NCBI GenBank assembly: GCA_013152945.1
Contig: JAADFL010000158.1
Coordinates: forward strand, 5,732-69,731
Direction of reading: 5' to 3'
DNA: 64,000 nucleotides
Source: Deltaproteobacteria bacterium
Lineage (GTDB): Bacteria > Myxococcota_A > JAADFL01
Of the stretch, positions 1 through 64,000 are shown piece by piece. Below the pieces are notes generated by a model. That model saw nothing but the letters and a program-made list of their open reading frames with translations. It ran no database searches and was not told where the DNA came from. The position numbers and the translations under genes are program-made. The first letter of the stretch is position 1. The number at the start of each line of letters is the position of its first letter.

Positions 1-587
1 GGCTCGGGCAAGGGGTTGCCATTCTTGTCGAACAGGGGCACCACATCTTCCTGGTTCATGGGAATTTCAGGGGCGCCCGGTTCGTCGCTGTTGAGCTTTC
101 TGATGCCCCGGGCAACCACACCGTGGCCGCCGGTCACCACGTAGAAAACGTGGCAGGCCTTGGCCGCCCTTATGAGTCTTTCCCTGGCCTTTTTGATAAC
201 TTTCTCTGGAGCGCCGTCCCTTTTCAGTACCATGTACTCGAAGGCAGTACCAGCCATGGCAACACCACCAAAGAAACCCAGGTCTCCGAATTCACCGTAC
301 ATGGATATCAAGTCGTACGGATGCACACCTGTGACTGCCTCAAAGTCTTCCGATTCTTCCTGGGCCAAGAACTCTTCTATTTTCTTGCGGGCTTCCATGT
401 CCTTGACGTGGACGTCCAGGGACCAGCCGAACGGCCGGGCGTTCAAGGTATAAAACTGCCGGCTGTGGCGGGCCATATCAGCGTCAAGGCCGGGATACTT
501 GCCCCTTGGAAAAATAGGCTCTGCACGAGCCTCGACACCTGCAGTGAATGTATAGATCAATAGTAACAAACCGACTTTGCCGCGCAT
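1..587 (-). CDS. Exported protein of unknown function (3' end outside window)
   Basis: The minus strand is open from the left edge to an ATG at 587, giving 195 visible residues and no stop, so the C-terminus lies outside the window. The first ~22 residues form a signal peptide (MRGK, then a Leu/Ile-rich core, then a VEARAEP cleavage region). The mature part begins with a segment containing PFGWSLDVHVKDME, followed by a Gly/Phe-rich stretch (GEFGDLGFFGG), a basic helix with many Lys/Arg, and a VVTGGHGVVARG segment. A purine-rich AAAGGGG lies about ten bases before the ATG. I do not recognise the family. It is divergent from the pseudopilin block starting at 823 and could be exported with it, but nothing in the sequence proves a link. 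The plus-strand reading frames over the same DNA look like shadows. Confidence 0.75.
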   Translation of the reverse strand, partial: MRGKVGLLLLIYTFTAGVEARAEPIFPRGKYPGLDADMARHSRQFYTLNARPFGWSLDVHVKDMEARKKIEEFLAQEESEDFEAVTGVHPYDLISMYGEFGDLGFFGGVAMAGTAFEYMVLKRDGAPEKVIKKARERLIRAAKACHVFYVVTGGHGVVARGIRKLNSDEPGAPEIPMNQEDVVPLFDKNGNPLPE

Positions 588-822
588 GCCGTCAACCCCT
601 TTACGATCGTTGAAGCCTTGTCTCCTTGTACATTAGAGTTACTTTGTTGGCAAATTCCCCTGGCCGGGAGAACGTGTCCCCTTATTGTTCGAGGCCCATG
701 GATCGAGCAAAAAATTATAATCCTGCAACTGTCAGGTTGACCGATGGCGCCTGAATGCAAACAGAGCGATAATTACGGGAGAAGAAAGGAACCGGGACAG
801 GCGAATCACACGGAGGGACCTG

Positions 823-1692
823 GTGAAAGCAGGAATAAAGGCTTTAATCAACTGGTACACAAAGAAGAGGCCCCTGTCCGACGATGACGGCCAGGCCGCA
901 GTCGAATCCGCACTCGTTTTACCGCTCATGACATTTCTGGTGCTTGGCACCATACAGATGACCATGATGCAACAGGCCAGGATAATGAACGAGTACGCGG
1001 CATTCCAGGCATGCCGGGCCGGTATAGTGTGGAACGCGGACCGGGACAAGATGCGAAAGGCGGCTACGGTCGCCTTGCTGCCGACCCTGGCCAATACGAG
1101 TGATGCCGTCCACCTTGCAAAAACATGGGCCATGTTCGAGGCTGCAGGCACGCTTGGAGATGCGCTTTCCAAGCTGCTTGGCTTTCTGCCCGGCGGCATT
1201 TCTAATGCTGTAAAAATAGTTGATGTAGACATCATGCACCCGACCAAGCAGGAGTTCGACAGCGCTGGGCCCCTTCCCGGCGGCAAGGAACTGGACTTCG
1301 ACAAAGTAGACGACGACAAGGCAAGAGACGCAAACAGGCTGCAGATAAGGGTTACTTACCTTTACTGGATGAAGATACCGTTCGCCAACTGGATAATTCA
1401 CGATGCATGGATGGCCACTAGGGCGGGTATACGATACTCCGGGCCTGTGGATAAACCCATGAGCAGGCCGGATCCGAACCATTGGTACAATCCTTCAGGA
1501 GGCAGGAACAGGAATGCTACATATGCTGCGGCCCTTGCAAAAGAGGCCATGAGCAAGGACTGGGAGAGATTGGCAAGGATGACCGCAATAGCATTGCTGG
1601 CCACAAAGGCAGGCGTTTACCTGATTCCTTTGGAAAGCACTTATTCCATGAGGATGCAATCAAACGTTTACAGGGATAACTTGCAGTACTGA
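823..1692 (+). CDS. TadE-like pseudopilin
   Basis: This 289-residue protein starts at GTG 823, six bases after a GGAGGG ribosome-binding site. It has a class III prepilin-type N-terminus: G23 followed by QAAVE, so the conserved Glu is at +5 after the predicted prepilin peptidase cut, then a hydrophobic segment (about residues 29-50) that would form the N-terminal membrane helix. TadE proteins are minor pilins of Tad/Flp secretion pili and are cleaved by TadV. At 289 residues it is longer than typical TadE (roughly 150-200), with a hydrophilic C-terminal half of unknown role. It is the first gene of a co-directional block ending with the Flp pilin at 5636. The family assignment rests on the N-terminus only. 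Confidence 0.8.
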   Translation: MKAGIKALINWYTKKRPLSDDDGQAAVESALVLPLMTFLVLGTIQMTMMQQARIMNEYAAFQACRAGIVWNADRDKMRKAATVALLPTLANTSDAVHLAKTWAMFEAAGTLGDALSKLLGFLPGGISNAVKIVDVDIMHPTKQEFDSAGPLPGGKELDFDKVDDDKARDANRLQIRVTYLYWMKIPFANWIIHDAWMATRAGIRYSGPVDKPMSRPDPNHWYNPSGGRNRNATYAAALAKEAMSKDWERLARMTAIALLATKAGVYLIPLESTYSMRMQSNVYRDNLQY

Positions 1693-1760
1693 AGAAAAAA
1701 GGGAGTTGGATTGTTACTCGGATTGCATGAACCATCGGGCACAGGGAAGACCCGGATGCC

Positions 1761-3446
1761 ATGAATAAGGCGGCAAGACTCAAGAGGAGCCTGCGAAAAC
1801 GCAACAAGGGCCAGGCCATGGTGCTTGCTGCGGTAAGCATGCTGATCCTGGCTCTCGGCATACTCGTGACGGTGAACCTTGGCCATGCTGTTCACCAGAG
1901 GATCAGGCTGCAGAATGCCGCAGATGCGGGTGCGTACTCGCTTGCAGCAATGGAGGCAAGGACTTTCAATTACTTTGCCTTCACTAACAGGGCACAGGTG
2001 GTGAACTACAATGCCATGATGACATTGAACGCATACATCGCACTGCTGACAAGGGCGGAATCGATGTTCGGTGTTGCGTCCGACAACATGTACTACATAC
2101 ACACTTATTTATGTTGGTTGTGCAGGGTCGGATGCAAGCCTCCCATAACTACGTTCGGTTGCTGGGCCTGCCCGTTGAAGAGTGTCGTTGCCGGACTGGG
2201 AAATGCTGCCAGGGCTGTTGCAAACGGGTTTGGAGCCATGTTGAACGTGGCGGATCCCGCCCTGGCCATGCTTGTCTCTTTGTCCTCCATGGCAAACTAT
2301 GTGGGTACGTTCACTTCCCAGTACGTCATGGGATCGGCGGTCTTGAGCCACATAGCAGACTCCATGAAGAGCATAACGAGCAAGGACAGCGAGGAAGTGG
2401 ATTTCAATGCGTTCCAGATGCTGGTCGGTGCATATAACTACAACGAATACAAAAAGGCCTTTGACCCGGCAGTGGGCTCCCCTCCGGCCTGGCCGAGAGG
2501 CTGGACCCCGCCGGCAAGCGATTCGAATGTGAAAAAAGCAAAGAGGGTCATGGCGGAAATTGTCAATGCCACGCGGTATCCTGCAAACCACCTGACATGG
2601 CAGACCATTCCGGGTTTCGCCTTCTCTGCTTCATGGATAGGCGGCCAGACAAAGCTTATAGACGAGGCAAAGTTCAATCCGTCCACGGACTTGAGAGGAA
2701 AGTACATCGGCCCCGGCCCGGGCTGGGGGGTAAGGGACACCAGGACAAAGGCCCAGGATGAATCCAAGCTGAGTCCCGGAGATACGCTGGCAAGCGACTC
2801 GTGGTACAGGTTTTCCCTCCCTGCGCCGGGCGGTTTCAATGCAGGAACCATGTATTCCCTGTACGTGGTTGCGAGTCACGATAAGAACAAGAGGAGACAT
2901 CTTAGGTGGAAGGCACACACGTTCAACCAGGCAGCTTGTAACTATACCTACGGCATGATACAGGTCGGTCATTTCGGGCTTGCAAAAGACCCGCATCCAA
3001 AGGCAGGTTCGAATGACGATATAGATACGCGCCATGCATTCCAGGGCATAACGCCCTTCATGAAGTTCGCTGCACTGGCCGATGCAAAGCAGGACTTTCA
3101 CCAGCCGAGTGCGTACGTGATGCTGAACAAGAAGCCGGAAAAGCTGAAGAGGATCTTTACAAAGAAATTTAACTACAGGACAGGCGCAGGCTCTTCAACC
3201 AAGGTGGACATGAACATAGGAAGGAAAGGACTCATGGGTACGGGCGCTTTCAAGGGCTTGACGTCCCTGTCCAGGGCCATGGCGTACTACCACAGGCCGG
3301 GTGACTGGCAGGAACAGCCCAATTTTTTCAACCCGTTCTGGCGGGCAAAGCTGGCGCCGCTAGCAACAGACAAGGAACTGGCCGGGCTCTTGGGCTCGGT
3401 TCCGGGCCTGGGAAACCTGCTGAAAGACAACCTATTGCTCCATTGA
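1761..3446 (+). CDS. TadG-like Tad pilus protein with Cys-rich insert
   Basis: This 561-residue protein has a basic N-terminus, KGQAMV at 16-21 and a hydrophobic helix at about 20-42, followed by the TadG hallmark LQNAADAGAYSLA (50-62). Unlike its neighbours it lacks the +5 Glu (Leu22 instead), so it may be anchored rather than processed. TadG proteins are membrane-anchored components of Tad systems thought to act at the pilus tip or in pilus stabilisation. The rest is a large exported domain with no visible VWA/MIDAS motif. Residues 118-137 hold five cysteines in CxxC-x3-C and CxxC patterns, suggesting disulfides or metal binding. The gene lies 68 bases after the TadE-like gene. A weak GGGAAGA precedes the ATG. 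Confidence 0.75.
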   Translation: MNKAARLKRSLRKRNKGQAMVLAAVSMLILALGILVTVNLGHAVHQRIRLQNAADAGAYSLAAMEARTFNYFAFTNRAQVVNYNAMMTLNAYIALLTRAESMFGVASDNMYYIHTYLCWLCRVGCKPPITTFGCWACPLKSVVAGLGNAARAVANGFGAMLNVADPALAMLVSLSSMANYVGTFTSQYVMGSAVLSHIADSMKSITSKDSEEVDFNAFQMLVGAYNYNEYKKAFDPAVGSPPAWPRGWTPPASDSNVKKAKRVMAEIVNATRYPANHLTWQTIPGFAFSASWIGGQTKLIDEAKFNPSTDLRGKYIGPGPGWGVRDTRTKAQDESKLSPGDTLASDSWYRFSLPAPGGFNAGTMYSLYVVASHDKNKRRHLRWKAHTFNQAACNYTYGMIQVGHFGLAKDPHPKAGSNDDIDTRHAFQGITPFMKFAALADAKQDFHQPSAYVMLNKKPEKLKRIFTKKFNYRTGAGSSTKVDMNIGRKGLMGTGAFKGLTSLSRAMAYYHRPGDWQEQPNFFNPFWRAKLAPLATDKELAGLLGSVPGLGNLLKDNLLLH

Positions 3447-3480
3447 CGGGAAACGGCATGAAAGTGACGAGAGAAAGAAA

Positions 3481-4665
3481 ATGAAAAGGCGGCAGGAAAA
3501 ACAAGAACCCGGTATTGGGCGAATTTTCCCGCCACGGCTCTGTACCGCCGTGTATACAGGAATTGTTCGCGTATCCAGGCGGTTTTCCTGCAGGGACCAT
3601 GGTCGATCGAAGGTGCGTGCTCCTTTGGTCCGGGGCAGCGCTGTGACAGAAATGGCCCTTCTCTCGATCGTGCTGGTTCCTGCATTGCTTTATGCAGTGT
3701 ACTTTTTCGATATCATACACGTGATGCTCAAGGTCCAGGAAGCGGCCAGATATGCTGTATGGGAGTTCACGGGGTATAATCTGCACGATTACAATTCCAG
3801 CAAGGGCAAAGGTCACAAGGCAAAGTTCGACTCGGCCAAGTCTGCAATAGAGCAGGATGTAAAAGATAGGTTCGCAAACCTGGTCTCAACAGACAAGGAG
3901 GCAAAAAGCAAGTCCAAGAAGCTGGCCATAGACTGGAATCTAAGCAAGGTGGACATTTCGTCTTCAAAGATTCCGGTGGTTTCCAAGAACCTGGCCGACG
4001 TGTTTCAAAACAACGGCGGAGGTGCTGGCTTTGGTCAGGTGCTGGACAGATTCAACATGGGAATGAACAAAATTCTTCAGGACCAGATGAACTTCAATTC
4101 CGGGGGCCAGGTTACAGCCAAGATTACTATTCAGGCCAGGGCTACGATTTTTCCGCAGAGGTACTTGAGCAGGCAGTGGGGCCTTGCTGATTCTATGCTT
4201 CCGAGGAAACTTGCAAGGCTGGATTTCACAGAGGATGTTACGCTTGTGGCGGATTCGTGGAAGCTCTTCGATGGTTCCAACTATGTGACGGCAGGCAAGG
4301 GTAAAGATGATCAGAGCAACAAGACGTACTTCAACCAGCTTAAAAACGTGGCCTTTTTCGGACTCGAGGCAGGTCTGACAAACCAGATGCAGCAGGCCTT
4401 GGCCGTGATGGATACCAACCATATACCAAACCCGTGGACCGTGGTGCTTCGTTCCAGGGCCTACAAGGGAGGAGACCACAATTCAGGCAGGTTCAAATTC
4501 AAATCAGGGTACTATTCCGGCGACATAGACGGAGGTATAGACACATACAACACGAGTCCCATGGAAGACGGCCCGGGCCAGAGCGAGTACATGAAGACAT
4601 TCGACAAGCGGGGTGATTATTACATGGGATGCAAGAGCGCAGGAGAAAAGGAATGCTCCTTTTAA
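3481..4665 (+). CDS. Second TadE-like pseudopilin
   Basis: In this 394-residue frame the recognisable part is G52 followed by SAVTE (Glu57 at +5) and the hydrophobic segment MALLSIVLVPALLYAVYFF, again a class III pseudopilin N-terminus. The leader before the cut site is unusually long and basic if ATG 3481 is used (AGAAAG just upstream); a GTG at 3613 (before RAPLVRG) would give a conventional short leader. The remainder is hydrophilic and Lys/Ser/Gly-rich, and is probably periplasmic or extracellular. It lies between the TadG-like gene and an exported-protein gene that overlaps its stop by 13 bases, which supports co-translation. Large TadE-like proteins of this kind are common in deltaproteobacterial Tad clusters, but the precise role is not known. 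Confidence 0.7.
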   Translation: MKRRQEKQEPGIGRIFPPRLCTAVYTGIVRVSRRFSCRDHGRSKVRAPLVRGSAVTEMALLSIVLVPALLYAVYFFDIIHVMLKVQEAARYAVWEFTGYNLHDYNSSKGKGHKAKFDSAKSAIEQDVKDRFANLVSTDKEAKSKSKKLAIDWNLSKVDISSSKIPVVSKNLADVFQNNGGGAGFGQVLDRFNMGMNKILQDQMNFNSGGQVTAKITIQARATIFPQRYLSRQWGLADSMLPRKLARLDFTEDVTLVADSWKLFDGSNYVTAGKGKDDQSNKTYFNQLKNVAFFGLEAGLTNQMQQALAVMDTNHIPNPWTVVLRSRAYKGGDHNSGRFKFKSGYYSGDIDGGIDTYNTSPMEDGPGQSEYMKTFDKRGDYYMGCKSAGEKECSF

Positions 4666-5417
4666 GAGAAAGGCCCAGCAGAATAACGGGTGCCGGGTTT
4701 TATTTCGTTGCCTTGCTTTCCGCATTCGTATTATTTTTAGCAAGCATTGCACAGGCCAAAGACGCGGAAGATACACCCGGGTTCGCCTACCCGGGAGCAA
4801 TGGAACGGCCCCTTGCGGATGACATGCGGCTGAACGGCCTGCCGGTTCTGGAAACGTATTTTTTCACGAGCGATGAAATAGACCATGTTGCCGACTACTA
4901 CTTTGAAGCCATGACCAGGTCGGGATTGATGGTGGCTGAATCCGGTTCCAAAGGCAGGAGAACATTGATTGGAGTAAGGCCTAACGGAAGTATGGTATTC
5001 AGCGTGAACATGTACGATTACGGCGGGAAGGTGGCTGTCTTTCCCTCCAGGATGCCAATGCATCTTCTTGCACGAAAACAAGATGCACGAAACAAGTCGT
5101 CCGGTTCAACCCTGGTCCCGATATTTCCGGGTGCCGATGGGGTTTCGAACCTTGAAACGAACGACCGGCAAATGGTCACACAAACAATCGGGTACCAAGA
5201 CAGGCGAAGTCTAACGGATAATATAAGGTTCTACCTGTCCCAAATGAGAGCCAAGGGCTGGAAAGTGGTTCCACGGGCAAGCCGCGTACAGGGCAATGTC
5301 GCTGTAATGTCTTTTGAGAGAACCCGCATGTCCTGCACCATTACAGTGACAAGGGACGAGAAAAAGAGGTTGACCCTGGTGACAGCCGTATTGAACAAAA
5401 GATTGGCGGGAGAGTAG
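4653..5417 (+). CDS. Exported protein in the pseudopilin operon
   Basis: I choose ATG 4653 because AGGAG lies seven bases upstream (4641-4645); the frame itself is open from 4629. The start overlaps the end of the preceding TadE-like gene, consistent with translational coupling. The 254-residue product has an N-terminal signal peptide (about residues 1-35, ending in SIAQA before KDAED). The mature protein has no motif I can name. Visible features are a LETYFFTSDEIDHVADYYFEA segment, suggestive of a small alpha/beta fold, and a basic C-terminal half. Its position between pseudopilins and the Flp pilin suggests a periplasmic accessory role in the pilus, but that is inference from context. Confidence 0.7.
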   Translation: MLLLRERPSRITGAGFYFVALLSAFVLFLASIAQAKDAEDTPGFAYPGAMERPLADDMRLNGLPVLETYFFTSDEIDHVADYYFEAMTRSGLMVAESGSKGRRTLIGVRPNGSMVFSVNMYDYGGKVAVFPSRMPMHLLARKQDARNKSSGSTLVPIFPGADGVSNLETNDRQMVTQTIGYQDRRSLTDNIRFYLSQMRAKGWKVVPRASRVQGNVAVMSFERTRMSCTITVTRDEKKRLTLVTAVLNKRLAGE

Positions 5418-5429
5418 CAGGAGAATAAT

Positions 5430-5636
5430 ATGAAAGACCTGTATTTCTTGCTGGCATCATTACCGGGCCGGGCTGCTGGAGAAAAAGGCCAGTCCATGGT
5501 GGAATATACATTGATTACATTTTTCCTGCTCATTGCCGCGGGCGGCGTGGCCTTTGCCTTCTTGCCCGATATGTTGAGTGCGTACCAGGACTATATCGAC
5601 AGTTTCTCGTTCGTGCTCAACCTGCCCATCCCCTGA
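5430..5636 (+). CDS. flp: Flp-family type IVb pilin
   Basis: This 68-residue protein has the typical size and layout of Flp pilins: a short leader ending at G20, then QSMVEYTLIT with Glu25 and Tyr26 forming the conserved Glu-Tyr pair, then a single hydrophobic helix to about residue 45 and a short tail. Flp pilins are cut by the TadV peptidase and polymerise into the adhesive Tad pilus fibre. An AGGAG lies seven bases before the ATG, 12 bases after the preceding stop. The pilin is normally the first gene of a tad cluster; here it is last in the pseudopilin block and faces a convergent gene. No prepilin peptidase gene is seen in the window. Confidence 0.85.
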   Translation: MKDLYFLLASLPGRAAGEKGQSMVEYTLITFFLLIAAGGVAFAFLPDMLSAYQDYIDSFSFVLNLPIP

Positions 5637-5661
5637 ATTATCGAACCTGTTCAATCTGGCA

Positions 5662-6525
5662 TTACGGGGGTAATCGTGATCCCTTGCTCTCGTCCCGCAC
5701 TCCTGTAGGAGGAGTTTTTGGATTTACCATTTTTTTGGGCATGGGCATTTTTTCGAGCCGGGGCATTGCCAAAGTTTTCACCACCGGGCCGTTAATGGCT
5801 GACTTGGCGCCTTTCCCAAAGCCCTTCAAGATCCAGATGCCTATGGCACTGTCGGACTTGACTATTCCCATAACAGGAACCTTTTTCGAGAACCAGTAAT
5901 GCATGTCCGAGCCGTCCATGAACTTTGTGACTACGTGCCTGGCCTTGAAAGTGCCCGCCGGAACCTTTATGGTCTGGACACCCAGGTTTCTTGTCTTGGA
6001 CCCGGCTGCTTCCTGACCACATTGGGAAGGGCCGGAAAATCCCGAGTTATTCCTGGTATCGATTTCCATGGCAGGCCCGTTTTTGAAACTAATCAGTGAT
6101 TTCACAGCTCGCAGCCCCCCCTTCCCGTCATTTACCAAAAGCGTCTTTGTTACAATGCCGCCCATGGGGCCGGTCGTCCTGAACTCGAACCAGGCACCCT
6201 TTGCATTGTTTTCCAACCTTTCCTTGGCAACAACGCCCATCCAGATTATAAAAGGGCTTGGTTTTGGGTCGCCGTGCGTCCGGATTTCGTACTCTACCCA
6301 TGTTCCGAGAGGAATGTCGGTTATGGCTTTCCCGATTCTTACGGGCAGACTCCAAAGACCCGTGGATGGCAGGCACCGGCTCTCACCAGGGACCTTCTTG
6401 TCTGACATTTTATTAGGAGTTTCACGCTCTCTCGCATACGTGTTCGGGATTGTTACAGGCAACAAGAGAAACAGCCAGGAAGCAATTATAAAAAATACTA
6501 AAGCTCTGGTGGAAGCTGTACCCAT
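5662..6525 (-). CDS. Exported protein of unknown function
   Basis: This 287-residue protein has an N-terminal signal sequence (about residues 1-30, ending near NTYARE). The mature domain is beta-rich, with a TIKVPAGTFKARHV motif followed by MHYWFSKKVPVMGIVK. That pattern is often seen in DUF3108-like periplasmic domains, where a VPAGTF strand precedes a strand carrying W and the end of the domain returns a G-V/I-V edge. The C-terminus is a basic, Pro/Met/Lys-rich tail (MPMPKKM). The gene converges with the Flp pilin gene 25 bases away, so it is outside that operon. A related pattern occurs in the 677-residue protein at 14577-16610. Function unknown. Confidence 0.65.
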   Translation of the reverse strand: MGTASTRALVFFIIASWLFLLLPVTIPNTYARERETPNKMSDKKVPGESRCLPSTGLWSLPVRIGKAITDIPLGTWVEYEIRTHGDPKPSPFIIWMGVVAKERLENNAKGAWFEFRTTGPMGGIVTKTLLVNDGKGGLRAVKSLISFKNGPAMEIDTRNNSGFSGPSQCGQEAAGSKTRNLGVQTIKVPAGTFKARHVVTKFMDGSDMHYWFSKKVPVMGIVKSDSAIGIWILKGFGKGAKSAINGPVVKTLAMPRLEKMPMPKKMVNPKTPPTGVRDESKGSRLPP

Positions 6526-6844
6526 ATCCTGATGAAAACGGAAAAGAAGATCAAAGTAAATCGGTCAATCCGCCATGTAAAAGTACCGGCCTCGAGATAG
6601 CAACCATAGCATGCTTGAAGATGCCACTCGATTACTGTGACCGTGAATGCCTCCCGGCCCGGAAAATCACCAATACCAATATTTTCCGTATTTGACAGTG
6701 ACCCATGCTCGTGTTATTAAAATTCCTTGAATTATAGGCGGTTCGGCCGTTCTGGCCAAAGGGGTACAGAAGCGTACCTAAAGCCGTCTTGGAATTTTTA
6801 GGGCCGGATGGTTGCAGATCCGGGTAATGTGAGGTTTTCCAGTC
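6526..6844. other. Intergenic region between divergent genes, holding the cpaB promoter
   Basis: About 320 bases lie between the minus-strand exported protein and cpaB. I see one good sigma70-type promoter candidate (listed separately at 6692-6720) and no credible coding frame, tRNA or strong hairpin. The leader from the promoter to the cpaB ATG would be about 120 bases and could carry regulation, but no recognised riboswitch motif is visible. Confidence 0.5.
6692..6720 (+). promoter_or_regulatory. Sigma70-type promoter candidate for the cpaB-tadBC-FHA operon
   Basis: A perfect TTGACA -35 hexamer (6692-6697) is followed after exactly 17 bases by TATTAA (6715-6720), matching four of six -10 positions. 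It lies upstream of cpaB in an otherwise empty intergenic region and points toward it. Confidence 0.5.
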
Positions 6845-7666
6845 ATGCTCAAGGGTCGCACACCACTAATTCTTGCCGTTGTGCTGGCCGCCATGGCCGG
6901 GCTTTTGGCATATGTTTCTCTGGTCAGTTCGGAAAAGGCGGTACGTGCAGGGTGGGAACTTGTGCCGGCTGTGGTGGCGAACGAGGATCTTGATGCCGGG
7001 ACAGAAATAGACGTTGATAACATTGCTGTACGCAAAGTTCCCGAAGACTTTGTGACCAAATCGGTAATAAGGCCTGAAAATGTGCAGCACATCCTGGGAC
7101 AAAGGCTTGCAGTAACGATAAAAAGAGGAGATCTCCTTCTCTGGTCGCACTTCCAGGAATCCAGGGAATTTGAAAGATTATCCACGCTGGTACAGCCTAA
7201 GTACAGGGCCATATCAATACGGGTCAGTGAAGAATCTTCTGTCAGCCAGTGGATAAGACCGAACGATCACGTAGATATTCTCGGGACCTTCCGGGATCCC
7301 CAGAACAACGAGATGATGACTGTCACCCTGTTACAGAACGTAATCGTCCTGGCAACCGGCAAGATTGCGCCCACTACTGCTACAGCAGGACTCATGACCG
7401 GTGAAAAGAAATATCCATCGATTACCCTGTTGGTCCTTCCGGAAGAAGCGGAGATTCTCACCCTGGCCCAGGACATGGGTAACATCTATGCCACGTTGAG
7501 AAACCCGGACGACATCTCGGTTCAAAGAGAACGCGGTAAGGCTACAATAAAGACACTACTGACCGGCGAGAGATTGAACACTCTCGGAAGAATAAGGCAA
7601 AAGGACCAGGTGATAATCATCCGGGGAACCCAGGCCAAGAGGGCCAGAGGGGCCACAGGGGAGTAG
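6845..7666 (+). CDS. cpaB: Tad pilus assembly protein CpaB/RcpC
   Basis: This 273-residue protein has an N-terminal membrane helix (about 8-28), then an SAF-type domain (about 40-100) with the marker phrases AGTEIDVDNIAVRKVP and LGQRLAVTIKRGDLL, then an RcpC-like region (about 120-215) containing SVSQWIRPNDHVDILGT and ITLLVLPEEAEILTLAQDMG. CpaB/RcpC is an inner-membrane/periplasmic component that is thought to modulate the secretin channel of the Tad pilus. The length is typical. It begins the second Tad block and is followed three bases later by tadB. The secretin and TadZ genes that usually follow cpaB are absent here. Confidence 0.9.
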   Translation: MLKGRTPLILAVVLAAMAGLLAYVSLVSSEKAVRAGWELVPAVVANEDLDAGTEIDVDNIAVRKVPEDFVTKSVIRPENVQHILGQRLAVTIKRGDLLLWSHFQESREFERLSTLVQPKYRAISIRVSEESSVSQWIRPNDHVDILGTFRDPQNNEMMTVTLLQNVIVLATGKIAPTTATAGLMTGEKKYPSITLLVLPEEAEILTLAQDMGNIYATLRNPDDISVQRERGKATIKTLLTGERLNTLGRIRQKDQVIIIRGTQAKRARGATGE

Positions 7667-7669
7667 AGC

Positions 7670-8527
7670 GTGCTTTTTCAGACAGCAGCAGTGCTGGTTT
7701 TCATATTGGTGGCTGCGTCGGTGTTTTTTGTTGTTGCGGTTGTCCACAACATTCTTGCAAGGGCGTGGGACAAGTACCAGGATAGGTACACGGTCAGGAC
7801 CCTGGATGATTTCAGTGAACTGGTCCTGGTTCTCGAACCCAGGCAAATTGCAGTTCTTTCCGTATGTGGGGCTGTCCTTGGATTGATGCTTGGAATACTG
7901 TTCTTCGGCAAGATTTGGACAGGCATGTTGACTGTAGCAGGTGCTGCCGTACCTCCATTGCTGGTCAGAAGGTACAGAATAAAAAGGCTGGAGAAGTTCA
8001 ACCGGCAACTGGTGGATGCATTGAACCAAATTGCAAATGCACTCAAGGCCGGCCTGACCCTGCCCCAGGCTGCGGAGGATGTGGCCGCCGAGTCACAGGC
8101 CCCGCTCGCTCAAGAGTTCGGAGTAATGGTCAGGGAACTGAAACTTGGAGTTTCATTGGACAATGCCATGGAAAATATGGCCCGGCGGGTGGGAAGCGAG
8201 GATCTCGACTTGGTGGTGACCTCGACCACTGTGGCCAGGACCCTGGGGGGAAACATGGCCGAGATGTATGAGACAGTAGCCGGCACGATTAGGGAACGAT
8301 TCAGGTTGGAGGGAAGGATCAAGGCCGTGACTTCCCAGGGCAAGCTCCAGGGCTGGATCGTGGCATCGCTTCCCTTTGCGCTCTGGCTCGTAATGGATTA
8401 CATGCGGCCCGATTTGATGGAACCCCTGTTTTCATCCTGGCACGGTTACATCGTCATCGGCCTGATCCTGTTTTTCGAAGGTATCGGTATCATGCTGATC
8501 AGAAGGATTGTAAATATAGACGTGTAA
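7670..8527 (+). CDS. tadB: Tad inner-membrane platform protein TadB
   Basis: This 285-residue type II secretion system F-domain protein starts at GTG 7670, with GGGGAG eight bases upstream inside the end of cpaB. It has an N-terminal membrane helix (3-27), a helical hairpin (about 65-100), a cytoplasmic T2SF domain (about 115-215, with NQIANALKAGLTLPQA and LGGNMAEMYETVA), and two C-terminal helices (about 225-242 and 253-275). TadB pairs with TadC to form the platform on which the TadA ATPase acts. It is followed by tadC 18 bases downstream. No TadA gene lies next to it, which is unusual. Confidence 0.9.
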   Translation: MLFQTAAVLVFILVAASVFFVVAVVHNILARAWDKYQDRYTVRTLDDFSELVLVLEPRQIAVLSVCGAVLGLMLGILFFGKIWTGMLTVAGAAVPPLLVRRYRIKRLEKFNRQLVDALNQIANALKAGLTLPQAAEDVAAESQAPLAQEFGVMVRELKLGVSLDNAMENMARRVGSEDLDLVVTSTTVARTLGGNMAEMYETVAGTIRERFRLEGRIKAVTSQGKLQGWIVASLPFALWLVMDYMRPDLMEPLFSSWHGYIVIGLILFFEGIGIMLIRRIVNIDV

Positions 8528-8545
8528 GATAGGAGGAAGGCCCCG

Positions 8546-9439
8546 GTGATCTTCAAGGTGCTATTAGGAATATCCGCCCTCTTGTTCGGCGTGGCGGTTT
8601 ATTACTTTGTAATATGGGCCTGGACCAAGGTACTGGGAACACTGTCAGGCGGTCCTGAAAAAAGGGATAAGGTCCGTGTCGGAGGCGGGCAAATCGTCCG
8701 GAAACTGATCAAGATGACCGGCGGGCTGGTTGCCGGTTTTCTAAAGCAGGATTATGAACAGCGAATAGCCGCCAAGCTGGTAATGGCGGGAGAGCCCGAG
8801 GGTGTGGGGCCATTGGACTTTTTCGCAACCCAATTTCTGTCTGCCGTGGCCTTTCTTATCTTTGCACTTATCTTCAGCCTGTTTTTTGCATTCAGACCGG
8901 TAAATTTCGTGCTTGTAGTCGTAACATTGACTTTTTTCGGATTTACCTTCCCCCATGTGTGGTTGCGGGACAAGGTGGCGCAAAGGCACCAGGAAATAGC
9001 AAGGGCCTTACCATATGCGCTCGACCTGTTGACCTTGTCGGTGGAGGCGGGGATGGATTTTGCGGCTGCTGTGTCAAAGGTGGTCGAAAAGGGACGGGCC
9101 AGCGCCCTGGTCGAAGAATTAAGATTGATGCTCAACCATCTTCGCATGGGAAAAACAAGGGAGGAAGCCCTCAAGACGCTGGCCGATCGTGTCAATATGC
9201 CCCAGTTACACCAGTTCACGAGTGCCTTGATCCAGGCGGACCGAATGGGAACTTCACTTGGACATATATTACGCATACAATCCAACCAGCTTCGCATGGA
9301 CAGGACACAACGCGCGGAAAAATTGGCAAACGAGGCTCCGGTTAAGATGCTGTTTCCCTTGATATTTTGTATTTTCCCAACGGTTTTTATAGTACTCTTC
9401 GCCCCGATAATCTATCAGTTCGTCGTGGGCGGAGTGTAA
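8546..9439 (+). CDS. tadC: Tad inner-membrane platform protein TadC
   Basis: This 297-residue second T2SF-domain protein starts at GTG 8546 after an AGGAGG (spacing nine bases). It has an N-terminal helix (3-25), a helical hairpin (about 93-135), and a cytoplasmic domain with PYALDLLTLSVEAGMDF and LIQADRMGTSLGHILRIQ, which are signature phrases of TadC. A C-terminal membrane helix spans about 268-292. It partners TadB in the inner-membrane platform of the Tad pilus. The FHA gene starts ten bases downstream, so the FHA protein is very probably part of the same transcript. Confidence 0.9.
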   Translation: MIFKVLLGISALLFGVAVYYFVIWAWTKVLGTLSGGPEKRDKVRVGGGQIVRKLIKMTGGLVAGFLKQDYEQRIAAKLVMAGEPEGVGPLDFFATQFLSAVAFLIFALIFSLFFAFRPVNFVLVVVTLTFFGFTFPHVWLRDKVAQRHQEIARALPYALDLLTLSVEAGMDFAAAVSKVVEKGRASALVEELRLMLNHLRMGKTREEALKTLADRVNMPQLHQFTSALIQADRMGTSLGHILRIQSNQLRMDRTQRAEKLANEAPVKMLFPLIFCIFPTVFIVLFAPIIYQFVVGGV

Positions 9440-9449
9440 GAAACCAAAG

Positions 9450-10880
9450 GTGGCCGGACAAGTGAGCTACTTGGACACAGGCGAAGGCAGCGCACCCGAA
9501 TTCTCCTTGACCATTACCGAAGGGGATGGCAAGGGAGAAAAATTCGAGTTCGACCGGGTGGAAATCAGTGTTGGGAGAAATCCGGAAAACGACATGGTTC
9601 TCTCCAGCTCCAAGGTATCAAGATGCCATTTCAACATTAGGTATGCAGGGACCAAGTACATAATCAGGGATGAGGGCAGCAGCAACGGCACCCTTGTAAA
9701 TGGTAAGCCTATCAAGAAGGCCCTTCTGTCCAACGGCGACAAGATCAGGGTCGGGCCTTTCGTTCTGCTTTTCGGTACCGGCCAACAAACACCCGAAGGA
9801 GATCTCTACGGTTCCAAGTCCGACACCAACAGGACTCCCACGGGCGCAAGAACTCTTCCTCCCGGAGGTGTCGGCTCGGTGAGAGGAGCCAAGCCCTTGG
9901 CCCGCGCAGGTGAAAGGCCTGGAAGAATACCCGGCAGGGTGGCAAAAATAGAGCCGATAAGACGGAGAAGGGTTTCAGGCAGAATACGGGTCGTGGTGGA
10001 ACGCGCGGGCGTGTTCTTCGGTCCATTAAAGCAGTGGCTGGACAGGCAGGACAAGCTGACCCGCATGTTGTTCTATTCAACGGCCGGTGCGATTGGATTT
10101 CTGCTCCTGGTATTATTGGTAATAGTATTCGTTCAATCCATCGGGGAAGAGGAGAATCTTTCGGCCCGGGTGTACGAGGCTCCGCTGTCCGGTCCTCTTG
10201 GTTATTGTGACGAGGATCGGTCTCATCCTGACGAATTGAGGATTCGCTTCAAGTACGGTAGTGGACGGGCCACTCTGGAATACTCTGTTTACAATGTCAC
10301 ATCCGGAGGAGAGATTAAAATAAAGGTTAATGGCGTGGATGTTTCCGAGGCGCCTTTGAGCCCGGGTAAATGGACGGAAGGGATCAGGATGGTTATACCG
10401 AAAACTCACCTGCTCGAAAATGCGGACAATCTGCTTGTGTTCGACAACACGTTCAATCCTCCGAAACGCAGAGAATGGGCGGTAGGCGATATCAAGGTTA
10501 CGGAAGAACCTCTGCCTAAGGGCAATATCCGCAAGGCGAGGGAATACATGGAAAGAGCCCGGAAACGGTACCAGAGCAGGAAGATAGGGTTCGAAAACCT
10601 GTACAGAGCATGGGAATACTTCAGATTGGCGAGGGACTACATGGAGAACCTCGAAAACAAGCCCGATCTCTATCAGGAAGCCGATACAATGGTGGAAACA
10701 TGCCGCCGTGAACTCGAAGAAGAATATTCAGGTGGCATGTTTAGGATCCACAGGGCTTTGGAATATGATAACCTGGATGAGGCTCGTCGTGAGGCGGAAC
10801 GATTGCTCAAATTCTTCCCTGAGCCGGATGATCGCCGACACAGGGAAATCAAGCAGCTCTTGGAGCAGTTGAATGAATAA
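9450..10880 (+). CDS. FHA-domain single-pass membrane protein linked to tadBC
   Basis: This 476-residue protein carries an N-terminal FHA domain (about residues 18-108) with the canonical motifs VGRNPENDMVL, SxxxVSRCH and GSSNGTLVNG; the residues needed to bind phosphothreonine (Arg43, Ser58, Asn79) are all present. A Pro/Arg-rich linker leads to one membrane helix (about 206-229), so the FHA domain should be cytoplasmic and the C-terminal ~245 residues periplasmic. The periplasmic part has a beta-rich segment, then Arg/Glu-rich helices reminiscent of TPRs. It starts at GTG 9450, ten bases after tadC. FHA proteins appear in several actinobacterial and myxobacterial Tad clusters; here one may replace the regulatory function of TadZ. 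No kinase is encoded nearby. Confidence 0.85.
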   Translation: MAGQVSYLDTGEGSAPEFSLTITEGDGKGEKFEFDRVEISVGRNPENDMVLSSSKVSRCHFNIRYAGTKYIIRDEGSSNGTLVNGKPIKKALLSNGDKIRVGPFVLLFGTGQQTPEGDLYGSKSDTNRTPTGARTLPPGGVGSVRGAKPLARAGERPGRIPGRVAKIEPIRRRRVSGRIRVVVERAGVFFGPLKQWLDRQDKLTRMLFYSTAGAIGFLLLVLLVIVFVQSIGEEENLSARVYEAPLSGPLGYCDEDRSHPDELRIRFKYGSGRATLEYSVYNVTSGGEIKIKVNGVDVSEAPLSPGKWTEGIRMVIPKTHLLENADNLLVFDNTFNPPKRREWAVGDIKVTEEPLPKGNIRKAREYMERARKRYQSRKIGFENLYRAWEYFRLARDYMENLENKPDLYQEADTMVETCRRELEEEYSGGMFRIHRALEYDNLDEARREAERLLKFFPEPDDRRHREIKQLLEQLNE

Positions 10881-10913
10881 TATCAATCGCGACGGTTATG
10901 CTGGAGTAATGCA

Positions 10914-13592
10914 ATGACCAGGAAACCAGGAGACAAGGACGACGACCTGTTTGATACTCTCTTCGGAGAGGAAGATCACAAACAACGGCCGGACGAAAAA
11001 GGGGATATCGATCTGGAAGAACTGGACCGCAAGGTCGGTATCAATTCTGATGAGGATGAAAGCGACGGCTTTGGGCCTGAAGATTTAATAGACGACTTGG
11101 AAACACAAGACGAGCCTCAAGGTGAAATAGAGGATGAAACAGTCGATGAATTCGAAGAAGTGTCCGACGACGATGTAATGTTTGCCGATGAAGGTGATGT
11201 TCAACTTATAGATAGCGACGAGCTGGAAAAGACTGATCCGCAGACCCGCAGGTCAGCGCCAATCAAGGCGGAGAAAATAAAAGAAGAAGATGAGCAAGAA
11301 GAGGGACAAGATCAACAGATTAGTGATGAACTTCTTGGTGACGATTTTCTGGATGATGAGATGAAAGCCTTGGCCGAAGGCTCACTGGAAACAAACGACG
11401 ATATAAGCGGAACAGCAAAAAGTGACATTGCCGATACAGGTGAAGACCTGGAACCTGCCGACGAAGAAGAGATATTTGGGGAGGTGTCTTCAGGTCCCAA
11501 GAATTCACCTGTCCGCCCGGGAGGCATGGCGCCTACCATGGAGATGGAATATCCGGAAGGGCGGGATATTCCCGGCTTTGAAGAAAGTCCGGAAGATAAA
11601 GCGGCCCAGGAAGATATCAAGGTCGCTGGTTTCGGTATTTCCCATCGGAGAGAGATTGATGAGCAACCGCTATTCGGCGCACCTGATCCGGAAATGGAAG
11701 AACAAGAGCCACGGGATGCAAATGATGATTTCCTTTTGGGCCCAAGTAGCCGGCAAGCCAGGCCCGTTGGTAGAAGAAAAGGCGGACTGGTGGATGATAT
11801 CGTGGGTTACGAAGCATTCAAGGATAAACCGGGAGCCGCGGGTGGAAGAGGTCCCGGCGGTGCGAAATCCTCTTCCGAGTCGGAATTGGCTGACGAGGCC
11901 ACACAGATAATAGATATTCGTGAAGCAAGAGCCAGGACCGATTTGCCGAGGCTTGTGGTACATACATCTGACCGGGGGGATGTGGAGTACATGGTCGAGG
12001 ATGGGGGACTGACAATAGGTCGCGGAGTAGACAATGATGTAATCATTTCGGATTTGGCGGCTTCAAGGCAACATGCGATTGTTCAAGTCAGGGACGGTAG
12101 TTACTTTCTTGCCGATCTGGGCAGTGGAAACGGCACCCGCGTAAATGGACGGAGGATAGACGAGGTGCCGTTGAAGGGTGGGGAAGAGATAGAGATCGGG
12201 ACGGTAAGATGTCATTTCGTTATTCCGTCTGCAAAAAACGGACAACCTCATGTTTTCACGCCAAAGAAGAAATCAGGGAGCATGGCAAAGGCGCTGCTGG
12301 CATTGTCATTGGTGTTGTTACTTGCCATCGGGATCGGCTTGGTCGTCAAGTTCGGTATGAAGAAAGGATGGTTCGGGAAGAGGGGAAATACAGGAGTGAC
12401 CGAGCTAGCCAGGAAGAATGATAGCGGTACAGCCAAAAAATTCTTCGACCAGGGTGTGGTGAAATTCAGAGAAAAAGAGTGGAAAGAGGCATTGAACAAG
12501 TTCCAGGTCGCTGCTCAATTGGACCCCCGGTTTCCGAACATTGACAAGTACCTGCAACGTTGCAAGGAAGAGGAGGACAATGCTCGCTGGTTCGAGGAAG
12601 GCAAAGCCGCTTTCAAAAAAAGAGATCTCCGGAAAGCCAGGGAATTTTTGTCCAAGGTTACATTGGAGAGTGTATATCGTACCGATGCTCAACAATTTCT
12701 GGCCAGAACCGAAGATGCCTTGGTGGATCAAATGCTGAAAAAGGCCGAGCAGATTCTCGACGCAAATCCTTCAGAAGCATTGAAGCTTGCAAAGGAAGTC
12801 ATCGAGATTATGCCGACCAATACGCGGGCCTTCAACATACAGACAAAAGCCGAAGATCGCCTGGACAAGAAGGGAACCAGGGTGGCTGCGGTGGAAAGGC
12901 CTTCATCAACGAACAGATCTTGGCATCCAAGACGGCATTACAGGCCCAAAAGCAAGGTGGAAACAAGACCGGTCAAAACCGAGAAAAATACAGAAGAGGA
13001 GGCGCCCGGCCAGTCATCGGCTACTGGAGGCATTGCCGATGGTTTACGCCTTTTCGACCAGAAGAAATTTTCAGATGCCATTGCGTTCATGAACAACCTG
13101 AGCCGGTCATCCAGGAGAAGGGCAACAAGGCGCAAAGCATCCAAGCTTGTAAAGAAATTGAAGGCATTCAATGCAGCATGGAACAGTGGAACAAATCAAT
13201 TGAAGAAAAGATCCTTTGGAGGAGCCATAAGGGCATTCGAGAAGGCACTGAGGATTGGGAAAACCATCAAGTCGAGCAGCCCCATAATCGACGAGGTCAA
13301 GAAACGACTCGCACCATCCTATGTCCTGTACGGCAATGCTTCCCTCAAGAATACAAAGTATTCCGAAGCATATCAGAGCTTCAAGAAAGCCTTGAAGTAC
13401 AGGCCTGGATATACGCTGGCAAAAAGAGGTATGCAGCAACTGGCCTCAAAAGCCAAGAAGCTCTACTACGAAGGTTATGTTGCCAAGTACTCGGATCCGG
13501 ACACGGCAAAGAAAAAATGGCGTATCGTGGTCCAGATAACGCCGCCTGACAACGAGTGGCATCAAAAGGCGGAGAAACGCCTGGAAGAATAA
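10914..13592 (+). CDS. FHA/TPR membrane protein with acidic N-terminus
   Basis: This 892-residue protein has a highly acidic, low-complexity N-terminal ~340 residues (runs of Asp/Glu). An FHA domain follows (about 345-440; TIGRGVDNDVIISD, ASRQH and LGSGNGTRVNG, with Arg, Ser and Asn intact), then a membrane helix (about 457-480) and a basic C-terminal ~400 residues with several TPR-like helical pairs (for example EWKEALNKFQVAAQLDP and YSEAYQSFKKALKYRP). The membrane topology would put the FHA domain in the cytoplasm and the TPRs in the periplasm, the same plan as the preceding gene, from which it is 33 bases away. The family is not one I can name; a scaffold joining cytoplasmic phosphosignals to a periplasmic pilus assembly is an inference. 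Confidence 0.85.
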   Translation: MTRKPGDKDDDLFDTLFGEEDHKQRPDEKGDIDLEELDRKVGINSDEDESDGFGPEDLIDDLETQDEPQGEIEDETVDEFEEVSDDDVMFADEGDVQLIDSDELEKTDPQTRRSAPIKAEKIKEEDEQEEGQDQQISDELLGDDFLDDEMKALAEGSLETNDDISGTAKSDIADTGEDLEPADEEEIFGEVSSGPKNSPVRPGGMAPTMEMEYPEGRDIPGFEESPEDKAAQEDIKVAGFGISHRREIDEQPLFGAPDPEMEEQEPRDANDDFLLGPSSRQARPVGRRKGGLVDDIVGYEAFKDKPGAAGGRGPGGAKSSSESELADEATQIIDIREARARTDLPRLVVHTSDRGDVEYMVEDGGLTIGRGVDNDVIISDLAASRQHAIVQVRDGSYFLADLGSGNGTRVNGRRIDEVPLKGGEEIEIGTVRCHFVIPSAKNGQPHVFTPKKKSGSMAKALLALSLVLLLAIGIGLVVKFGMKKGWFGKRGNTGVTELARKNDSGTAKKFFDQGVVKFREKEWKEALNKFQVAAQLDPRFPNIDKYLQRCKEEEDNARWFEEGKAAFKKRDLRKAREFLSKVTLESVYRTDAQQFLARTEDALVDQMLKKAEQILDANPSEALKLAKEVIEIMPTNTRAFNIQTKAEDRLDKKGTRVAAVERPSSTNRSWHPRRHYRPKSKVETRPVKTEKNTEEEAPGQSSATGGIADGLRLFDQKKFSDAIAFMNNLSRSSRRRATRRKASKLVKKLKAFNAAWNSGTNQLKKRSFGGAIRAFEKALRIGKTIKSSSPIIDEVKKRLAPSYVLYGNASLKNTKYSEAYQSFKKALKYRPGYTLAKRGMQQLASKAKKLYYEGYVAKYSDPDTAKKKWRIVVQITPPDNEWHQKAEKRLEE

Positions 13593-13816
13593 TGGCTTTT
13601 TGCTTCTTTTGTTTTTTTTAAAGCAGTTCGAGTCATTCGTTTTATTCGGCCGAGCGTCAACAGGAAAGCTCCCGGTTATTTCAGAGTCGTTGCCGATAGT
13701 TCCTTTCAGACGAATTTTCAGGCAAAGACCGTGTAATCATGAACAGGTTCGTATGATTATTTGATAAGCCTGACAATAAGATTGGAATGTACTATTGAAC
13801 GAGCTGTTTACTATGT

Positions 13817-14518
13817 TCAGTGAGCCTCATGCAGGCGCTTTCCCATTTTTTTGCCTGCTTCTTTTAGCTTTTTCTGTTGCTTTTTCTGGTGTTTCTTCTT
13901 TTTGTCGTCTTTTTTCGGCACTACCCTTAGAGTCGGCGGCTGTTTAATCTTCAATTCCGGTTTCTTCCAAGTGTAACAATCATGTGCTGAATCCTTCTTG
14001 TAGTTCTCGGGCCAGCCTGGAGGATCGCCTATCCAATAATGACGATTCTGTTTTTTATACATTTTCCTATACATTTTCCTGCCCTTGATCGGATGCTGGC
14101 CGCAAAGCCAGTGCAAGGGCCTGCTGAAATGGTAACATTTCTTATCATTGTCAAATTGGTAGAAAGACGGGAACTTCGGTGGTCTCTTGAGCAGCATGTG
14201 TTTATCGTTCATTTCGTACAGCTTGTTCCTGTCCAATGGATGCCGGCCACATACCCAGTAAACCTTTCCCCTGAATTTGTATGCCTTGATGTACCTTGTT
14301 TTGTACTGTCCTTTTGACGGAACCGGACCATAATCATGAAAGTGAAGGCCCTGTTCGGAACACCATCCATTGCCTTTGGCGGGATGAGGTCCATCGTACA
14401 GCACTTTGGTTTTTTTCAATTTCAGTAATTTGGGTTCCTTTGCCTGTGAAGCAGCCGGGTAAACCACTGCACAAAGAAAGAATGCCGATGCGAACATAAG
14501 TAGAATGTTTTTTCTCAT
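13817..14518 (-). CDS. Exported Cys/His-repeat protein with lysine-rich tail
   Basis: The start is taken at ATG 14518, directly after a strong AAGGAGG (14521-14530); the frame is open further upstream. The 233-residue product has a signal peptide (about 1-26, ending in AASQA). The mature protein repeats short Cys/His/aromatic elements: WCSEQGLHFHDY, WVCGRHPLDR, WLCGQHPIKG and HYWIGDPPGW. The CGxHP element occurs twice and is preceded each time by a Trp. The last ~35 residues are nearly all Lys, Gln and Asp. Similar short W/C/H/H repeats occur in exported proteins of myxobacteria whose function is unknown. Disulfides or metal binding are plausible. It is the second gene of a minus-strand pair with the 677-residue protein. 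Confidence 0.7.
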   Translation of the reverse strand: MRKNILLMFASAFFLCAVVYPAASQAKEPKLLKLKKTKVLYDGPHPAKGNGWCSEQGLHFHDYGPVPSKGQYKTRYIKAYKFRGKVYWVCGRHPLDRNKLYEMNDKHMLLKRPPKFPSFYQFDNDKKCYHFSRPLHWLCGQHPIKGRKMYRKMYKKQNRHYWIGDPPGWPENYKKDSAHDCYTWKKPELKIKQPPTLRVVPKKDDKKKKHQKKQQKKLKEAGKKMGKRLHEAH

Positions 14519-14576
14519 GCTAACCTCCTTGACGGTTTGGACCCTTTCGCAAGGGTTCCTATTCAATAAATTTAGA

Positions 14577-16610
14577 TCAGCGACTCAATTTGGCCTGGAC
14601 CAGCCTTACATAATTCAAGGCCAATCGATTCTCGTCGTTGATCTTCAAAACGGTTTGGAATTCTTTGAGGCTGGCCTTTAACTTGTTTTGAGTATAGTAA
14701 ACGAGGCCCAATCCCAAATGTGACTCTTCGTTACGCGGGTATTCTTTCAAGATGGCCTTGTATAGTTCAACGGCATCATCGAGTTTCCCCTTTTTTCTAT
14801 GTTCATGGGCCTCTTCTACAAGGGCCGACGGCTTCAAATCGTCGTATGCCTGCCTTGGATTCCTGATAAAGCTCCTGGCTGTCTTCCGGAGCTTACCTCT
14901 TACATTTCGCCACGATGCCTTGGCAGCCCTTTGTCTCCCTAAAATAAGATAGGCATTACCCAGTTGGAAAGCTGTTTCATCATCATCGGGTACTTCTCTG
15001 ATTTGAGCCTCGAAGGCGGTTGCCGCTCTTTTGATAAGAGATTGATTATTTTTCTTCAGGCCCACCTTCATACATGCCATGCCGAGCCAGTAGTTGGATC
15101 TCATGAATCCATGAGACGGGAACATCTCGGATATTGCGGAAAATGTCTCGAATGCTTTTTCATAGTCCCTGGTTTCGAACTGTTTTTGACCCTGGGCCAG
15201 GAGTTTGATAGCCCGTTTTGCATTCCGAACCTTGGCCCTTATGGAAGCATCAGTGGATTCCATGTAAGAGCCTGATTTGAAATTCTTGTTGCCAATCCTG
15301 TACATAACCAGGGAATAATCCCGTCTTGCCTTGATATTGGGAGCATACTGGGAAAAACTTACGAGTCCGACACCTGGGCAAAAGACGTATTCATCTCTCC
15401 GGGGATTGCTCTTTCCTCCGGATGCTATCAAAAGGCAGCGGGTCAGCCTCCTCCCCGACCAGTTGATGGTCTTGCTGACAGTGGCGACTCTTAAAGAAGC
15501 ATTGCCTGAAAAGCCCGGGCCCAGTTCAGTTCCTGGTCTTATCGGTATCTTCAGGATGTATCTTCCGCTTTCCTGTATTTTTAGACCATTAGAAGACAGC
15601 TTCCAGGTTTCCTTGTGGCTGTCCTTGTTCGGGGTTTCCGTGTAATAACGAAGCCTTGTTCTTTGTACACTGAAATCCCTGCCCGCGCCGGCCGTAATTT
15701 CAATAATGACCTTTTCATAAATATCACCCGGCTTTTTAGGCCTGTGAAAGTATTCCCAGCGGTTGCCCGACTCAAGCGGAAAGAAAAGTTTCAACTGTTT
15801 TTCCTCGGGAGTCTCCCTGGGAGCCGCTGGCGGTGGCGGTGGTGGCGGAGCAGTTGGAGGAGGCGGCTTGTAGCTCAAAGGGCTGGTTTCCTGTTGTTGT
15901 TGTGGTGGTGAAACAGGGGTCACGACCCTGCCCTTTGGTTCATTTATGTTGGCCGGCTCCGCGTCTCCCCGGGGCAGGCCTGAATAATTATCGGAAATGG
16001 CGTTTTGTGGAGGATAAGGTGGTGGTGGCGGTGGCGGCGGAGTGATTGGAGCAGGCTGGTTTACCGACATTCCTCCAGAAGGGTTTTCTCCCCTTAACGT
16101 CTTTTTGACTGCGGACATGAGAAACTCGTCAAGGTCTTCTTTGAAACCGGCTGCGCTGAATGTAATTTGCCCGTCATTGTTTATTACGAAAACGCCAGGT
16201 GCCGAGTTTACGCCGTATCTCCTTGCAACCTTCTTATTATGATCATGCAAAACAGGTATTCGAATGCCACGAATCGCCCCACGGAGCTTGGACGTCCTGC
16301 CCCTGTCCATGAGTATGACCACGGTCCTTAAGCCCTTCTTTTTAAGTCTTGCCATTGCATAGGTGATGAAATCCATATCTTGCTGCCATCCTGGATCGGA
16401 AAATGACATGAAGTATAGAACAAGAGCCTTCGTATTCTCCAAGGCGTCTTCTCCGATATACATGGACAAAGAAACCATGGGAGGAATTCCCCTTCCGGGA
16501 TTCAATGTTTTTAAGAGAAATTCAGGCGCCTCTGTTGCGACGGATACGCTGGATGCCGAACACAAAGACACAGCAATGAATGCTGAAAACAACCATCTTG
16601 CAGGTTTCAT
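14577..16610 (-). CDS. Exported redoxin-fold/TPR fusion lacking catalytic cysteines
   Basis: This 677-residue protein has a signal peptide (1-26). A redoxin/thioredoxin-like domain (about 28-170) has recognisable beta strands (ALVLYFMSFSDPGW, TVVILMD, IPVLHD, YGVNSAPGVFVIN). Where thioredoxins have CxxC after the first strand, this one has SDPGW, so it cannot do thiol chemistry. The cis-Pro region (SAPGVFVI) is retained. Then come a poly-proline linker (about 195-270 with runs of eight prolines), a beta-rich DUF3108-like domain with LTRCLLIASGGK and EYVFCPGVGLV (about 275-440), and at least three TPR units to the C-terminus. Probably a periplasmic or surface scaffold; the role is unknown. The downstream gene is 58 bases away. 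Confidence 0.75.
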   Translation of the reverse strand: MKPARWLFSAFIAVSLCSASSVSVATEAPEFLLKTLNPGRGIPPMVSLSMYIGEDALENTKALVLYFMSFSDPGWQQDMDFITYAMARLKKKGLRTVVILMDRGRTSKLRGAIRGIRIPVLHDHNKKVARRYGVNSAPGVFVINNDGQITFSAAGFKEDLDEFLMSAVKKTLRGENPSGGMSVNQPAPITPPPPPPPPYPPQNAISDNYSGLPRGDAEPANINEPKGRVVTPVSPPQQQQETSPLSYKPPPPTAPPPPPPPAAPRETPEEKQLKLFFPLESGNRWEYFHRPKKPGDIYEKVIIEITAGAGRDFSVQRTRLRYYTETPNKDSHKETWKLSSNGLKIQESGRYILKIPIRPGTELGPGFSGNASLRVATVSKTINWSGRRLTRCLLIASGGKSNPRRDEYVFCPGVGLVSFSQYAPNIKARRDYSLVMYRIGNKNFKSGSYMESTDASIRAKVRNAKRAIKLLAQGQKQFETRDYEKAFETFSAISEMFPSHGFMRSNYWLGMACMKVGLKKNNQSLIKRAATAFEAQIREVPDDDETAFQLGNAYLILGRQRAAKASWRNVRGKLRKTARSFIRNPRQAYDDLKPSALVEEAHEHRKKGKLDDAVELYKAILKEYPRNEESHLGLGLVYYTQNKLKASLKEFQTVLKINDENRLALNYVRLVQAKLSR

Positions 16611-16854
16611 TTATTACTCCGACCGTAACAACCCGGAATGATGCCCGGGAGGATAATATGTCGATAAGTTGCTCATTGCGGATGGAGAATAAAAAAAACC
16701 GGTGTCAGTGTCAATCACGTCTGTTCATTTGGTGAATATGAGGCAGGGTTCGTGTATTACCGCGGTTCCGTAAGAGTCTTTTCCCCAGCTTTCTTTTTGT
16801 TGCCAACTGAAGAAAATCAGGTTATAGCTTTTGTGCAATAGGGATGATAATTTT
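16611..16854. other. Divergent intergenic region
   Basis: About 245 bases separate the exported minus-strand protein from the Nudix gene. I see no convincing coding frame and no RNA gene. AT-rich stretches near 16690 and 16820 could hold promoters for the two directions, but no hexamer pair is good enough to call. Confidence 0.4.
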
Positions 16855-17343
16855 ATGGGCGTTAAGGGAAAAACACAGGTAGGGCAACGTGACATATTGG
16901 TTGCACATCAACAAACTAGCCGGATAACGGTAGTAGCCGGCGTGATAATAAAGAATGGCCTGGTGCTGGTAGCGAAAAAGGCCGGAGGTGAACTTGCAGG
17001 TAAATGGGAGTTTCCCGGTGGCAAGGTGGAGCCGGGAGAAACACTCGAGGAGTCTTTGGCCAGGGAACTCATGGAAGAACTTTCTATTGACGTATCAGTC
17101 AAAAGGCGGCTCAATACTACTCTATTCGATTATTCACATGTATCGATCGAGCTGAATACATATTTGTGTGAAATAAAATATGGCGAGCTGCAAGGAAACG
17201 GTGACCATATGGAGATTCTATTCGTACCCTGGTCGAGGTTGAAGGAAATGGATCTTGCAGACGCGGACAGGATTGCGGTTGAGAAAATAAACGACTCGCT
17301 TGGAGAAGATTTATTATTGAATGTTTTAGGGGTTGTCTGGTAA
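16855..17343 (+). CDS. Nudix hydrolase, MutT-like (8-oxo-dGTP diphosphatase family)
   Basis: I take ATG 16855 as the start (162 residues); a TTG at 16831 is possible. The Nudix box is clear: GGKVEPGETLEESLARELMEEL, with the Arg-Glu and Glu-Glu metal-binding residues intact and Ser in place of the usual final Gly. The arrangement ITVVAGVIIKNGLVLVAKK, then WEFPGGK before the box, is that of MutT, which hydrolyses oxidised dGTP to its monophosphate and prevents A:T to C:G mutations; the substrate here is inferred. It is followed by the J-domain gene, which overlaps its last 11 bases. Confidence 0.85.
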   Translation: MGVKGKTQVGQRDILVAHQQTSRITVVAGVIIKNGLVLVAKKAGGELAGKWEFPGGKVEPGETLEESLARELMEELSIDVSVKRRLNTTLFDYSHVSIELNTYLCEIKYGELQGNGDHMEILFVPWSRLKEMDLADADRIAVEKINDSLGEDLLLNVLGVVW

Positions 17344-18553
17344 CGATTTGAATAAGTCTGACACGAAGACATTGCCCGATGGTATTATCCCGCTGATGGT
17401 CAAGTCGGCCGATCTCATGAAGCGCCGTCTCGAGCCCAGGGAGGCCTTTTTGTTGAGTCGCTTGGATGGCGTATCATCACTCAAGGATATTTGCTTGATG
17501 ACCGGCATGTCCGCCTCTTCCGTGTCAAAGATACTTTTGAAGCTCAACAGGCTGGCCCTCGTATACTGGGAAGGTTCTCCCCTGCCGTACTCGAGCATGG
17601 ATCTGGAGGAGGAAAGGGAAGATGTGGAGCCGCCTCCTGATGTACACTCCACAGATGATAGAGACATAGAACTGGATGCCGATACCAGAAACATGATCAA
17701 TTCCAAGTATTGGGATATCATTGGCCAGGATTTGTACCGCGTGCTCGAGATAAGAAAGAATGCAACAAAGGAAGAAATACGTAGAGCATATAGGAAATTG
17801 GCCGCTCTTTATCATCCTGATCATTTTTTCAGGATGAATATAGGCTCTTATCGTCCCAAATTGGAAGAAATATGCAGAAAGCTGAGGGTTGCAAGCGAGT
17901 TGCTCGGGGATGATCGTGCAAGAAGGATATATAATGAAAAACTCAAAGAAGCCAGAAAAACCAGTATAATCCGGCCAAACCGGACCAGGCGCAAGAAAGG
18001 CGGTATCTCGGCACATCCTGTGGCGAAAAAGGTAAAAAAGGCAAAGCGGCTCTATGAGAGCGCAATCGAGGCCAACAGGTCGGGTAATATCAAGGAAGCA
18101 TACAATGCGATCAAATTGGCCTTGATGAATGATCCGAAAAAGCCCGAATACAAGGAGTTCGCGGCTATCCTCGAAAAAGAAGTCAACAAGGGAAAGGCCC
18201 AATCTTACTATGCCAGGGCAAAAAACGCTTCAATCCAGGGAGACATGGAGCAAAGCTTGGAACTTCTTCGACATGCGGCAAAGCTGGATCCTGATTCCTG
18301 GCAGTACAGTTACGAACTGGCCGGGGCAATCGTGGATATGGGCGGCGATTTGGAAGAAGCGGTCAGGAGGGCAAAACGTGCTGTTTTCCTGTCAGGTGGG
18401 AACCCGGATTGCAGGTATTTTTTGGCAATGTTATTGGAAAAGACTGGAAGGTCCGGGGACGCGGAGATGGAATACAAGAAACTGGTAAGCAAGAAGCAAA
18501 AAGTCCAGGAAGCCAAGGAACGTCTTGCCATAATCGGCAAGGGCCGAAAATAG
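17333..18553 (+). CDS. J-domain/TPR protein with N-terminal helical domain
   Basis: This protein is 406 residues if TTG 17333 is used, overlapping the Nudix stop; TTG 17348 is an alternative. Residues about 15-80 form a winged-helix-like segment (REAFLLSRLDGVSSLKDICLMTG, then SASSVSKILLKLNRLALV), as seen in regulatory proteins of myxobacteria. A J domain follows (about 133-202) with the HPD motif at 161-163 that stimulates DnaK ATPase. The C-terminal 200 residues contain TPR-like repeats with Lys-rich linkers. There is no Gly/Phe or zinc-finger region, so this is a class III J protein. It probably recruits DnaK to a partner held by the TPRs; the identity of that partner cannot be told from sequence. 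Confidence 0.75.
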   Translation: MSGNDLNKSDTKTLPDGIIPLMVKSADLMKRRLEPREAFLLSRLDGVSSLKDICLMTGMSASSVSKILLKLNRLALVYWEGSPLPYSSMDLEEEREDVEPPPDVHSTDDRDIELDADTRNMINSKYWDIIGQDLYRVLEIRKNATKEEIRRAYRKLAALYHPDHFFRMNIGSYRPKLEEICRKLRVASELLGDDRARRIYNEKLKEARKTSIIRPNRTRRKKGGISAHPVAKKVKKAKRLYESAIEANRSGNIKEAYNAIKLALMNDPKKPEYKEFAAILEKEVNKGKAQSYYARAKNASIQGDMEQSLELLRHAAKLDPDSWQYSYELAGAIVDMGGDLEEAVRRAKRAVFLSGGNPDCRYFLAMLLEKTGRSGDAEMEYKKLVSKKQKVQEAKERLAIIGKGRK

Positions 18554-18660
18554 TTTTTTCTTTTTTTCACAGCCCCCACACACAGCCAGGCTTGGGTGGG
18601 GAGGCTTGGAAGCTATGGACATGATTTTCTTCCTCTGCTAATGTTACCTCGCTTTTAACA

Positions 18661-19356
18661 ATGTTTCGTTCAGGTCGTGCCATGGAACTTAAACAAATGG
18701 GGACAAATGATTCGACGAGACGATTGTCTGCTCACTTGTTGGAACTCAAACTGCATTTGATGCATTTGAAGAGGTTGGGCCTCTATGGTCTAAAAAAGGG
18801 AGGCCTGTCCGGTGTGCGGTCCAGCCTCGGAGAATGTCATAGATGTGAATTGGCGCAGACCAGGAGAAACATCGTGTTCGGTAACGGTAATCCCAGGGCA
18901 AGAGTGGTCCTGGTAGGTGAGGCTCCGGGCGCGGAAGAAGACAGGACCGGGATAGCGTTCGTCGGTGCTGCCGGGAAGTTACTTACAAGAATGCTGGCTG
19001 CTATCGGTCTGGACAGGGATGATGTCTATATTTGCAATGTCTTGAAATGCAGGCCTCCCAACAACCGTGACCCATTACCGGAAGAGGTCGCGGTATGCAG
19101 CCCGTTTCTAAAGGCTCAATTGGAAACGATACACCCCGATCTGGTATTGACGCTTGGTGCCTATGCTGCAAGGACTCTTTTGGGCAGGGAAGGGGCCCTA
19201 TCCAGGTTGAGGGGCCGCCGACTGCAATACAGCGGCATGAAATTGATTGCAACCTATCATCCGAGCTACCTGCTGAGAAATCCTGGGGCCAAGGCCGAGG
19301 CATGGAAAGACCTGAAGCTTGTGGCCGGCGAGTTGGACAGGAGAAAAATGACATGA
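18661..19356 (+). CDS. Family 4 (type 4) uracil-DNA glycosylase
   Basis: This 231-residue protein has a [4Fe-4S]-type UDG signature: Cys59-x2-Cys62, Cys130 and Cys146 (spacing x15) fit the family 4 cluster. The active-site motif GEAPGAEED (87-95), which family 4 shares in place of the family 1 water-activating motif, and HPSYLLR (200-206) are both present. The enzyme removes uracil from DNA opposite G or A as the first step of base excision repair. The first ~45 residues are an extra, weakly conserved leader; ATG 18682 is an alternative start. Its stop overlaps the ATG of the next gene (ATGA), so the NfeD gene is probably co-transcribed. Confidence 0.9.
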   Translation: MFRSGRAMELKQMGTNDSTRRLSAHLLELKLHLMHLKRLGLYGLKKGGLSGVRSSLGECHRCELAQTRRNIVFGNGNPRARVVLVGEAPGAEEDRTGIAFVGAAGKLLTRMLAAIGLDRDDVYICNVLKCRPPNNRDPLPEEVAVCSPFLKAQLETIHPDLVLTLGAYAARTLLGREGALSRLRGRRLQYSGMKLIATYHPSYLLRNPGAKAEAWKDLKLVAGELDRRKMT

Positions 19357-20750
19357 AACCATCAATCGTCATAGCAGTTCTATCCGCGGTTTTAACAACA
19401 GGCCAGTACCAGGCAACCAACAAGGACCAGGATGGGAGCCGAAACGTAATACAGACTTTCGAAGGCCATGAAGGCGTATTGTTGCTCGATGTGGCCGATA
19501 CCATCAACCCCGGGGTGGCGGAATATATTTCCGACGGCATATCAAAGGCATCAAAAGGAAATATGGCTGCGGTCATTATAAGGTTGGATACACCGGGAGG
19601 CCTGCTTGATGCTACGAGAAGCATAGTGCAATCCATCATGGAATCCCCTGTCCCTGTGATAGTCTATGTGGCGCCCGGTGGGGCCAGGGCCGGATCGGCC
19701 GGCACATTCATAACACTTGCGGCCAATATTGCCGCAATGGCTCCAGGTGCAAATATCGGGGCGGCCCACCCGGTTGGAGGCGGAGGAGAAGATCCGGAAA
19801 AAGGGGGAAAACACATAGCACAAAAAATCGAGAACGATGCAGTTGCATTCATTGAGTCGATTGCCGAGCGCCGCGGAAGGAACAAAGAATGGGCAAAGAA
19901 GGCGGTTACACAGTCGGTGTCGGTGCCGACCAATGAGGCTCTGAAGCTCCACATAATCGACCTGACTGCATCAACTCTGGATGAGTTGTTGAAAAAGGCG
20001 GACGGTATGATCGTAGAGCTTAACGGGAAAAAGTATCGGCTGGGTCTGGGGTCTCAGGTTATTCACCGTTTTCCAATGAGTTCGGTGCAGAGATTCGTAT
20101 CCACTTTCTCCCATCCAAACATACTGTATATCCTCATGATGATCGGCGTACTTGGAATACTTGGAGAGATTTACCATCCAGGGGCGATCTTCCCGGGTGT
20201 CATCGGCGGTATTTGCTTGATCCTTGCATTTATTGGAATGCAAACGCTTCCAATCAACCTGGGCGGCCTGGCTCTCATCCTGTTGGCAATTGCAATGTTC
20301 GTCGGGGAACTATTCGTAACCTCGCATGGGTTACTTGCCATAGGTGGTTCCATAGCCCTGGCCATCGGATCGATTTTACTGATTGACTCCGAGGATCCCG
20401 CTTTGAGAATTTCCCGTTCCGCCATATTCGCGGCAAGTGGAACCATGCTCGCATTTTCTTTGTTCATAGTATACAAGGTGTTGAAAACCCATGGCATGAG
20501 GTTCGCAACAGGCATACAGGGCCTGGATGGTGAAGAGGGAATAGTAAAGAAATCTTTAGAGCCCGGAGTGGAGGGAACGGTCCTGGTTCACGGGGAGTAT
20601 TGGCGTGCAAAAGCCGATCGGGAAATCAAGGAAAACGACAAGGTAATCGTGACTGCGGTGCACGGAATGGTCTTGGATGTGACTGCAAAGAAAGCATTAT
20701 CCAAAGGTGACGACCAGGGAAACGGCAAAGAGGGAAATAATAAAGATTAA
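19353..20750 (+). CDS. NfeD1b-type membrane serine protease (ClpP-class)
   Basis: The start is ATG 19353, overlapping the UDG stop and preceded by AGGAG; the open frame begins earlier at 19095 but that part overlaps the UDG gene. The 465-residue product has a short N-terminal signal, then a ClpP-like protease domain (about 38-260). Catalytic Ser115 sits in ARAGSAGTF, and a candidate Lys general base is K158 in QKIENDAVAF. Four to five membrane helices follow (about 265-385), then a C-terminal OB-fold NfeD domain. NfeD1b enzymes cleave the C-terminal hydrophobic region of stomatin-like proteins. The slipin gene lies next, as expected. Involvement in membrane protein quality control is inferred from the family. 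Confidence 0.9.
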   Translation: MKPSIVIAVLSAVLTTGQYQATNKDQDGSRNVIQTFEGHEGVLLLDVADTINPGVAEYISDGISKASKGNMAAVIIRLDTPGGLLDATRSIVQSIMESPVPVIVYVAPGGARAGSAGTFITLAANIAAMAPGANIGAAHPVGGGGEDPEKGGKHIAQKIENDAVAFIESIAERRGRNKEWAKKAVTQSVSVPTNEALKLHIIDLTASTLDELLKKADGMIVELNGKKYRLGLGSQVIHRFPMSSVQRFVSTFSHPNILYILMMIGVLGILGEIYHPGAIFPGVIGGICLILAFIGMQTLPINLGGLALILLAIAMFVGELFVTSHGLLAIGGSIALAIGSILLIDSEDPALRISRSAIFAASGTMLAFSLFIVYKVLKTHGMRFATGIQGLDGEEGIVKKSLEPGVEGTVLVHGEYWRAKADREIKENDKVIVTAVHGMVLDVTAKKALSKGDDQGNGKEGNNKD

Positions 20751-20801
20751 TAAATCTGGAAAAAGATAACGGGTTGTCCACGGAACAAGGGAGGTTTCAA
20801 T

Positions 20802-21542
20802 ATGGTACCCATAGTAATCGTTGCCGGGTTCGTTCTTTTTTTCTTTTTCATGGGAGTAAGAGTCCTCAATGAATACGAGCGAGGAGTAATATTCAGGTTG
20901 GGCAGAATTTCGGACAGCAAGATGCCAGGATTTCGCTGGATCATTCCCTTCATCGATCGAATGGTAAAGGTTTCGCTTAGAACCGTCGTTATGGATGTGC
21001 CCCCGCAAGATGTAATTACCAAGGACAATGTCTCGGTCAAGGTGAATGCTGTTGTATATTTCAGGGTCATGGATGAGCGCAAGGCCATCCTCGAGGTGGA
21101 GAATTTTCTTTATGCCACATCACAGCTTTCACAGACCACGTTGAGAAGTGTCCTCGGCGAGTCAGAGCTGGATGAATTGCTCTCTCACAGAGAAAAGATA
21201 AACATGAAGCTTGCAGCCATTCTCGATCAACATACAGACCCTTGGGGCATCAAGGTATCCAATGTCGAAGTAAAACACGTGGACCTGCCGCAGGACATGG
21301 TCAGGGCCATGGCGCGTCAGGCCGAGGCCGAGCGTGAAAGACGGGCCAAGGTCATTGCTGCACAAGGGGAGTTTCAGGCTGCAGCCAATTTGAATGAAGC
21401 ATCAGGCGTCCTGTCGCAGAATCCAATGGCATTACAACTTAGATACTTGCAAACCCTGGTGGAAGTTGCTTCCGAAAACAGCTCCACAATCGTGTTTCCC
21501 TTGCCGATGGATCTGTTGAAACCATTGCTGACCAAGGATTGA
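20802..21542 (+). CDS. Slipin (SPFH/stomatin-family membrane protein)
   Basis: This 246-residue protein is preceded by a good GGGAGG ribosome-binding site. One N-terminal membrane helix (about 3-20) is followed by an SPFH/Band 7 domain with the slipin phrases [38 protein letters not shown] and the coiled-coil [13 protein letters not shown]. The C-terminal helical region carries [24 protein letters not shown], a typical slipin ending and the likely NfeD protease target. Slipins assemble into membrane microdomain scaffolds. The pairing with the NfeD gene, 51 bases upstream, is one of the most widely conserved two-gene arrangements in prokaryotes. Confidence 0.95.
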
Positions 21543-21672
21543 TTTCTGGGCGGCATGACTCGAATGTCGTAAAATTGAAACATAAACAACCCGGAAATGC
21601 CTTTAATTCGTGTATATGAAGGAGGTCTATACTCGCATATGTATATTTTTCAAGGGTGATATGATTTTATGC

Positions 21673-21701
21673 TTGACAAAACCCGCTTGTTGTCTCAATA
21701 T
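21673..21701 (+). promoter_or_regulatory. Promoter candidate upstream of the HU gene
   Basis: TTGACA (21673-21678) is followed after 17 bases by CAATAT (21696-21701). The -35 is perfect and the -10 weak. Between the -10 and the HU start, a short GC hairpin with five T's follows at about 21743-21760 (ACCCC/GGGGT, then T), which may attenuate transcription, though the stem is only about five pairs. Confidence 0.4.
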
Positions 21702-21773
21702 TCTTGACCAACTGGATGCCGAATGGACGGCATCAGTTCGAGACCCCGAGGGGGGTTTTTGGAGGGAGTTAGT

Positions 21774-22052
21774 ATGACGAAGGCAGAGCTTATTGAAAAG
21801 GTGCTTTCTGCAAAGGGTATGCCCGAGCTTTCCAAGAAGGCGATGGGCCAGGTGGTAGACCAGGTATTCGACACCATCAGCGTGGCAATCAAGAAGGAAA
21901 AGAAGTTCAGCTACCCCGGCTTTGGAACCTTCAAGGTAAGGACCCGTAAGGCCCGCACAGGCCGTAACCCCAAGACCGGAGAAAAAATCCGGATCAAGGC
22001 CAGCCGCACCGTGGCTTTCAAGCCGGCGCCGAAGTTGAAAAAACGCGTCTGA
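21774..22052 (+). CDS. HU-family DNA-binding protein
   Basis: The start is ATG 21774, after GGAGGG; the open frame begins at 21723 but the N-terminus of the family fits MTKAELIEKV. The 92-residue product matches HU/IHF beta in length and carries the family signature GFGTFKVRTRKARTGRNPKTGEK, with the DNA-intercalating Pro in the RNPKTG turn. It binds and bends DNA nonspecifically and compacts the nucleoid. The C-terminal tail is basic (FKPAPKLKKRV). It is a single-gene unit with its own candidate promoter and terminator. Confidence 0.95.
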   Translation: MTKAELIEKVLSAKGMPELSKKAMGQVVDQVFDTISVAIKKEKKFSYPGFGTFKVRTRKARTGRNPKTGEKIRIKASRTVAFKPAPKLKKRV

Positions 22053-22081
22053 TTTCAGATCAAGGCTTGATGTAGCAGATG

Positions 22082-22111
22082 AAAAGCCGGTCCGTTTGGG
22101 CCGGCTTTTTT
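22082..22111 (+). terminator. Rho-independent terminator of the HU gene
   Basis: An inverted repeat AAGCCGG ... CCGGCTT with a ten-base loop is followed by six T residues, 30 bases after the HU stop. This is the clearest intrinsic terminator in the window. Confidence 0.85.
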
Positions 22112-22159
22112 CTCTGAATCTGTTGACGCTCCACCCGGGCGTATGGTCTCATTCAAGAC

Positions 22160-23029
22160 ATGGCGATGTATATCAAAGTTGCTTTGGCTGTATTGGTGTG
22201 GACATCAACTGCAGGTTCGAAAGACTTGAACCGTGGACCGTTTTTAAAGGTTCTTTATAGAAATAAAACAATTTCAATTTCCATGGAAAGCTATCTCGAA
22301 CGGGTTGTATCGGCCGAAACCTGGCCCGGTTGGCACATAGAAGCATTAAAGGCCCAGGCTGTAGCATCCAGAAGTTATGCTCTTCGAAAGCTTCTCCACG
22401 CAAAGGGCGGTTTTGACTTGAAGGCAACCGTGCAGGATCAGGTGATGTCGAAGAAAGTAAGGCCGGATGCCGTTCAGGCCGTCAGGCTGACAAGAGGTTT
22501 GGTATTGACATACAAGGGTGTACCTATAAGGGCCTTGTTCCATTCCACTTGCGGGGGCAAGACAACCTATGCAGAACGTGTTTGGCCCGGAGAGGGCGTT
22601 CCTTACCTTCGCCCGGTTGAATGTCATTATTGTGAAATTTCTCCAAGGTTTCTATGGCAATCGCGCGTACCGGTCGGCAAGGCCAGGAAAAAACTCGCAA
22701 GATTGGGCCTGTCACCAGGGTCTCCAATTAAAATCGAACCATTGGATCCGGATGAGGCAGGCAGGTGCAGTAAGGTCAGGTTGGGCGGGAAAGATGGGAT
22801 AATAGTACCTGTCCAGAAGCTTAGGAAGGTCCTTGGATTTGATGTCTTGCGCAGCGCTATATTTTCAGCCAAGGTTAAAGACGGGTACCTGGTCCTGGAA
22901 GGAAGGGGTGCAGGCCATGGCGTCGGCATGTGCCAATGGGGTGCGGAAGGCATGGCGCGTAAAGGGAAGAATTTCAGGGAAATCCTGGAACATTACTATC
23001 CCGGGACCAGAATCAGGCGTGCCTACTGA
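22160..23029 (+). CDS. SpoIID/LytB-domain exported protein
   Basis: This 289-residue protein has an N-terminal signal peptide (about 1-20). It shows the SpoIID motif ESYLERVVSAETWPGWHIEALKAQAVASRSYALRKLL (about 43-80), followed by a strand containing FHSTCGG and a C-terminal GRGAGHGVGMCQWGAEGMA. These are diagnostic of SpoIID-type lytic transglycosylase/amidase-enhancer domains, which cleave peptidoglycan glycan strands. The catalytic Glu of SpoIID corresponds to the Glu in VVSAETWP. In non-sporulating bacteria such proteins act in cell-wall remodelling. It is followed 23 bases later by the cyclase gene, so co-transcription is likely. Confidence 0.85.
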   Translation: MAMYIKVALAVLVWTSTAGSKDLNRGPFLKVLYRNKTISISMESYLERVVSAETWPGWHIEALKAQAVASRSYALRKLLHAKGGFDLKATVQDQVMSKKVRPDAVQAVRLTRGLVLTYKGVPIRALFHSTCGGKTTYAERVWPGEGVPYLRPVECHYCEISPRFLWQSRVPVGKARKKLARLGLSPGSPIKIEPLDPDEAGRCSKVRLGGKDGIIVPVQKLRKVLGFDVLRSAIFSAKVKDGYLVLEGRGAGHGVGMCQWGAEGMARKGKNFREILEHYYPGTRIRRAY

Positions 23030-23052
23030 AAAAAGAGGAGGAGGGGGAAAGA

Positions 23053-24147
23053 ATGGAAAAAGAAAAGATTCCCAGAGAAGAGCTGGAGACAAGGATAAGA
23101 GATCTTGAAAAGAGAGTCGTCGAACTCTATACCTTGTACAACATCAGCAGGAATTTAAGCGTTACCTTGCAGTTGGACGAATTGTTCAAGAGATCCATGG
23201 ATCTCATAGCCGATTCGCTTAGTCTGGAGCAATTTTTCCTGGTGCTCCTGGAAGAGGACGGCTTGAACTTGTCTGTCCAGGCGTTTCACGGCTTCGCGGC
23301 GGAGAAGCTCGCCGGCTTGCGTTTCAAGCTGGACGATGGATTACTTGGAAAAGCCGTGTCCACAGGTGAAACACTGTCATTGAACGAGGGGGAGCGCGAT
23401 AAAAAAGACCCTTTGACGGAACTGGGTTGCAATGGATCATTGTTGATACTTCCGTTGAAGGTGGAGGACCAACCGGCCATCGGAGCACTTGTTGCCCACA
23501 ACAAAGATGGCAGTGGATTTTCCGCGAAGGACCGCAGCCTTATAGCCGAAATAGCCGGCCAGGTAGCCAACGCGATACACAAGGCCAGGATTTATCAAAA
23601 GGCAAGGGATCTTTCATATCGTGACGAACTGACCGGCTTGTTCAACAGGCGGTACCTTTTTGAAAGACTCGAGGCAGAGGTCGAGAGAGCAAGGAGATAC
23701 AAGAGAAACCTGTCCTTCATCATTTTCGATGTTGATCATTTCAAGCGTTTCAATGACAACTATGGTCATCTTGTAGGGGACGATGCACTTAGAGCTGTTG
23801 CAACTGCCATGGCCGGGGCTTTACGGCGCCATGATGTAATAGCACGATTCGGGGGCGAGGAATTCGTCGTACTCTTACCGGAGACTAAAGGGCCGGCAGC
23901 CAGGGCAGTGGCCGAAAAGCTGAGAAAAAGGGTCTCTGGTATTGAATTGCGGGATCCGAAGGGAGAAAAACTACAAGGTCTCACAATTACAGCAGGCGTT
24001 TCAGTGTTCCCTGATAATGCGCCGGAAGCCCTTCTCTTGATCGGTGAGGCTGACAGGGCGCTTTATGCAGGAAAGAAAGGCGGCAGAAATCGCGTGACGG
24101 CTGCGGACGACCTCGGAGACGAGGCAGGAGAGGATATGCCGATTTGA
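23053..24147 (+). CDS. GAF-domain diguanylate cyclase
   Basis: This 364-residue protein begins with a short coiled-coil (about 5-30), then a GAF sensor domain (about 35-175). The GGDEF domain (about 185-350) has an active GGEEF signature at 267-271, and RRHD (258-261) is the inhibitory RxxD I-site at its proper distance. It should make cyclic di-GMP from two GTP and be feedback-inhibited. There are no membrane segments, so it is cytoplasmic; the GAF ligand is unknown. Its stop overlaps the TTG start of queA (TTGA). A strong ribosome-binding site (GAGGAGGGGG) precedes the ATG. Confidence 0.95.
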   Translation: MEKEKIPREELETRIRDLEKRVVELYTLYNISRNLSVTLQLDELFKRSMDLIADSLSLEQFFLVLLEEDGLNLSVQAFHGFAAEKLAGLRFKLDDGLLGKAVSTGETLSLNEGERDKKDPLTELGCNGSLLILPLKVEDQPAIGALVAHNKDGSGFSAKDRSLIAEIAGQVANAIHKARIYQKARDLSYRDELTGLFNRRYLFERLEAEVERARRYKRNLSFIIFDVDHFKRFNDNYGHLVGDDALRAVATAMAGALRRHDVIARFGGEEFVVLLPETKGPAARAVAEKLRKRVSGIELRDPKGEKLQGLTITAGVSVFPDNAPEALLLIGEADRALYAGKKGGRNRVTAADDLGDEAGEDMPI

Positions 24148-25202
24148 GTTCAAGGCTCCACGATTATGACTATCACCTGCCGGAAAATTTGATCGCCGCC
24201 TATCCTCTCCAGCATCGCGATTCCTCGCGAGTCCTCTTGTTGGACAGGAAATCTGGTGAAATCAGGCATAAACGGTTCAAGGAAATTCCCGACTTGGTCA
24301 GGCCCGGTGATGTGGTGGTAGTGAACAATGTACGGGTAATTCCCGCCAGGATAGAAGCCAGGAGGCCCGGAGGCGGCAAGGTTGAAATTCTGCTCGTAGA
24401 ACGAAGGGAACAAGAAGGAGCCGTGGAGGAACGATGGACTTGCCTGATCAATCCTTCCAGGAGATTGCGCAGTGATCTGAAATTGACATTGCCAGGGGGA
24501 TTCACGGCTACATACGCCGGGCCGGGAACAGAGAAAGGGACTCATGTTATCGATATTGCAGGCCCGGGCATTTTCATGGACATGTTAATGGAAAAGGGAA
24601 GGGTGCCTCTCCCGCCGTATATTATTAGAAGACGCGGATCAAAGGATGAGCCCTTGGATCGCGAGAGATACCAGACAGTATATGCACGTACCGGTCTTGC
24701 GGTGGCGGCCCCTACGGCAGGGCTGCATTTCACCAGGAAAATCATGGCGAAGATCGAGGAAAAGGCACTGATCAGGGAAATTACCCTGGATGTCGGTCCC
24801 GGTACATTCCTGCCGGTAAGAACCGAGGATATTCGACAGCATGACATGCATTCCGAAAGATACCATATACCAAAGGATACGGCAGAAACGATCACAGAGG
24901 CCAAAAACACGGGGAAACGGGTGGTTGCCGTGGGAACCACCGTGGTCAGGACTTTGGAGTCGGCATGGAAAGCCGATAACTCCATCAGGGCCGGGGCGGA
25001 TCAAACCAGGCTGTTTATCTATCCGGGATATGAATTCCATGTTGTTGATGCCTTGCTGACCAATTTTCATCTTCCGAAATCAACCTTATTGATGCTGGTC
25101 TCTGCATTTGCCGGCAGGGAGTCTATCCTTGAAGCATACAAACAAGCCATAAAGCAGGGATACAGGTTCTACAGCTATGGTGATGCCATGTTCATTGCAT
25201 GA
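24144..25202 (+). CDS. queA: S-adenosylmethionine:tRNA ribosyltransferase-isomerase QueA
   Basis: This 352-residue protein starts at TTG 24144 after an AGGAGAGG. It has the full QueA sequence pattern: DYDYHLPENLIAAYPLQHRDSSRVL, VVNNVRVIPAR, APTAGLHFT, HDMHSERYHIP, VGTTVVRTLES and TNFHLPKSTLLMLVSAF. QueA transfers the ribosyl moiety of SAM to preQ1 at position 34 of tRNAs with GUN anticodons to make epoxyqueuosine. Length is normal. It may share a transcript with the cyclase gene upstream because the two overlap by four bases, but a functional link is not obvious. Confidence 0.97.
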   Translation: MSSRLHDYDYHLPENLIAAYPLQHRDSSRVLLLDRKSGEIRHKRFKEIPDLVRPGDVVVVNNVRVIPARIEARRPGGGKVEILLVERREQEGAVEERWTCLINPSRRLRSDLKLTLPGGFTATYAGPGTEKGTHVIDIAGPGIFMDMLMEKGRVPLPPYIIRRRGSKDEPLDRERYQTVYARTGLAVAAPTAGLHFTRKIMAKIEEKALIREITLDVGPGTFLPVRTEDIRQHDMHSERYHIPKDTAETITEAKNTGKRVVAVGTTVVRTLESAWKADNSIRAGADQTRLFIYPGYEFHVVDALLTNFHLPKSTLLMLVSAFAGRESILEAYKQAIKQGYRFYSYGDAMFIA

Positions 25203-25320
25203 TGGAATCCGATTGGCTGGAGAAACGCCGGTGATAACAAATTGCGGATTGACTTGTGGTCCGGCCGGTGATACGCCGAATCAAAGAAAGAAAGCTTCGT
25301 AAAAAGTCGGAGCATGCACT

Positions 25321-26868
25321 ATGGATCGTACGATTCCGGTTCCTGACAAAAGCTTGGTGACAGCGCTCCGCCGGAGCCTCGGACAACATCAGGTATCCGT
25401 ATCTGATACGGACATTACCGCCTATTCCAGGGATCTGTGGCCAAGGGGAATGATATGGGCCATGCACGGCCGTCCTGCTGTTCACAAACCGGTTGTAGTC
25501 GTATGGCCCAAAGATTTGGAACAAGTCAGGGCCGTGATGAAGATTGCCTCCAGGCATTCCGTGCCTGTTATTCCGTACGGCGCCGGTTCGGGAGTGTGTG
25601 CCGGTACATTGGCGTTGGCACCCTCGATAATGATGGACTTGAAAAAACTCGACAAGGTGAGCTTGGACAAGGATTCGTGGACCGTCCATGCAGGCGCTGG
25701 ATGTATGGGCCAAGTATTGGAAGATTTTCTCAACCAGGCCGGATGTACTCTCGGCCATTTCCCATCTTCCATTTACTGTTCTTCTGTAGGCGGTTGGTTG
25801 GCGACCCGCTCGGCAGGCCAGATGTCGGGCAAGTACGGAAAGATAGAAGACATGGTCCTTGGTTTCGAGGCAGTAACATCCGATGGTGAAGTGATCGATA
25901 TTCGTGACGAGCAGGAGGCCCCGGGCCTGGTTCAGCTTCTCATTGGAAATGAAGGAATCCTTTGTGCCTTTACAAAGGCCAGGCTTCGGGTCCATCCTTT
26001 GCCGGAGAGCAGAATATTCCAGGCCTTTGGCTTCGATGGAATCGAGGCGGGCTTGGAAGCGATAAGGCTCATATACCGGGCCGGATTAAGGCCCAGCGTC
26101 ACAAGGCTGTACGATGAACTGGATTCGCTCGTGGCTCGCTCGTACGGCATTGGCAGGGGAAAGGAATCGAGGTTCCGTGACGTGAAACTTCCCGGTGTTT
26201 TGGCCAGGGCGCTTCCCGACCTGTCCATGAAGGCGGTAAAAGCCGTGCTGGGAAGACCGGTTGTAATAAACAAGGCGATAAGGCTTCTTCCTTCTGATTG
26301 CATGTTGATACTGGGAAGTGAAGGGGCAAAGGCATGCTCTGATGAAGAATCACGAAGCATGGCAAGTATTTGCGAATCCCTTGGCGGAAGAAATTTAGGA
26401 CCCGAACCGGGAGAACACTGGTTCAAGCATAGGTATTCGGTGTCTTACAAACAATCCAAGGTTTTCAGGTCAGGCGCATTTGTCGATACCATGGAGGTGG
26501 CCGCACCATGGAACAAAGTGGCTGATGTCTATCACGAGGTCAAGAAGGCGCTGGAACAATCCGCTTTCATAATGGCCCATTTTTCGCATGCATACATGGA
26601 TGGCTGTTCCATCTACTTTACATTTTCTGCAGCGCCGTGGGGAGGGGCTACTCTCGAAGAAGTTTACAAGCAAGCATGGCGGACGGCCCTTGATGCGGCC
26701 AGCAGGGCCGGTGCCACCATCAGCCATCATCACGGAATTGGTTACAGCAAATCAGCCTTTATGAAAGAAGAGGTTAAAGGCGGGCAGGTCCTGTTATCAG
26801 CCCTGAAAAGGGAATTGGATAAGAGAGGAATCATGAACCCAGGCAAGTTGGGAATGGATTTTGATTAA
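25321..26868 (+). CDS. FAD-dependent oxidoreductase resembling alkylglycerone phosphate synthase
   Basis: This 515-residue protein belongs to the PCMH/VAO flavoprotein family. The FAD-binding motif is YGAGSG (86-91), followed by SSVGGWLATRSAG and KYGKIEDMV, which match alkyl-DHAP synthase (AGPS) more closely than GlcD. The C-terminal half has HAYMDGCSIYFTF, and an SHHHG His-triplet at 469-471, which are active-site landmarks of AGPS. AGPS swaps the acyl group of acyl-DHAP for a fatty alcohol, the ether-bond step of ether-lipid synthesis; myxobacteria use such an enzyme. However, the next two genes are GlcE- and GlcF-like, which suggests an electron-transferring 2-hydroxyacid-type dehydrogenase instead. 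Both readings are possible. Confidence 0.8.
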   Translation: MDRTIPVPDKSLVTALRRSLGQHQVSVSDTDITAYSRDLWPRGMIWAMHGRPAVHKPVVVVWPKDLEQVRAVMKIASRHSVPVIPYGAGSGVCAGTLALAPSIMMDLKKLDKVSLDKDSWTVHAGAGCMGQVLEDFLNQAGCTLGHFPSSIYCSSVGGWLATRSAGQMSGKYGKIEDMVLGFEAVTSDGEVIDIRDEQEAPGLVQLLIGNEGILCAFTKARLRVHPLPESRIFQAFGFDGIEAGLEAIRLIYRAGLRPSVTRLYDELDSLVARSYGIGRGKESRFRDVKLPGVLARALPDLSMKAVKAVLGRPVVINKAIRLLPSDCMLILGSEGAKACSDEESRSMASICESLGGRNLGPEPGEHWFKHRYSVSYKQSKVFRSGAFVDTMEVAAPWNKVADVYHEVKKALEQSAFIMAHFSHAYMDGCSIYFTFSAAPWGGATLEEVYKQAWRTALDAASRAGATISHHHGIGYSKSAFMKEEVKGGQVLLSALKRELDKRGIMNPGKLGMDFD

Positions 26869-27829
26869 GACCGGTACAAGACACGGGCTTTTAGACAAGG
26901 ATATAGGCGCCCTGGAAGCGCTCCTCGGTCCTGAAAATGTGGAGGCCGGCACAAAAGGAAACTGCGTTTGGGTCAGGCCCGGTTCATCCGCAGAGGTGTC
27001 TGCCTTATTCAGGTTTTCCGCAACATACAGGTTGCCGATTAATGTGAAGGCCGGGAAGGGGAAAAAGCCCGTCGCTTCGAGTGCCCTGGTCTTGAGTCTC
27101 GAACGCTTCGACAAGGTGAAACGTGTGGAGCCCAGGTCCATGCTCATGGAAGCCGGTGCCGGAGTAACCGGAAGTACCATTGAAGATGAAGCTGCATCGT
27201 TCGGTTTGGTGCCGATTCAACGACTGGCGCCTGTTGATTCGATAGGTGCCTTTCTCTCGAGGACACCCGTAATTCCCTCGGCATACAGAGGAGGAGAATC
27301 GGAATTCTGTTGCGCCTTGAATGCCGTGTTGGCCGACGGCAGGGAGGTGAGGACACGTATTACTCCCAGGTCTGCAACCGGTCCGGATATTAAACATCTC
27401 CTGCTCGGGACAAGGGGAATGATTGGAGTAATCCTGCATGCAGTCATAAGGTTGGAACCGGTCGGTCTTGGCAGGGCCGACCTTTTGTGGAGTTTCGAAG
27501 ATAAGGAGTCCGCGCTCGGAACAGCCGCCAAGTTGCAGGGCGACGGCATCCTGTGGCCCGGCGCATATAGACTTACCCAGGAATCGAAGGAAACCGTTCT
27601 TGCCATCAGGCTGAAGGGTGACAAGGCCGTGGTATCGGTCATTGCATCAAGGATTGCCGAAACCGCCCGTGCAAACAAGGGCAAGGAAGTAAGGCCCGGC
27701 AAGGAGAAGACTCTTGAAAGGTATTTTGATGCCCCCCGTTTAAAGTATGAGGGATTTTTTGCCTTGGCCAGGAGGATAAAGAGGCAACTGGATCCTTCGA
27801 ACCTGCTGAATGCCGGGGAATCATCTTGA
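26861..27829 (+). CDS. FAD-binding subunit, GlcE-like
   Basis: This 322-residue protein starts at TTG 26861, overlapping the stop of the preceding gene by eight bases. It has the half-flavoprotein plan of GlcE: an N-terminal PCMH-type FAD-binding domain without a large catalytic domain. Visible landmarks are the strand SLERFDKVKRVEP, MEAGAGVTGSTIEDEAASFG, GTRGMIGVILHAVIRL and a C-terminal LDPSNLLNAGES. The YxGxGS loop is degraded (NVKAGKGKKP), which may weaken flavin binding. GlcE acts with GlcD and the Fe-S protein GlcF in glycolate oxidase. The substrate of this complex is not evident. Confidence 0.75.
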   Translation: MIKTGTRHGLLDKDIGALEALLGPENVEAGTKGNCVWVRPGSSAEVSALFRFSATYRLPINVKAGKGKKPVASSALVLSLERFDKVKRVEPRSMLMEAGAGVTGSTIEDEAASFGLVPIQRLAPVDSIGAFLSRTPVIPSAYRGGESEFCCALNAVLADGREVRTRITPRSATGPDIKHLLLGTRGMIGVILHAVIRLEPVGLGRADLLWSFEDKESALGTAAKLQGDGILWPGAYRLTQESKETVLAIRLKGDKAVVSVIASRIAETARANKGKEVRPGKEKTLERYFDAPRLKYEGFFALARRIKRQLDPSNLLNAGESS

Positions 27830-28974
27830 AAAGTAAGAAAGATATTATTCCCGGCCCGGATGGATTGAGGACATATCTCGACCAGATCGAAACATGTGCC
27901 TATTGCCCGAAGTTGTGCAGGTTTTCTTGCCCGGTGGCTGAAGCGGACAAACGTGAGACAACGACGCCATGGGGAAGGCAGTCCATGTTGCACCAGGTCT
28001 TGCTGGGCGGAATCAAGCTGGATAGCGAGCTGGCCGGGCTGTCGTACATGTGCCTGTCTTGTGAAAGGTGTGCAGAATTTTGCGAACACGGCGATGTCCT
28101 GGTGCCGCAGGTTATGAGGGTTGCCAGAGAGGTGTTTAGAAAACAAGGGTTTGAACCCGAACCTGTCATGGAATTGCGTTACACGTTCAAGAAATACGGC
28201 AATCCAAAGGGAAAGAATCTTTCTGCAAGGGTGAGGAGCCTCGTTCCGGATCGATTTTTGGCGGAAGGCGCAAAGGCAGGGCTTTTTCTTGGCTGTGAAG
28301 TGCTGACCGGCGCATCAGACATGATTGGGCCTGCATTGGAGTTGCTGGATGCAGCTTTGATAGACTACGTGGCAGTGCATGAAGGCAATGAGCAGTGTTG
28401 CGGTCTTCCCTTGTATGAGGCCGGTGATAAAGATGCGTTTTATGAACACGCCGAAAGGGTCTTGTATGAACTTGCAGGCTATCGAATGGTCGTGAGCCTT
28501 TGCCCTGCGTGTACATATACATTAAAGGTGCTTTATCCGGAGCAAGGGCTTGATCACAAAATAGAAGTTTTGCATATCACGGAATTGCTGGCCAGGCATG
28601 GCTCCAACCTGAAAATCTCGGCTGAAGCCGGGAAGGCCGTGTATTTCGATCCTTGTTACCTTGGGCGTTACCTCGGCGTGTACGACCAGCCGCGCGCATT
28701 GGCGGCCAAGGCCCTGGGCGGGGAACCCATGGAGTTGTTCAGGAACAAGAGAGAGGCTTACTGTTGCGGTGGAGGTTCGCTTTTGAACCTTGTGTCACCC
28801 GGGACCGCATCCGCTGCATCTGCAGAAGTACATCGTCAGGCGGACCTGGTGGAGGCCGACAAGCTGGTAACCGCGTGCCCCAGGTGCAGGTCTATGCTGA
28901 AAAAGGAGTCAAAGGGAATCGAAGTCGAGGACGTGGTAGAATTGCTTGCTTCGAGGCTCACATCGGATCCGTAG
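27826..28974 (+). CDS. GlcF-like (Fe-S)-binding CCG-domain protein
   Basis: This 382-residue protein starts at TTG 27826, overlapping the previous stop by four bases. Two [4Fe-4S] motifs occur near the N-terminus: Cys24-x2-Cys27-x3-Cys31-x3-Cys35 and Cys76-x2-Cys79-x2-Cys82-x3-Cys86. They are followed by two CCG domains (NEQCCGLP and EAYCCGGG), as in GlcF, GlpC and heterodisulfide reductase subunit B/D. It should carry electrons from the two flavin subunits to a quinone or other acceptor. The tight overlaps of all three genes make a stoichiometric complex likely. No membrane segment is seen. Confidence 0.9.
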   Translation: MKSKKDIIPGPDGLRTYLDQIETCAYCPKLCRFSCPVAEADKRETTTPWGRQSMLHQVLLGGIKLDSELAGLSYMCLSCERCAEFCEHGDVLVPQVMRVAREVFRKQGFEPEPVMELRYTFKKYGNPKGKNLSARVRSLVPDRFLAEGAKAGLFLGCEVLTGASDMIGPALELLDAALIDYVAVHEGNEQCCGLPLYEAGDKDAFYEHAERVLYELAGYRMVVSLCPACTYTLKVLYPEQGLDHKIEVLHITELLARHGSNLKISAEAGKAVYFDPCYLGRYLGVYDQPRALAAKALGGEPMELFRNKREAYCCGGGSLLNLVSPGTASAASAEVHRQADLVEADKLVTACPRCRSMLKKESKGIEVEDVVELLASRLTSDP

Positions 28975-29046
28975 TCCATGCCCCGGCTCTTGCAAAGCCG
29001 TCAATCCCCGCAGCACGCCTCATTATCACTGGAACAATGATTCATA

Positions 29047-31221
29047 TTGAATTACAACATATTCAACAGGACACGGAGGCTTGGGAAAATCTTGCACCGC
29101 GAGTATTCTAACGGACAATTGCGGAACCCGGGTTCAATCCTTGCCTCGTTGTTGTTTCTAATGCTCGCGGATGTCGTAGTGACATCTGAATGCCCGTTGA
29201 TTGAATTTTCCTTCAACTATGGATTTCACTTGCATTCCAACCCAAGATCCCTGCTGTTGTTTATTCAGCATCCTTCGGTATCGGCCCTGGAATTCGGACT
29301 TTTCCTGCTTGCAGGCCTGCTCTGGATTACGTGGGCGGCTTTCGTATCATGGATGTCAAGACATCTAAAATTAATCAAGGGGCATCCTGTCTTGTTCAAT
29401 ATGCTCCAATTATTCATACCAATCGCGACAATCCTCGGTTTTTTCTTTAGGCAGGACGGTTACACTACAAACTATTGGCCTGCCTGGTCCTTGTTGTTCG
29501 GCCTGGCCCTGTCGGTTTTCTCAATCATCCTTTCTACTGTTGGAAACAGGATTCCGTCCGGCGGCGCAAATACCATCCAGGCTTTCATGTTGCTCCTGCT
29601 GTCATTGATTGTCCTTTGGCCTGTTGCAGGATTCAGGGCCGGCCAGTACGTGGCGCCCAGGGCTCTTGCATGTGTCTTAGCCCTGGTCCTGGCATATTCG
29701 GGAATAGATTCACTGGTCGCAGGCATTCGACCGCATTTCATTGAAATTCAACCCGGATTTCTGCTCAAGGTGATAACACCGTGCTTGCTGATTCTGATCG
29801 CTATCGGCCTGGGCCCCTTGAAAGATCCGGGAGCAAGGGCATCAATCCTTACCCGTACCATGGTGGGTCAACGACTTGCCGATCTCTTTGCCTTTGTTGC
29901 TGGCTGCCGCCAGGAACGACTCGAGGACGATACCTGCCACTGGCTAGGAAAGAGCGGGATAAAGGGCGGGATAAAGGGCGGGATAAAGGGCGGGATAAAG
30001 AGCGGGATAAAGAGCGGGATAAAAAAAAATAAAAAAGGGATGCTGGACAACGGGCCCGGGAACATGGGATCAGGCAATTACGAGCAGCAGGAAGAAATCG
30101 CAGGGATCCTGCTCGTCAGCATCGATGCATTGAGACATGATAGGATGTCAGGCGGAACAGCCACGGCAAGGTACCTGAAAAGCTTGGCGGAACGTTGCAT
30201 AAATTTTACCAGGACTTACGCATATTTTCCCAATACCATTGGATCTTTAATGTCTCTTACCAGGATGAAGCCGCTTGTAGATTACACGAAGATCGAGGAT
30301 TTTGGGGAAAGGGGCGGGGGAAAAAACGCCAGTATCTTTGAACTGCTGGACAAGGAAGGCTTCGTAACTGCCGGTGCTTTTCCAATGAAGTACTTTACTC
30401 CAGACTCTCCTGTCCTGAAGGGCATGGAGGAATTGCAATTGGCACCGGGATTCGACATCAGGCCGGGAGAATCATCCCATGCACCGTGGCAGGTCAAAAA
30501 AGCCTTGTCCGACATCCGCAATATTGCTGAATCCGGGAATAAGTTCCTGTATTGGGTCCATTTGTACGAGCCTCACTATGGATACGTTGTCCACCATGAT
30601 TTTTCCTATGGTAACCGTTTGGCACAGAGGTACGATTCAGAGGTTGCATATTCGGATTCGAATCTGAAGAATCTCATTAAGGGTATCGAAGATTTGCACC
30701 TGGTAAAAAGGACCGTGATCGCGGTTTTCGCAGACCACGGAGAGGAACTCTTCGACCATGGAGGACAGTTTCACGGCAAGAGTCTGTACGAGGAAGAAAT
30801 TCGTGTACCCATGGTCATGTGCCTTCCCGGTCTCGGCCACAAAAGCATCGAGACTCCTGTATCATTGTTGTCTCTGTTTCCCACAATTCTAGACTTTATG
30901 GGCATTGGTATTCATCGCGATGTGGATATCATTGCGGGATCCTTGCTTCCACTCGTTCTGGATATATCTTCTCCGGGTTTGAAAAGGCCGGCCTGCATTG
31001 TGTCCTATTGCTACAACGCGCCTGTACTGAACGCAGGCGGCGCGTCTTTCGCTGCTGTACGCGACCGGTACAAGCTGGTCGTTCATCACAGGTTTGCAGG
31101 CAGGGAACTGTACGACCTTCAGGAAGATCCGAAAGAAAGGGAAAATCTCGCAGGACGTGGCCTTGATGTGGAAAACAAATTGTTCGGCTGCCTCATGGAT
31201 TTTCTCGGGAGGCAGCAATAA
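29047..31221 (+). CDS. Membrane sulfatase-fold (alkaline phosphatase superfamily) protein
   Basis: This 724-residue frame starts at TTG 29047; the start is uncertain, with an ATG at 29161 as an alternative. The N-terminal ~270 residues hold about seven hydrophobic segments. A low-complexity linker containing the GIKG/GIKS tandem repeat follows, then the sulfatase-type domain (about 355-700). LLVSIDALRHDRMSG carries the first metal Asp, PNTIGSLMSLT is the nucleophile region without the Cys/Ser-x-Pro-x-Arg formylglycine motif, and VFADHGEELFDHGGQFHGKSLYEE gives the second Asp-His pair. Similar layouts occur in LPS phosphoethanolamine transferases and LTA-synthase-like proteins; with no formylglycine motif a sulfatase activity is unlikely. 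A surface phospho-group transferase or phosphodiesterase is inferred. Confidence 0.8.
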   Translation: MNYNIFNRTRRLGKILHREYSNGQLRNPGSILASLLFLMLADVVVTSECPLIEFSFNYGFHLHSNPRSLLLFIQHPSVSALEFGLFLLAGLLWITWAAFVSWMSRHLKLIKGHPVLFNMLQLFIPIATILGFFFRQDGYTTNYWPAWSLLFGLALSVFSIILSTVGNRIPSGGANTIQAFMLLLLSLIVLWPVAGFRAGQYVAPRALACVLALVLAYSGIDSLVAGIRPHFIEIQPGFLLKVITPCLLILIAIGLGPLKDPGARASILTRTMVGQRLADLFAFVAGCRQERLEDDTCHWLGKSGIKGGIKGGIKGGIKSGIKSGIKKNKKGMLDNGPGNMGSGNYEQQEEIAGILLVSIDALRHDRMSGGTATARYLKSLAERCINFTRTYAYFPNTIGSLMSLTRMKPLVDYTKIEDFGERGGGKNASIFELLDKEGFVTAGAFPMKYFTPDSPVLKGMEELQLAPGFDIRPGESSHAPWQVKKALSDIRNIAESGNKFLYWVHLYEPHYGYVVHHDFSYGNRLAQRYDSEVAYSDSNLKNLIKGIEDLHLVKRTVIAVFADHGEELFDHGGQFHGKSLYEEEIRVPMVMCLPGLGHKSIETPVSLLSLFPTILDFMGIGIHRDVDIIAGSLLPLVLDISSPGLKRPACIVSYCYNAPVLNAGGASFAAVRDRYKLVVHHRFAGRELYDLQEDPKERENLAGRGLDVENKLFGCLMDFLGRQQ
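29954..30025 (+). repeat. Six in-frame 12-bp tandem repeats inside the sulfatase-fold gene
   Basis: The unit GCGGGATAAAGG/A is repeated six times without interruption, encoding a Gly-Ile-Lys-Gly/Ser tract of the linker. It is followed at once by A9, T, A6. The 12-bp unit changes length without altering frame, while slippage in the A-run would. Confidence 0.9.
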
Positions 31222-31454
31222 AAGGCGGGACCAGGCTTGGTTAAACACGATTTTCGGCTCACTTCCATGACACAAGCCTGTTATCGGTTATACTGCCGAA
31301 TTCCCCCTTGTCGAAAGGTGTTTGTGTGCTTAATTTATTTATTGAAAAGATCAGCCGGCCGAAAATCAGCGACCCGGAGCAGTGCATCCGGTTCTGATGA
31401 ACGGTCAAATCGCTTCATTGGTCTGGTGATGACGGAACAAGGGAGGAAACATAA

Positions 31455-34148
31455 ATGGTTAACTTCGATAAATTGACGATAAAGGCAAGAGAGGCCCTGG
31501 CGACCGCACAGGATTTGGCACGTGCCAGGGGACATCAGGCACTCGAGCCCGAGCACCTTCTTCTGGCGCTTATTGGTCAGCCTGATGGAGTCGTGCCCGG
31601 TCTTCTCGGCAAACTTGGATCCGACGCCGGGAACATCAGGTCCGACCTGGAATCGTACCTCGACAGGCAGCCCAAGGTTAGCGGCGGAGAACTCTATCTG
31701 GACAACCGTACCAGATCGGCAATCGAAAAGGCTCAAAAAGAGGCCGACCGAATGAAGGACGAGTACGTCTCCACCGAGCACCTGTTCCTGGGGGTGTTCG
31801 AGTCAGGGGGCGCGGCAGGTACGGCCCTGAAGAACGCAGGAGTAACAAAAGACAGGCTGTTTGCTGTTTTAAAAGACGTGAGGGGAGGCACCCGGATAAC
31901 CGACGAAAACCCGGAAGGAAAGTACGAGGCATTGAAAAAATACGGGCGTGACCTTACCGAAGAGGCAAGAAAGGGAAAACTCGATCCTGTGATAGGCAGG
32001 GATGAAGAGCAGAGGAGGGTTATGCAGGTCCTGTCCAGGAGGACCAAGAATAACCCTGTATTGATAGGCGATCCCGGGGTGGGCAAAACAGCCGTGGTCG
32101 AGGGCCTGGCCGGAAGAATAGTCGATGGTGACGTGCCCGAACCTCTGAAAGACAAGAAACTCATTGCACTGGATCTCGGTGCATTGATAGCAGGCGCAAA
32201 GTACAGGGGAGAATTCGAAGACAGGCTCAAGGCTGTTCTCAAGGAAATCCGGGCTGCAGAGGGTAATATCATACTGTTCATCGACGAGATGCACACCCTG
32301 GTCGGCGCAGGCAGTGCAGAAGGCGCTATTGATGCAGCCAACCTGCTGAAACCCATGCTCGCAAGGGGAGAGCTTCACTGCATCGGCGCCACTACGCTCG
32401 ACGAGTACAGGAAGTACGTTGAAAAGGACGCGGCACTGGAGCGCAGATTTCAGCCGGTCCCCATAGGCGAGCCCACAGTGGAAGACACCATATCCATCCT
32501 ACGGGGCCTAAAGGAGCGGTACGAAGTCCACCACGGCGTGAGAATACGCGACGAAGCCCTGGTTTCGGCTGCAACCTTGTCGAATAGGTACATCACGGAC
32601 AGGTTCCTGCCGGACAAGGCTATCGACCTTGTCGACGAGGCAGCGAGCAGGCTTAGGATGCAGATAGACTCGATGCCGGTCGAGATAGACGAGCTTATTA
32701 GGAAGAAGACTCAGCTCGAGATGGAGAAAACCGCGCTCAAGAAAGAGCGGGGAAAGAAATCAAAGGACAGGCTCGCCAAGCTGGAAAAGGAAATAGCCGA
32801 CCTGACAGAGAAGATGGACGGTCTGACAGCTTTGTGGCAGAAGGAAAAAGAACTTATTGGTTCCGTAAGGGACATCAAGGCTCAAATCGAAGCGGCCAGA
32901 TCGGAACAGGAAAGGGCATTGAGGCAAGGCGACTATGACAAGGCCTCGGAACTCAAGTTCGGAACCATAGTCAGGCTGGAGCAGGAACTCAAGGATAACA
33001 GAAGCAAGCTCGAATCGCTCCAGTCGGAAAACAGGATGCTCAAGGAAGAAGTCGAGGCTGAAGATATAGCCGAAGTGGTTGCCAAGTGGACCAACATCCC
33101 TGTGTCCAAACTGCTGGAAGGCGAAGTGGAAAAGCTCCTGAACATGGAGGAACAGCTCCAAAAAAGGGTTATCGGCCAGGATGAGGCGTTGAAGGTGGTT
33201 GCTTCCACGGTCCGCAGGGCCAGGGCCGGAATCCAGGATCCAAACCGGCCCCTTGGCAGCTTCATCTTTCTCGGTCCCACAGGGGTGGGAAAGACCGAGA
33301 CCGCCCGTGCGTTGGCGGATTTCCTGTTCGATGACGAGCGGGCCATGATTAGGCTGGACATGAGTGAATTCATGGAAAAGCATGCAACGGCCAGGCTCAT
33401 CGGTGCGCCGCCGGGTTATGTCGGTTACGAGGAAGGCGGGTACCTTACTGAAGCAGTGCGCCGAAAACCTTACTCTGTTGTACTGCTGGACGAAATAGAA
33501 AAGGCTCATCCGGATGTGTTCAACGTGCTTCTGCAGATACTCGATGACGGCAGGCTTACAGACGGCAAAGGAAGGACGGTGGATTTCAGGAACACCATTG
33601 TGATCATGACCAGCAACCTGGCAGGCCGTGAAATATACGATGCGGCCAGGCTTGGAAACAACCAGGCCGACATCAAGGAACAGGCGGTCGAGGCGTTGAA
33701 GGCGCATTTCAGGCCGGAGTTCCTGAATAGGGTTGATGATGTAATATTGTACAGGCCGCTCAAAAAGCAGGATCTCGTGAGAATTGTAGACCTGCAAATG
33801 GAGCAACTAAGACACAGGTTGGAGGAACGGAGAATCAGAATCGAGCTTACTGAAAAGGCAAAGGAATTTATTTCTGATGCAGGTTGGGATCCGGCATTCG
33901 GCGCAAGGCCCTTGAGGCGGGCCATCGAAAGGTTGGTCCAGGATCCCCTGGCGGTGAAATTACTGAAAGGCGACATACAGGAAGGCTCCCACGTAAGAGT
34001 AGACCGTTCAGGAGACAATCTCGTGTTCGAGATCGAGGCCCAGGACCTTGATGAATCAAGTAACGGCGATAATCATGATGATCGTGACATGGATGAAACT
34101 TCGGCAGAAGAAGAGGAAGAGGTTGTACAAGGCGAAATCGTGGAGTGA
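31455..34148 (+). CDS. clpB: ClpB chaperone (Hsp100 disaggregase)
   Basis: This 897-residue protein is preceded by GGGAGGAAAC. It has an N-terminal Clp repeat domain (1-145), a first AAA+ module with Walker A GDPGVGKT at 205-212, a long coiled-coil M-domain (about 400-535), and a second AAA+ module with Walker A GPTGVGKT at 607-614. This is the standard ClpB architecture, including arginine-finger motifs (ALERRFQPV). ClpB disaggregates proteins with DnaK. The C-terminal ~35 residues are a strongly acidic tail rich in Asp/Glu (for example [10 protein letters not shown]), which ordinary ClpB (about 860 residues) lacks. No CIRCE or convincing sigma32 promoter is visible upstream. Confidence 0.97.
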
Positions 34149-34209
34149 TGCGCGCACATGAACATGCCTTATTCGCGCTGAATGCTAAAAAGTACTATTG
34201 GCGGCGGCT

Positions 34210-35592
34210 TTAGTAGGTATATCCGTACCTCTTCAAGAGTTCGGGGTAGGGCATGGTCCTGACCTCTTCCTTGATGCCTTCCTTTTCTCCTTCCTTTGGA
34301 GGCCTGCCCGGACAAACCCATGTCACATCCGGAGGCTGGGAGGCCTTTGCATAAGTGTCTTTCAGGATCTTACGATCCTCAGCCGTAAGGGTACGCAGTT
34401 GTTGGTAAGATACGCTTTTAAGGTCTCCCAACCTGGTGATCACCTTTGCGATGACTTTTTCCACGTCGAATACCGGACCGGAGGCGCCGTTCGTAACCGT
34501 ACCATCCAGTTGCTCGTAGTTTCCGTATCCCTTGGCCCAACCTCCCGCCTTGTTGTTTTTTCCTTCTTTCTTTATCTTTTCTGTTTGAGGTTCGACTGCG
34601 AGTTCGTCTTTCAATAGAGGGTAACGCATGGCTCCATCTTTAAAAATTCTGCCCTGATCATCCCTCAAGCCCGTTTTGAGTGAAAAAGGAAATTCCTTGG
34701 CCGTAAGCGGTTCCTTGAACATCTTGTTTGCCTTGAGAGTGAGGAGGACGCCCTTTTCAATAGTATAGTCATTGAAACAACGAACCGGAAAATCCACGCT
34801 GGGCTCAAGTGTCAACTTGTTGTACATGCCGAGAAGAAAGTTGACATCCGCCATGGACAAATTTTTTGCATCATCAAGGGTGAACGGCCGCCCCGAAAGG
34901 CTCTCGACAAATCCAGCCAATGTGACCGCCGGAAGGAGTGCTCCGTTTTTCTTAACCCTTGGATCTGCATAACGTCCAATATGAAAGCCTGCTTTCGGCA
35001 TATCAAGAATAGCCTCTTTCCTGCCGTCCTCTGTTCCCCTCGGCAGAGTAACCTTGAACTTTCCCGTAAAACCTTCCGGTTTGTTTTTCTTTCCCCAGAC
35101 CTTGCCCGGGGTGTTGAGTTGCTTGAAATCCTGCCTTGCCGCCTTTTGTGCAAGCCAAACGAGAAAATTATAATCTACTGCATAAAGATCGCCGACCATC
35201 TTTGGGGTGGGATTTTTCTTGCCTGCCAATTCGTACAGCAGCCCGGTTATGTAATACAATTTTTTTGCCCTCGGGTTCTTTTTTACATCAGGATTGATGA
35301 CGTACCTGGCCTCCTCGTTCACCCTTGGAATACGCATTATACCGGTATTACCGTCTTTGGTTCCTATGGGCAGTATGAATCTCACGGCTATGCCGGGATC
35401 CTTTGCCTCGAGTTTCTTGATCTCGCTCTTGGTCAGGATGATCTTATCGAAGGGCTGTTCTTGATTTTTGTTGCTGCATCCTGCGAGCAACAAGAGTATT
35501 GTCGTGTACATGCTGATAGACAAGATAATTGAGAACCGATTACGCGATATCAGAACTTTTTTCAAGCTTTTTTCACCGTGCATGTATATCAT
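34210..35592 (-). CDS. Lipoprotein with three tandem copies of a phage-tail-like module
   Basis: This 460-residue protein starts at ATG 35592, six bases after AGGGAGGA. The signal peptide ends in LLLLAGC with lipid-attachment Cys39, so it is a lipoprotein. Three related modules follow at about 70-150, 178-257 and 300-414. The first two open with F-x-LP-x-GT-x-DG and close with an Asp-x-Asn-Phe-Leu helix; the third opens with FPFSLKTGLRDDQG and closes with LRTLTAEDRKILKDTY. The pattern of a strand pair, then a helical end with L-x-G-x4-L and a D-x2-F-L element, recalls tail-assembly-chaperone-like proteins (for example Mu gp41) of contractile systems, but I cannot confirm it. Function unknown. 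It converges with clpB, 61 bases away. Confidence 0.75.
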   Translation of the reverse strand: MIYMHGEKSLKKVLISRNRFSIILSISMYTTILLLLAGCSNKNQEQPFDKIILTKSEIKKLEAKDPGIAVRFILPIGTKDGNTGIMRIPRVNEEARYVINPDVKKNPRAKKLYYITGLLYELAGKKNPTPKMVGDLYAVDYNFLVWLAQKAARQDFKQLNTPGKVWGKKNKPEGFTGKFKVTLPRGTEDGRKEAILDMPKAGFHIGRYADPRVKKNGALLPAVTLAGFVESLSGRPFTLDDAKNLSMADVNFLLGMYNKLTLEPSVDFPVRCFNDYTIEKGVLLTLKANKMFKEPLTAKEFPFSLKTGLRDDQGRIFKDGAMRYPLLKDELAVEPQTEKIKKEGKNNKAGGWAKGYGNYEQLDGTVTNGASGPVFDVEKVIAKVITRLGDLKSVSYQQLRTLTAEDRKILKDTYAKASQPPDVTWVCPGRPPKEGEKEGIKEEVRTMPYPELLKRYGYTY

Positions 35593-35654
35593 CTTAATCC
35601 TCCCTGGGCTAAAAAAGGATAATGCTTGATTGTTTTCTTAACACAATGACATTG

Positions 35655-35684
35655 TTGACTCAAGGTAATGATTCGCGCCACAAT
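35655..35684 (+). promoter_or_regulatory. Weak promoter candidate upstream of the TPR/sigma operon
   Basis: TTGACT (35655-35660) and CACAAT (35679-35684) are 18 bases apart. If used, the transcript would begin very near the ribosome-binding site, so the match is only suggestive. Confidence 0.25.
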
Positions 35685-35701
35685 CCCGGGGTGGAGGTCA
35701 A

Positions 35702-37591
35702 ATGTCCCAGGAAAAAATACATGACTCGTCCGCAAGCTCCATGTTTACGCTGGCGCTTATACTGATATTTACGTTTCTCTCGTTATCGTCGTCAGGGCTT
35801 GGTTGCAGTTTGGCAGCAACAAGGCAGGACCTGCATTCCAAAAACGGGAAAGATTCGGCTGATAAGGCTGCGTCCGAAAACCCAACCGACTATGAGTCAC
35901 CTGAAATGTTGCCCAATCCCAGGGCCTATTCCCATTATTTAAGGTCAAGACTTTTTGATCTGGACGGAAAGCCGGACCCGGCGATAAGAGAAATGAAAAC
36001 AGCGCTCCTATACGATGACAGAGCAGCCCTGCATGTTGCGCTTGGCAGGTTGTACTGGAAGAAAGGCGATGATAAAAAGGCACTCGAAGAAGCAGGCCTG
36101 GCAATTTCCAGGGACCCAAACTACCCGGAAGCATTCAGGCTGTTGGCTGACTGCAACAGGGACCTCAAGGAATTCGCAAAAGCGGTGAAGGATTATGAAA
36201 CAGCACTTGATTTGACGATTAGGCGAATTGAAAATTTAAAAAACTGCTCATGTAAGGCCACGCCCGGAAACGGCACATGTGCCGAATCATGTCAACTTGC
36301 AAATTCCTTGTTCTTCGATCTCGGCAGATTGCACATGGTTCTTTCCGGCTTCAATGAGGCCGAAAAGGTTTACAAGAGGTGGGCAAATTTCAGCCCTGAA
36401 AGGTCGGAACCCAGGTTCCAGCTCGGACGGCTTGCAGAAGAAAAGAAGGATTTCGATGCGGCTGAAAAATGGTATCAAGAGGCACTGGATGCGGATCCGT
36501 ATGATTCCATGGCCTTCACGGCATTGGCCTCCCTGCTCGAAAGAAAAAAAGAATACAAAAAGGCTATTGAACTATATCTGGACAACCTCCAGAGAGGAGG
36601 AGATGAAGTCCAAACCAAGTTACACATCGGCGAGCTTTATTTGAAGCTTAAGGATAACAAAAATTCAAATGCCTATTTCGAGGACGCGGCGAGCTCGATG
36701 CCGGGATCGAGCAACATCAGGTTCAAGATAGGCGCAATCCTTTACGACTCGGGCCTCTTCGAGAAGGCCGAGCAGGAATTCAGGAAAGGTTTGGCTCTGA
36801 CGGCAAACGACTACAAGGGCCGGTACTTGTTGGCGTTGACACTGTACCAGATAGGAAGATTCAGCGATGCGCTCAAGGAGGTTTCCAAGATAGACAAGTC
36901 CGCAGGTGACGTGTACATCGATTCAGTACGGCTGCAGGCGGAACTTCTTCGCAGGTCGGAAAGATCCCGTGAAGCAGTCGAGTTGCTGGTCCCGGTATAC
37001 GAAGAACACAAAACAAACGTGGATGTCGCATCAGACCTTGCAATGGCATTGTTCGACCTGGGGAAAACAGATGAGGCCCTGAAAAAGATTGAAAGGCTTA
37101 TGAGCCTTCCATCATTGGAACGTGACGACCTTCGATCCTTGAGCTTCACATACTCCATCCTCCTGGAGCGGGCGGGAAAGAAAGCAAAGAGTCTGGCCCT
37201 CCTGAAGAAGCTCCTCGCCCAGTCGCCGGACGACCCTGTTGCCTTGAATTTCCTAGGTTACACATTGGCGGAACGCGGCCAGGACCTGGACAAGGCCGAA
37301 GAATTGATTCGCAAGGCTTTGGAGAAGAAGCCGGAAAGCGGATATATAATTGACAGCCTGGGATGGGTATTGTTCAAAAAGGGCAAATTGGAACGAGCTC
37401 TCCAAACCTTCGAGGAGGCGGACAGAAAGGCCCCGCGAAACCCGGAAATCCTGGAACATATTGCGGCATGTAAGCTTGCACAGGGAAAAAAGTCAGAAGC
37501 GGCGAAGATATTGAAAAAGGCGTTGAAGTTCTGGCCCGAGCCGTTTGTCAGGACCAGGATAAAGTCAAAGCTCAAGGAACTTGTACATTGA
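35702..37591 (+). CDS. Exported TPR protein, possible lipoprotein
   Basis: This 629-residue protein has a hydrophobic signal (about 14-33) ending in SGLGC, a poor but possible lipobox (Cys35). About 14 TPR-like helical pairs follow to the C-terminus, with repeat phrases such as AALHVALGRLYWKKGDDKKAL, PRFQLGRLAEEKKDFDAAEKWY and LNFLGYTLAERGQDLDKAEELI. A cysteine cluster (NCSCK, then GTCAESC at about 180-200) interrupts one repeat, perhaps forming disulfides. A likely periplasmic or outer-membrane scaffold for protein interactions. The next gene overlaps by four bases. Confidence 0.85.
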   Translation: MSQEKIHDSSASSMFTLALILIFTFLSLSSSGLGCSLAATRQDLHSKNGKDSADKAASENPTDYESPEMLPNPRAYSHYLRSRLFDLDGKPDPAIREMKTALLYDDRAALHVALGRLYWKKGDDKKALEEAGLAISRDPNYPEAFRLLADCNRDLKEFAKAVKDYETALDLTIRRIENLKNCSCKATPGNGTCAESCQLANSLFFDLGRLHMVLSGFNEAEKVYKRWANFSPERSEPRFQLGRLAEEKKDFDAAEKWYQEALDADPYDSMAFTALASLLERKKEYKKAIELYLDNLQRGGDEVQTKLHIGELYLKLKDNKNSNAYFEDAASSMPGSSNIRFKIGAILYDSGLFEKAEQEFRKGLALTANDYKGRYLLALTLYQIGRFSDALKEVSKIDKSAGDVYIDSVRLQAELLRRSERSREAVELLVPVYEEHKTNVDVASDLAMALFDLGKTDEALKKIERLMSLPSLERDDLRSLSFTYSILLERAGKKAKSLALLKKLLAQSPDDPVALNFLGYTLAERGQDLDKAEELIRKALEKKPESGYIIDSLGWVLFKKGKLERALQTFEEADRKAPRNPEILEHIAACKLAQGKKSEAAKILKKALKFWPEPFVRTRIKSKLKELVH

Positions 37592-38364
37592 AACACAAAC
37601 CTGCAGCCAGGATGATGATAGTGATATCATGCATTATTTGCATGGGATGCTCCGGGGTCCAGGTAAGTCAAAACAGGGATGTCCCGGCTTCCCGGGTCGA
37701 CTTGGCCAAGGCCCTCGAAGCCCGCCGACTGGCAATACAAACGCTGTGGGCCAGGGCCTCGGTGCAGAGAACCAAGTTGAACAGGAGACGCAGGATAGTG
37801 GTAAAAATCTGGGTCCAACGCCCGGATCATATCCGTATGGAGGCCACGGGGCCCCTGAATCAGGCTATAGGGGTCCTTGTCGCACATGACGGATTTTTCC
37901 AGATGCTCTCGGCTGAAGAGGGCGTGCTGTACGAAGGCCCTGCGACTTCGAACAACATGGCCCGGTTGTTCGGACTGGCTGTACAACCCCCGCAGATAAT
38001 CGATATTCTGCTCGCCCAGGCCCCGTCCCCAAAGGGGGAGGTATCAAGGGATTCGAACGGCCTGTTTCGATACCGGGAAAGGCTCGGATCCAATCTAATC
38101 GAAGTATGGTTGGACCCCAAAAACATGTGCATGAAGAAGGCTATGTTCCTTGATTTTGAATCCAAGCCCTTTTACGAGGCCGAGGTGACTTCTTTTTATT
38201 CGGTACAGGGCAGGAACATACCCAAGAGACTCTCTTGCAGGGCTTTTCAAGACGATGATGTTGTAAAGATAAAAGTTCGGAAGGCCAAGCTGAATATGTC
38301 CTTTCCACCAGGCACGTTTCAAATCGAGCAGCCCGAGGGCGTACGCATCGAGGAAGTTCCTTGA
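37588..38364 (+). CDS. LolA/LolB-like or DUF4292-like exported lipoprotein
   Basis: This 258-residue protein starts at TTG 37588, overlapping the upstream stop by four bases. The signal ends in CIICMGC, a possible lipobox. The mature protein has the LolB/DUF4292 plan: ASVQRTKLNRRRRIVVKIWVQRPDHIRMEATGPLNQAIGVLVAHDG, then the hydrophobic IIDILLAQ helix, then a second beta sheet ending in MSFPPGTFQIEQP. These proteins bind lipids or lipoproteins in the periplasm or on the inner face of the outer membrane. Being coupled to the TPR protein, it may act with it in outer-membrane assembly. The exact substrate is inference. Confidence 0.75.
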   Translation: MKHKPAARMMIVISCIICMGCSGVQVSQNRDVPASRVDLAKALEARRLAIQTLWARASVQRTKLNRRRRIVVKIWVQRPDHIRMEATGPLNQAIGVLVAHDGFFQMLSAEEGVLYEGPATSNNMARLFGLAVQPPQIIDILLAQAPSPKGEVSRDSNGLFRYRERLGSNLIEVWLDPKNMCMKKAMFLDFESKPFYEAEVTSFYSVQGRNIPKRLSCRAFQDDDVVKIKVRKAKLNMSFPPGTFQIEQPEGVRIEEVP

Positions 38365-38416
38365 CCCGATGTTACAAATTGGGCAAAGTTGCATACTTGC
38401 AACTGTGTAAAGGTGT

Positions 38417-39130
38417 ATGGCACATCAATTGTCTGCACCGAAGGAGCCATGCTTTCAGGGAGCTGTCGAGTTGAAATCGAAAAAAAACAGGATCAAAAAG
38501 CTTCCCAAAGCGTCAGTGCATATAGAGGACCTGTCCGGGATGGAGGACGAGGACCTACTGGAGATGTTCGTGCGAGGAGAACAACTGGCTTTCAACGTGC
38601 TGTTGGCCAGGTACAAGCGGCCGTTGATGGGTTTCATATTTCGCTTTCTCCAGGATAGGGAGGCGAGTGAGGACATATTCCAGGAGACATATCTGAAAAT
38701 CATTAAGAATGCCGCCACGTTCAAGGGGCAAAGCAGGTTCAAGACATGGTTGTTCAAGATAGCCAGGAACCTTTGTATCGACAGGCTGAGGCATCTCGGG
38801 GTGCTTACCATGGTGTCTGCGGACCAGCCTTTATCAGGAGATGACGGTGCATCCATCCTGGACAGGCTTCAAAGTCCTGCAATGGGTCCCTTGGACGAGG
38901 TCGAGCAGCATAATTTGGTATCAAGGATAGAGGCTGTCCTTACTGATGTTCCCATTGAACAAAGGGAGGTATTTATTTTAAGGGCGGTCCTGGATATGCC
39001 GTTTGCAGAGATAGCGCATGTAACGGGTGTTTCGGAAAACACTGTTAAAAGCAGGATGAGGTACGCCATGGAAGGCTTGCGTAAGAGGCTTGCCGATTTG
39101 GGCGCCCAATCCGCTTCGGAGGCAAGGTGA
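38417..39130 (+). CDS. ECF-type RNA polymerase sigma factor
   Basis: This 237-residue protein has region 2 (about 50-115; RGEQLAFNVLLARYKRPLMGFI, DREASEDIFQETYLKI, RFKTWLFKIARNLCIDRLR) and region 4 (about 165-222; IEQREVFILRAVLDMPFAEIAHVTGVSENTVKSRM). It carries an extra ~40-residue N-terminal leader; an internal start near 38540 would give a standard ECF size. It overlaps its anti-sigma partner downstream by four bases (GTGA). Such pairs respond to envelope stress. The target promoter is unknown. Confidence 0.95.
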   Translation: MAHQLSAPKEPCFQGAVELKSKKNRIKKLPKASVHIEDLSGMEDEDLLEMFVRGEQLAFNVLLARYKRPLMGFIFRFLQDREASEDIFQETYLKIIKNAATFKGQSRFKTWLFKIARNLCIDRLRHLGVLTMVSADQPLSGDDGASILDRLQSPAMGPLDEVEQHNLVSRIEAVLTDVPIEQREVFILRAVLDMPFAEIAHVTGVSENTVKSRMRYAMEGLRKRLADLGAQSASEAR

Positions 39131-40344
39131 GCGACTGCAGCCGATTCAGGGACCTGATGGTCGAGAAGTTATACGGAGAACTCGACCCGCGGGACCAGGA
39201 GGCATTGTCCTTACATTTAGCTGTATGCGAAGACTGCGAAAAAGCCTGGACTGATTTTTCAGCCATACGCGATGCTTCTTCCAGGCTCGTTCAACCCGAA
39301 CCGCAGGATGGTACTGTTTCTTTTCTTCTTGAGCAGGCGGGAGCCGAAACAAAAGCAATCAATAACCGGCGATATCGGACATATTTCAGGAAGGTAACGC
39401 TGTCCGGCCTCGCACTTGCAGCAGGTGCACTGCTTGTGTACGGCGTGACCGGCAAGCTCCTTTCCGGCGCGGTTCAACCATCCCGGGAACCGGCGCGAAA
39501 ATGGGCGACCTCGATTAAGACAGCGCAAGAAAAAGCGGTAAAGAAAGCCGAAGCAGAAAAGATACATACGGTACAGAATGTGCTGAATGAACGAACGGCT
39601 GTTGTTGGACCAAAAAAGAAAGAACAAGCGGCGGGCAAAGGTGGGATTTCCATAGGAGGCGAAATCGAAAGTCGCACAATAGCCAGTGTCAAAAGCGGCA
39701 AGCTTGTTTCCAAAGGGGTGTTCGAACCTGAAAAGAAAAGAAAATACAAAACAAGGACCGGGAGAACAGGCAATAAGCCAAGAGCATCTACGAGATCAAG
39801 GGCGACAAGGAGAAAAATTCTACTTGAGAGACCGGCACCAAAGGCTGAAAACAAGGCCAAGAGCAGGCCAAAAAAAAATATCGACAAGACACTTTCTCTG
39901 GCAGTGAAAGAGTCAGAACCGGCGGTGTCCAGGGGGGCTGCGATGCCTCCGGCAGCCCCAAGTATGACACCTGCTGCAGCAAGCGGGATCAAACGGGACG
40001 AAGAGACTACCGGAACAGCCAGGTACAGAAGGAAGAGAAGAAGGAATGCGCCCGTGTCAGCCGACCGAGAGCAAGCTGAAGAGGGCTTTCTTGGAACAGA
40101 TTATTCAAACCTGTTGTCCATGGCAAGAAAGGCCGGGAAATCAGGTGATTACGAAAAGGCTCTATCCTTGTACTTGAAAGCGCTTGGTGGGCTTGAAGGT
40201 AAAGACGAGGAGGACGCGTACTTCGAAGCTGCAACCTGCGCCCTGAAATTGAAGAAAAAAAGCCAGGCAAAGAGACTGTTGAACAACATGGTGAAGAAAT
40301 TTCCGGAATCCGGAAAAAGGGCCAAATCACTTGGAATAGAGTAG
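39127..40344 (+). CDS. Zinc-binding anti-sigma factor with long periplasmic domain and TPRs
   Basis: This 405-residue protein starts at GTG 39127. The N-terminal anti-sigma zinc-finger has the H30-x3-C34-x2-C37 motif (preceded by Cys4), typical of ZAS-type anti-sigma factors that sequester an ECF sigma. One membrane helix (about 88-110) separates it from a periplasmic region. That region is first very Lys/Arg/Ala-rich (about 120-310) and then has TPR-like helices (about 330-400; SGDYEKALSLYLKALGG). The basic linker may bind anionic envelope polymers, which is inference. Together with the sigma gene it makes a membrane stress-sensing module. Confidence 0.9.
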   Translation: MSDCSRFRDLMVEKLYGELDPRDQEALSLHLAVCEDCEKAWTDFSAIRDASSRLVQPEPQDGTVSFLLEQAGAETKAINNRRYRTYFRKVTLSGLALAAGALLVYGVTGKLLSGAVQPSREPARKWATSIKTAQEKAVKKAEAEKIHTVQNVLNERTAVVGPKKKEQAAGKGGISIGGEIESRTIASVKSGKLVSKGVFEPEKKRKYKTRTGRTGNKPRASTRSRATRRKILLERPAPKAENKAKSRPKKNIDKTLSLAVKESEPAVSRGAAMPPAAPSMTPAAASGIKRDEETTGTARYRRKRRRNAPVSADREQAEEGFLGTDYSNLLSMARKAGKSGDYEKALSLYLKALGGLEGKDEEDAYFEAATCALKLKKKSQAKRLLNNMVKKFPESGKRAKSLGIE

Positions 40345-40453
40345 CTATGTAGATTATGAAAGGCTACCGGTAATTCTCTTTATCTATCGGTAGAATCCGG
40401 ATTTCAACCCTTGGGCAGGATGATTTTTTACCAGTGAAAAGCGGGATTTGTCC

Positions 40454-40481
40454 TTGACAAGCGTTTCATCGTTTCTAGGAT
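40454..40481 (+). promoter_or_regulatory. Sigma70-type promoter candidate for gcvH-gcvPA-gcvPB
   Basis: A perfect TTGACA (40454-40459) is followed after 16 bases by TAGGAT (40476-40481), matching four of six -10 positions, with a leader of about 55 bases to the gcvH ATG. No glycine riboswitch fold is recognisable in this short leader. Confidence 0.45.
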
Positions 40482-40540
40482 ACGATCAAATGTGCGATCA
40501 GAGGAGAATATGGTTTGAAGTCGAAAAAGGGAGAGAGCAA

Positions 40541-40954
40541 ATGAATATTCCCGAGGATTTGAAGTACAGCAGGACACATGAATGGGTGCGGATCGAGAAT
40601 GACGAGATTGCCGTTGTGGGCATTACAGACCATGCCCAGGAACAACTGGGGGACGTTGTCTACTTGGGCTTTGAGGACGAAGAAGGCCTGACCATTGAGG
40701 AGGGGACGGAAATCGTGAAAGGAAGGCAATTCGGCGTGGTGGAGTCCAGCAAGACCCTGGCCGAGCTATATGCCCCGGTTGGGGGAGAAGTCGTTGAGGT
40801 CAACCATACCCTGACCAACAACCTGGAGACTATAAATGACGATCCTTACGAGGATGGTTGGATGGTCAAGATAAGGGTCAGCGATCCCGGGGACCTGGAT
40901 GATCTCATGAATGCCGCGGAATACAAACAGTTCCTGGAAGAAGAAGCTCACTGA
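40541..40954 (+). CDS. gcvH: Glycine cleavage system H protein
   Basis: The start is ATG 40541 with GGGAGAG upstream; the frame is open from 40448. The 137-residue product matches GcvH (about 125-130) throughout: YSRTHEWVR, VGITDHAQEQLGDVVYLG, VVESSKTLAELYAPVGGEV and NDDPYEDGWMVKI. Lys71 in ESSKT is the lipoyl attachment site. GcvH carries the aminomethyl group between the P, T and L proteins in glycine catabolism. The P subunits follow directly. No gcvT (aminomethyltransferase) is present in the window. Confidence 0.97.
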   Translation: MNIPEDLKYSRTHEWVRIENDEIAVVGITDHAQEQLGDVVYLGFEDEEGLTIEEGTEIVKGRQFGVVESSKTLAELYAPVGGEVVEVNHTLTNNLETINDDPYEDGWMVKIRVSDPGDLDDLMNAAEYKQFLEEEAH

Positions 40955-41002
40955 AAAGGCCGGACAGCCTTAAGCCGCCCGGGTCTTAAGGGAAAACCAG
41001 AA

Positions 41003-42349
41003 ATGAGATACCTGCCGCACACTACTCAAGATATTTCAATCATGCTCCACGAACTGGGATTTGAAGGCATAGAAGACCTGTTTGCCGGGATCCCGCATAG
41101 CTTGATGTTGCAGAGAGACCTGCACCTGCCCGGTCCCATGAGTGAGCCGGAGCTTAACCGGCACCTGGAAAACCTGGAAAAAGCCAACCCTGCTGCTTCC
41201 TGCATATCTTTCCTGGGAGCCGGCGCGTATAGCCATGCTGTTCCGGCGGCGGTGGACGCAATCGTATCCAGGTCGGAGTTCAGCACTGCCTATACTCCGT
41301 ACCAGCCCGAGGTGAGCCAGGGCACATTGCAGTCCATATTCGAATTCCAAACCGTAACCGCCGGGCTGCTGGGCATGGACGTAGCCAATGCCTCAATGTA
41401 CGACGGTGCATCCGCTGCTGCGGAAGCTGTTCTAATGGCCAAACGCGTACGCCGAAATATTACCAGGATAGTTCTTTCCGCCGGATTGCTTCCAGAGGTT
41501 GGACGGACCATTGAGACATATGTGTCTGCCTTGGACCTGGAAATAATTGAGGCACCTCTTTCTGGTGAAGGCATTCTGGATTTGGGCGCCCTTTCCGCGG
41601 CGCTTGACAAAGACACGGCACTGGTGGTGCAAACACCCAATTTCCTTGGTTGCATAGAGGACATGAGGAGCCTCGCCGGCTTGGCCGGGGAGAAAAATGC
41701 ATTTTTTATTTCATTCACTGCAGAACCTTACTCACTGGCCGTGCTCGAGCCGCCGGGAAGTTTTGGAGTGGACGTGGCGACCGCCGAGGGACAGGCATTT
41801 GGTAACCCTGTATCATTCGGCGGCCCTTACCTGGGCCTCTTTGCCACGAGTAAAAAATACGTTCGCCGCATGCCGGGTAGACTTGTCGGACTCACAAGGG
41901 ATGGTGCCGGAAAACAAGGTTTCGTGCTGACCCTGGCCACCAGGGAGCAGCATATCAGGAGAGCAAGGGCCACCAGTAACATATGCTCAAACGAGGGACT
42001 CTGCGCCCTTGCATCGCTCGTGCATCTTTGTTGCCTCGGCCCGGAAGGCTTGGCCCGGGCCGCGCGTATCTCCAGGGCAAACGCGGAATACCTGAAAGCC
42101 GGCATTGCAGAAATTCCCGGGTTTTCAATTCCGTACAAGGCGTCCACCTTCAACGAGTTTGTTGTGGAAACGCCGGTTCCTGCAAATGACCTGGTACAGG
42201 AATCAACACGCCATGGCATACTTCCGGGAGTTCCCCTCAACAGGTTGAAAAACGGCAACGAGAACCGGCTCTTGATCTGTACCTCGGAATTGCACACCAG
42301 GCAAGACCTGGACAATCTAATCCGGGTCCTGAAACAAAGGGGGGCTTGA
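41003..42349 (+). CDS. gcvPA: Glycine decarboxylase subunit 1 (two-subunit P protein)
   Basis: This 448-residue protein has the full GcvPA pattern: YLPHTTQDISIMLHELGFEG at the start, SFLGAGAYSHAVPAAVDAIVSRSEFSTAYTPYQPEVSQGTLQSIFEFQT, DGASAAAEAVLMAKRV and GRLVGLTRDGAGKQGFVLTLATREQHIRRARATSNICSNE. It forms the heterotetrameric, PLP-dependent P protein with GcvPB and lacks the PLP lysine, which lies in the second subunit. Length is normal for the A subunit. The gene ends three bases before the gcvPB ATG. Confidence 0.97.
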   Translation: MRYLPHTTQDISIMLHELGFEGIEDLFAGIPHSLMLQRDLHLPGPMSEPELNRHLENLEKANPAASCISFLGAGAYSHAVPAAVDAIVSRSEFSTAYTPYQPEVSQGTLQSIFEFQTVTAGLLGMDVANASMYDGASAAAEAVLMAKRVRRNITRIVLSAGLLPEVGRTIETYVSALDLEIIEAPLSGEGILDLGALSAALDKDTALVVQTPNFLGCIEDMRSLAGLAGEKNAFFISFTAEPYSLAVLEPPGSFGVDVATAEGQAFGNPVSFGGPYLGLFATSKKYVRRMPGRLVGLTRDGAGKQGFVLTLATREQHIRRARATSNICSNEGLCALASLVHLCCLGPEGLARAARISRANAEYLKAGIAEIPGFSIPYKASTFNEFVVETPVPANDLVQESTRHGILPGVPLNRLKNGNENRLLICTSELHTRQDLDNLIRVLKQRGA

Positions 42350-42351
42350 AC

Positions 42352-43845
42352 ATGGCTAAAGTTCCGGGAACCAAGGGACTCAACTTGGACGAGTCCTTGA
42401 TATTCGAGAGATCGCGAAAAGGCCGCACAGGTTTCTCTCTGCCGGTTGAGGACCAGGATTTGCGAGAGATAAGCACCTCCCATGTTCCTGCTCCGCTCGA
42501 GAGGAAAGACGGCCTGGACTTTCTTCCTTCTGTAAGCGAAGTGGACGTGGTCAGGCATTTCACCAGGCTTTCCTCCTGGAATTACGGCGTGGACAGCGGT
42601 ATGTATCCCCTCGGCTCGTGCACCATGAAGTACAATCCAAAGATAAGCGAGGCCGCCGCCAGGAGGCCTGGATTCGCAAACCTCCACCCGCTTGCACCCG
42701 AAAGTCTTTCCCAGGGCGCCTTACAACTCATGTACGAGTTGCAACAATTTTTGGCAGAGATAGGAGGATTCGCCGCGGTTACGCTCCAGCCCGCAGCCGG
42801 TGCTCACGGCGAATTAACAGGAATAAAAATGGTGCGGGCCTTCCACCTCGATGTTCACGGACGTCCCAGGAAAAAGGTCATTATTCCGGACACAGCTCAT
42901 GGCACCAACCCGGCCTCGAGTGCGCTGAACGGGTACGAAGTAGTCGAAATCTCTTCCGGCGATGACGGAGTTCTTCATGCTGAACAAGTAAGGGAGGCCA
43001 TGGACGAAGAGGTGGCGGCCTTGATGCTGACAAATCCGAACACCCTTGGTCTCTTCGAGGAGCACATCGCTGAAATAGCCGGGATCGTCCATGAAAAGGG
43101 AGGATTGTTGTATTGTGACGGGGCCAACATGAATGCACTCTTGGGCAAGGCCAGGCCGGGTGACATGGGGGTCGATGTACTGCAGTTCAACTTGCACAAG
43201 ACTTTTTCAACACCTCATGGAGGAGGCGGACCAGGCTCGGGTCCGGTAGGAGTGGGCAAGGTCCTAGAACCCTATTTACCCGTTCCCGTGGTCACGCACA
43301 AGGGCGATCGTTATCATCTCGACAATGACCGGCCCAAGTCCGTGGGCAAGATGCGCTCCTTTTTCGGCAATTTCGGGGTAATGGTCCGTGCCTACACCTA
43401 TCTGCTGGAGATGGGGCCGGCCGGTTTGACTCGTGCCGCGGAATTGGCTGTTTTGAATGCAAATTACGTGAAATCCAGGCTGGAGAAATATTACCACCTT
43501 CCTTACAAGAAAATCTGCATGCACGAGTGCGTATTAAGCGACAAGATGCAAAAGGCAAACGGTGTAAAGACCATTGATATTGCAAAACGCTTGATCGACC
43601 TGGGCTTCCATCCTCCTACGATATACTTCCCATTGGTTGTGGACGGCGCCATGATGATAGAGCCGACCGAAACAGAATCCCTGGAAAGCCTCGAGTCGTT
43701 CGTGTCTGCAATGAAGCAAATAGCAAAAGAGGCAAAAACAGATCCCGGGATCGTGAAATCCGCGCCACACAATACCAGGTTATCGAGGCTGGACGAGACC
43801 CTTGCCGCAAGGAATCCCGTGCTCACGTGGTCCAAGCACGATTAG
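42352..43845 (+). CDS. gcvPB: Glycine decarboxylase subunit 2 (two-subunit P protein)
   Basis: This 497-residue protein starts at ATG 42352, close after an AAAGGGGGG. Family landmarks include LGSCTMKYNPKISE, LQPAAGAHGELTGIKMVRAFH, PDTAHGTNPASSALNG, ALMLTNPNTLGLFE and LHKTFSTPHGGGGPGSGPVGV, where Lys283 should bind PLP. Split P proteins occur in many bacteria and archaea, whereas the single-chain form is common in Proteobacteria. It follows gcvPA directly and closes the operon. Confidence 0.97.
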   Translation: MAKVPGTKGLNLDESLIFERSRKGRTGFSLPVEDQDLREISTSHVPAPLERKDGLDFLPSVSEVDVVRHFTRLSSWNYGVDSGMYPLGSCTMKYNPKISEAAARRPGFANLHPLAPESLSQGALQLMYELQQFLAEIGGFAAVTLQPAAGAHGELTGIKMVRAFHLDVHGRPRKKVIIPDTAHGTNPASSALNGYEVVEISSGDDGVLHAEQVREAMDEEVAALMLTNPNTLGLFEEHIAEIAGIVHEKGGLLYCDGANMNALLGKARPGDMGVDVLQFNLHKTFSTPHGGGGPGSGPVGVGKVLEPYLPVPVVTHKGDRYHLDNDRPKSVGKMRSFFGNFGVMVRAYTYLLEMGPAGLTRAAELAVLNANYVKSRLEKYYHLPYKKICMHECVLSDKMQKANGVKTIDIAKRLIDLGFHPPTIYFPLVVDGAMMIEPTETESLESLESFVSAMKQIAKEAKTDPGIVKSAPHNTRLSRLDETLAARNPVLTWSKHD

Positions 43846-43918
43846 GTTCATTGCCGGTAGTTCTCTTCCCGGTGTTCCATCCAAACAGGCGAAGCCAAAG
43901 TGATTGCCAGGGCGCGAC

Positions 43919-43954
43919 GGCGAAGCCGCACCCTACGACGAAGCCGTACCTTAC
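43919..43954. repeat. Two imperfect 18-bp tandem copies between gcvPB and the TonB-like gene
   Basis: The unit GGCGAAGCCGCACCCTAC (43919-43936) is followed directly by GACGAAGCCGTACCTTAC (43937-43954), 15 of 18 bases the same. It lies in a 220-base convergent intergenic region with further GC-rich short repeats and no gene; it may be a small REP-like element. Confidence 0.6.
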
Positions 43955-44066
43955 AGTATTCGCGTAGGAGCAAAGCAGCCCCAAGCATTTCGAAAGCCGG
44001 TAGGATGCGGAAATTGTTTTTGGTGACAGCTCCAGCCAATCAGTTCGGGACGGTGCTCCTCCTCGC

Positions 44067-45320
44067 CTATCGCGGCGGCAACAGTCCCCGCCTGTAAGGG
44101 TTAAGCCATCCCTCTGCAGCAGGACTTAATGTCAACTGAAACAACGGCCTCGAGGCCCCGGCCAGGAGCAAGGCAAAGGAAAAGTTAAATCTTATCATGC
44201 CGTCAGGGCCTTTGATTTTCGGCGGAGGGTTTGGAAACGAGCCGGCTTCCTCAAAAGCTGAAAGGCCTGCCTGGTCGAATTCGTCGATTCCAGAACCATT
44301 GGTCAGGCTAAGCTTGTGCAAACTGCCGTCCGGGTTCAGTTCCACGTACAGCTCTGTTACATAGTCTCTTGGTGAAAGGATTTCTCTGTTCCTTACCGCC
44401 TTGTACAACGCTGCTCTCGGCCTCCAGAACTGACTTACAGTTCGTTTGACCCTGTTTATGTATGCGGCCAGGTAACTTTTCCTCGTATTCAGCCTGGTGG
44501 CCTCATCTTCATCAACGTCCGGAAGATAGTCGTTTGCCGGGTCTCCCCGGATGTGATCCAGCACCTCAAGATCAGGCATGAGATCGGCCAGCTTGGGCAT
44601 GTTGTCCCGGTCGACTCCTCCCTTGCCTTCGGGGTTGGGCTTTTCGAACAGGTTTGGACTGATCTGTAGCTTGTTCCTGTTGTTTCCCTCCAATCTTTCC
44701 GATGGAGTCCTGTTTGCAAGCTCTCCGTTTTCTTTGTTCTCTATGTCAAGGGCGCTTCTTTGTTCCTGCATTGGAATCAGGAGTCTCTTTTTCTCTTCTT
44801 GTAGTCCTTTTTTCTTGTGTTCCTGCCTGGCGCCCAGGACAATTCGATTATTGTCACCCCCGGAATTCAATCGCATCGCCTCCTTAACCTCCTGCTTGGT
44901 CCTGGACGGTTTTTCAGTGGCGTTTTGATAGTCCTTTTTCCTGTACCTGCTCTTGGTTTCCTTTTCCACCCTGGATGCATATTCGCTTACATACTTGGAT
45001 TCTTCAGGCTCTTCTTCCTTTGCAGGCTTCTGGATGTCCACGACTTGGCCATGAAGGCCCTGTTCTTCATTGTCTTTTTTTTCCTTTTTAACTTTTTGCC
45101 TCTGAAGAACCTTTGTACTTGCAATGCTGGTGGACTTGATTTCCCGGTTTTCCTTCCATTGTTTTCTGGATAACGCAAGGGTTTCTACTTCACTGAACGG
45201 CCCGGCCCCTTCGATTCTAGGTAAAAGATAACCGGCCCATGGCAAAAAAGCGGCATGAATCACCAAGGCAATCCCGATGTAGAGAATCAGCCTCCTGGTT
45301 CCTTGTCGCCTATCTTGCAA
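44067..45320 (-). CDS. TonB-like protein with C-terminal TonB domain
   Basis: I choose TTG 45320, six bases after a clean AAGGAGG, over upstream ATGs that lack one. The 417-residue product has an N-terminal membrane helix (LILYIGIALVIHAAFLPWAGYLLP, about 10-33), a very long Lys/Glu/Arg-rich periplasmic linker (about 60-290), and a C-terminal TonB/TolA-type domain (about 310-400; YLAAYINRVKRTVSQFW, then ELNPDGSLHKLSLTNGSGIDEFDQAGLSAFEEAGSFPNPPP). TonB transmits energy from ExbB/ExbD to outer-membrane receptors; no exbB/exbD is next to it. The last residues after the domain are a short hydrophobic tail (RPLFQLTLSPAAEGW). Confidence 0.85.
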   Translation of the reverse strand: MQDRRQGTRRLILYIGIALVIHAAFLPWAGYLLPRIEGAGPFSEVETLALSRKQWKENREIKSTSIASTKVLQRQKVKKEKKDNEEQGLHGQVVDIQKPAKEEEPEESKYVSEYASRVEKETKSRYRKKDYQNATEKPSRTKQEVKEAMRLNSGGDNNRIVLGARQEHKKKGLQEEKKRLLIPMQEQRSALDIENKENGELANRTPSERLEGNNRNKLQISPNLFEKPNPEGKGGVDRDNMPKLADLMPDLEVLDHIRGDPANDYLPDVDEDEATRLNTRKSYLAAYINRVKRTVSQFWRPRAALYKAVRNREILSPRDYVTELYVELNPDGSLHKLSLTNGSGIDEFDQAGLSAFEEAGSFPNPPPKIKGPDGMIRFNFSFALLLAGASRPLFQLTLSPAAEGWLNPYRRGLLPPR

Positions 45321-45496
45321 AACAGGCCTCCTTTTTAGCCCCATCCTTTCAATATCATAGCATAAGCCTTGTTTGAGCCCGAGGCAACCCCGGTAAATCA
45401 TTGGTGTTGTATATTTTGAAAATGTTGATAGCCTTTGAAGCATTAAGTGGCAAGAAATCTTTTGTTCTATGGCTCATCGCGTCCTAGAATGCGGCC

Positions 45497-46783
45497 ATGA
45501 AGATGAAACTCTCACCAAGATTGCTATATGCCGATGAAAAAGGCCGGATCTATGATCACCCCGAACTGCTGGCTTTGGGTGAGACCAACGACACCTTGTT
45601 TCCACTTGGTTCCGCTGATCTCATAGATGTTCCTCAAGGCAGCGAGTTGTTCACTCTACCCGGAAGATTGCCTGTAGGTTTGAATCCTGTAACAGGAAAA
45701 AATGTAATCCTGAAAGAGGATCCATTGCATCCCGGGCATCCTGTTTCCGCTGTATCTGCATTCCTGTCCCCTGCATATACAAGGATTCTCAACCCTGCAT
45801 ATGCCATTACCCCAAAATCGGTTCATCTCCCCTTATTTGCATACACTGCTGTTGGATTCGCTAATGGCAATTTCGTGGCGCCTGCTTGGAGAGTCGATCC
45901 GGATCAAAGGCAGGATTTCAGACACTTTGAAAACAAGGATTATAAAAAAGCAGTGGTTGAAGCGCTTGATGAACTTCCGGGCAACAAGCTGGTCGAGCAA
46001 CTTTCGACCTGTGTGCTGGAATATGGATGTGCAGCGGCAAAGAACTATGTACTGCACCGGTGGGAGTGCCCTCTTCCCACTTCACCGGCCTGTAATGCCG
46101 AATGTCTTGGTTGTGTGTCCAGTCAGCCGTCGGGATGTTGTCCCGCGCCCCAGAGGAGACTTCAGGCTCCTCCGGGGGCAAAAGACGTGGCGGATGTGGC
46201 TGTGCTTCATATATCCAGGGCGAAAAGGCCGGTGGTATCGTTCGGCCAGGGATGTGAGGGCGAGCCGCTGCTCAAATTCGACGTCCTGGAGAAGTCAATA
46301 GGTCTCATAAGGGAAAGCACCAAAAAGGGAACCATCAACCTTAACACCAATGCTAGTCTCCCCGGAAAGGTTCGGGCCCTGGCAGAGGCGGGGCTGGACG
46401 CCATGCGTGTCACCATGATTTCCGCCAGGCGGAAAGTTTACAATGCGTACCATAAACCCAGGGGTTACACCCTGGATGATGTGTTCGAATCCATCAGGAT
46501 CGCTGCTTCAGCCGGTGTCCACGTGTCGTTGAACCTGTTGACATTTCCCGGGTTGACAGACTCGACGATCGAATTAGACAAGCTCCGCGCGCTCCTGGAC
46601 AAGGGATGGATAAAAGGCATTCAGCTTCGTAACCTGAATATCGACCCGGAGTTGCTCAAAGCCGAACTCGGGCGTTTCCTTCCGCCTGGAAAGCCGGGTG
46701 GAATGAAAAAAATCGCCGGGAAGTTGAAACGCTCATATCCCGGCCTCTGGCTGGGATACTACAATCCCTATCTTGGTGAATAG
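45497..46783 (+). CDS. Radical SAM protein
   Basis: This 428-residue protein has Cys199-x3-Cys203-x2-Cys206 (ACNAECLGC), the radical SAM [4Fe-4S] motif, at an unusually late position because of a 190-residue N-terminal region of unknown fold. The TIM-barrel part that follows has VSFGQGCEGEPLL, INLNTNASLPGKVRALAEAGLDAMRVTMISARR and SLNLLTFPGLTDS. It resembles the MoaA/NirJ-like or SPASM-lacking group, but the substrate cannot be told. The gene starts 175 bases from the TonB-like start, in the opposite direction. Confidence 0.8.
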   Translation: MKMKLSPRLLYADEKGRIYDHPELLALGETNDTLFPLGSADLIDVPQGSELFTLPGRLPVGLNPVTGKNVILKEDPLHPGHPVSAVSAFLSPAYTRILNPAYAITPKSVHLPLFAYTAVGFANGNFVAPAWRVDPDQRQDFRHFENKDYKKAVVEALDELPGNKLVEQLSTCVLEYGCAAAKNYVLHRWECPLPTSPACNAECLGCVSSQPSGCCPAPQRRLQAPPGAKDVADVAVLHISRAKRPVVSFGQGCEGEPLLKFDVLEKSIGLIRESTKKGTINLNTNASLPGKVRALAEAGLDAMRVTMISARRKVYNAYHKPRGYTLDDVFESIRIAASAGVHVSLNLLTFPGLTDSTIELDKLRALLDKGWIKGIQLRNLNIDPELLKAELGRFLPPGKPGGMKKIAGKLKRSYPGLWLGYYNPYLGE

Positions 46784-46956
46784 CCGTTCAAAATTACATT
46801 TGGATATATTCCTAAACTCTTTGACGACGACAACCAAGTGAGATTCCCCGGGGGATAGAAATAACGAACACTTGAGAACTGACAAGAAACGATTACACCG
46901 GGTCCGGTTTTCCAAATGTCAATACATGGGAAACACAATCACCCGGGATTATTTCT

Positions 46957-47352
46957 CTAATCCATGAGCTGAATGTCTACAAAAGGCTGGAGATCTCCAT
47001 CTATATCCTCGAATTCCAGGACGTGTTTCTTGCACCCCTTTCTCATGCATACCTGTATGTACCCGCCACTGGCCAACTTCATCTTGGCCATGGGAGCTCC
47101 GCACAGGTCGCATTTCCTGGTGCTCTCCAGACTCTTACCGCAGGACCTGCAGTATAAATTGACGAGAGATCCTTGTGGTATGGGAAATTCCGATTCCAAA
47201 TTGTAGCTTCCGTACAAGGTCGAAAGCCTAATGAAACCCTTCCGGCCGTCGACTTCCATTTTCAAAAGTATGCTGGGAAAATCGTCTATCAGGTGCGAAG
47301 GGTCATTGAAGCTGGTATCACAATGCGGACATCCGACATGAAGACGTAACAT
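46957..47352 (-). CDS. Small zinc-ribbon protein
   Basis: I take ATG 47352 (131 residues), with AGGGAGA nine bases upstream; ATG 47385 would add 11 residues. Two or more zinc-binding CxxC pairs are visible: CPHC near the N-terminus, then CRSC and CDLC, and finally CMRKGC. The arrangement of the last six cysteines fits two zinc ribbons. Between the first CxxC and the ribbons lies a beta-rich segment ending in PIPQGSLVNLYC. Similar uncharacterised zinc-ribbon proteins occur in deltaproteobacterial genomes. Function unknown. Confidence 0.65.
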   Translation of the reverse strand: MLRLHVGCPHCDTSFNDPSHLIDDFPSILLKMEVDGRKGFIRLSTLYGSYNLESEFPIPQGSLVNLYCRSCGKSLESTRKCDLCGAPMAKMKLASGGYIQVCMRKGCKKHVLEFEDIDGDLQPFVDIQLMD

Positions 47353-47503
47353 GTTAAATTGTTCTCCCTGTTTTCCAAGTTCCATGGTTAAAGAAAATTA
47401 TCACTGAATTTCGAAACAGGCAAGTGAGGAATTCAAGAATCGCAGCAATCAAAGAATGCAAACAGGGTGACAGAAAGACCTGTTTGTCGTATTGTAATGC
47501 TCC

Positions 47504-48493
47504 ATGAAGAGGATAGATATCATAGTGCCGGCCTACAATGAGGCAGAGGGCCTGGATGATTTTTACAAAGCCTTGTGTATGACTATAGACAACCTGGCCT
47601 ATGATTTCAGGATCCTGTTCGTGGATGACGGAAGTACAGACTCTACCCTGGAAAAGTGCAAGGCAATCGAGGCAGCAGACAAAAGGGTGGGGCACATCAG
47701 GCTGTCCCGGAATTTCGGTCACCAGGCCGCGCTTACTGCAGGCCTGGACAAGGCGGGTGGAGATGCGGTCATCACCATGGATGCGGACCTGGAACACCCA
47801 CCTTCCACGATCCCAGCATTCCTCGATGCATGGGAAAAAGGGGCCATGGTGGTTACGGGGATAAGAAAAGGTCAACTGCATGTCCGGGCTTTCAAGCGAA
47901 TATCTTCCAAGGGCTTCTATGCACTTTTCAACAGGCTTTCGAATGTACCCGGCACCATAGAGTCTGCAGATTTCAGACTCCTGGATCGCCGTGTCGTCGA
48001 AGCAATAGGCAGAATGAGGGAGCAGAGCAGGTTCCTGCGTGGAATGTTCGCGTGGGCAGGGTTCAGGCAGGCAGTTGTCCAATATGAGCAGGGACAAAGG
48101 AGGGTAGGCACACCGGGTTATACTCCGGCAAAGAGCTTCAAGTTGGCACTTGAAGCTTTGCTTAGTTTCTCAAGGACTCCTTTGCGTATTTCGATATACC
48201 TGGGAATAACCGTATCCATGCTTGCCTTTTTATATGGGATCTACGCCATGGCCCAGTACTTCGTGTTCCAAAGAGCTCTGCCGGGCTGGACGTCACTTGC
48301 TGTGTTGATCTCCTTTCTTTCCGGAATCCAGCTTTTCACCATAGGTGTTCTCGGAGAGTACCTGGGGCAAGTATTGGAGGAAGTAAAGCAAAGGCCCCTT
48401 TACATTGTCGAAGAGGAAAGCCTGCCCGGGGAAGAAAAACAAACAGGAAATGCTGCCCATACCCGGGGACGGATACGAGTTGAAGATCGATAG
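47504..48493 (+). CDS. Family 2 glycosyltransferase, polyprenyl-phosphate sugar synthase type
   Basis: This 329-residue protein has the GT2 fold with VPAYNEAEGL (N-term), FVDDGSTDST, SRNFGHQAALTAGLDKAGGDAVITMDADLEHPP, and two C-terminal membrane helices (about 232-255 and 268-290). The layout is that of dolichol/undecaprenyl-phosphate mannosyl- or glucosyltransferase (ArnC, DPM1, GtrB-like). It would load a sugar from a nucleotide sugar onto undecaprenyl phosphate at the inner membrane. The methyltransferase gene starts eight bases after it, and the polytopic membrane protein follows, so a surface glycan pathway is likely. Confidence 0.9.
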   Translation: MKRIDIIVPAYNEAEGLDDFYKALCMTIDNLAYDFRILFVDDGSTDSTLEKCKAIEAADKRVGHIRLSRNFGHQAALTAGLDKAGGDAVITMDADLEHPPSTIPAFLDAWEKGAMVVTGIRKGQLHVRAFKRISSKGFYALFNRLSNVPGTIESADFRLLDRRVVEAIGRMREQSRFLRGMFAWAGFRQAVVQYEQGQRRVGTPGYTPAKSFKLALEALLSFSRTPLRISIYLGITVSMLAFLYGIYAMAQYFVFQRALPGWTSLAVLISFLSGIQLFTIGVLGEYLGQVLEEVKQRPLYIVEEESLPGEEKQTGNAAHTRGRIRVEDR

Positions 48494-48500
48494 AAAAGCC

Positions 48501-49175
48501 ATGTATTTCGAACGCATGGCCGAAAGCCATGAATGGGATGACTTTGCAAATCCCAGGGAAACAACAAGGAGATTGCAAATAATATTCGATTTTTTCCTGA
48601 AAGATCTGGATTTGAAAGGATTGCTTCTGCTGGATGCCGGGAGCGGCGGCGGACATTTCTCGGCTCGTGCCCGAAAAGGCGGTGCTCATATCGTGGCCAT
48701 GGACCTTGGCAAAAGCCTGCTTACAAAAGTGCGGGCCAAAACCGGGTGCAGAACGGTTCTCGGCGACTTGGCCGAGCCGCCCTTTTCCCCCGGTTGTTTC
48801 GACGTGGTCCTGTGTACCGAAGTAATCGAGCACACAAGGCATCCCGAGTCTGTACTGATTTCGCTTTCTTCCCTGGTTAAACCAGGCGGAAGACTCGTAT
48901 TGACCTCTCCGGGCAAACCCTGGCAGCCGGTTGTCCGATTGGCTACCAGGTTGGGTTTCAGGAGACACGAAGGTTACGAAAATTTCTTATGGCCGGGTAG
49001 ATGCGTTTCTGTACTGGAATCAACCGGTCTTATGGTAAAGGAGGTGCAAGGTTTCAACATCCTGCCTTTGTTCCACCCGTGGCTCGATCCATTGCATACA
49101 TGGTGCGAGATGACTGCAGGAAAAAAAATCCCCTGGTTGTTCGTCAATTACGGGATTTTGGCGTACAGGCCTTGA
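48501..49175 (+). CDS. Class I SAM-dependent methyltransferase
   Basis: The start is uncertain: ATG 48501 (224 residues) or ATG 48450; the open frame begins further upstream at 48405, inside the GT2 gene. The Rossmann methyltransferase motifs are clear: LLLLDAGSGGGHFSARARKGG (motif I), VVAMDLGKSL, PPFSPGCFDVVLCTEVIEH and GGRLVLTSP. It resembles UbiG/ubiquinone-type or sugar O-methyltransferases, and the substrate is unknown. Given its neighbours, modification of a surface glycan or of its lipid carrier is plausible, but this is inference. Confidence 0.85.
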   Translation: MYFERMAESHEWDDFANPRETTRRLQIIFDFFLKDLDLKGLLLLDAGSGGGHFSARARKGGAHIVAMDLGKSLLTKVRAKTGCRTVLGDLAEPPFSPGCFDVVLCTEVIEHTRHPESVLISLSSLVKPGGRLVLTSPGKPWQPVVRLATRLGFRRHEGYENFLWPGRCVSVLESTGLMVKEVQGFNILPLFHPWLDPLHTWCEMTAGKKIPWLFVNYGILAYRP

Positions 49176-49188
49176 TAAAGAGGAATTC

Positions 49189-50898
49189 ATGAACCGATCT
49201 AAAATGGATCGAAGTACTTATCTCTGGATAGTATTCGGATCCATCGTGATCATGCTGGGCAAGGGATTATTTTTTCTTCATTCCAACCAGCATCAATACT
49301 TTTTGCTCGGCCTGCGGTTATCTGATCCGGGGTTCCTGCCAAAAGATTGGTTCACGTGGCATACGACTCACTATCACCAGGCCTTTGGTTATCTTTTGTG
49401 GCTGTTGAACCTGGTCGGCCCGCTCAAGGTCACAACCTTGGCCGCACAATTTGGTTTAACTCTTCTCTTGTGCTTCGGCCTGGTTGTCTTGTCTCGAACC
49501 ATTGCCGGCGCCGGATGGCGGCTGGTGTTCATGGCAAGCGTGCTCTGGATTGCAATTGCATCGATTTTCGACATGGACCTGGGATTTCTCAACTTTTTTT
49601 CAGGATACCTCCAGCCTTCCGAAGTAGCGGCGGCTTTTCTGGTTGCAGGCGTGGCCTTGTTCGCCACGGACAGGATGCTGGCGGCCGGTATCCTGACCGG
49701 GCTGTCCGGGCTCTTCCATGGCAGTTTTTTGTTGTCCCTTTCTCCTGTCGTGGCCGTATTGGCGCTTGTAAGGGCCAAGGACCTTGGCCTGCGTAAAACA
49801 GTCTCGTTCCTCTTGCCGGTGGCTCTTCTATGGGGAATAAACGTTACATTCGTCCTGTGGGCAAGGGCCGGTATGTCAAGTGTGGACGACAGGTTCCTGA
49901 ATATTCTTTTTCATTTTCGCTCACCCCATCACTATGATGTATCTTACTGGCCCCTGGCCCAGATCGCCGGTTATTTCCTTTTCGCCGTTTTGGGCGGCAT
50001 CGCCTTATTGATGATTTATTTAAAGAACAGGCAACCCGGTTTGAAGGTTTTGCTGGCAGCCGGTGTCACGTCGATCATCGTCACAACTCTTGGCATGTTG
50101 GCGGTGATGATTCACTTGAATAAGACGATAACTCTGGCCGTGCCCTGGAGGATAGGCCCCTTGGCCTTCCTTTTGGGCCTCATGGCTTTGATCCATGTAT
50201 TCGACAAGCTTGGAAATTATACGAACAGGTCTTCCGTCGTAAAAACAATGGGAAAGGTTTTCGCCAGGACCGGCATCCTGGCTGCAGGCGGTTTTTGGGC
50301 ATGGAGGGCGCCGAAGGGATTGGAATCGCTATTGAGGTTCGGTTGGCTCGCTTTCGTTCCTGCCTGTAATGCTCTCAAGACATGGATGGGAAAGAAGGGA
50401 ATAACTTTCAAACCCGTTCTATCAGTAGAATTGGTTCTTGCCGTTTCTCTGGCCTCGGGAGCCGCCTACAATGGACTAAAAAACAGGTCGAACATTTTCA
50501 AAGCCAACCAGCCAAAGGCTATAGAACTGGTGGAGCCCGTGAAAAACATGCTCCCAAAAGATGCTGTGTTGGTGGTTCCCCCTACAGCCGATTTCGTAGT
50601 CTTGAGGATCCTGGCGAGACGTGCCTTGGTGGTGGATTTCAAGTGTTTTCCGGTAGTACCTTCCCAAATCAAGGAGTGGTACAAAAGACTCTCCGATGTG
50701 TGTGGGATTTCCGGAGCGGCTCCACCGTGGCGATTCCTGCTTGGTTATTTGAACATGGATACGAACCGGGCGGTCATGCTCAGGAGGCTCTATGGCGCCA
50801 CACATGTAATCGTGTTCTCCCAAGGGCACAGGGGAGACTTGTCAGGCATGGAGGAAGTTGTCAAGACCAGGCATTTCCGGATCTATAAAATTCCATAA
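49189..50898 (+). CDS. Polytopic membrane protein, DUF6798-like, possible GT-C glycosyltransferase
   Basis: This 569-residue protein is preceded by GAGGAATTC. It has about ten to twelve hydrophobic segments in residues 10-430 and a C-terminal ~130-residue soluble domain (RSNIFKANQPKAIELVEPVKNMLPKDAVLVVPP). The signature FLPKDWFTWHTTHYHQAFGYL, with several acidic and His residues after the first helix, is typical of the GT-C-like (DUF6798/ArnT-like) membrane glycosyltransferases that use lipid-linked sugars. It lies directly after the GT2 and methyltransferase genes. It may transfer the sugar made by GT2 to a surface acceptor. Confidence 0.7.
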   Translation: MNRSKMDRSTYLWIVFGSIVIMLGKGLFFLHSNQHQYFLLGLRLSDPGFLPKDWFTWHTTHYHQAFGYLLWLLNLVGPLKVTTLAAQFGLTLLLCFGLVVLSRTIAGAGWRLVFMASVLWIAIASIFDMDLGFLNFFSGYLQPSEVAAAFLVAGVALFATDRMLAAGILTGLSGLFHGSFLLSLSPVVAVLALVRAKDLGLRKTVSFLLPVALLWGINVTFVLWARAGMSSVDDRFLNILFHFRSPHHYDVSYWPLAQIAGYFLFAVLGGIALLMIYLKNRQPGLKVLLAAGVTSIIVTTLGMLAVMIHLNKTITLAVPWRIGPLAFLLGLMALIHVFDKLGNYTNRSSVVKTMGKVFARTGILAAGGFWAWRAPKGLESLLRFGWLAFVPACNALKTWMGKKGITFKPVLSVELVLAVSLASGAAYNGLKNRSNIFKANQPKAIELVEPVKNMLPKDAVLVVPPTADFVVLRILARRALVVDFKCFPVVPSQIKEWYKRLSDVCGISGAAPPWRFLLGYLNMDTNRAVMLRRLYGATHVIVFSQGHRGDLSGMEEVVKTRHFRIYKIP

Positions 50899-50911
50899 CG
50901 AGAGAATAATA

Positions 50912-51961
50912 TTAATCTTTTGGTCCTGTTACCTTGATGTATTCGTTGCCGTCCGTTATCATGCCGTTCAATAGGGTTTCTTTTTTAATCTTGGAACCGG
51001 AAAGAATCACAGAGTCCATTATCGAGCAGTCCCGGCTAACCTGGCACCCGTTGCCCACAATTGCGCCCGGTCCCAGACGCGTTCCCTTGCCGATTTTACA
51101 GTTGGTTCCGATCATCACGGGTGGTTCGAAGGATGCGGTTTCCTCCAGGGTGACGTTCTTCCCGAGAATGATCATTCCCGCTTCTTCTGTCTTGGGTTTG
51201 AACTCCGCATCGGCAAGTGGATCGAAATGATTCAATATTATCTTTCTCGACAAGACATCTAGGTTGGCCTGCAGCAGGCGTTCCGGAGTACCCAGGTCGC
51301 ACCAGTAACCGTTCATCCTCCAAACATATACCGGTTCATTGTTGGCGATCATCTTTGGGTATGCGTATTCGTTGATACAACTATATATGTCCGGAGGTAT
51401 GTACTCGAGCGCCCTGGGCTCGAGAACGTGCACTCCCGTGAAGACGGCTTTTTGAAGCAAGCCTTCGAATACAGGAGGGCTTGATATTTTTCCTGCCAGT
51501 TGAATGAGCCTGAAATGTTCATCGTACTCGATGGCACCGAATTCATCAGCCTGTGGAGATTCCTTGACCACCATGGTAGCAAGTGCGCGGTGTTCCCTGT
51601 GGGCGCGTATCGCTGCCGTCAAATCCGCATCGGAAATGATATCTGCATTCATTACGACGAACGTCGATGGTCCCAGCAAAGATTCGAGTTTTTTTATACC
51701 TCCACCGGTTCCGAGGAGCTCTCCCTCATGGGAATAGGTGATAGAAACTTCGTACCTGGAGCCATCTCCGAGATAGTCTTCGATATCATCGCCCAAATGA
51801 AAGAGGTTGATGAAAACCTTGTCTATTCCGTGACTCTTCATGAGTCTTAAATTGTACTCGATTACCGGTACATTGACCACGGGCATAAGCGGCTTTGGTG
51901 TCTTTTCGGACAAGGGTCTAAGCCTGGTCCCCAGTCCTGCCGCCAGTAACATTCCTTTCAT
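50912..51961 (-). CDS. Sugar-1-phosphate nucleotidyltransferase with left-handed beta-helix domain
   Basis: The start is ATG 51961, overlapping the stop of the kinase (ATGA). The 349-residue product has an N-terminal nucleotidyltransferase domain with LLAAGLGTRLRPLSEKTPKPLMPV, VVMNADIISDADL, and a C-terminal hexapeptide/left-handed beta-helix part (for example SCKIGKGTRLGPGAIVGNG). This is the mannose-1-phosphate guanylyltransferase/glucose-1-phosphate thymidylyltransferase class. Coupling to an AmgK-like kinase is typical of the AmgK-MurU peptidoglycan-recycling pair, but MurU lacks the helix domain. So the sugar is not certain; NDP-heptose/mannose or UDP-MurNAc are possible. Confidence 0.85.
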   Translation of the reverse strand: MKGMLLAAGLGTRLRPLSEKTPKPLMPVVNVPVIEYNLRLMKSHGIDKVFINLFHLGDDIEDYLGDGSRYEVSITYSHEGELLGTGGGIKKLESLLGPSTFVVMNADIISDADLTAAIRAHREHRALATMVVKESPQADEFGAIEYDEHFRLIQLAGKISSPPVFEGLLQKAVFTGVHVLEPRALEYIPPDIYSCINEYAYPKMIANNEPVYVWRMNGYWCDLGTPERLLQANLDVLSRKIILNHFDPLADAEFKPKTEEAGMIILGKNVTLEETASFEPPVMIGTNCKIGKGTRLGPGAIVGNGCQVSRDCSIMDSVILSGSKIKKETLLNGMITDGNEYIKVTGPKD

Positions 51962-53088
51962 CTGTCTTTTGCTCCCTCGGCCATGCCGCCAGCATCTTTC
52001 TTTGCGCCAGTGGCCCTGTTTTTTTCCAGGTCTCCCCATTTCAGGTCTTTGCCCAACTTTTCCTCAAGCAGGTAATGGAGATCATCGAATCCCTCAATAG
52101 AGTTGAGGGCCCAGTTCACATATGAAAGGCTGGTTGGAATGTGCTTTAAAAAAGACGGGTTATTTTTTACCTTGTCGATAAAGACGAACCGGCCTGCGTC
52201 CTTGAGCTTTCTTTGGAGCGTCACCAGTGCGAACTGTTCAAAAAACACATCTTTGTCTAAAAGGTTTCCTTCTCTTGCAGACAGGTCGATATAGGTTCCA
52301 ATCAGGTTTTCCAATTCCACGGCCGTTAATTCCACGTATGAATCACGCAACAAGGCTACCAGGTCGTATGGCAGCGGGCCCAACAAGGCGTCCTGGAAAT
52401 CCAGGATTCCGATAGAACCGCCGGGTTGTACCATCAGGTTGCGACTCTGGAAATCACGATGGACCAGAACTTGGTCCATTCGGTAAATCTTTTGTACCAG
52501 TGATGCAAAGGATTCCTCCATGAGTCCGGATTCACCCGGCGTCAAAGGGATATTTCTTTTTTCCAGCATCCATTCCCTGAAATGATTCAGCTCCCAGAGT
52601 AGAAGTTTCGGATTGAATTCCCGCTTGAAGGCAATACAATTTCGCCTTTGATCCATCCTGGTCGTTTTCTGGAAATCAACGAGAAGAGAAACCGCCTTTT
52701 TATAAATGGCGAGAGTGTCTACGCCACGGGTAATTGCCATGGACTCCAGCGTTACATCTCCAAAGTCTTCAAGGTATAGGAGTCCATTTTTACGGTCGGT
52801 TGCGTACAATCTGGGAACAGGCAGGCCCTGGTCTTCGAGGTACTGCCTTATTTCCAGAAAAGGAGGTTCTGCCGGGTCGGGTCCATCCGTAACCTCTTCC
52901 GCTGACATTCCCATGCCCGGTCCCAGTTCCATCACGATCATGGATGAAGGGTCATTATTGTCCCCGAGTAATGACAACCGGTAATAGGTTCTCGCGGATG
53001 CATCTTTCGGCAGCCTGACTATCTCCACCCTTTGTTGCATTTTACCGGTTATACGGGCGGCCTCTGCTTTCACTACTTCGATATCCAT
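51958..53088 (-). CDS. AmgK-like aminoglycoside-phosphotransferase-fold sugar kinase
   Basis: This 376-residue protein belongs to the COG3178/APH-type family, with LVHRDFQSRN (209-217) as the catalytic loop and GILDFQDALLGPLPYDLVALLRDSY (Mg-binding Asp230) as the family signature. The N-terminal lobe has DASARTYYRL and the YLEDFGDVTLES lid. The best-known member, AmgK, phosphorylates the anomeric carbon of MurNAc and GlcNAc in cell-wall recycling. The C-terminal ~60 residues extend beyond the usual end and are Lys/Glu-rich. It is the upstream gene of a pair with the nucleotidyltransferase. Confidence 0.85.
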   Translation of the reverse strand: MDIEVVKAEAARITGKMQQRVEIVRLPKDASARTYYRLSLLGDNNDPSSMIVMELGPGMGMSAEEVTDGPDPAEPPFLEIRQYLEDQGLPVPRLYATDRKNGLLYLEDFGDVTLESMAITRGVDTLAIYKKAVSLLVDFQKTTRMDQRRNCIAFKREFNPKLLLWELNHFREWMLEKRNIPLTPGESGLMEESFASLVQKIYRMDQVLVHRDFQSRNLMVQPGGSIGILDFQDALLGPLPYDLVALLRDSYVELTAVELENLIGTYIDLSAREGNLLDKDVFFEQFALVTLQRKLKDAGRFVFIDKVKNNPSFLKHIPTSLSYVNWALNSIEGFDDLHYLLEEKLGKDLKWGDLEKNRATGAKKDAGGMAEGAKDR

Positions 53089-53148
53089 TCGGCCTCCCGG
53101 GATAGGTAGGTTAGCATGCAGGGCAATGCAGGGTCAAACCATGCCCGT

Positions 53149-54249
53149 TTAGAGCTTGCTCTGAGTCGGAAAACCACTTTGCATGCCCTTGTCCGCGATA
53201 AAAACCTTGAAGTATGCACCAAGGCCCCGAGGAAAGACCAAGGACATGAGAGACATCTTTGCCCGGATCGAATCCCGGTCTGATTTCAAGGCCAAGCCTG
53301 CAGCCATTTCAACCGCGCCCAAGACCATTGCCGCCTTGGTAAGAGATAGGCAGGCCACCGGGTGCCAACCCGCCAGGACAGCCTCATTTTTCAATGCAGT
53401 GAAATCCACACTGGCTGTGATATCTCTCGAACCGGGATTTTCAAGCGGGTCTGCCAAACGGTGTTTCTCATATGCCCGCACCGTTCCATTCAAGCGATTG
53501 GGGCCATACAACAATTCAGCTTCATCCCCATAGTCTATGAGCATCAGCACACCTTGGCCGGTAACTCGCGAAAGCTCACCCATGACATCTTTCAATCCGG
53601 GCCGGCTTTCGAACATGCAGTTGTCAGGCAGGTACGAAAAGGCTTGTCCTATGGTCATGTTTTTATTTTCGTCTGCCTCGCATTCCACCATCTCCAACCT
53701 GCCGTCGTCCCTGGCTGCGACAAAGATCTCCATCAATTTGCCGCCCTTCCTGACGAATCGTTTAACCGGTAATGCATCGATGAACTCGTTGCCGAAAATA
53801 AACGAGGGTTTTGTAGAATTTTTCATATCACAAAGCTCTAACCAAGATATCCTGGATTCGAATTTATGGAGAACTTTTTTTTGGCTCTCGAGCATGGAGC
53901 GGCCCTTTTCTATTGATAGCACTTCCAGATTTTCGAACAGGTTGGGATCATTCTTGAGGATTATGTCGAGAATACCGGCCAGGACCTTGCCCGAGCCGGG
54001 TCCGAGTTCAATGATTCTAATACCTCGCTCCGGCCTGAACAACTTCATTATCTGGTTCGCGAGAAGTTGCGACAGTCCCGGGCCAATATCCGCAGCCGTA
54101 AAGAAATCTCCCCTTGTTCCAGGCGGCCGGTTGTTTTGGTAATAACCATGCTCCCTGGAAAAAAGCGCCTTTTCCATGAACACGTCAAAAGGCACGGGAC
54201 CTGTTTCAGCTATTTCGCAAACGATTGGATTATGTAAAGCCGCGTCCAA
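53149..54249 (-). CDS. MidA-type SAM-dependent methyltransferase (COG1565)
   Basis: I choose TTG 54249, four bases after GGAGG; a longer frame up to 54357 overlaps the preceding gene. The 366-residue product has the COG1565/NDUFAF7 pattern: ETGPVPFDVFMEKALFSREHGYY at the N-terminus, GDFFTAADIGPGLSQLLANQI, the SAM-binding motif IIELGPGSGKVLAGIL, and FIFGNEFIDALPVKRF. Its eukaryotic relative methylates an arginine of respiratory complex I subunit NDUFS2. The bacterial substrate is mostly unknown. It is 16 bases downstream of the SGNH gene stop on the same strand. Confidence 0.85.
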   Translation of the reverse strand: MDAALHNPIVCEIAETGPVPFDVFMEKALFSREHGYYQNNRPPGTRGDFFTAADIGPGLSQLLANQIMKLFRPERGIRIIELGPGSGKVLAGILDIILKNDPNLFENLEVLSIEKGRSMLESQKKVLHKFESRISWLELCDMKNSTKPSFIFGNEFIDALPVKRFVRKGGKLMEIFVAARDDGRLEMVECEADENKNMTIGQAFSYLPDNCMFESRPGLKDVMGELSRVTGQGVLMLIDYGDEAELLYGPNRLNGTVRAYEKHRLADPLENPGSRDITASVDFTALKNEAVLAGWHPVACLSLTKAAMVLGAVEMAAGLALKSDRDSIRAKMSLMSLVFPRGLGAYFKVFIADKGMQSGFPTQSKL

Positions 54250-54265
54250 AGAACCTCCACGGTTT

Positions 54266-55411
54266 TCAACGGGTATGCTCGGATTGCAAATCTTTGGACT
54301 TCTCAATGAAAGGCCCGAGGAAACCGTACAAGCGTTTTGCAACAACACCGCATCCATGCTCGTTCAAATGTGTATTTCGTTTGAGGTACAACACTTCGCC
54401 CCTTTCGATCCTCTGCCTGAATTCATCAGAGAAATCGACAAACGGAACCTGCAGTTCTTTAAATAAAACAGCCAATCTTTTTTGCACCAGGGTCAAATCG
54501 ATACCATCCCTTTTAGTACCCGGAAATCGTTTAAAAAATCGAATCAATAAACTGTGATCTACTTGGATCTCGGCCGGAATGATACATGTCAAGAAACGGA
54601 TTCCCTTGGCTTCGAGCAACCCGGCCATGCGCCTGAATGAACGGGCGGTCTTTTGCCAGGCCTTTTTCAAGTACCTCGGTTGATCCTTCTTAAAAGATTC
54701 CAGGATGGTTTTTTGAATATCCAGAAAAGTCTCTATCGAAAAACCATCTTTCAAGCCATGGTTTTTTTCCAACGAGAGCCGGTACCTGTATAGATATTCA
54801 GCGAGTCTTACCAGGTGCATTTTCCTTGCCGCTGAAAGAAACCTGCTCTTTTGTGAATTGGCGGAAACGAGGTGGCCGTTGAATACGCCAAGTTCCCGCC
54901 CACTGTCATAGATATCATTCCCGGCATAGAAACACAGCAATACCATGTCAGGAGAAAGATTCAGCCCTGTTTTTTCAAGGAGAGCCAATTCCTGACTGGT
55001 GCCGAACCCGGGCACTCCGGCCGGAATCACCTCGAACTTCCAGGGATTCTTTGACCACGGCGAGGAATTTTGATTCAGCGACGATTCCAACAATGAAGGA
55101 AAATTGTCTTTGACATCAACAGCGCCGAAGACGAATGAATCGCCAAGCACCAATATCCTGTAGGTGCCTTGGGGCTTTTTCCGCATCCTGGGCCTGTCCC
55201 TGAATCCAAAGGAGTTGATACTAATCGCGCCTGATTTGAAACCCGGCTTCAACAATGCTCCACATTTTGAATCCGGGACAAACAGTCCGCCCTGACCTGC
55301 GAGCCTTTCATAAACCCTTACTCCCGCCTCCAGCAGGGCTATCGTTACAACTACCAAGACGAAAGTCAGAGCCGTTTTTTTGATTACAAGCTTCATACAA
55401 AACCACATCAT
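54266..55411 (-). CDS. SGNH/GDSL-family hydrolase with N-terminal membrane anchor
   Basis: This 381-residue protein has an N-terminal hydrophobic helix (about 9-30) that serves as anchor or signal. Block I, ILVLGDSFVFG, carries the catalytic Ser; block III has GNDIYD; the C-terminal block with HLNEHG carries the catalytic His. Block II shows AGVPGFGTSQE. This is the AlgX/AlgJ or O-acetyl-transferring SGNH group; members deacetylate or acetylate surface polysaccharides. The genes around it (MidA, kinase, nucleotidyltransferase, GT2) support a role in surface glycan chemistry, but the exact acceptor is unknown. Confidence 0.8.
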   Translation of the reverse strand: MMWFCMKLVIKKTALTFVLVVVTIALLEAGVRVYERLAGQGGLFVPDSKCGALLKPGFKSGAISINSFGFRDRPRMRKKPQGTYRILVLGDSFVFGAVDVKDNFPSLLESSLNQNSSPWSKNPWKFEVIPAGVPGFGTSQELALLEKTGLNLSPDMVLLCFYAGNDIYDSGRELGVFNGHLVSANSQKSRFLSAARKMHLVRLAEYLYRYRLSLEKNHGLKDGFSIETFLDIQKTILESFKKDQPRYLKKAWQKTARSFRRMAGLLEAKGIRFLTCIIPAEIQVDHSLLIRFFKRFPGTKRDGIDLTLVQKRLAVLFKELQVPFVDFSDEFRQRIERGEVLYLKRNTHLNEHGCGVVAKRLYGFLGPFIEKSKDLQSEHTR

Positions 55412-55439
55412 GTCAAAACAGGAATCGAGCTTGAACAGC

Positions 55440-56105
55440 CTACAATTCTATCAGGCCATGTCTCAAACCTTCAGTTATTGCTTCCACCCGGTTGGTAACA
55501 TCCAACTTCTGGTATATGTGCTCCAGGTGGGTCCTGATCGTGGCCCGGCTGACCCCCAAAACCCTTGCCGCCTCCTTGTTCGACAACCCCTTTGCAATGA
55601 GTTCCAGGACTTCCCGCTCCCTATTGGTCAGCTTCGGCACCTCCTCGGCCACATCCGCCTTTTGAGCAGCCTCGGCCGCCCTTCTGAAATGCTCGAGCAG
55701 ACTTCTTGCAAGATTAGGCTGTATTACACTTCCGCCGCTTCGAATTTCTTCGATGGCTTCTATTATTTTATCCGTCGGAACTCCCTTGAGCAAATAGCCG
55801 CTGGCCCCGGCCCTTACAGCTTCCATGACCCTGACCTCGTCGTCGAACACAGTGAAAATCAGAATCTCCAAGTCCGGAAGCTTATTCTTTACCCTCTTTG
55901 TAACTTCTATCCCATCGATTCCCGGAAGGCCGAGATCCAGTATCATTACTTGTGGCTTGAGCTTGAACGCAAGCTCGATAGCCTCCTCGCCGTTCATGGC
56001 GCTGCCCAGTATTTCGATTTCCTTTTTTCTGCCCAGCATTCTTAAAAGTTGTTTCAAGACCTTGGGCTCGTCTTCCACCACCAACACAGTAGTTTTTTCC
56101 TGCAT
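55440..56105 (-). CDS. NarL/FixJ-type response regulator
   Basis: This 221-residue protein has a receiver domain (4-120) with the phospho-acceptor Asp57 in MILDLGLPG and acidic pocket EDE (11-13), and a LuxR-type helix-turn-helix (about 155-220; LTNREREVLELIAKGLSNKEAARVLGVSRATIRTHLEHIYQKLDV). It should be phosphorylated by the kinase encoded just upstream. A 66-base gap carrying three 16-bp repeats separates it from the kinase stop. Its targets are unknown. Confidence 0.95.
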   Translation of the reverse strand: MQEKTTVLVVEDEPKVLKQLLRMLGRKKEIEILGSAMNGEEAIELAFKLKPQVMILDLGLPGIDGIEVTKRVKNKLPDLEILIFTVFDDEVRVMEAVRAGASGYLLKGVPTDKIIEAIEEIRSGGSVIQPNLARSLLEHFRRAAEAAQKADVAEEVPKLTNREREVLELIAKGLSNKEAARVLGVSRATIRTHLEHIYQKLDVTNRVEAITEGLRHGLIEL

Positions 56106-56116
56106 CCCGGGATCCT

Positions 56117-56164
56117 TTCTTGTTCCGGCCGGTTCTTGTTCCGGCCGGTTCTTGTTCCGGCCGG
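56117..56164 (-). repeat. Three perfect 16-bp tandem copies between kinase and regulator genes
   Basis: The unit TTCTTGTTCCGGCCGG (plus strand) is repeated exactly three times (56117-56132, 56133-56148, 56149-56164). Each ends with the palindrome CCGGCCGG. On the transcript of the kinase-regulator operon these lie between the stop at 56172 and the ATG at 56105, so stable hairpins are possible. Confidence 0.95.
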
Positions 56165-56171
56165 CCGATTA

Positions 56172-57431
56172 TCAATCAGGCGCGGGAGATATTTTCGGAT
56201 TCGGTTGAGAATTATAGGGTATTTTGACCTTCACCTGAGTGCCCTGTCCCGGCCTTGATTCCAACTCAAAAGAACCATTAACCTGTTTCGCCCGTTCACG
56301 CATGTGTAAAAGACCGAAGTGGCCCGATGCAACGTTCTCGGGAATAAAACCTTTTCCATTGTCCTTCACGACAAGGACCACCTCTTCTTCAAAGAATGTA
56401 ATACTCACTTCAACAATGCAGGAACCGGCATGTTTGTGCGCATTGTTCAGTGCCTCCTGGAGAACCCTGAAGATTCCGAGTTGAGCATCGGGTTCAAGGA
56501 GCCTTTCCCTGCCGATTCTCTTGAACTCCACGTCAAGACCTGTACGTTCCCTGAAGGAGGCGCAATAATCTTCCATTGCGTCACCCAGTGCAAGGCCCTC
56601 ACGCATCATCTGGACGGAACGTCTAAGCTCGTCGATGCTCTCCTCTACCGTGGTCTTCAATTCCTGTATTTCATCGGTAAGTTCCTCGATGGAACCCGAG
56701 GACGCCAACTCGGCCAAGTAGTCAGCCTGGAGCACGACAGACGACAAATTGGCGCCGAGTCCGTCATGGATTTCCCTTGCTATACGGTTGCGCTCTTCCC
56801 TGACCTCCATCTCACGCAGTTCTCCCTGCAGTTTGATAATCTCCCCTGTCTGACTCTGGTCCCGCTCGTTGAGGTACACGATAACGTACACCACAATAAA
56901 ATTTAACGCAGTGTAATACAATAATATAAAGATATCGGATACAGGCATTTGAACCGTTACAAAGAGCTGTTGGATCCGGGCCACCACGGGCAGCGTAAGC
57001 AATGGCGGTAGTATGGCCAGGGGCTTTGGAAACAAGAGTGCGAAGAAAATGGTAAACACCACTTGTGTGGGCATAACAGGACTTCTCAGGCCGCCGGATG
57101 CGCTGATAAGGTAAACCAGGGTAATCAAATCCAGGCATAATGTGACAAAGGTCAACGGCCTGGCAAACCTTCTGCCTATAGCCAGGAAACAGGCAGATGA
57201 ATAAGCCAGCATGATGCCGTACCATATAAAAGAAAACGGCCCCAAGACTCCGAGTTCGGCTGCCCATGGTCTAATGGCAAGAACCCCCAGGCCGATTGCC
57301 AAAAAGGCCATCCTTGCAAAGAACAACGCCCTGCTCCTTGTGGCGAACCTGTAGATAACACTCGCTTCCAAATCATCAGAAGCGGTTTCCCTTGCCGCCA
57401 AGCCCTTGAGCCTTGCAGTCAAAGTCTTCAT
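56172..57431 (-). CDS. NarX-type sensor histidine kinase
   Basis: I choose ATG 57431, preceded by AGGAG; the frame is open from 57461. The 419-residue product has an N-terminal region with six hydrophobic helices (about 40-185), a linker coiled-coil, and a HisKA_3 dimerisation domain whose phosphorylation site is His222 (REIHDGLGANLSS). An HATPase domain follows (about 300-405) with NAHKHAG, DNGKGF and ASGHFGLLHMRERA. Sensor input probably comes through the multi-span membrane region, since no extracytoplasmic loop is long. It pairs with the NarL-type regulator downstream. The signal is unknown. Confidence 0.93.
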   Translation of the reverse strand: MKTLTARLKGLAARETASDDLEASVIYRFATRSRALFFARMAFLAIGLGVLAIRPWAAELGVLGPFSFIWYGIMLAYSSACFLAIGRRFARPLTFVTLCLDLITLVYLISASGGLRSPVMPTQVVFTIFFALLFPKPLAILPPLLTLPVVARIQQLFVTVQMPVSDIFILLYYTALNFIVVYVIVYLNERDQSQTGEIIKLQGELREMEVREERNRIAREIHDGLGANLSSVVLQADYLAELASSGSIEELTDEIQELKTTVEESIDELRRSVQMMREGLALGDAMEDYCASFRERTGLDVEFKRIGRERLLEPDAQLGIFRVLQEALNNAHKHAGSCIVEVSITFFEEEVVLVVKDNGKGFIPENVASGHFGLLHMRERAKQVNGSFELESRPGQGTQVKVKIPYNSQPNPKISPAPD

Positions 57432-57560
57432 GACTCTCCTGTTCCATGTCGATCCCTGCACCCATTCACATGGATCATATTATTACATGATGTTCCGCTT
57501 ATTCGAAAGGCAAGAAGAAAATCTTCCGTTGCCGGGACATATAGCCCCGGACGATCATGT

Positions 57561-59024
57561 TTAAGCAGCAGGCTCGTTTCCAAGCCAGGCGTTTAGGCCC
57601 CGGGCCTTGCAAAAGGATTGGTATTTTGCCATTGCTGCAATCGCCCTGACTCCACGCTCCGGGGAGGAGTACACAACTAGTCTTTGTCCGCTGGAAGAAC
57701 CATCCTGGAGATCCTCGTTCTTCATGGACACGCCGATGATGGGTTTCCTGGATTTTTCTATCAAATCTGAAATACGTTCCCTGAAGGCTGCATCAGCAGC
57801 CTCGGCCGCAGCTATTAGCGCCCTGCCGAACACCGACCCTGAAGAGTTCTTGATCAGGGTGGCTCCCCCAATGGTTCCCAGAGTCAATACAGCATCCACA
57901 TTGGGTGAAAGGGCCACAGCTTCCAATGCCTTCATGTGCGCGTTCAAATCGAGGGAACCGACAAGGTCCACCGGGTTTCCCCTGCTCCAGTACTCGGGCA
58001 GCACCTTGTCCAATTTCTCCAGTGTCTCCTGATCCAACCGGGGAACTTGTAGGCCGGCTTTCCGGCACAGATCTGTTGTTACCACGCCCCAGCCTCCGCC
58101 CCAGCTCACTATTCCCACTCTCAAGCCCTTGGGTAACGGCAAGTACAGGAAAGCCCTTGCAAAGTCCACTATGTGTTCAGTGCCATAGGCCCTGACAATT
58201 CCGGCTTGGTCGAGAGCACCCTGGAATATCCTGGGACTGCTTGCCATGGCACCGCAATGTGAACCCGCGGCTCTCGCACCTTCCATGCTTTCGCCGGACT
58301 TGTAGATGACCAGGGGTTTCTTGCCGGTTACCCGCTTGGCCGCCTCGTAAAACGCCCTGCCGTCTGTTACGCCTTCAATATACGCGCCAACTACCTTTAC
58401 TTCAGGGTCAGATGCAAAAAAGTCCAGGTAATCATGGATGGCAAGATCAGCCTCGTTCCCCGAACTGACATAGTACCTGAATCCGACCTGGTTTATTCCC
58501 CCAAGGGCCAACGTCTGTGTTCCGATGTTACCACTTTGAGAAAGAAAGGCGAATCCTCCGACCGGCGGCCTGACCGGAGGCATGAGTGCATGCAGTCCTG
58601 TGCCGCCACTGAAGATGCCCATGGTATTGGGTCCTACGATCTTTACATTGCTGGCCCTGGCCGCCTCGACAAGTGCATTCTCCTTGTCCGGATTTCCCGC
58701 CTCCCTGAAGCCGGCACTTATTACGATGGCAAAAGGTATGCCTTTATAGCCACATTCTCTTATGGTTTCCATTACCACTGATGCCGGGACCGCTATTACA
58801 GCCAAATCAACGCCGTCGGGCAGAGAAGCAACATCGGGATAGACCTTATAGCCCTGTATCTCCTTTTCCCTTGGGTTGACGGGAAAGACTTGACCGTTGA
58901 AATGTCCAAGCCGAATGTTTGACAGAATGATTGAGCCCCATTTTACCGGGTTGGCCGAAGCTCCGATAAGAGCCACTCTCTTTGCTGAAAACAGTCTGGC
59001 TAGATCGCGATCGGATATGCTCAT
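57561..59024 (-). CDS. Acyl-CoA synthetase (NDP-forming) alpha-type CoA-ligase
   Basis: The start is ATG 59024 after GGAGGAAAC (487 residues); the frame runs on to 59156 but upstream residues do not fit. A CoA-binding Rossmann domain (about 10-135; VALIGASANPVKWG) is followed by two ligase-CoA domains (LSQSGNIGTQTL at 161 and VSWGGGWGVVTTDL), and GSHCGAM carries His256, the phosphorylated catalytic residue, close to the position known in archaeal acetyl-CoA synthetase. This fits the alpha-type subunit that makes ATP or GTP from acyl-CoA. No ATP-grasp beta subunit is next to it, so it may use a partner elsewhere. Substrate unknown. Confidence 0.85.
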   Translation of the reverse strand: MSISDRDLARLFSAKRVALIGASANPVKWGSIILSNIRLGHFNGQVFPVNPREKEIQGYKVYPDVASLPDGVDLAVIAVPASVVMETIRECGYKGIPFAIVISAGFREAGNPDKENALVEAARASNVKIVGPNTMGIFSGGTGLHALMPPVRPPVGGFAFLSQSGNIGTQTLALGGINQVGFRYYVSSGNEADLAIHDYLDFFASDPEVKVVGAYIEGVTDGRAFYEAAKRVTGKKPLVIYKSGESMEGARAAGSHCGAMASSPRIFQGALDQAGIVRAYGTEHIVDFARAFLYLPLPKGLRVGIVSWGGGWGVVTTDLCRKAGLQVPRLDQETLEKLDKVLPEYWSRGNPVDLVGSLDLNAHMKALEAVALSPNVDAVLTLGTIGGATLIKNSSGSVFGRALIAAAEAADAAFRERISDLIEKSRKPIIGVSMKNEDLQDGSSSGQRLVVYSSPERGVRAIAAMAKYQSFCKARGLNAWLGNEPAA

Positions 59025-59308
59025 GTTTCCTCCACGTACCTGACACAGCCTGAAATTCTGCCAGTTACTGTTTTTTCGGGCAAGGAATATTTGATTCATA
59101 AAACCGTAGGTCTCCAATTGTCCATGTGATTCAGTCTTCATCGTGCTTGCAGGCACAGACTATTAACATAGCGTACTGGAACAAACCATCGGCAATAGCC
59201 CTGGTAATTACATTTATCCGACATTCGACTTGGCCTTAAAACGGCATTCAGTGATAGAGTGTCCTTCGGCACGAGGAACCCTTAATAGTAACTGGAGTGG
59301 ATAGCCAA
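59025..59308. other. Divergent intergenic region
   Basis: This region of about 280 bases lies between the CoA ligase and the pseudo-nucleotidase gene. It must hold promoters for both directions. I see AT-rich stretches around 59155-59225 but no pair of hexamers good enough to name, and no RNA gene. Confidence 0.35.
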
Positions 59309-62173
59309 ATGTGGAATGCAAGCAAATTGAAGTTTTCTTATTTCTGCTTTTCGATAGCTTTCGTCAACCTTTCATCACCATTGTCAAACGCAGTAATTGC
59401 CGGTGAGATGAAACCTGTCCCTAATTACAACTTGTTGTCCGTGACCGGGGATACAGGCGGCCTGATGAGTGGAGAAACGTTGAAGACACAACTGGCCGAG
59501 TTGGGCATGGTCTACCTTTTGCGGAAAGAGACCGGAAAATTTGAAATACAGGTCTTGAGAACATTCATGAGTATACATGGAACATTTGCCGTTGCTCTTG
59601 GTAAAAAAATCGGGCCTTTGGATTTCTCCAGGTTTTTAGAAAGGATTACCCATGTTGGTTCAAAACAAATACTCGACTTGAAGAAAAAAACACTGGTTGA
59701 GGCTCCTGCCGCGTCAATGATTGTTCTGCAGGGTGAAACATCTGGAAAAGACCTGTTGAAGTTTGCATCACACAACAAGCTGTTTACTGCCGAAAAATAT
59801 GGCGAGAGCACGATGTTTGTCGGGCGGATCACTGTTTCGGGCATCACTTGGCTGGTATGCTCTTCAACCGCGGTGCCCGATATCCCGCGTGACGTCAATG
59901 ACTGGGAAGCGCGTTGGGCTGCCTACTTATCAAGGGGCAACACCAAACTCCTGTCATTGCCGGACAACCTGGGAGGAGGCCCAAGGCGTGTCAGGGCCGT
60001 GCAAGAACTTGAAAACAGTAGCAAGATGCTTTTGATCGATCTCGGTAATGCCCTTGAAGGTTATTCCTGGGTAGATTTCGGACAACGGAACAGGCAACGT
60101 CCGAATTCATTGGAATTGCTTAAGGAGCTTGGTTATTCGATGGTCTGCCCGGGCAGCAGTGACCTGGCCTTTGGCATGGCTGGTTACAGAGCGGAATTGG
60201 CCGAGGCCGGGGTGTCGCCGCTTAATTCCAACATAGTGGATCAACGTGGGAAATTCGTATTCAAGACATTCGCTCGTTTCAAATTGAACGGCATTCCTGT
60301 AAAATTCTATTGTTTTTCCTCAAAAGAGACGCTCGGTATGCTACCTCGAAAGGACAGGGGAAAATTCAAGATCCTCAACTTGACACATGCATTGAAAAAA
60401 CTCGATCTGGACAGAAAACCGGGCGAGGTTTTTATAGCGGGTTTTGGTCCTGGTACACGAAAATTACGTGACGAGCTACGGCGTCTTCCACAGCTTTTCG
60501 ATATAATTATGTCTCCTGTACATCGTCTGGGGCCCTGGCTTCCGGGAAGAATCCATGAGAAGCTGGGCACTTCTTTTTCTTATACAAGAAACTATTTATT
60601 CCCCGGGAAATACAGTATTGGGGTCTTTTCCATGGGTCCTGAAAAAGATGAAGAGGAATGGCGGGTTACTTTTTTGAACGATAGGATTGAGCCTGATCGT
60701 AAAACTCTGGAGCGTATGATGGCTGTCCGTTTCGAAGCACTGAAAGATGAAGACCGTATCATACTGCCGGATCCAACCAAGGTGATGCCCTTGGGATCGG
60801 ATCTTCTTAAAGAACTGATCTTGGGGAAAAAATCTATTTTCGATATTTATTTGGGATCTGGCTGGGAAAATAATGTGCAAGATTTACACCAGCTTATAGC
60901 AAGGTACCTGGACGGCCTGCTTGATAATCTGGTGGGAAATATTCTGGTCCGTCTTACGGCTGCGGATGCTTGTGTCTTGATGCCTCTGGAAGATAATCTC
61001 GATTTACCGGGTTCCATAACTGCAGGAATGCTTGCATCTGTTCTGGCTGTGCCGGACAAGTTGGTCATCGTCGAGCTGGACGGACGTAATCTTATAAAGA
61101 TTCTAAAGAAATCCGGGTTCCATTGGGCCATGGCTGATCCTGTGGCCAAGCTGGTCCAAGGCTGGCCTGTGGACACAAGAGCCGGCTATCGCCTGGTGAC
61201 GACAGATGTGACGGCAGCCGAACTCGGTCTGGAAGCAAAAGCCCACACCTGGAACAATAATACTTCCTCCCTACCCGCCTCAAGCGAAGATGACGAGGTG
61301 CCTTTGTCCGGGGCCGTAATCCAATATCTCGACAAGCTGAAGTCCGGCCATGAAGAAACAGCCTATCTGCAAGAAATCCAATGGTTACTCAAAAGGCATG
61401 GAAAGGAAAAAAAATCCCACTGGTCTTTCGACCTTTCGGCCCTGGATCTTGCGGCGGAGAGAACAGGAATCTGGAAACCAGGCGGCTTCGACAAGGTCAC
61501 TGATTCCCGAGTCGGGGTACAGGACCTGACACGTATGCAGGTATTCCTCCAGGCAGCACTTGCCAGGGAAACTGAAAATTATTTGTGGAAAAATACATTG
61601 AAGGCTCAACTCGGTCTTTCCATAACAACAGGATGGGATGATCGGATCGAAGATTCCGATGACCTTGTGCTTTCAAGCGACTTTCGTTATCGCATCGGTG
61701 CAAATTCATGGCTGCCGAGACCATATGTATCTTTCACCTATGACAGCGAGATACTTGTAAAAGACAATCCCAGACAGCAACAAGTGTTTGGCGACATCGG
61801 GGCTGTCTTGGAACCTGGCAAGAAACTCCCCGAGCTTGGGCTGTCTACCTTTGTGTCTCATGATTTTGTAACAACCGGCACAAGTACTCGTCCGGGGTTG
61901 GGGCTTTTTTTCAAGGGTCGATATATCTTTGGCAAATTGACAATATCTGATGCCATGAAATTCAGGTACTATGTGCCCGTTGGTGATGAAACAGATGACC
62001 TATTAAGGCTCACACTGGAAAACCGTTTCTCCTTTTCTTTTCTGATGGTGTCTGGAATCAGTATTAAATTATTCGCCAATCTATTTCTTTTTAGCGGCGT
62101 CATTAATAAGAGCATAGGCCATTCATGGAACTGGGGCAGCGCTCTTTCATATACGTGGCTGGATTTATTTTAA
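59309..62173 (+). CDS. Degenerate 5'-nucleotidase fused to probable outer-membrane beta-barrel
   Basis: I take ATG 59309 (954 residues), with GGAG upstream; GTG 59297 is an alternative. A signal sequence is followed by a domain that has the layout of a UshA-type metallophosphatase but not its metal ligands: MLLIDLGNALEG where DAGD-type residues are expected, and MVCPGSSDLAFG where GNHEFD normally sits. A 5'-nucleotidase C-terminal domain is recognisable at about 570-680 (ADACVLMPLEDNLDLPGSITAGMLASVLAVPDKLVIVELDGRNL). The last ~240 residues alternate hydrophobic and polar residues with many aromatics and end in WLDLF, the terminal Phe of outer-membrane barrels. Active catalysis is improbable. 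Function unknown. Confidence 0.7.
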   Translation: MWNASKLKFSYFCFSIAFVNLSSPLSNAVIAGEMKPVPNYNLLSVTGDTGGLMSGETLKTQLAELGMVYLLRKETGKFEIQVLRTFMSIHGTFAVALGKKIGPLDFSRFLERITHVGSKQILDLKKKTLVEAPAASMIVLQGETSGKDLLKFASHNKLFTAEKYGESTMFVGRITVSGITWLVCSSTAVPDIPRDVNDWEARWAAYLSRGNTKLLSLPDNLGGGPRRVRAVQELENSSKMLLIDLGNALEGYSWVDFGQRNRQRPNSLELLKELGYSMVCPGSSDLAFGMAGYRAELAEAGVSPLNSNIVDQRGKFVFKTFARFKLNGIPVKFYCFSSKETLGMLPRKDRGKFKILNLTHALKKLDLDRKPGEVFIAGFGPGTRKLRDELRRLPQLFDIIMSPVHRLGPWLPGRIHEKLGTSFSYTRNYLFPGKYSIGVFSMGPEKDEEEWRVTFLNDRIEPDRKTLERMMAVRFEALKDEDRIILPDPTKVMPLGSDLLKELILGKKSIFDIYLGSGWENNVQDLHQLIARYLDGLLDNLVGNILVRLTAADACVLMPLEDNLDLPGSITAGMLASVLAVPDKLVIVELDGRNLIKILKKSGFHWAMADPVAKLVQGWPVDTRAGYRLVTTDVTAAELGLEAKAHTWNNNTSSLPASSEDDEVPLSGAVIQYLDKLKSGHEETAYLQEIQWLLKRHGKEKKSHWSFDLSALDLAAERTGIWKPGGFDKVTDSRVGVQDLTRMQVFLQAALARETENYLWKNTLKAQLGLSITTGWDDRIEDSDDLVLSSDFRYRIGANSWLPRPYVSFTYDSEILVKDNPRQQQVFGDIGAVLEPGKKLPELGLSTFVSHDFVTTGTSTRPGLGLFFKGRYIFGKLTISDAMKFRYYVPVGDETDDLLRLTLENRFSFSFLMVSGISIKLFANLFLFSGVINKSIGHSWNWGSALSYTWLDLF

Positions 62174-62206
62174 CTTTGTATGCTGCAAATGCCAAAGGCT
62201 CTAACC

Positions 62207-62767
62207 CTACTTTTCAGAATCTGCTAAAACACGGTTGATCGCTCCTTCGAAATTATGTTCACATTCTTTTCGCTCCATTGGACAAGTCACCAAATTAAAA
62301 TGTTTCGTTGCAACGAGCTTGCGGTCAATTAAAAACAAATCACCAAGGTTTGCTCCATATGTATTATAAAGGCTGCCCTCACCATAGCCCTTGTCCAAAA
62401 AACACGAAGCAACAGTCCCCTTGCAAAAATCTACTGCTTTAGAACCTGCAACAGGGTAGCCTATGAGCCATAACTCAACCTGGGATGTAAAAACGTTATC
62501 CCCCAGCCCCTCGAGAATAGCATAAAAATACGGGAAATGAGTTATACAGTACGAACATCCGTAACTAGTGAAGTACAAGACGGTTATTTTCCCCTTCTGT
62601 TCTGAAAGATGCCGGACCTGGTCATGGGTTGCCGAATCGGGGTTGAGATCATAAGCATCGAACAATGGAGCATTAAAAGGAACAAATGATGAATCCCCTG
62701 CAGTGCAAGCAGACAAAAAAAGCAACAAGAAAATTGCGGTATATTTATCAATTACGAAATTTTTCAC
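62207..62767 (-). CDS. Thioredoxin-fold lipoprotein
   Basis: This 186-residue protein has a lipobox LLFLSAC (lipid Cys21) and a thioredoxin-like fold with [19 protein letters not shown], giving an active CxxC at Cys71 and Cys74. The domain keeps the second half of the fold ([13 protein letters not shown]) but the cis-Pro is not obvious. Extra cysteines at FCKGTVASC and TCPMERKEC may form structural disulfides. It is probably an outer-membrane-anchored redox protein, and its partner is unknown. The start overlaps the stop of the macro-domain gene by four bases (ATGA), so the two are probably translated together. Confidence 0.8.
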
Positions 62768-63327
62768 CTTGGTCCCGCCTCACCCGGTATCTCTTCTTTA
62801 GTTCTCAAAGCCATTTCTTTTTCATACAATTCTTGCGCCTGCCTCCCAAATTGACAAAATATGACCTCGTCAATACCTGGGTGTTCATGTAAAAAAGTTT
62901 CAACAGTATCAAAGGCAATCTTGCACGCTTCATTCTTTGGATATCCATAGACGCCGGTCGAGATCCCTGGAAAAGCGATTGTCTTGCATCCATTTTCCAA
63001 TGCAACCATCAATGCTCTTCGATAGCATGATGCAAGTAAATCCCTATCTCTTTGGCTGCCTGTGTAAACAGGACCTACAGTATGAATTACATGCCTGGCT
63101 GGAAGATTATAACCTCTGGTTATCTTGGCATCACCGGTTTCGCATCCATTCAAGGTCCTGCATTCAGCCAACAGGCCGGGACCGGCAGCACGATGAATTG
63201 CACCATCCACGCCGCCACCTCCAAGAAGACTTTTGTTTGCTGCATTGACTATGGCATCCACATCAAGTTTTGTAATGTCTCCTTCGACCAGGCGGATTTT
63301 TTGTAAAATAATGTTTCCATCTCCCAT
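62764..63327 (-). CDS. Macro-domain protein (MacroD-type, O-acetyl-ADP-ribose deacetylase family)
   Basis: The start is ATG 63327, with AGGAGAAGAC upstream; the frame is open to 63477. The 187-residue product is a single macro domain with [51 protein letters not shown] and the loop [12 protein letters not shown]. The Asn and Asp of NAANxxLxGGxGVDGAI are the active residues in MacroD/YmdB, which hydrolyse O-acetyl-ADP-ribose and remove mono-ADP-ribose from proteins. It overlaps the lipoprotein gene by four bases. Its leader has a direct repeat (63350-63375). Confidence 0.92.
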
Positions 63328-63349
63328 CGGTCTTCTCCTTTCATCTCCA

Positions 63350-63384
63350 CCTGAAACGTGACCCTGAAACGTGACACTATAATA
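63350..63384 (-). promoter_or_regulatory. Direct repeat with -10-like box upstream of the macro-domain gene
   Basis: Two perfect 13-bp copies of CCTGAAACGTGAC (plus strand; 63350-63362 and 63363-63375) lie just upstream of the macro-domain start. On the minus strand they read as GTCACGTTTCAGG twice, directly after TATTAT (63379-63384), a -10-like box. The position fits an operator, but a proper -35 was not found. Confidence 0.45.
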
Positions 63385-63506
63385 TGTATTTATCGAATTC
63401 AATTGCCGCTGTTTTGTTCCTGACCGAGGTTGGGGAGAGGGGGGAGAGAGAACAACGCGCCGGCATGTGCAATACATGGTAAAAATTGGCAGGTGTGAGC
63501 AAAGAA

Positions 63507-63556
63507 GGAGCTACTATTTCCTTATTCATGCGGAGCTACTATTTCCTTATTCATGC
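63507..63556. repeat. Perfect 25-bp tandem duplication
   Basis: The 25-base unit at 63507-63531, beginning GGAGCTACTATTTCC and ending TTATTCATGC, is repeated without change at 63532-63556. It is not part of any gene I can see. Confidence 0.9.
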
Positions 63557-63689
63557 CTGGAGATATGTATCTATTATTATTTTTTCTGGCCTTTGGGCGG
63601 CCTTTTTATGTTTTTTTAATCCGCCGGGTTCAGTAATCCATGGCGCAGATCTTGACGCCTGGATTTCAAAACATACTTGCCTCTGTTCA

Positions 63690-64000
63690 TCACCCGGATT
63701 CGTCAGGCCCAAGACAATTCACTTTCGCAAATATCAGCATCTTGTACGTGCCATGAGGAAACTTCACTTTCTTATCACCGGATCGCCACCTGGACAGACT
63801 CTCCCTGTACATACTGTAGAACTTCTTCAATGCAACGAGCTCCTGCTTCCTCTCCTCCGGGTCTTTACATGCTATCCGCGGATTCAACCCCCGCCTCTTT
63901 GCCATGCTCTTCGCCCCTTCACTTGTCCGGAGCCGCTTCAACCTCCGCACTCCAACGAACTTCCGCCCCTGTCTTTGCATGGCAGCCCTGACTTCCCTCT
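63690..64000 (-). CDS. Possible transposase-derived C-terminal fragment (runs off right edge)
   Basis: On the minus strand the frame is open from the window edge (64000) to a stop at 63690; the ATG at 63980 is not a required start, because codons before it remain open. About 103 residues are visible: a basic, Arg-rich helix (RRLKRLRTSEGAKSMAKRRG), then DPEERKQELVALKKFYSMYRES and the end KVKFPHGTYKMLIFAKVNC. The FPHGTY-type ending after a YRESLxxWRxG helix is a pattern I associate with transposase-like proteins of deltaproteobacteria; the family name is uncertain. With only the C-terminus visible, this is a low-confidence call. Confidence 0.4.
   Translation of the reverse strand, partial: REVRAAMQRQGRKFVGVRRLKRLRTSEGAKSMAKRRGLNPRIACKDPEERKQELVALKKFYSMYRESLSRWRSGDKKVKFPHGTYKMLIFAKVNCLGPDESG

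Follow-up and report, generated by a model that had tools for sequence, protein, structure and literature searches.

What a 5'-nucleotidase-like domain does when it has lost its metal site and is joined in one chain to an outer-membrane barrel is the question raised by a gene of the window, the 64,000-nucleotide stretch of DNA that was analysed. The gene is a single unbroken ORF on the plus strand, which starts with the ATG at 59309, ends with the stop codon at 62171-62173 and contains no internal stop (Table 1). Its product of 954 residues unites a UshA-like domain without a metal site and a 12-stranded outer-membrane barrel; of this architecture we are nearly certain. Residues 1-31, which precede these two parts, were unstructured and of low confidence in the whole-protein model. 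The fusion gene is present in a single copy in its own Myxococcota genome (4.84 Mb, 218 contigs). It stands alone: the upstream ORF lies on the opposite strand and by eye resembles an NDP-forming acyl-CoA synthetase, and the downstream ORF is convergent. No recurrent gene neighbour was obvious when the flanking ORFs of 14 loci were compared by eye, and scans for a promoter and a terminator of the fusion gene gave chance-level results only.

Table 1. Features of the fusion gene, with positions in the window and residues of the 954-residue product.
Feature	Position	Strand	Basis
Whole gene, 954 aa: signal peptide, UshA-like pseudo-nucleotidase, 12-stranded outer-membrane barrel	59309..62173	+	ORF, profile comparison, models
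Probable signal peptide, residues 1-31	59309..59401	+	by eye: K-L-K, hydrophobic stretch, ...SNAVIA
First strand of metallophosphoesterase domain with VTGDTGG motif at the place of DxH, residues 42-53	59432..59467	+	alignment, model
Insertion of the window subfamily, 164 aa, residues 56-219, repeated beta-beta-alpha	59474..59965	+	model; alignment
Remainder of metallophosphoesterase-like domain, residues 220-462	59966..60694	+	profiles, structural alignment
DLGN, residues 244-247, replacing DxGD	60038..60049	+	profile-profile, alignment
GSSD, residues 282-285, replacing GNHE	60152..60163	+	profile-profile, alignment
Inter-domain helix, residues 464-478	60698..60742	+	model
5'-nucleotidase C-terminal-like domain and following linker, residues 480-701	60746..61411	+	Pfam, profile-profile, structural alignment
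12-stranded outer-membrane barrel, residues 704-954, Phe at the end	61418..62170	+	models, strand alternation, fold search
E781 and D784 (26/26), predicted near barrel outer rim	61649..61660	+	alignment, model
D812 (20/26) and E814 (25/26), same predicted rim as E781/D784	61742..61750	+	alignment, model
D852 (26/26), predicted inward near the same rim	61862..61864	+	alignment, model

Residues 39-701 adopt the two-domain fold of UshA, SoxB and CD73, as found by both profile-profile comparison and structural alignment. Relatives from three genomes provided the first profile, which was followed by a 26-member alignment (A2). Profile-profile comparison (hhalign) with five 5'-nucleotidase homologues bearing intact motifs gave a probability of 99.4% and an E value of 2.9e-21 over 434 columns, which cover both UshA domains. 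The family profile matched the PDB sequences of the 5'-nucleotidase 2z1a (2e-19), SoxB (9e-18) and UshA (2e-12). An AlphaFold2 model of the whole protein reached a mean pLDDT of 77.4 and a pTM of 0.76, and its residues 39-701 were aligned by VIA-align 2 with SoxB (Z 22.5; 421 residues, rmsd 4.9), UshA (21.4) and CD73 (20.8); SoxB and UshA are tied as the closest solved folds, with CD73 slightly lower. The domain order of UshA, including the C-terminal nucleotidase domain, had been recognised in a sequence-only reading of this DNA and is borne out by these comparisons. A search of the PDB sequences with the single protein returned no match, and its single-sequence matches to Pfam 5_nucleotid_C (PF02872; 17.6 bits, cut-off 23.6) and NCBIfam UshA_like_PCGU (NF041198; 22.9 bits, cut-off 275) all lie under the curated cut-offs; the relation to UshA is therefore clear only through profiles. 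The insertion at residues 56-219, which together with the wide spread of the family adds to that first reading, sits after the first nucleotidase strand relative to SoxB, UshA and CD73. It is the least conserved region, and searches of the PDB sequences, and of Pfam with the window member, gave no significant match to it.

The metal motifs had been described as replaced, with DLGN for DxGD and GSSD for GNHE. Both motifs do read in this way, and a listing of the ligands by alignment found them not intact. Six ligand positions were tested, two in DxH and one each in GD, GN(HE), H and GH(xH), all of which are kept by the five reference homologues. In the window protein these positions are D48, G50, N247, S283 and two that lack His, which leaves at most one canonical ligand (D48). 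DxH reads D48-T-G50; in the 26 relatives its Asp column holds Ala (9), Gly (7), Arg (3), Asp (2) or others, and its His column is Gly in 21 of 26. The GD Asp column, occupied by N247, is also variable in the 26 relatives. The Asn and His columns of GNHE vary freely, with an acid retained at the Glu column (residue 285) in every relative (24 Glu, 2 Asp). D398, the Asp that starts the strand before GHxH, is invariant among the relatives. The C-terminal nucleotide-binding motifs NxGxxR, PFxN and GGDG are gone; the aligned stretches are LEDNLDL and VPDK, and GGDG has no counterpart. Since the metal ligands and the C-terminal pocket motifs are both lost, the window protein is very probably dead as a classical 5'-nucleotidase, judged by its residues. 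The lost C-terminal substrate pocket also means that a nucleotide is not supported as the ligand.

The C-terminal part had been taken for a barrel with a terminal Phe, and structure prediction agrees with this assignment. Residues 662-954, folded by themselves with 46 sequences, form two helices and 12 strands (pLDDT 92.8, pTM 0.82); the strands occupy residues 704-952, and the chain ends with Phe954. The family-averaged alternation of inward and outward hydropathy within the strands summed to 14.7, compared with 5.7 (sd 1.2) for shuffled strands (z 7.3). The closest solved folds are Tsx with thymidine (1tlw; Z 15.2, 209 residues, rmsd 3.3), NanC (14.6), PcoB (14.3) and OmpLA (14.2), which is a 12-stranded enzyme and not a channel. 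COG4313, AaaA (13.6), NalP (13.1) and EstA (12.0) come next at Z 12-13.8, and EstA is ranked first by Foldseek. With Z differences below 1 counted as ties, Tsx, NanC, PcoB and OmpLA are tied, and the likeness to Tsx is thus suggestive only. The window barrel shares the 12-stranded fold of the channels Tsx, NanC, KdgM and PcoB (Z 13.5-15.2), but with 7-10% identity and without a Pfam match; the Tsx Pfam family gave no match to the window protein up to E 10. Tsx, the TCDB family of which averages 278 aa (PMC4827864), has no soluble domain, unlike the window protein. The strands at 743-801 weakly match DUF3078 (PF11276; E 0.016, under the cut-off), a 92-position model described as of unknown function, and the likeness is limited to this local strand match.

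Several acidic residues of the barrel are strongly conserved (Table 1). Over 46 barrels D784 is invariant and E781 is kept in at least 90%, and E781 and D852 are predicted by parity to point inward. The near-invariant acids at the predicted outer rim may constitute a cation site.

Homologues with the same fusion were sought and found widely. The barrel profile has matches in approximately one fifth of the Myxococcota genomes searched, 82 of 377, which fall in 64 of 234 genera. Nearly all of these matches lie C-terminally in ORFs of 750-1050 aa that have a UshA-like front. Two batches of loci yielded 37 further members, and in nearly all of them the part upstream of the barrel matches a profile of UshA or of 5'-nucleotidases. 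A scan of 84,980 species genomes with the single protein gave no match. The motif of an 8-row subclade, the sole query used to trace the spread outside Myxococcota, found 11 named loci. The window genome comprises many contigs, which would suit an artefact in which two genes were joined in a metagenome bin. Dozens of independent genomes, however, carry the same fusion, among them genomes of 8.0 and 10.3 Mb that consist of a single contig; the presence of the fusion in unbroken genomes of this size excludes an assembly artefact, to which we assign a negligible probability.

The relatives also display a series in the loss of the metal site, from largely retained to fully lost. Forty-four members outside the window subfamily were aligned with the five reference homologues, and in 39 of them the alignment spans every one of the six ligand positions. 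None of these 39 keeps six ligands, and four keep four (L134, L136, L140 and L125); in the first three, NxD or NxE stands for DxH (ligand patterns NDDNHH and NEDNHH). Many members of the other subfamilies retain the C-terminal substrate motifs, and those with four ligands largely do. L134, L136, L140 and L125 are possible active or intermediate forms. In a tree of the barrels (midpoint root; support values not considered), the window subfamily is set apart from the others, and the window protein lies on a long basal branch.

Some members depart from the common layout. At locus L121, one genome has a barrel-fused pseudo-nucleotidase in two tandem copies (383-2941 and 3021-5591, both on the minus strand). 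At L072 (550-2955, minus strand; also L147, 8050-10455, minus strand), the same barrel follows a low-complexity acidic stretch only, and no nucleotidase domain was found in the 18.5 kb around it. L041 (835-2430 and 2434-3786, plus strand) and L035 are each split by one in-frame TAG, which may reflect sequencing error, decay or recoding. One subclade (alignment A3) has four invariant cysteines (C120, C165, C518 and C585 of L037), which possibly form two disulfides. These are absent in the window protein, the cysteines of which are at 13, 184, 280, 335 and 555 only.

The side of the membrane on which the pseudo-nucleotidase lies was judged from the turns of the barrel. Short turns follow strands 2, 6, 8 and 10 (family medians 3, 7, 3 and 2), and long loops follow strands 1, 5 and 9 (17.5, 16 and 10); less easily placed in this pattern are the turn that follows strand 4 (median 13) and the turns of moderate length behind strands 3, 7 and 11. 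The shortest turns after strands 2, 8 and 10 and the longest loops after strands 1 and 5 place both termini of the barrel in the periplasm. In barrels with periplasmic ends, N-terminal domains are periplasmic unless they are threaded through the pore. On this predicted topology the pseudo-nucleotidase is likely to face the periplasm. The sequence-only reading had proposed a dead nucleotidase displayed by an outer-membrane anchor, as a new kind of surface protein. The fusion of a metal-site-less UshA-like domain to a barrel stands, whereas the surface placing is not supported: the pattern of strands and turns puts the N-terminal domain in the periplasm, and no match to a Pfam autotransporter profile was found.

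We regard as the best explanation of the whole, with roughly even chances, a secreted metal-free UshA relative that is followed by a linker of ~20 residues and a barrel, faces the periplasm and is coupled to a channel. After export of the chain, BAM would insert the barrel so that both its ends lie in the periplasm, where the pseudo-nucleotidase would hang at the mouth of the barrel. Less certainly, the barrel may be a 12-stranded channel for small solutes, with Tsx, NanC and PcoB as the nearest channel folds. The dead domain could then serve as a receptor, gate or tether, which would bind something entering via the barrel or hold an envelope partner, with no hydrolysis of nucleotides. A channel with a receptor or gate role is put forward tentatively. 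With a shade more reserve still, Myxococcota may possess a family of single-chain channels in which a decayed 5'-nucleotidase acts as periplasmic receptor or gate, a 'Tsx-plus-UshA' with catalysis lost and coupling kept, the subfamilies of which range from four of six ligands to none. The ancestor was probably a barrel-coupled nucleotidase of the envelope, a type that is partly visible in the four-ligand relatives.

Surface display of the autotransporter kind would reverse this orientation. The barrel would carry the pseudo-nucleotidase out to the cell surface, the pore being crossed by the linker (here helix 683-698), and the dead domain would be an adhesin or a receptor. A helix runs through the pore in both NalP and EstA. 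The window protein resembles the type Va autotransporters EstA and AaaA in having an N-terminal globular domain and a C-terminal barrel of 12 strands (Z 12.0-13.6), and autotransporters, with EstA first in Foldseek, score just 1-3 Z units under Tsx. Strand 1 is preceded by a linker with a median length of ~20 residues (15-32 among the fused members; 6 in a barrel that lacks the nucleotidase part), and in principle this length allows threading through the pore. The passenger, however, is unrelated to theirs, and Pfam Autotransporter (PF03797) has no match in the window protein up to E 10, in the 26 members at 0.01 or in the whole genome. Although the predicted helix 683-698 precedes the barrel, the structural matches to NalP and EstA run from strand 1 onwards and leave the pre-barrel helices unmatched; in other subfamilies the linker is polar and proline-rich, with no long helix evident by eye. 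We therefore consider surface display quite unlikely.

Other readings leave the orientation aside and concern the work of the domain. It could still be an enzyme, with altered metal use or other chemistry, that passes products to or from the barrel. Such a role would suit the relatives of other subfamilies that keep four of six ligands and the C-terminal substrate motifs, as well as the acid kept at the GNHE Glu position. The window protein itself, with one ligand at most and without substrate motifs, speaks against it, as do ligand columns that vary freely in its subfamily, and an enzyme appears improbable. The domain might instead be a mere spacer or a protein-binding scaffold, for example for peptidoglycan or a periplasmic partner, with the barrel as anchor only. 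SoxB, tied with UshA as the top-ranked solved fold, has been solved in complex with the carrier protein SoxYZ (4uwq, entry title), no small-molecule pocket motif is retained, and the poor conservation of the insertion points in the same direction. The invariant acids of the barrel exceed the needs of an inert anchor, and this reading is judged unlikely.

Among known proteins, the window protein is allied to the UshA/5'-nucleotidase superfamily (E. coli UshA, CD73, SoxB and NadN) in domain order, in the fold over residues 39-701 and in the kept Asp D398. It differs in the missing metal ligands and nucleotide motifs, in the added 164-aa insertion and C-terminal barrel, and in its score under the Pfam cut-off. 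The closest named family is UshA_like_PCGU, UshA-like (seleno)proteins of unknown function, which is the best named sequence match for 17 of the 26 relatives and is similar in its 'TGxxxG' first strand and in having 'PGxxE/D' where GNHE would stand. The window protein lacks the PCGU/PCGC motif and scores far under the cut-off of that family, and the 519-position model has no room for such a barrel beside the UshA part. The full-length fusion has no matching entry in Pfam or NCBIfam. No described fusion of a nucleotidase to a barrel was found in the open-access literature, which is not proof of absence. In a census of outer-membrane pore-forming families, fusions to other domains are rare and the word nucleotidase is absent (PMC4827864), and a survey of ushA-like genes is silent on both barrels and the outer membrane (PMC10454023).

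The fusion is an example, open to testing, of how an enzyme domain can become a non-catalytic component of an outer-membrane protein. Should the barrel prove to conduct, it would be a channel that carries its own pseudo-enzyme. In Myxococcota, envelope traffic matters for both predation and social behaviour.

The genome of the window also encodes, at L011 1450-2000, a UshA-like protein in which an in-frame TGA ends the PCGU motif ('GELAPCGU'); by its sequence, this is a probable selenoprotein of the NF041198 type.
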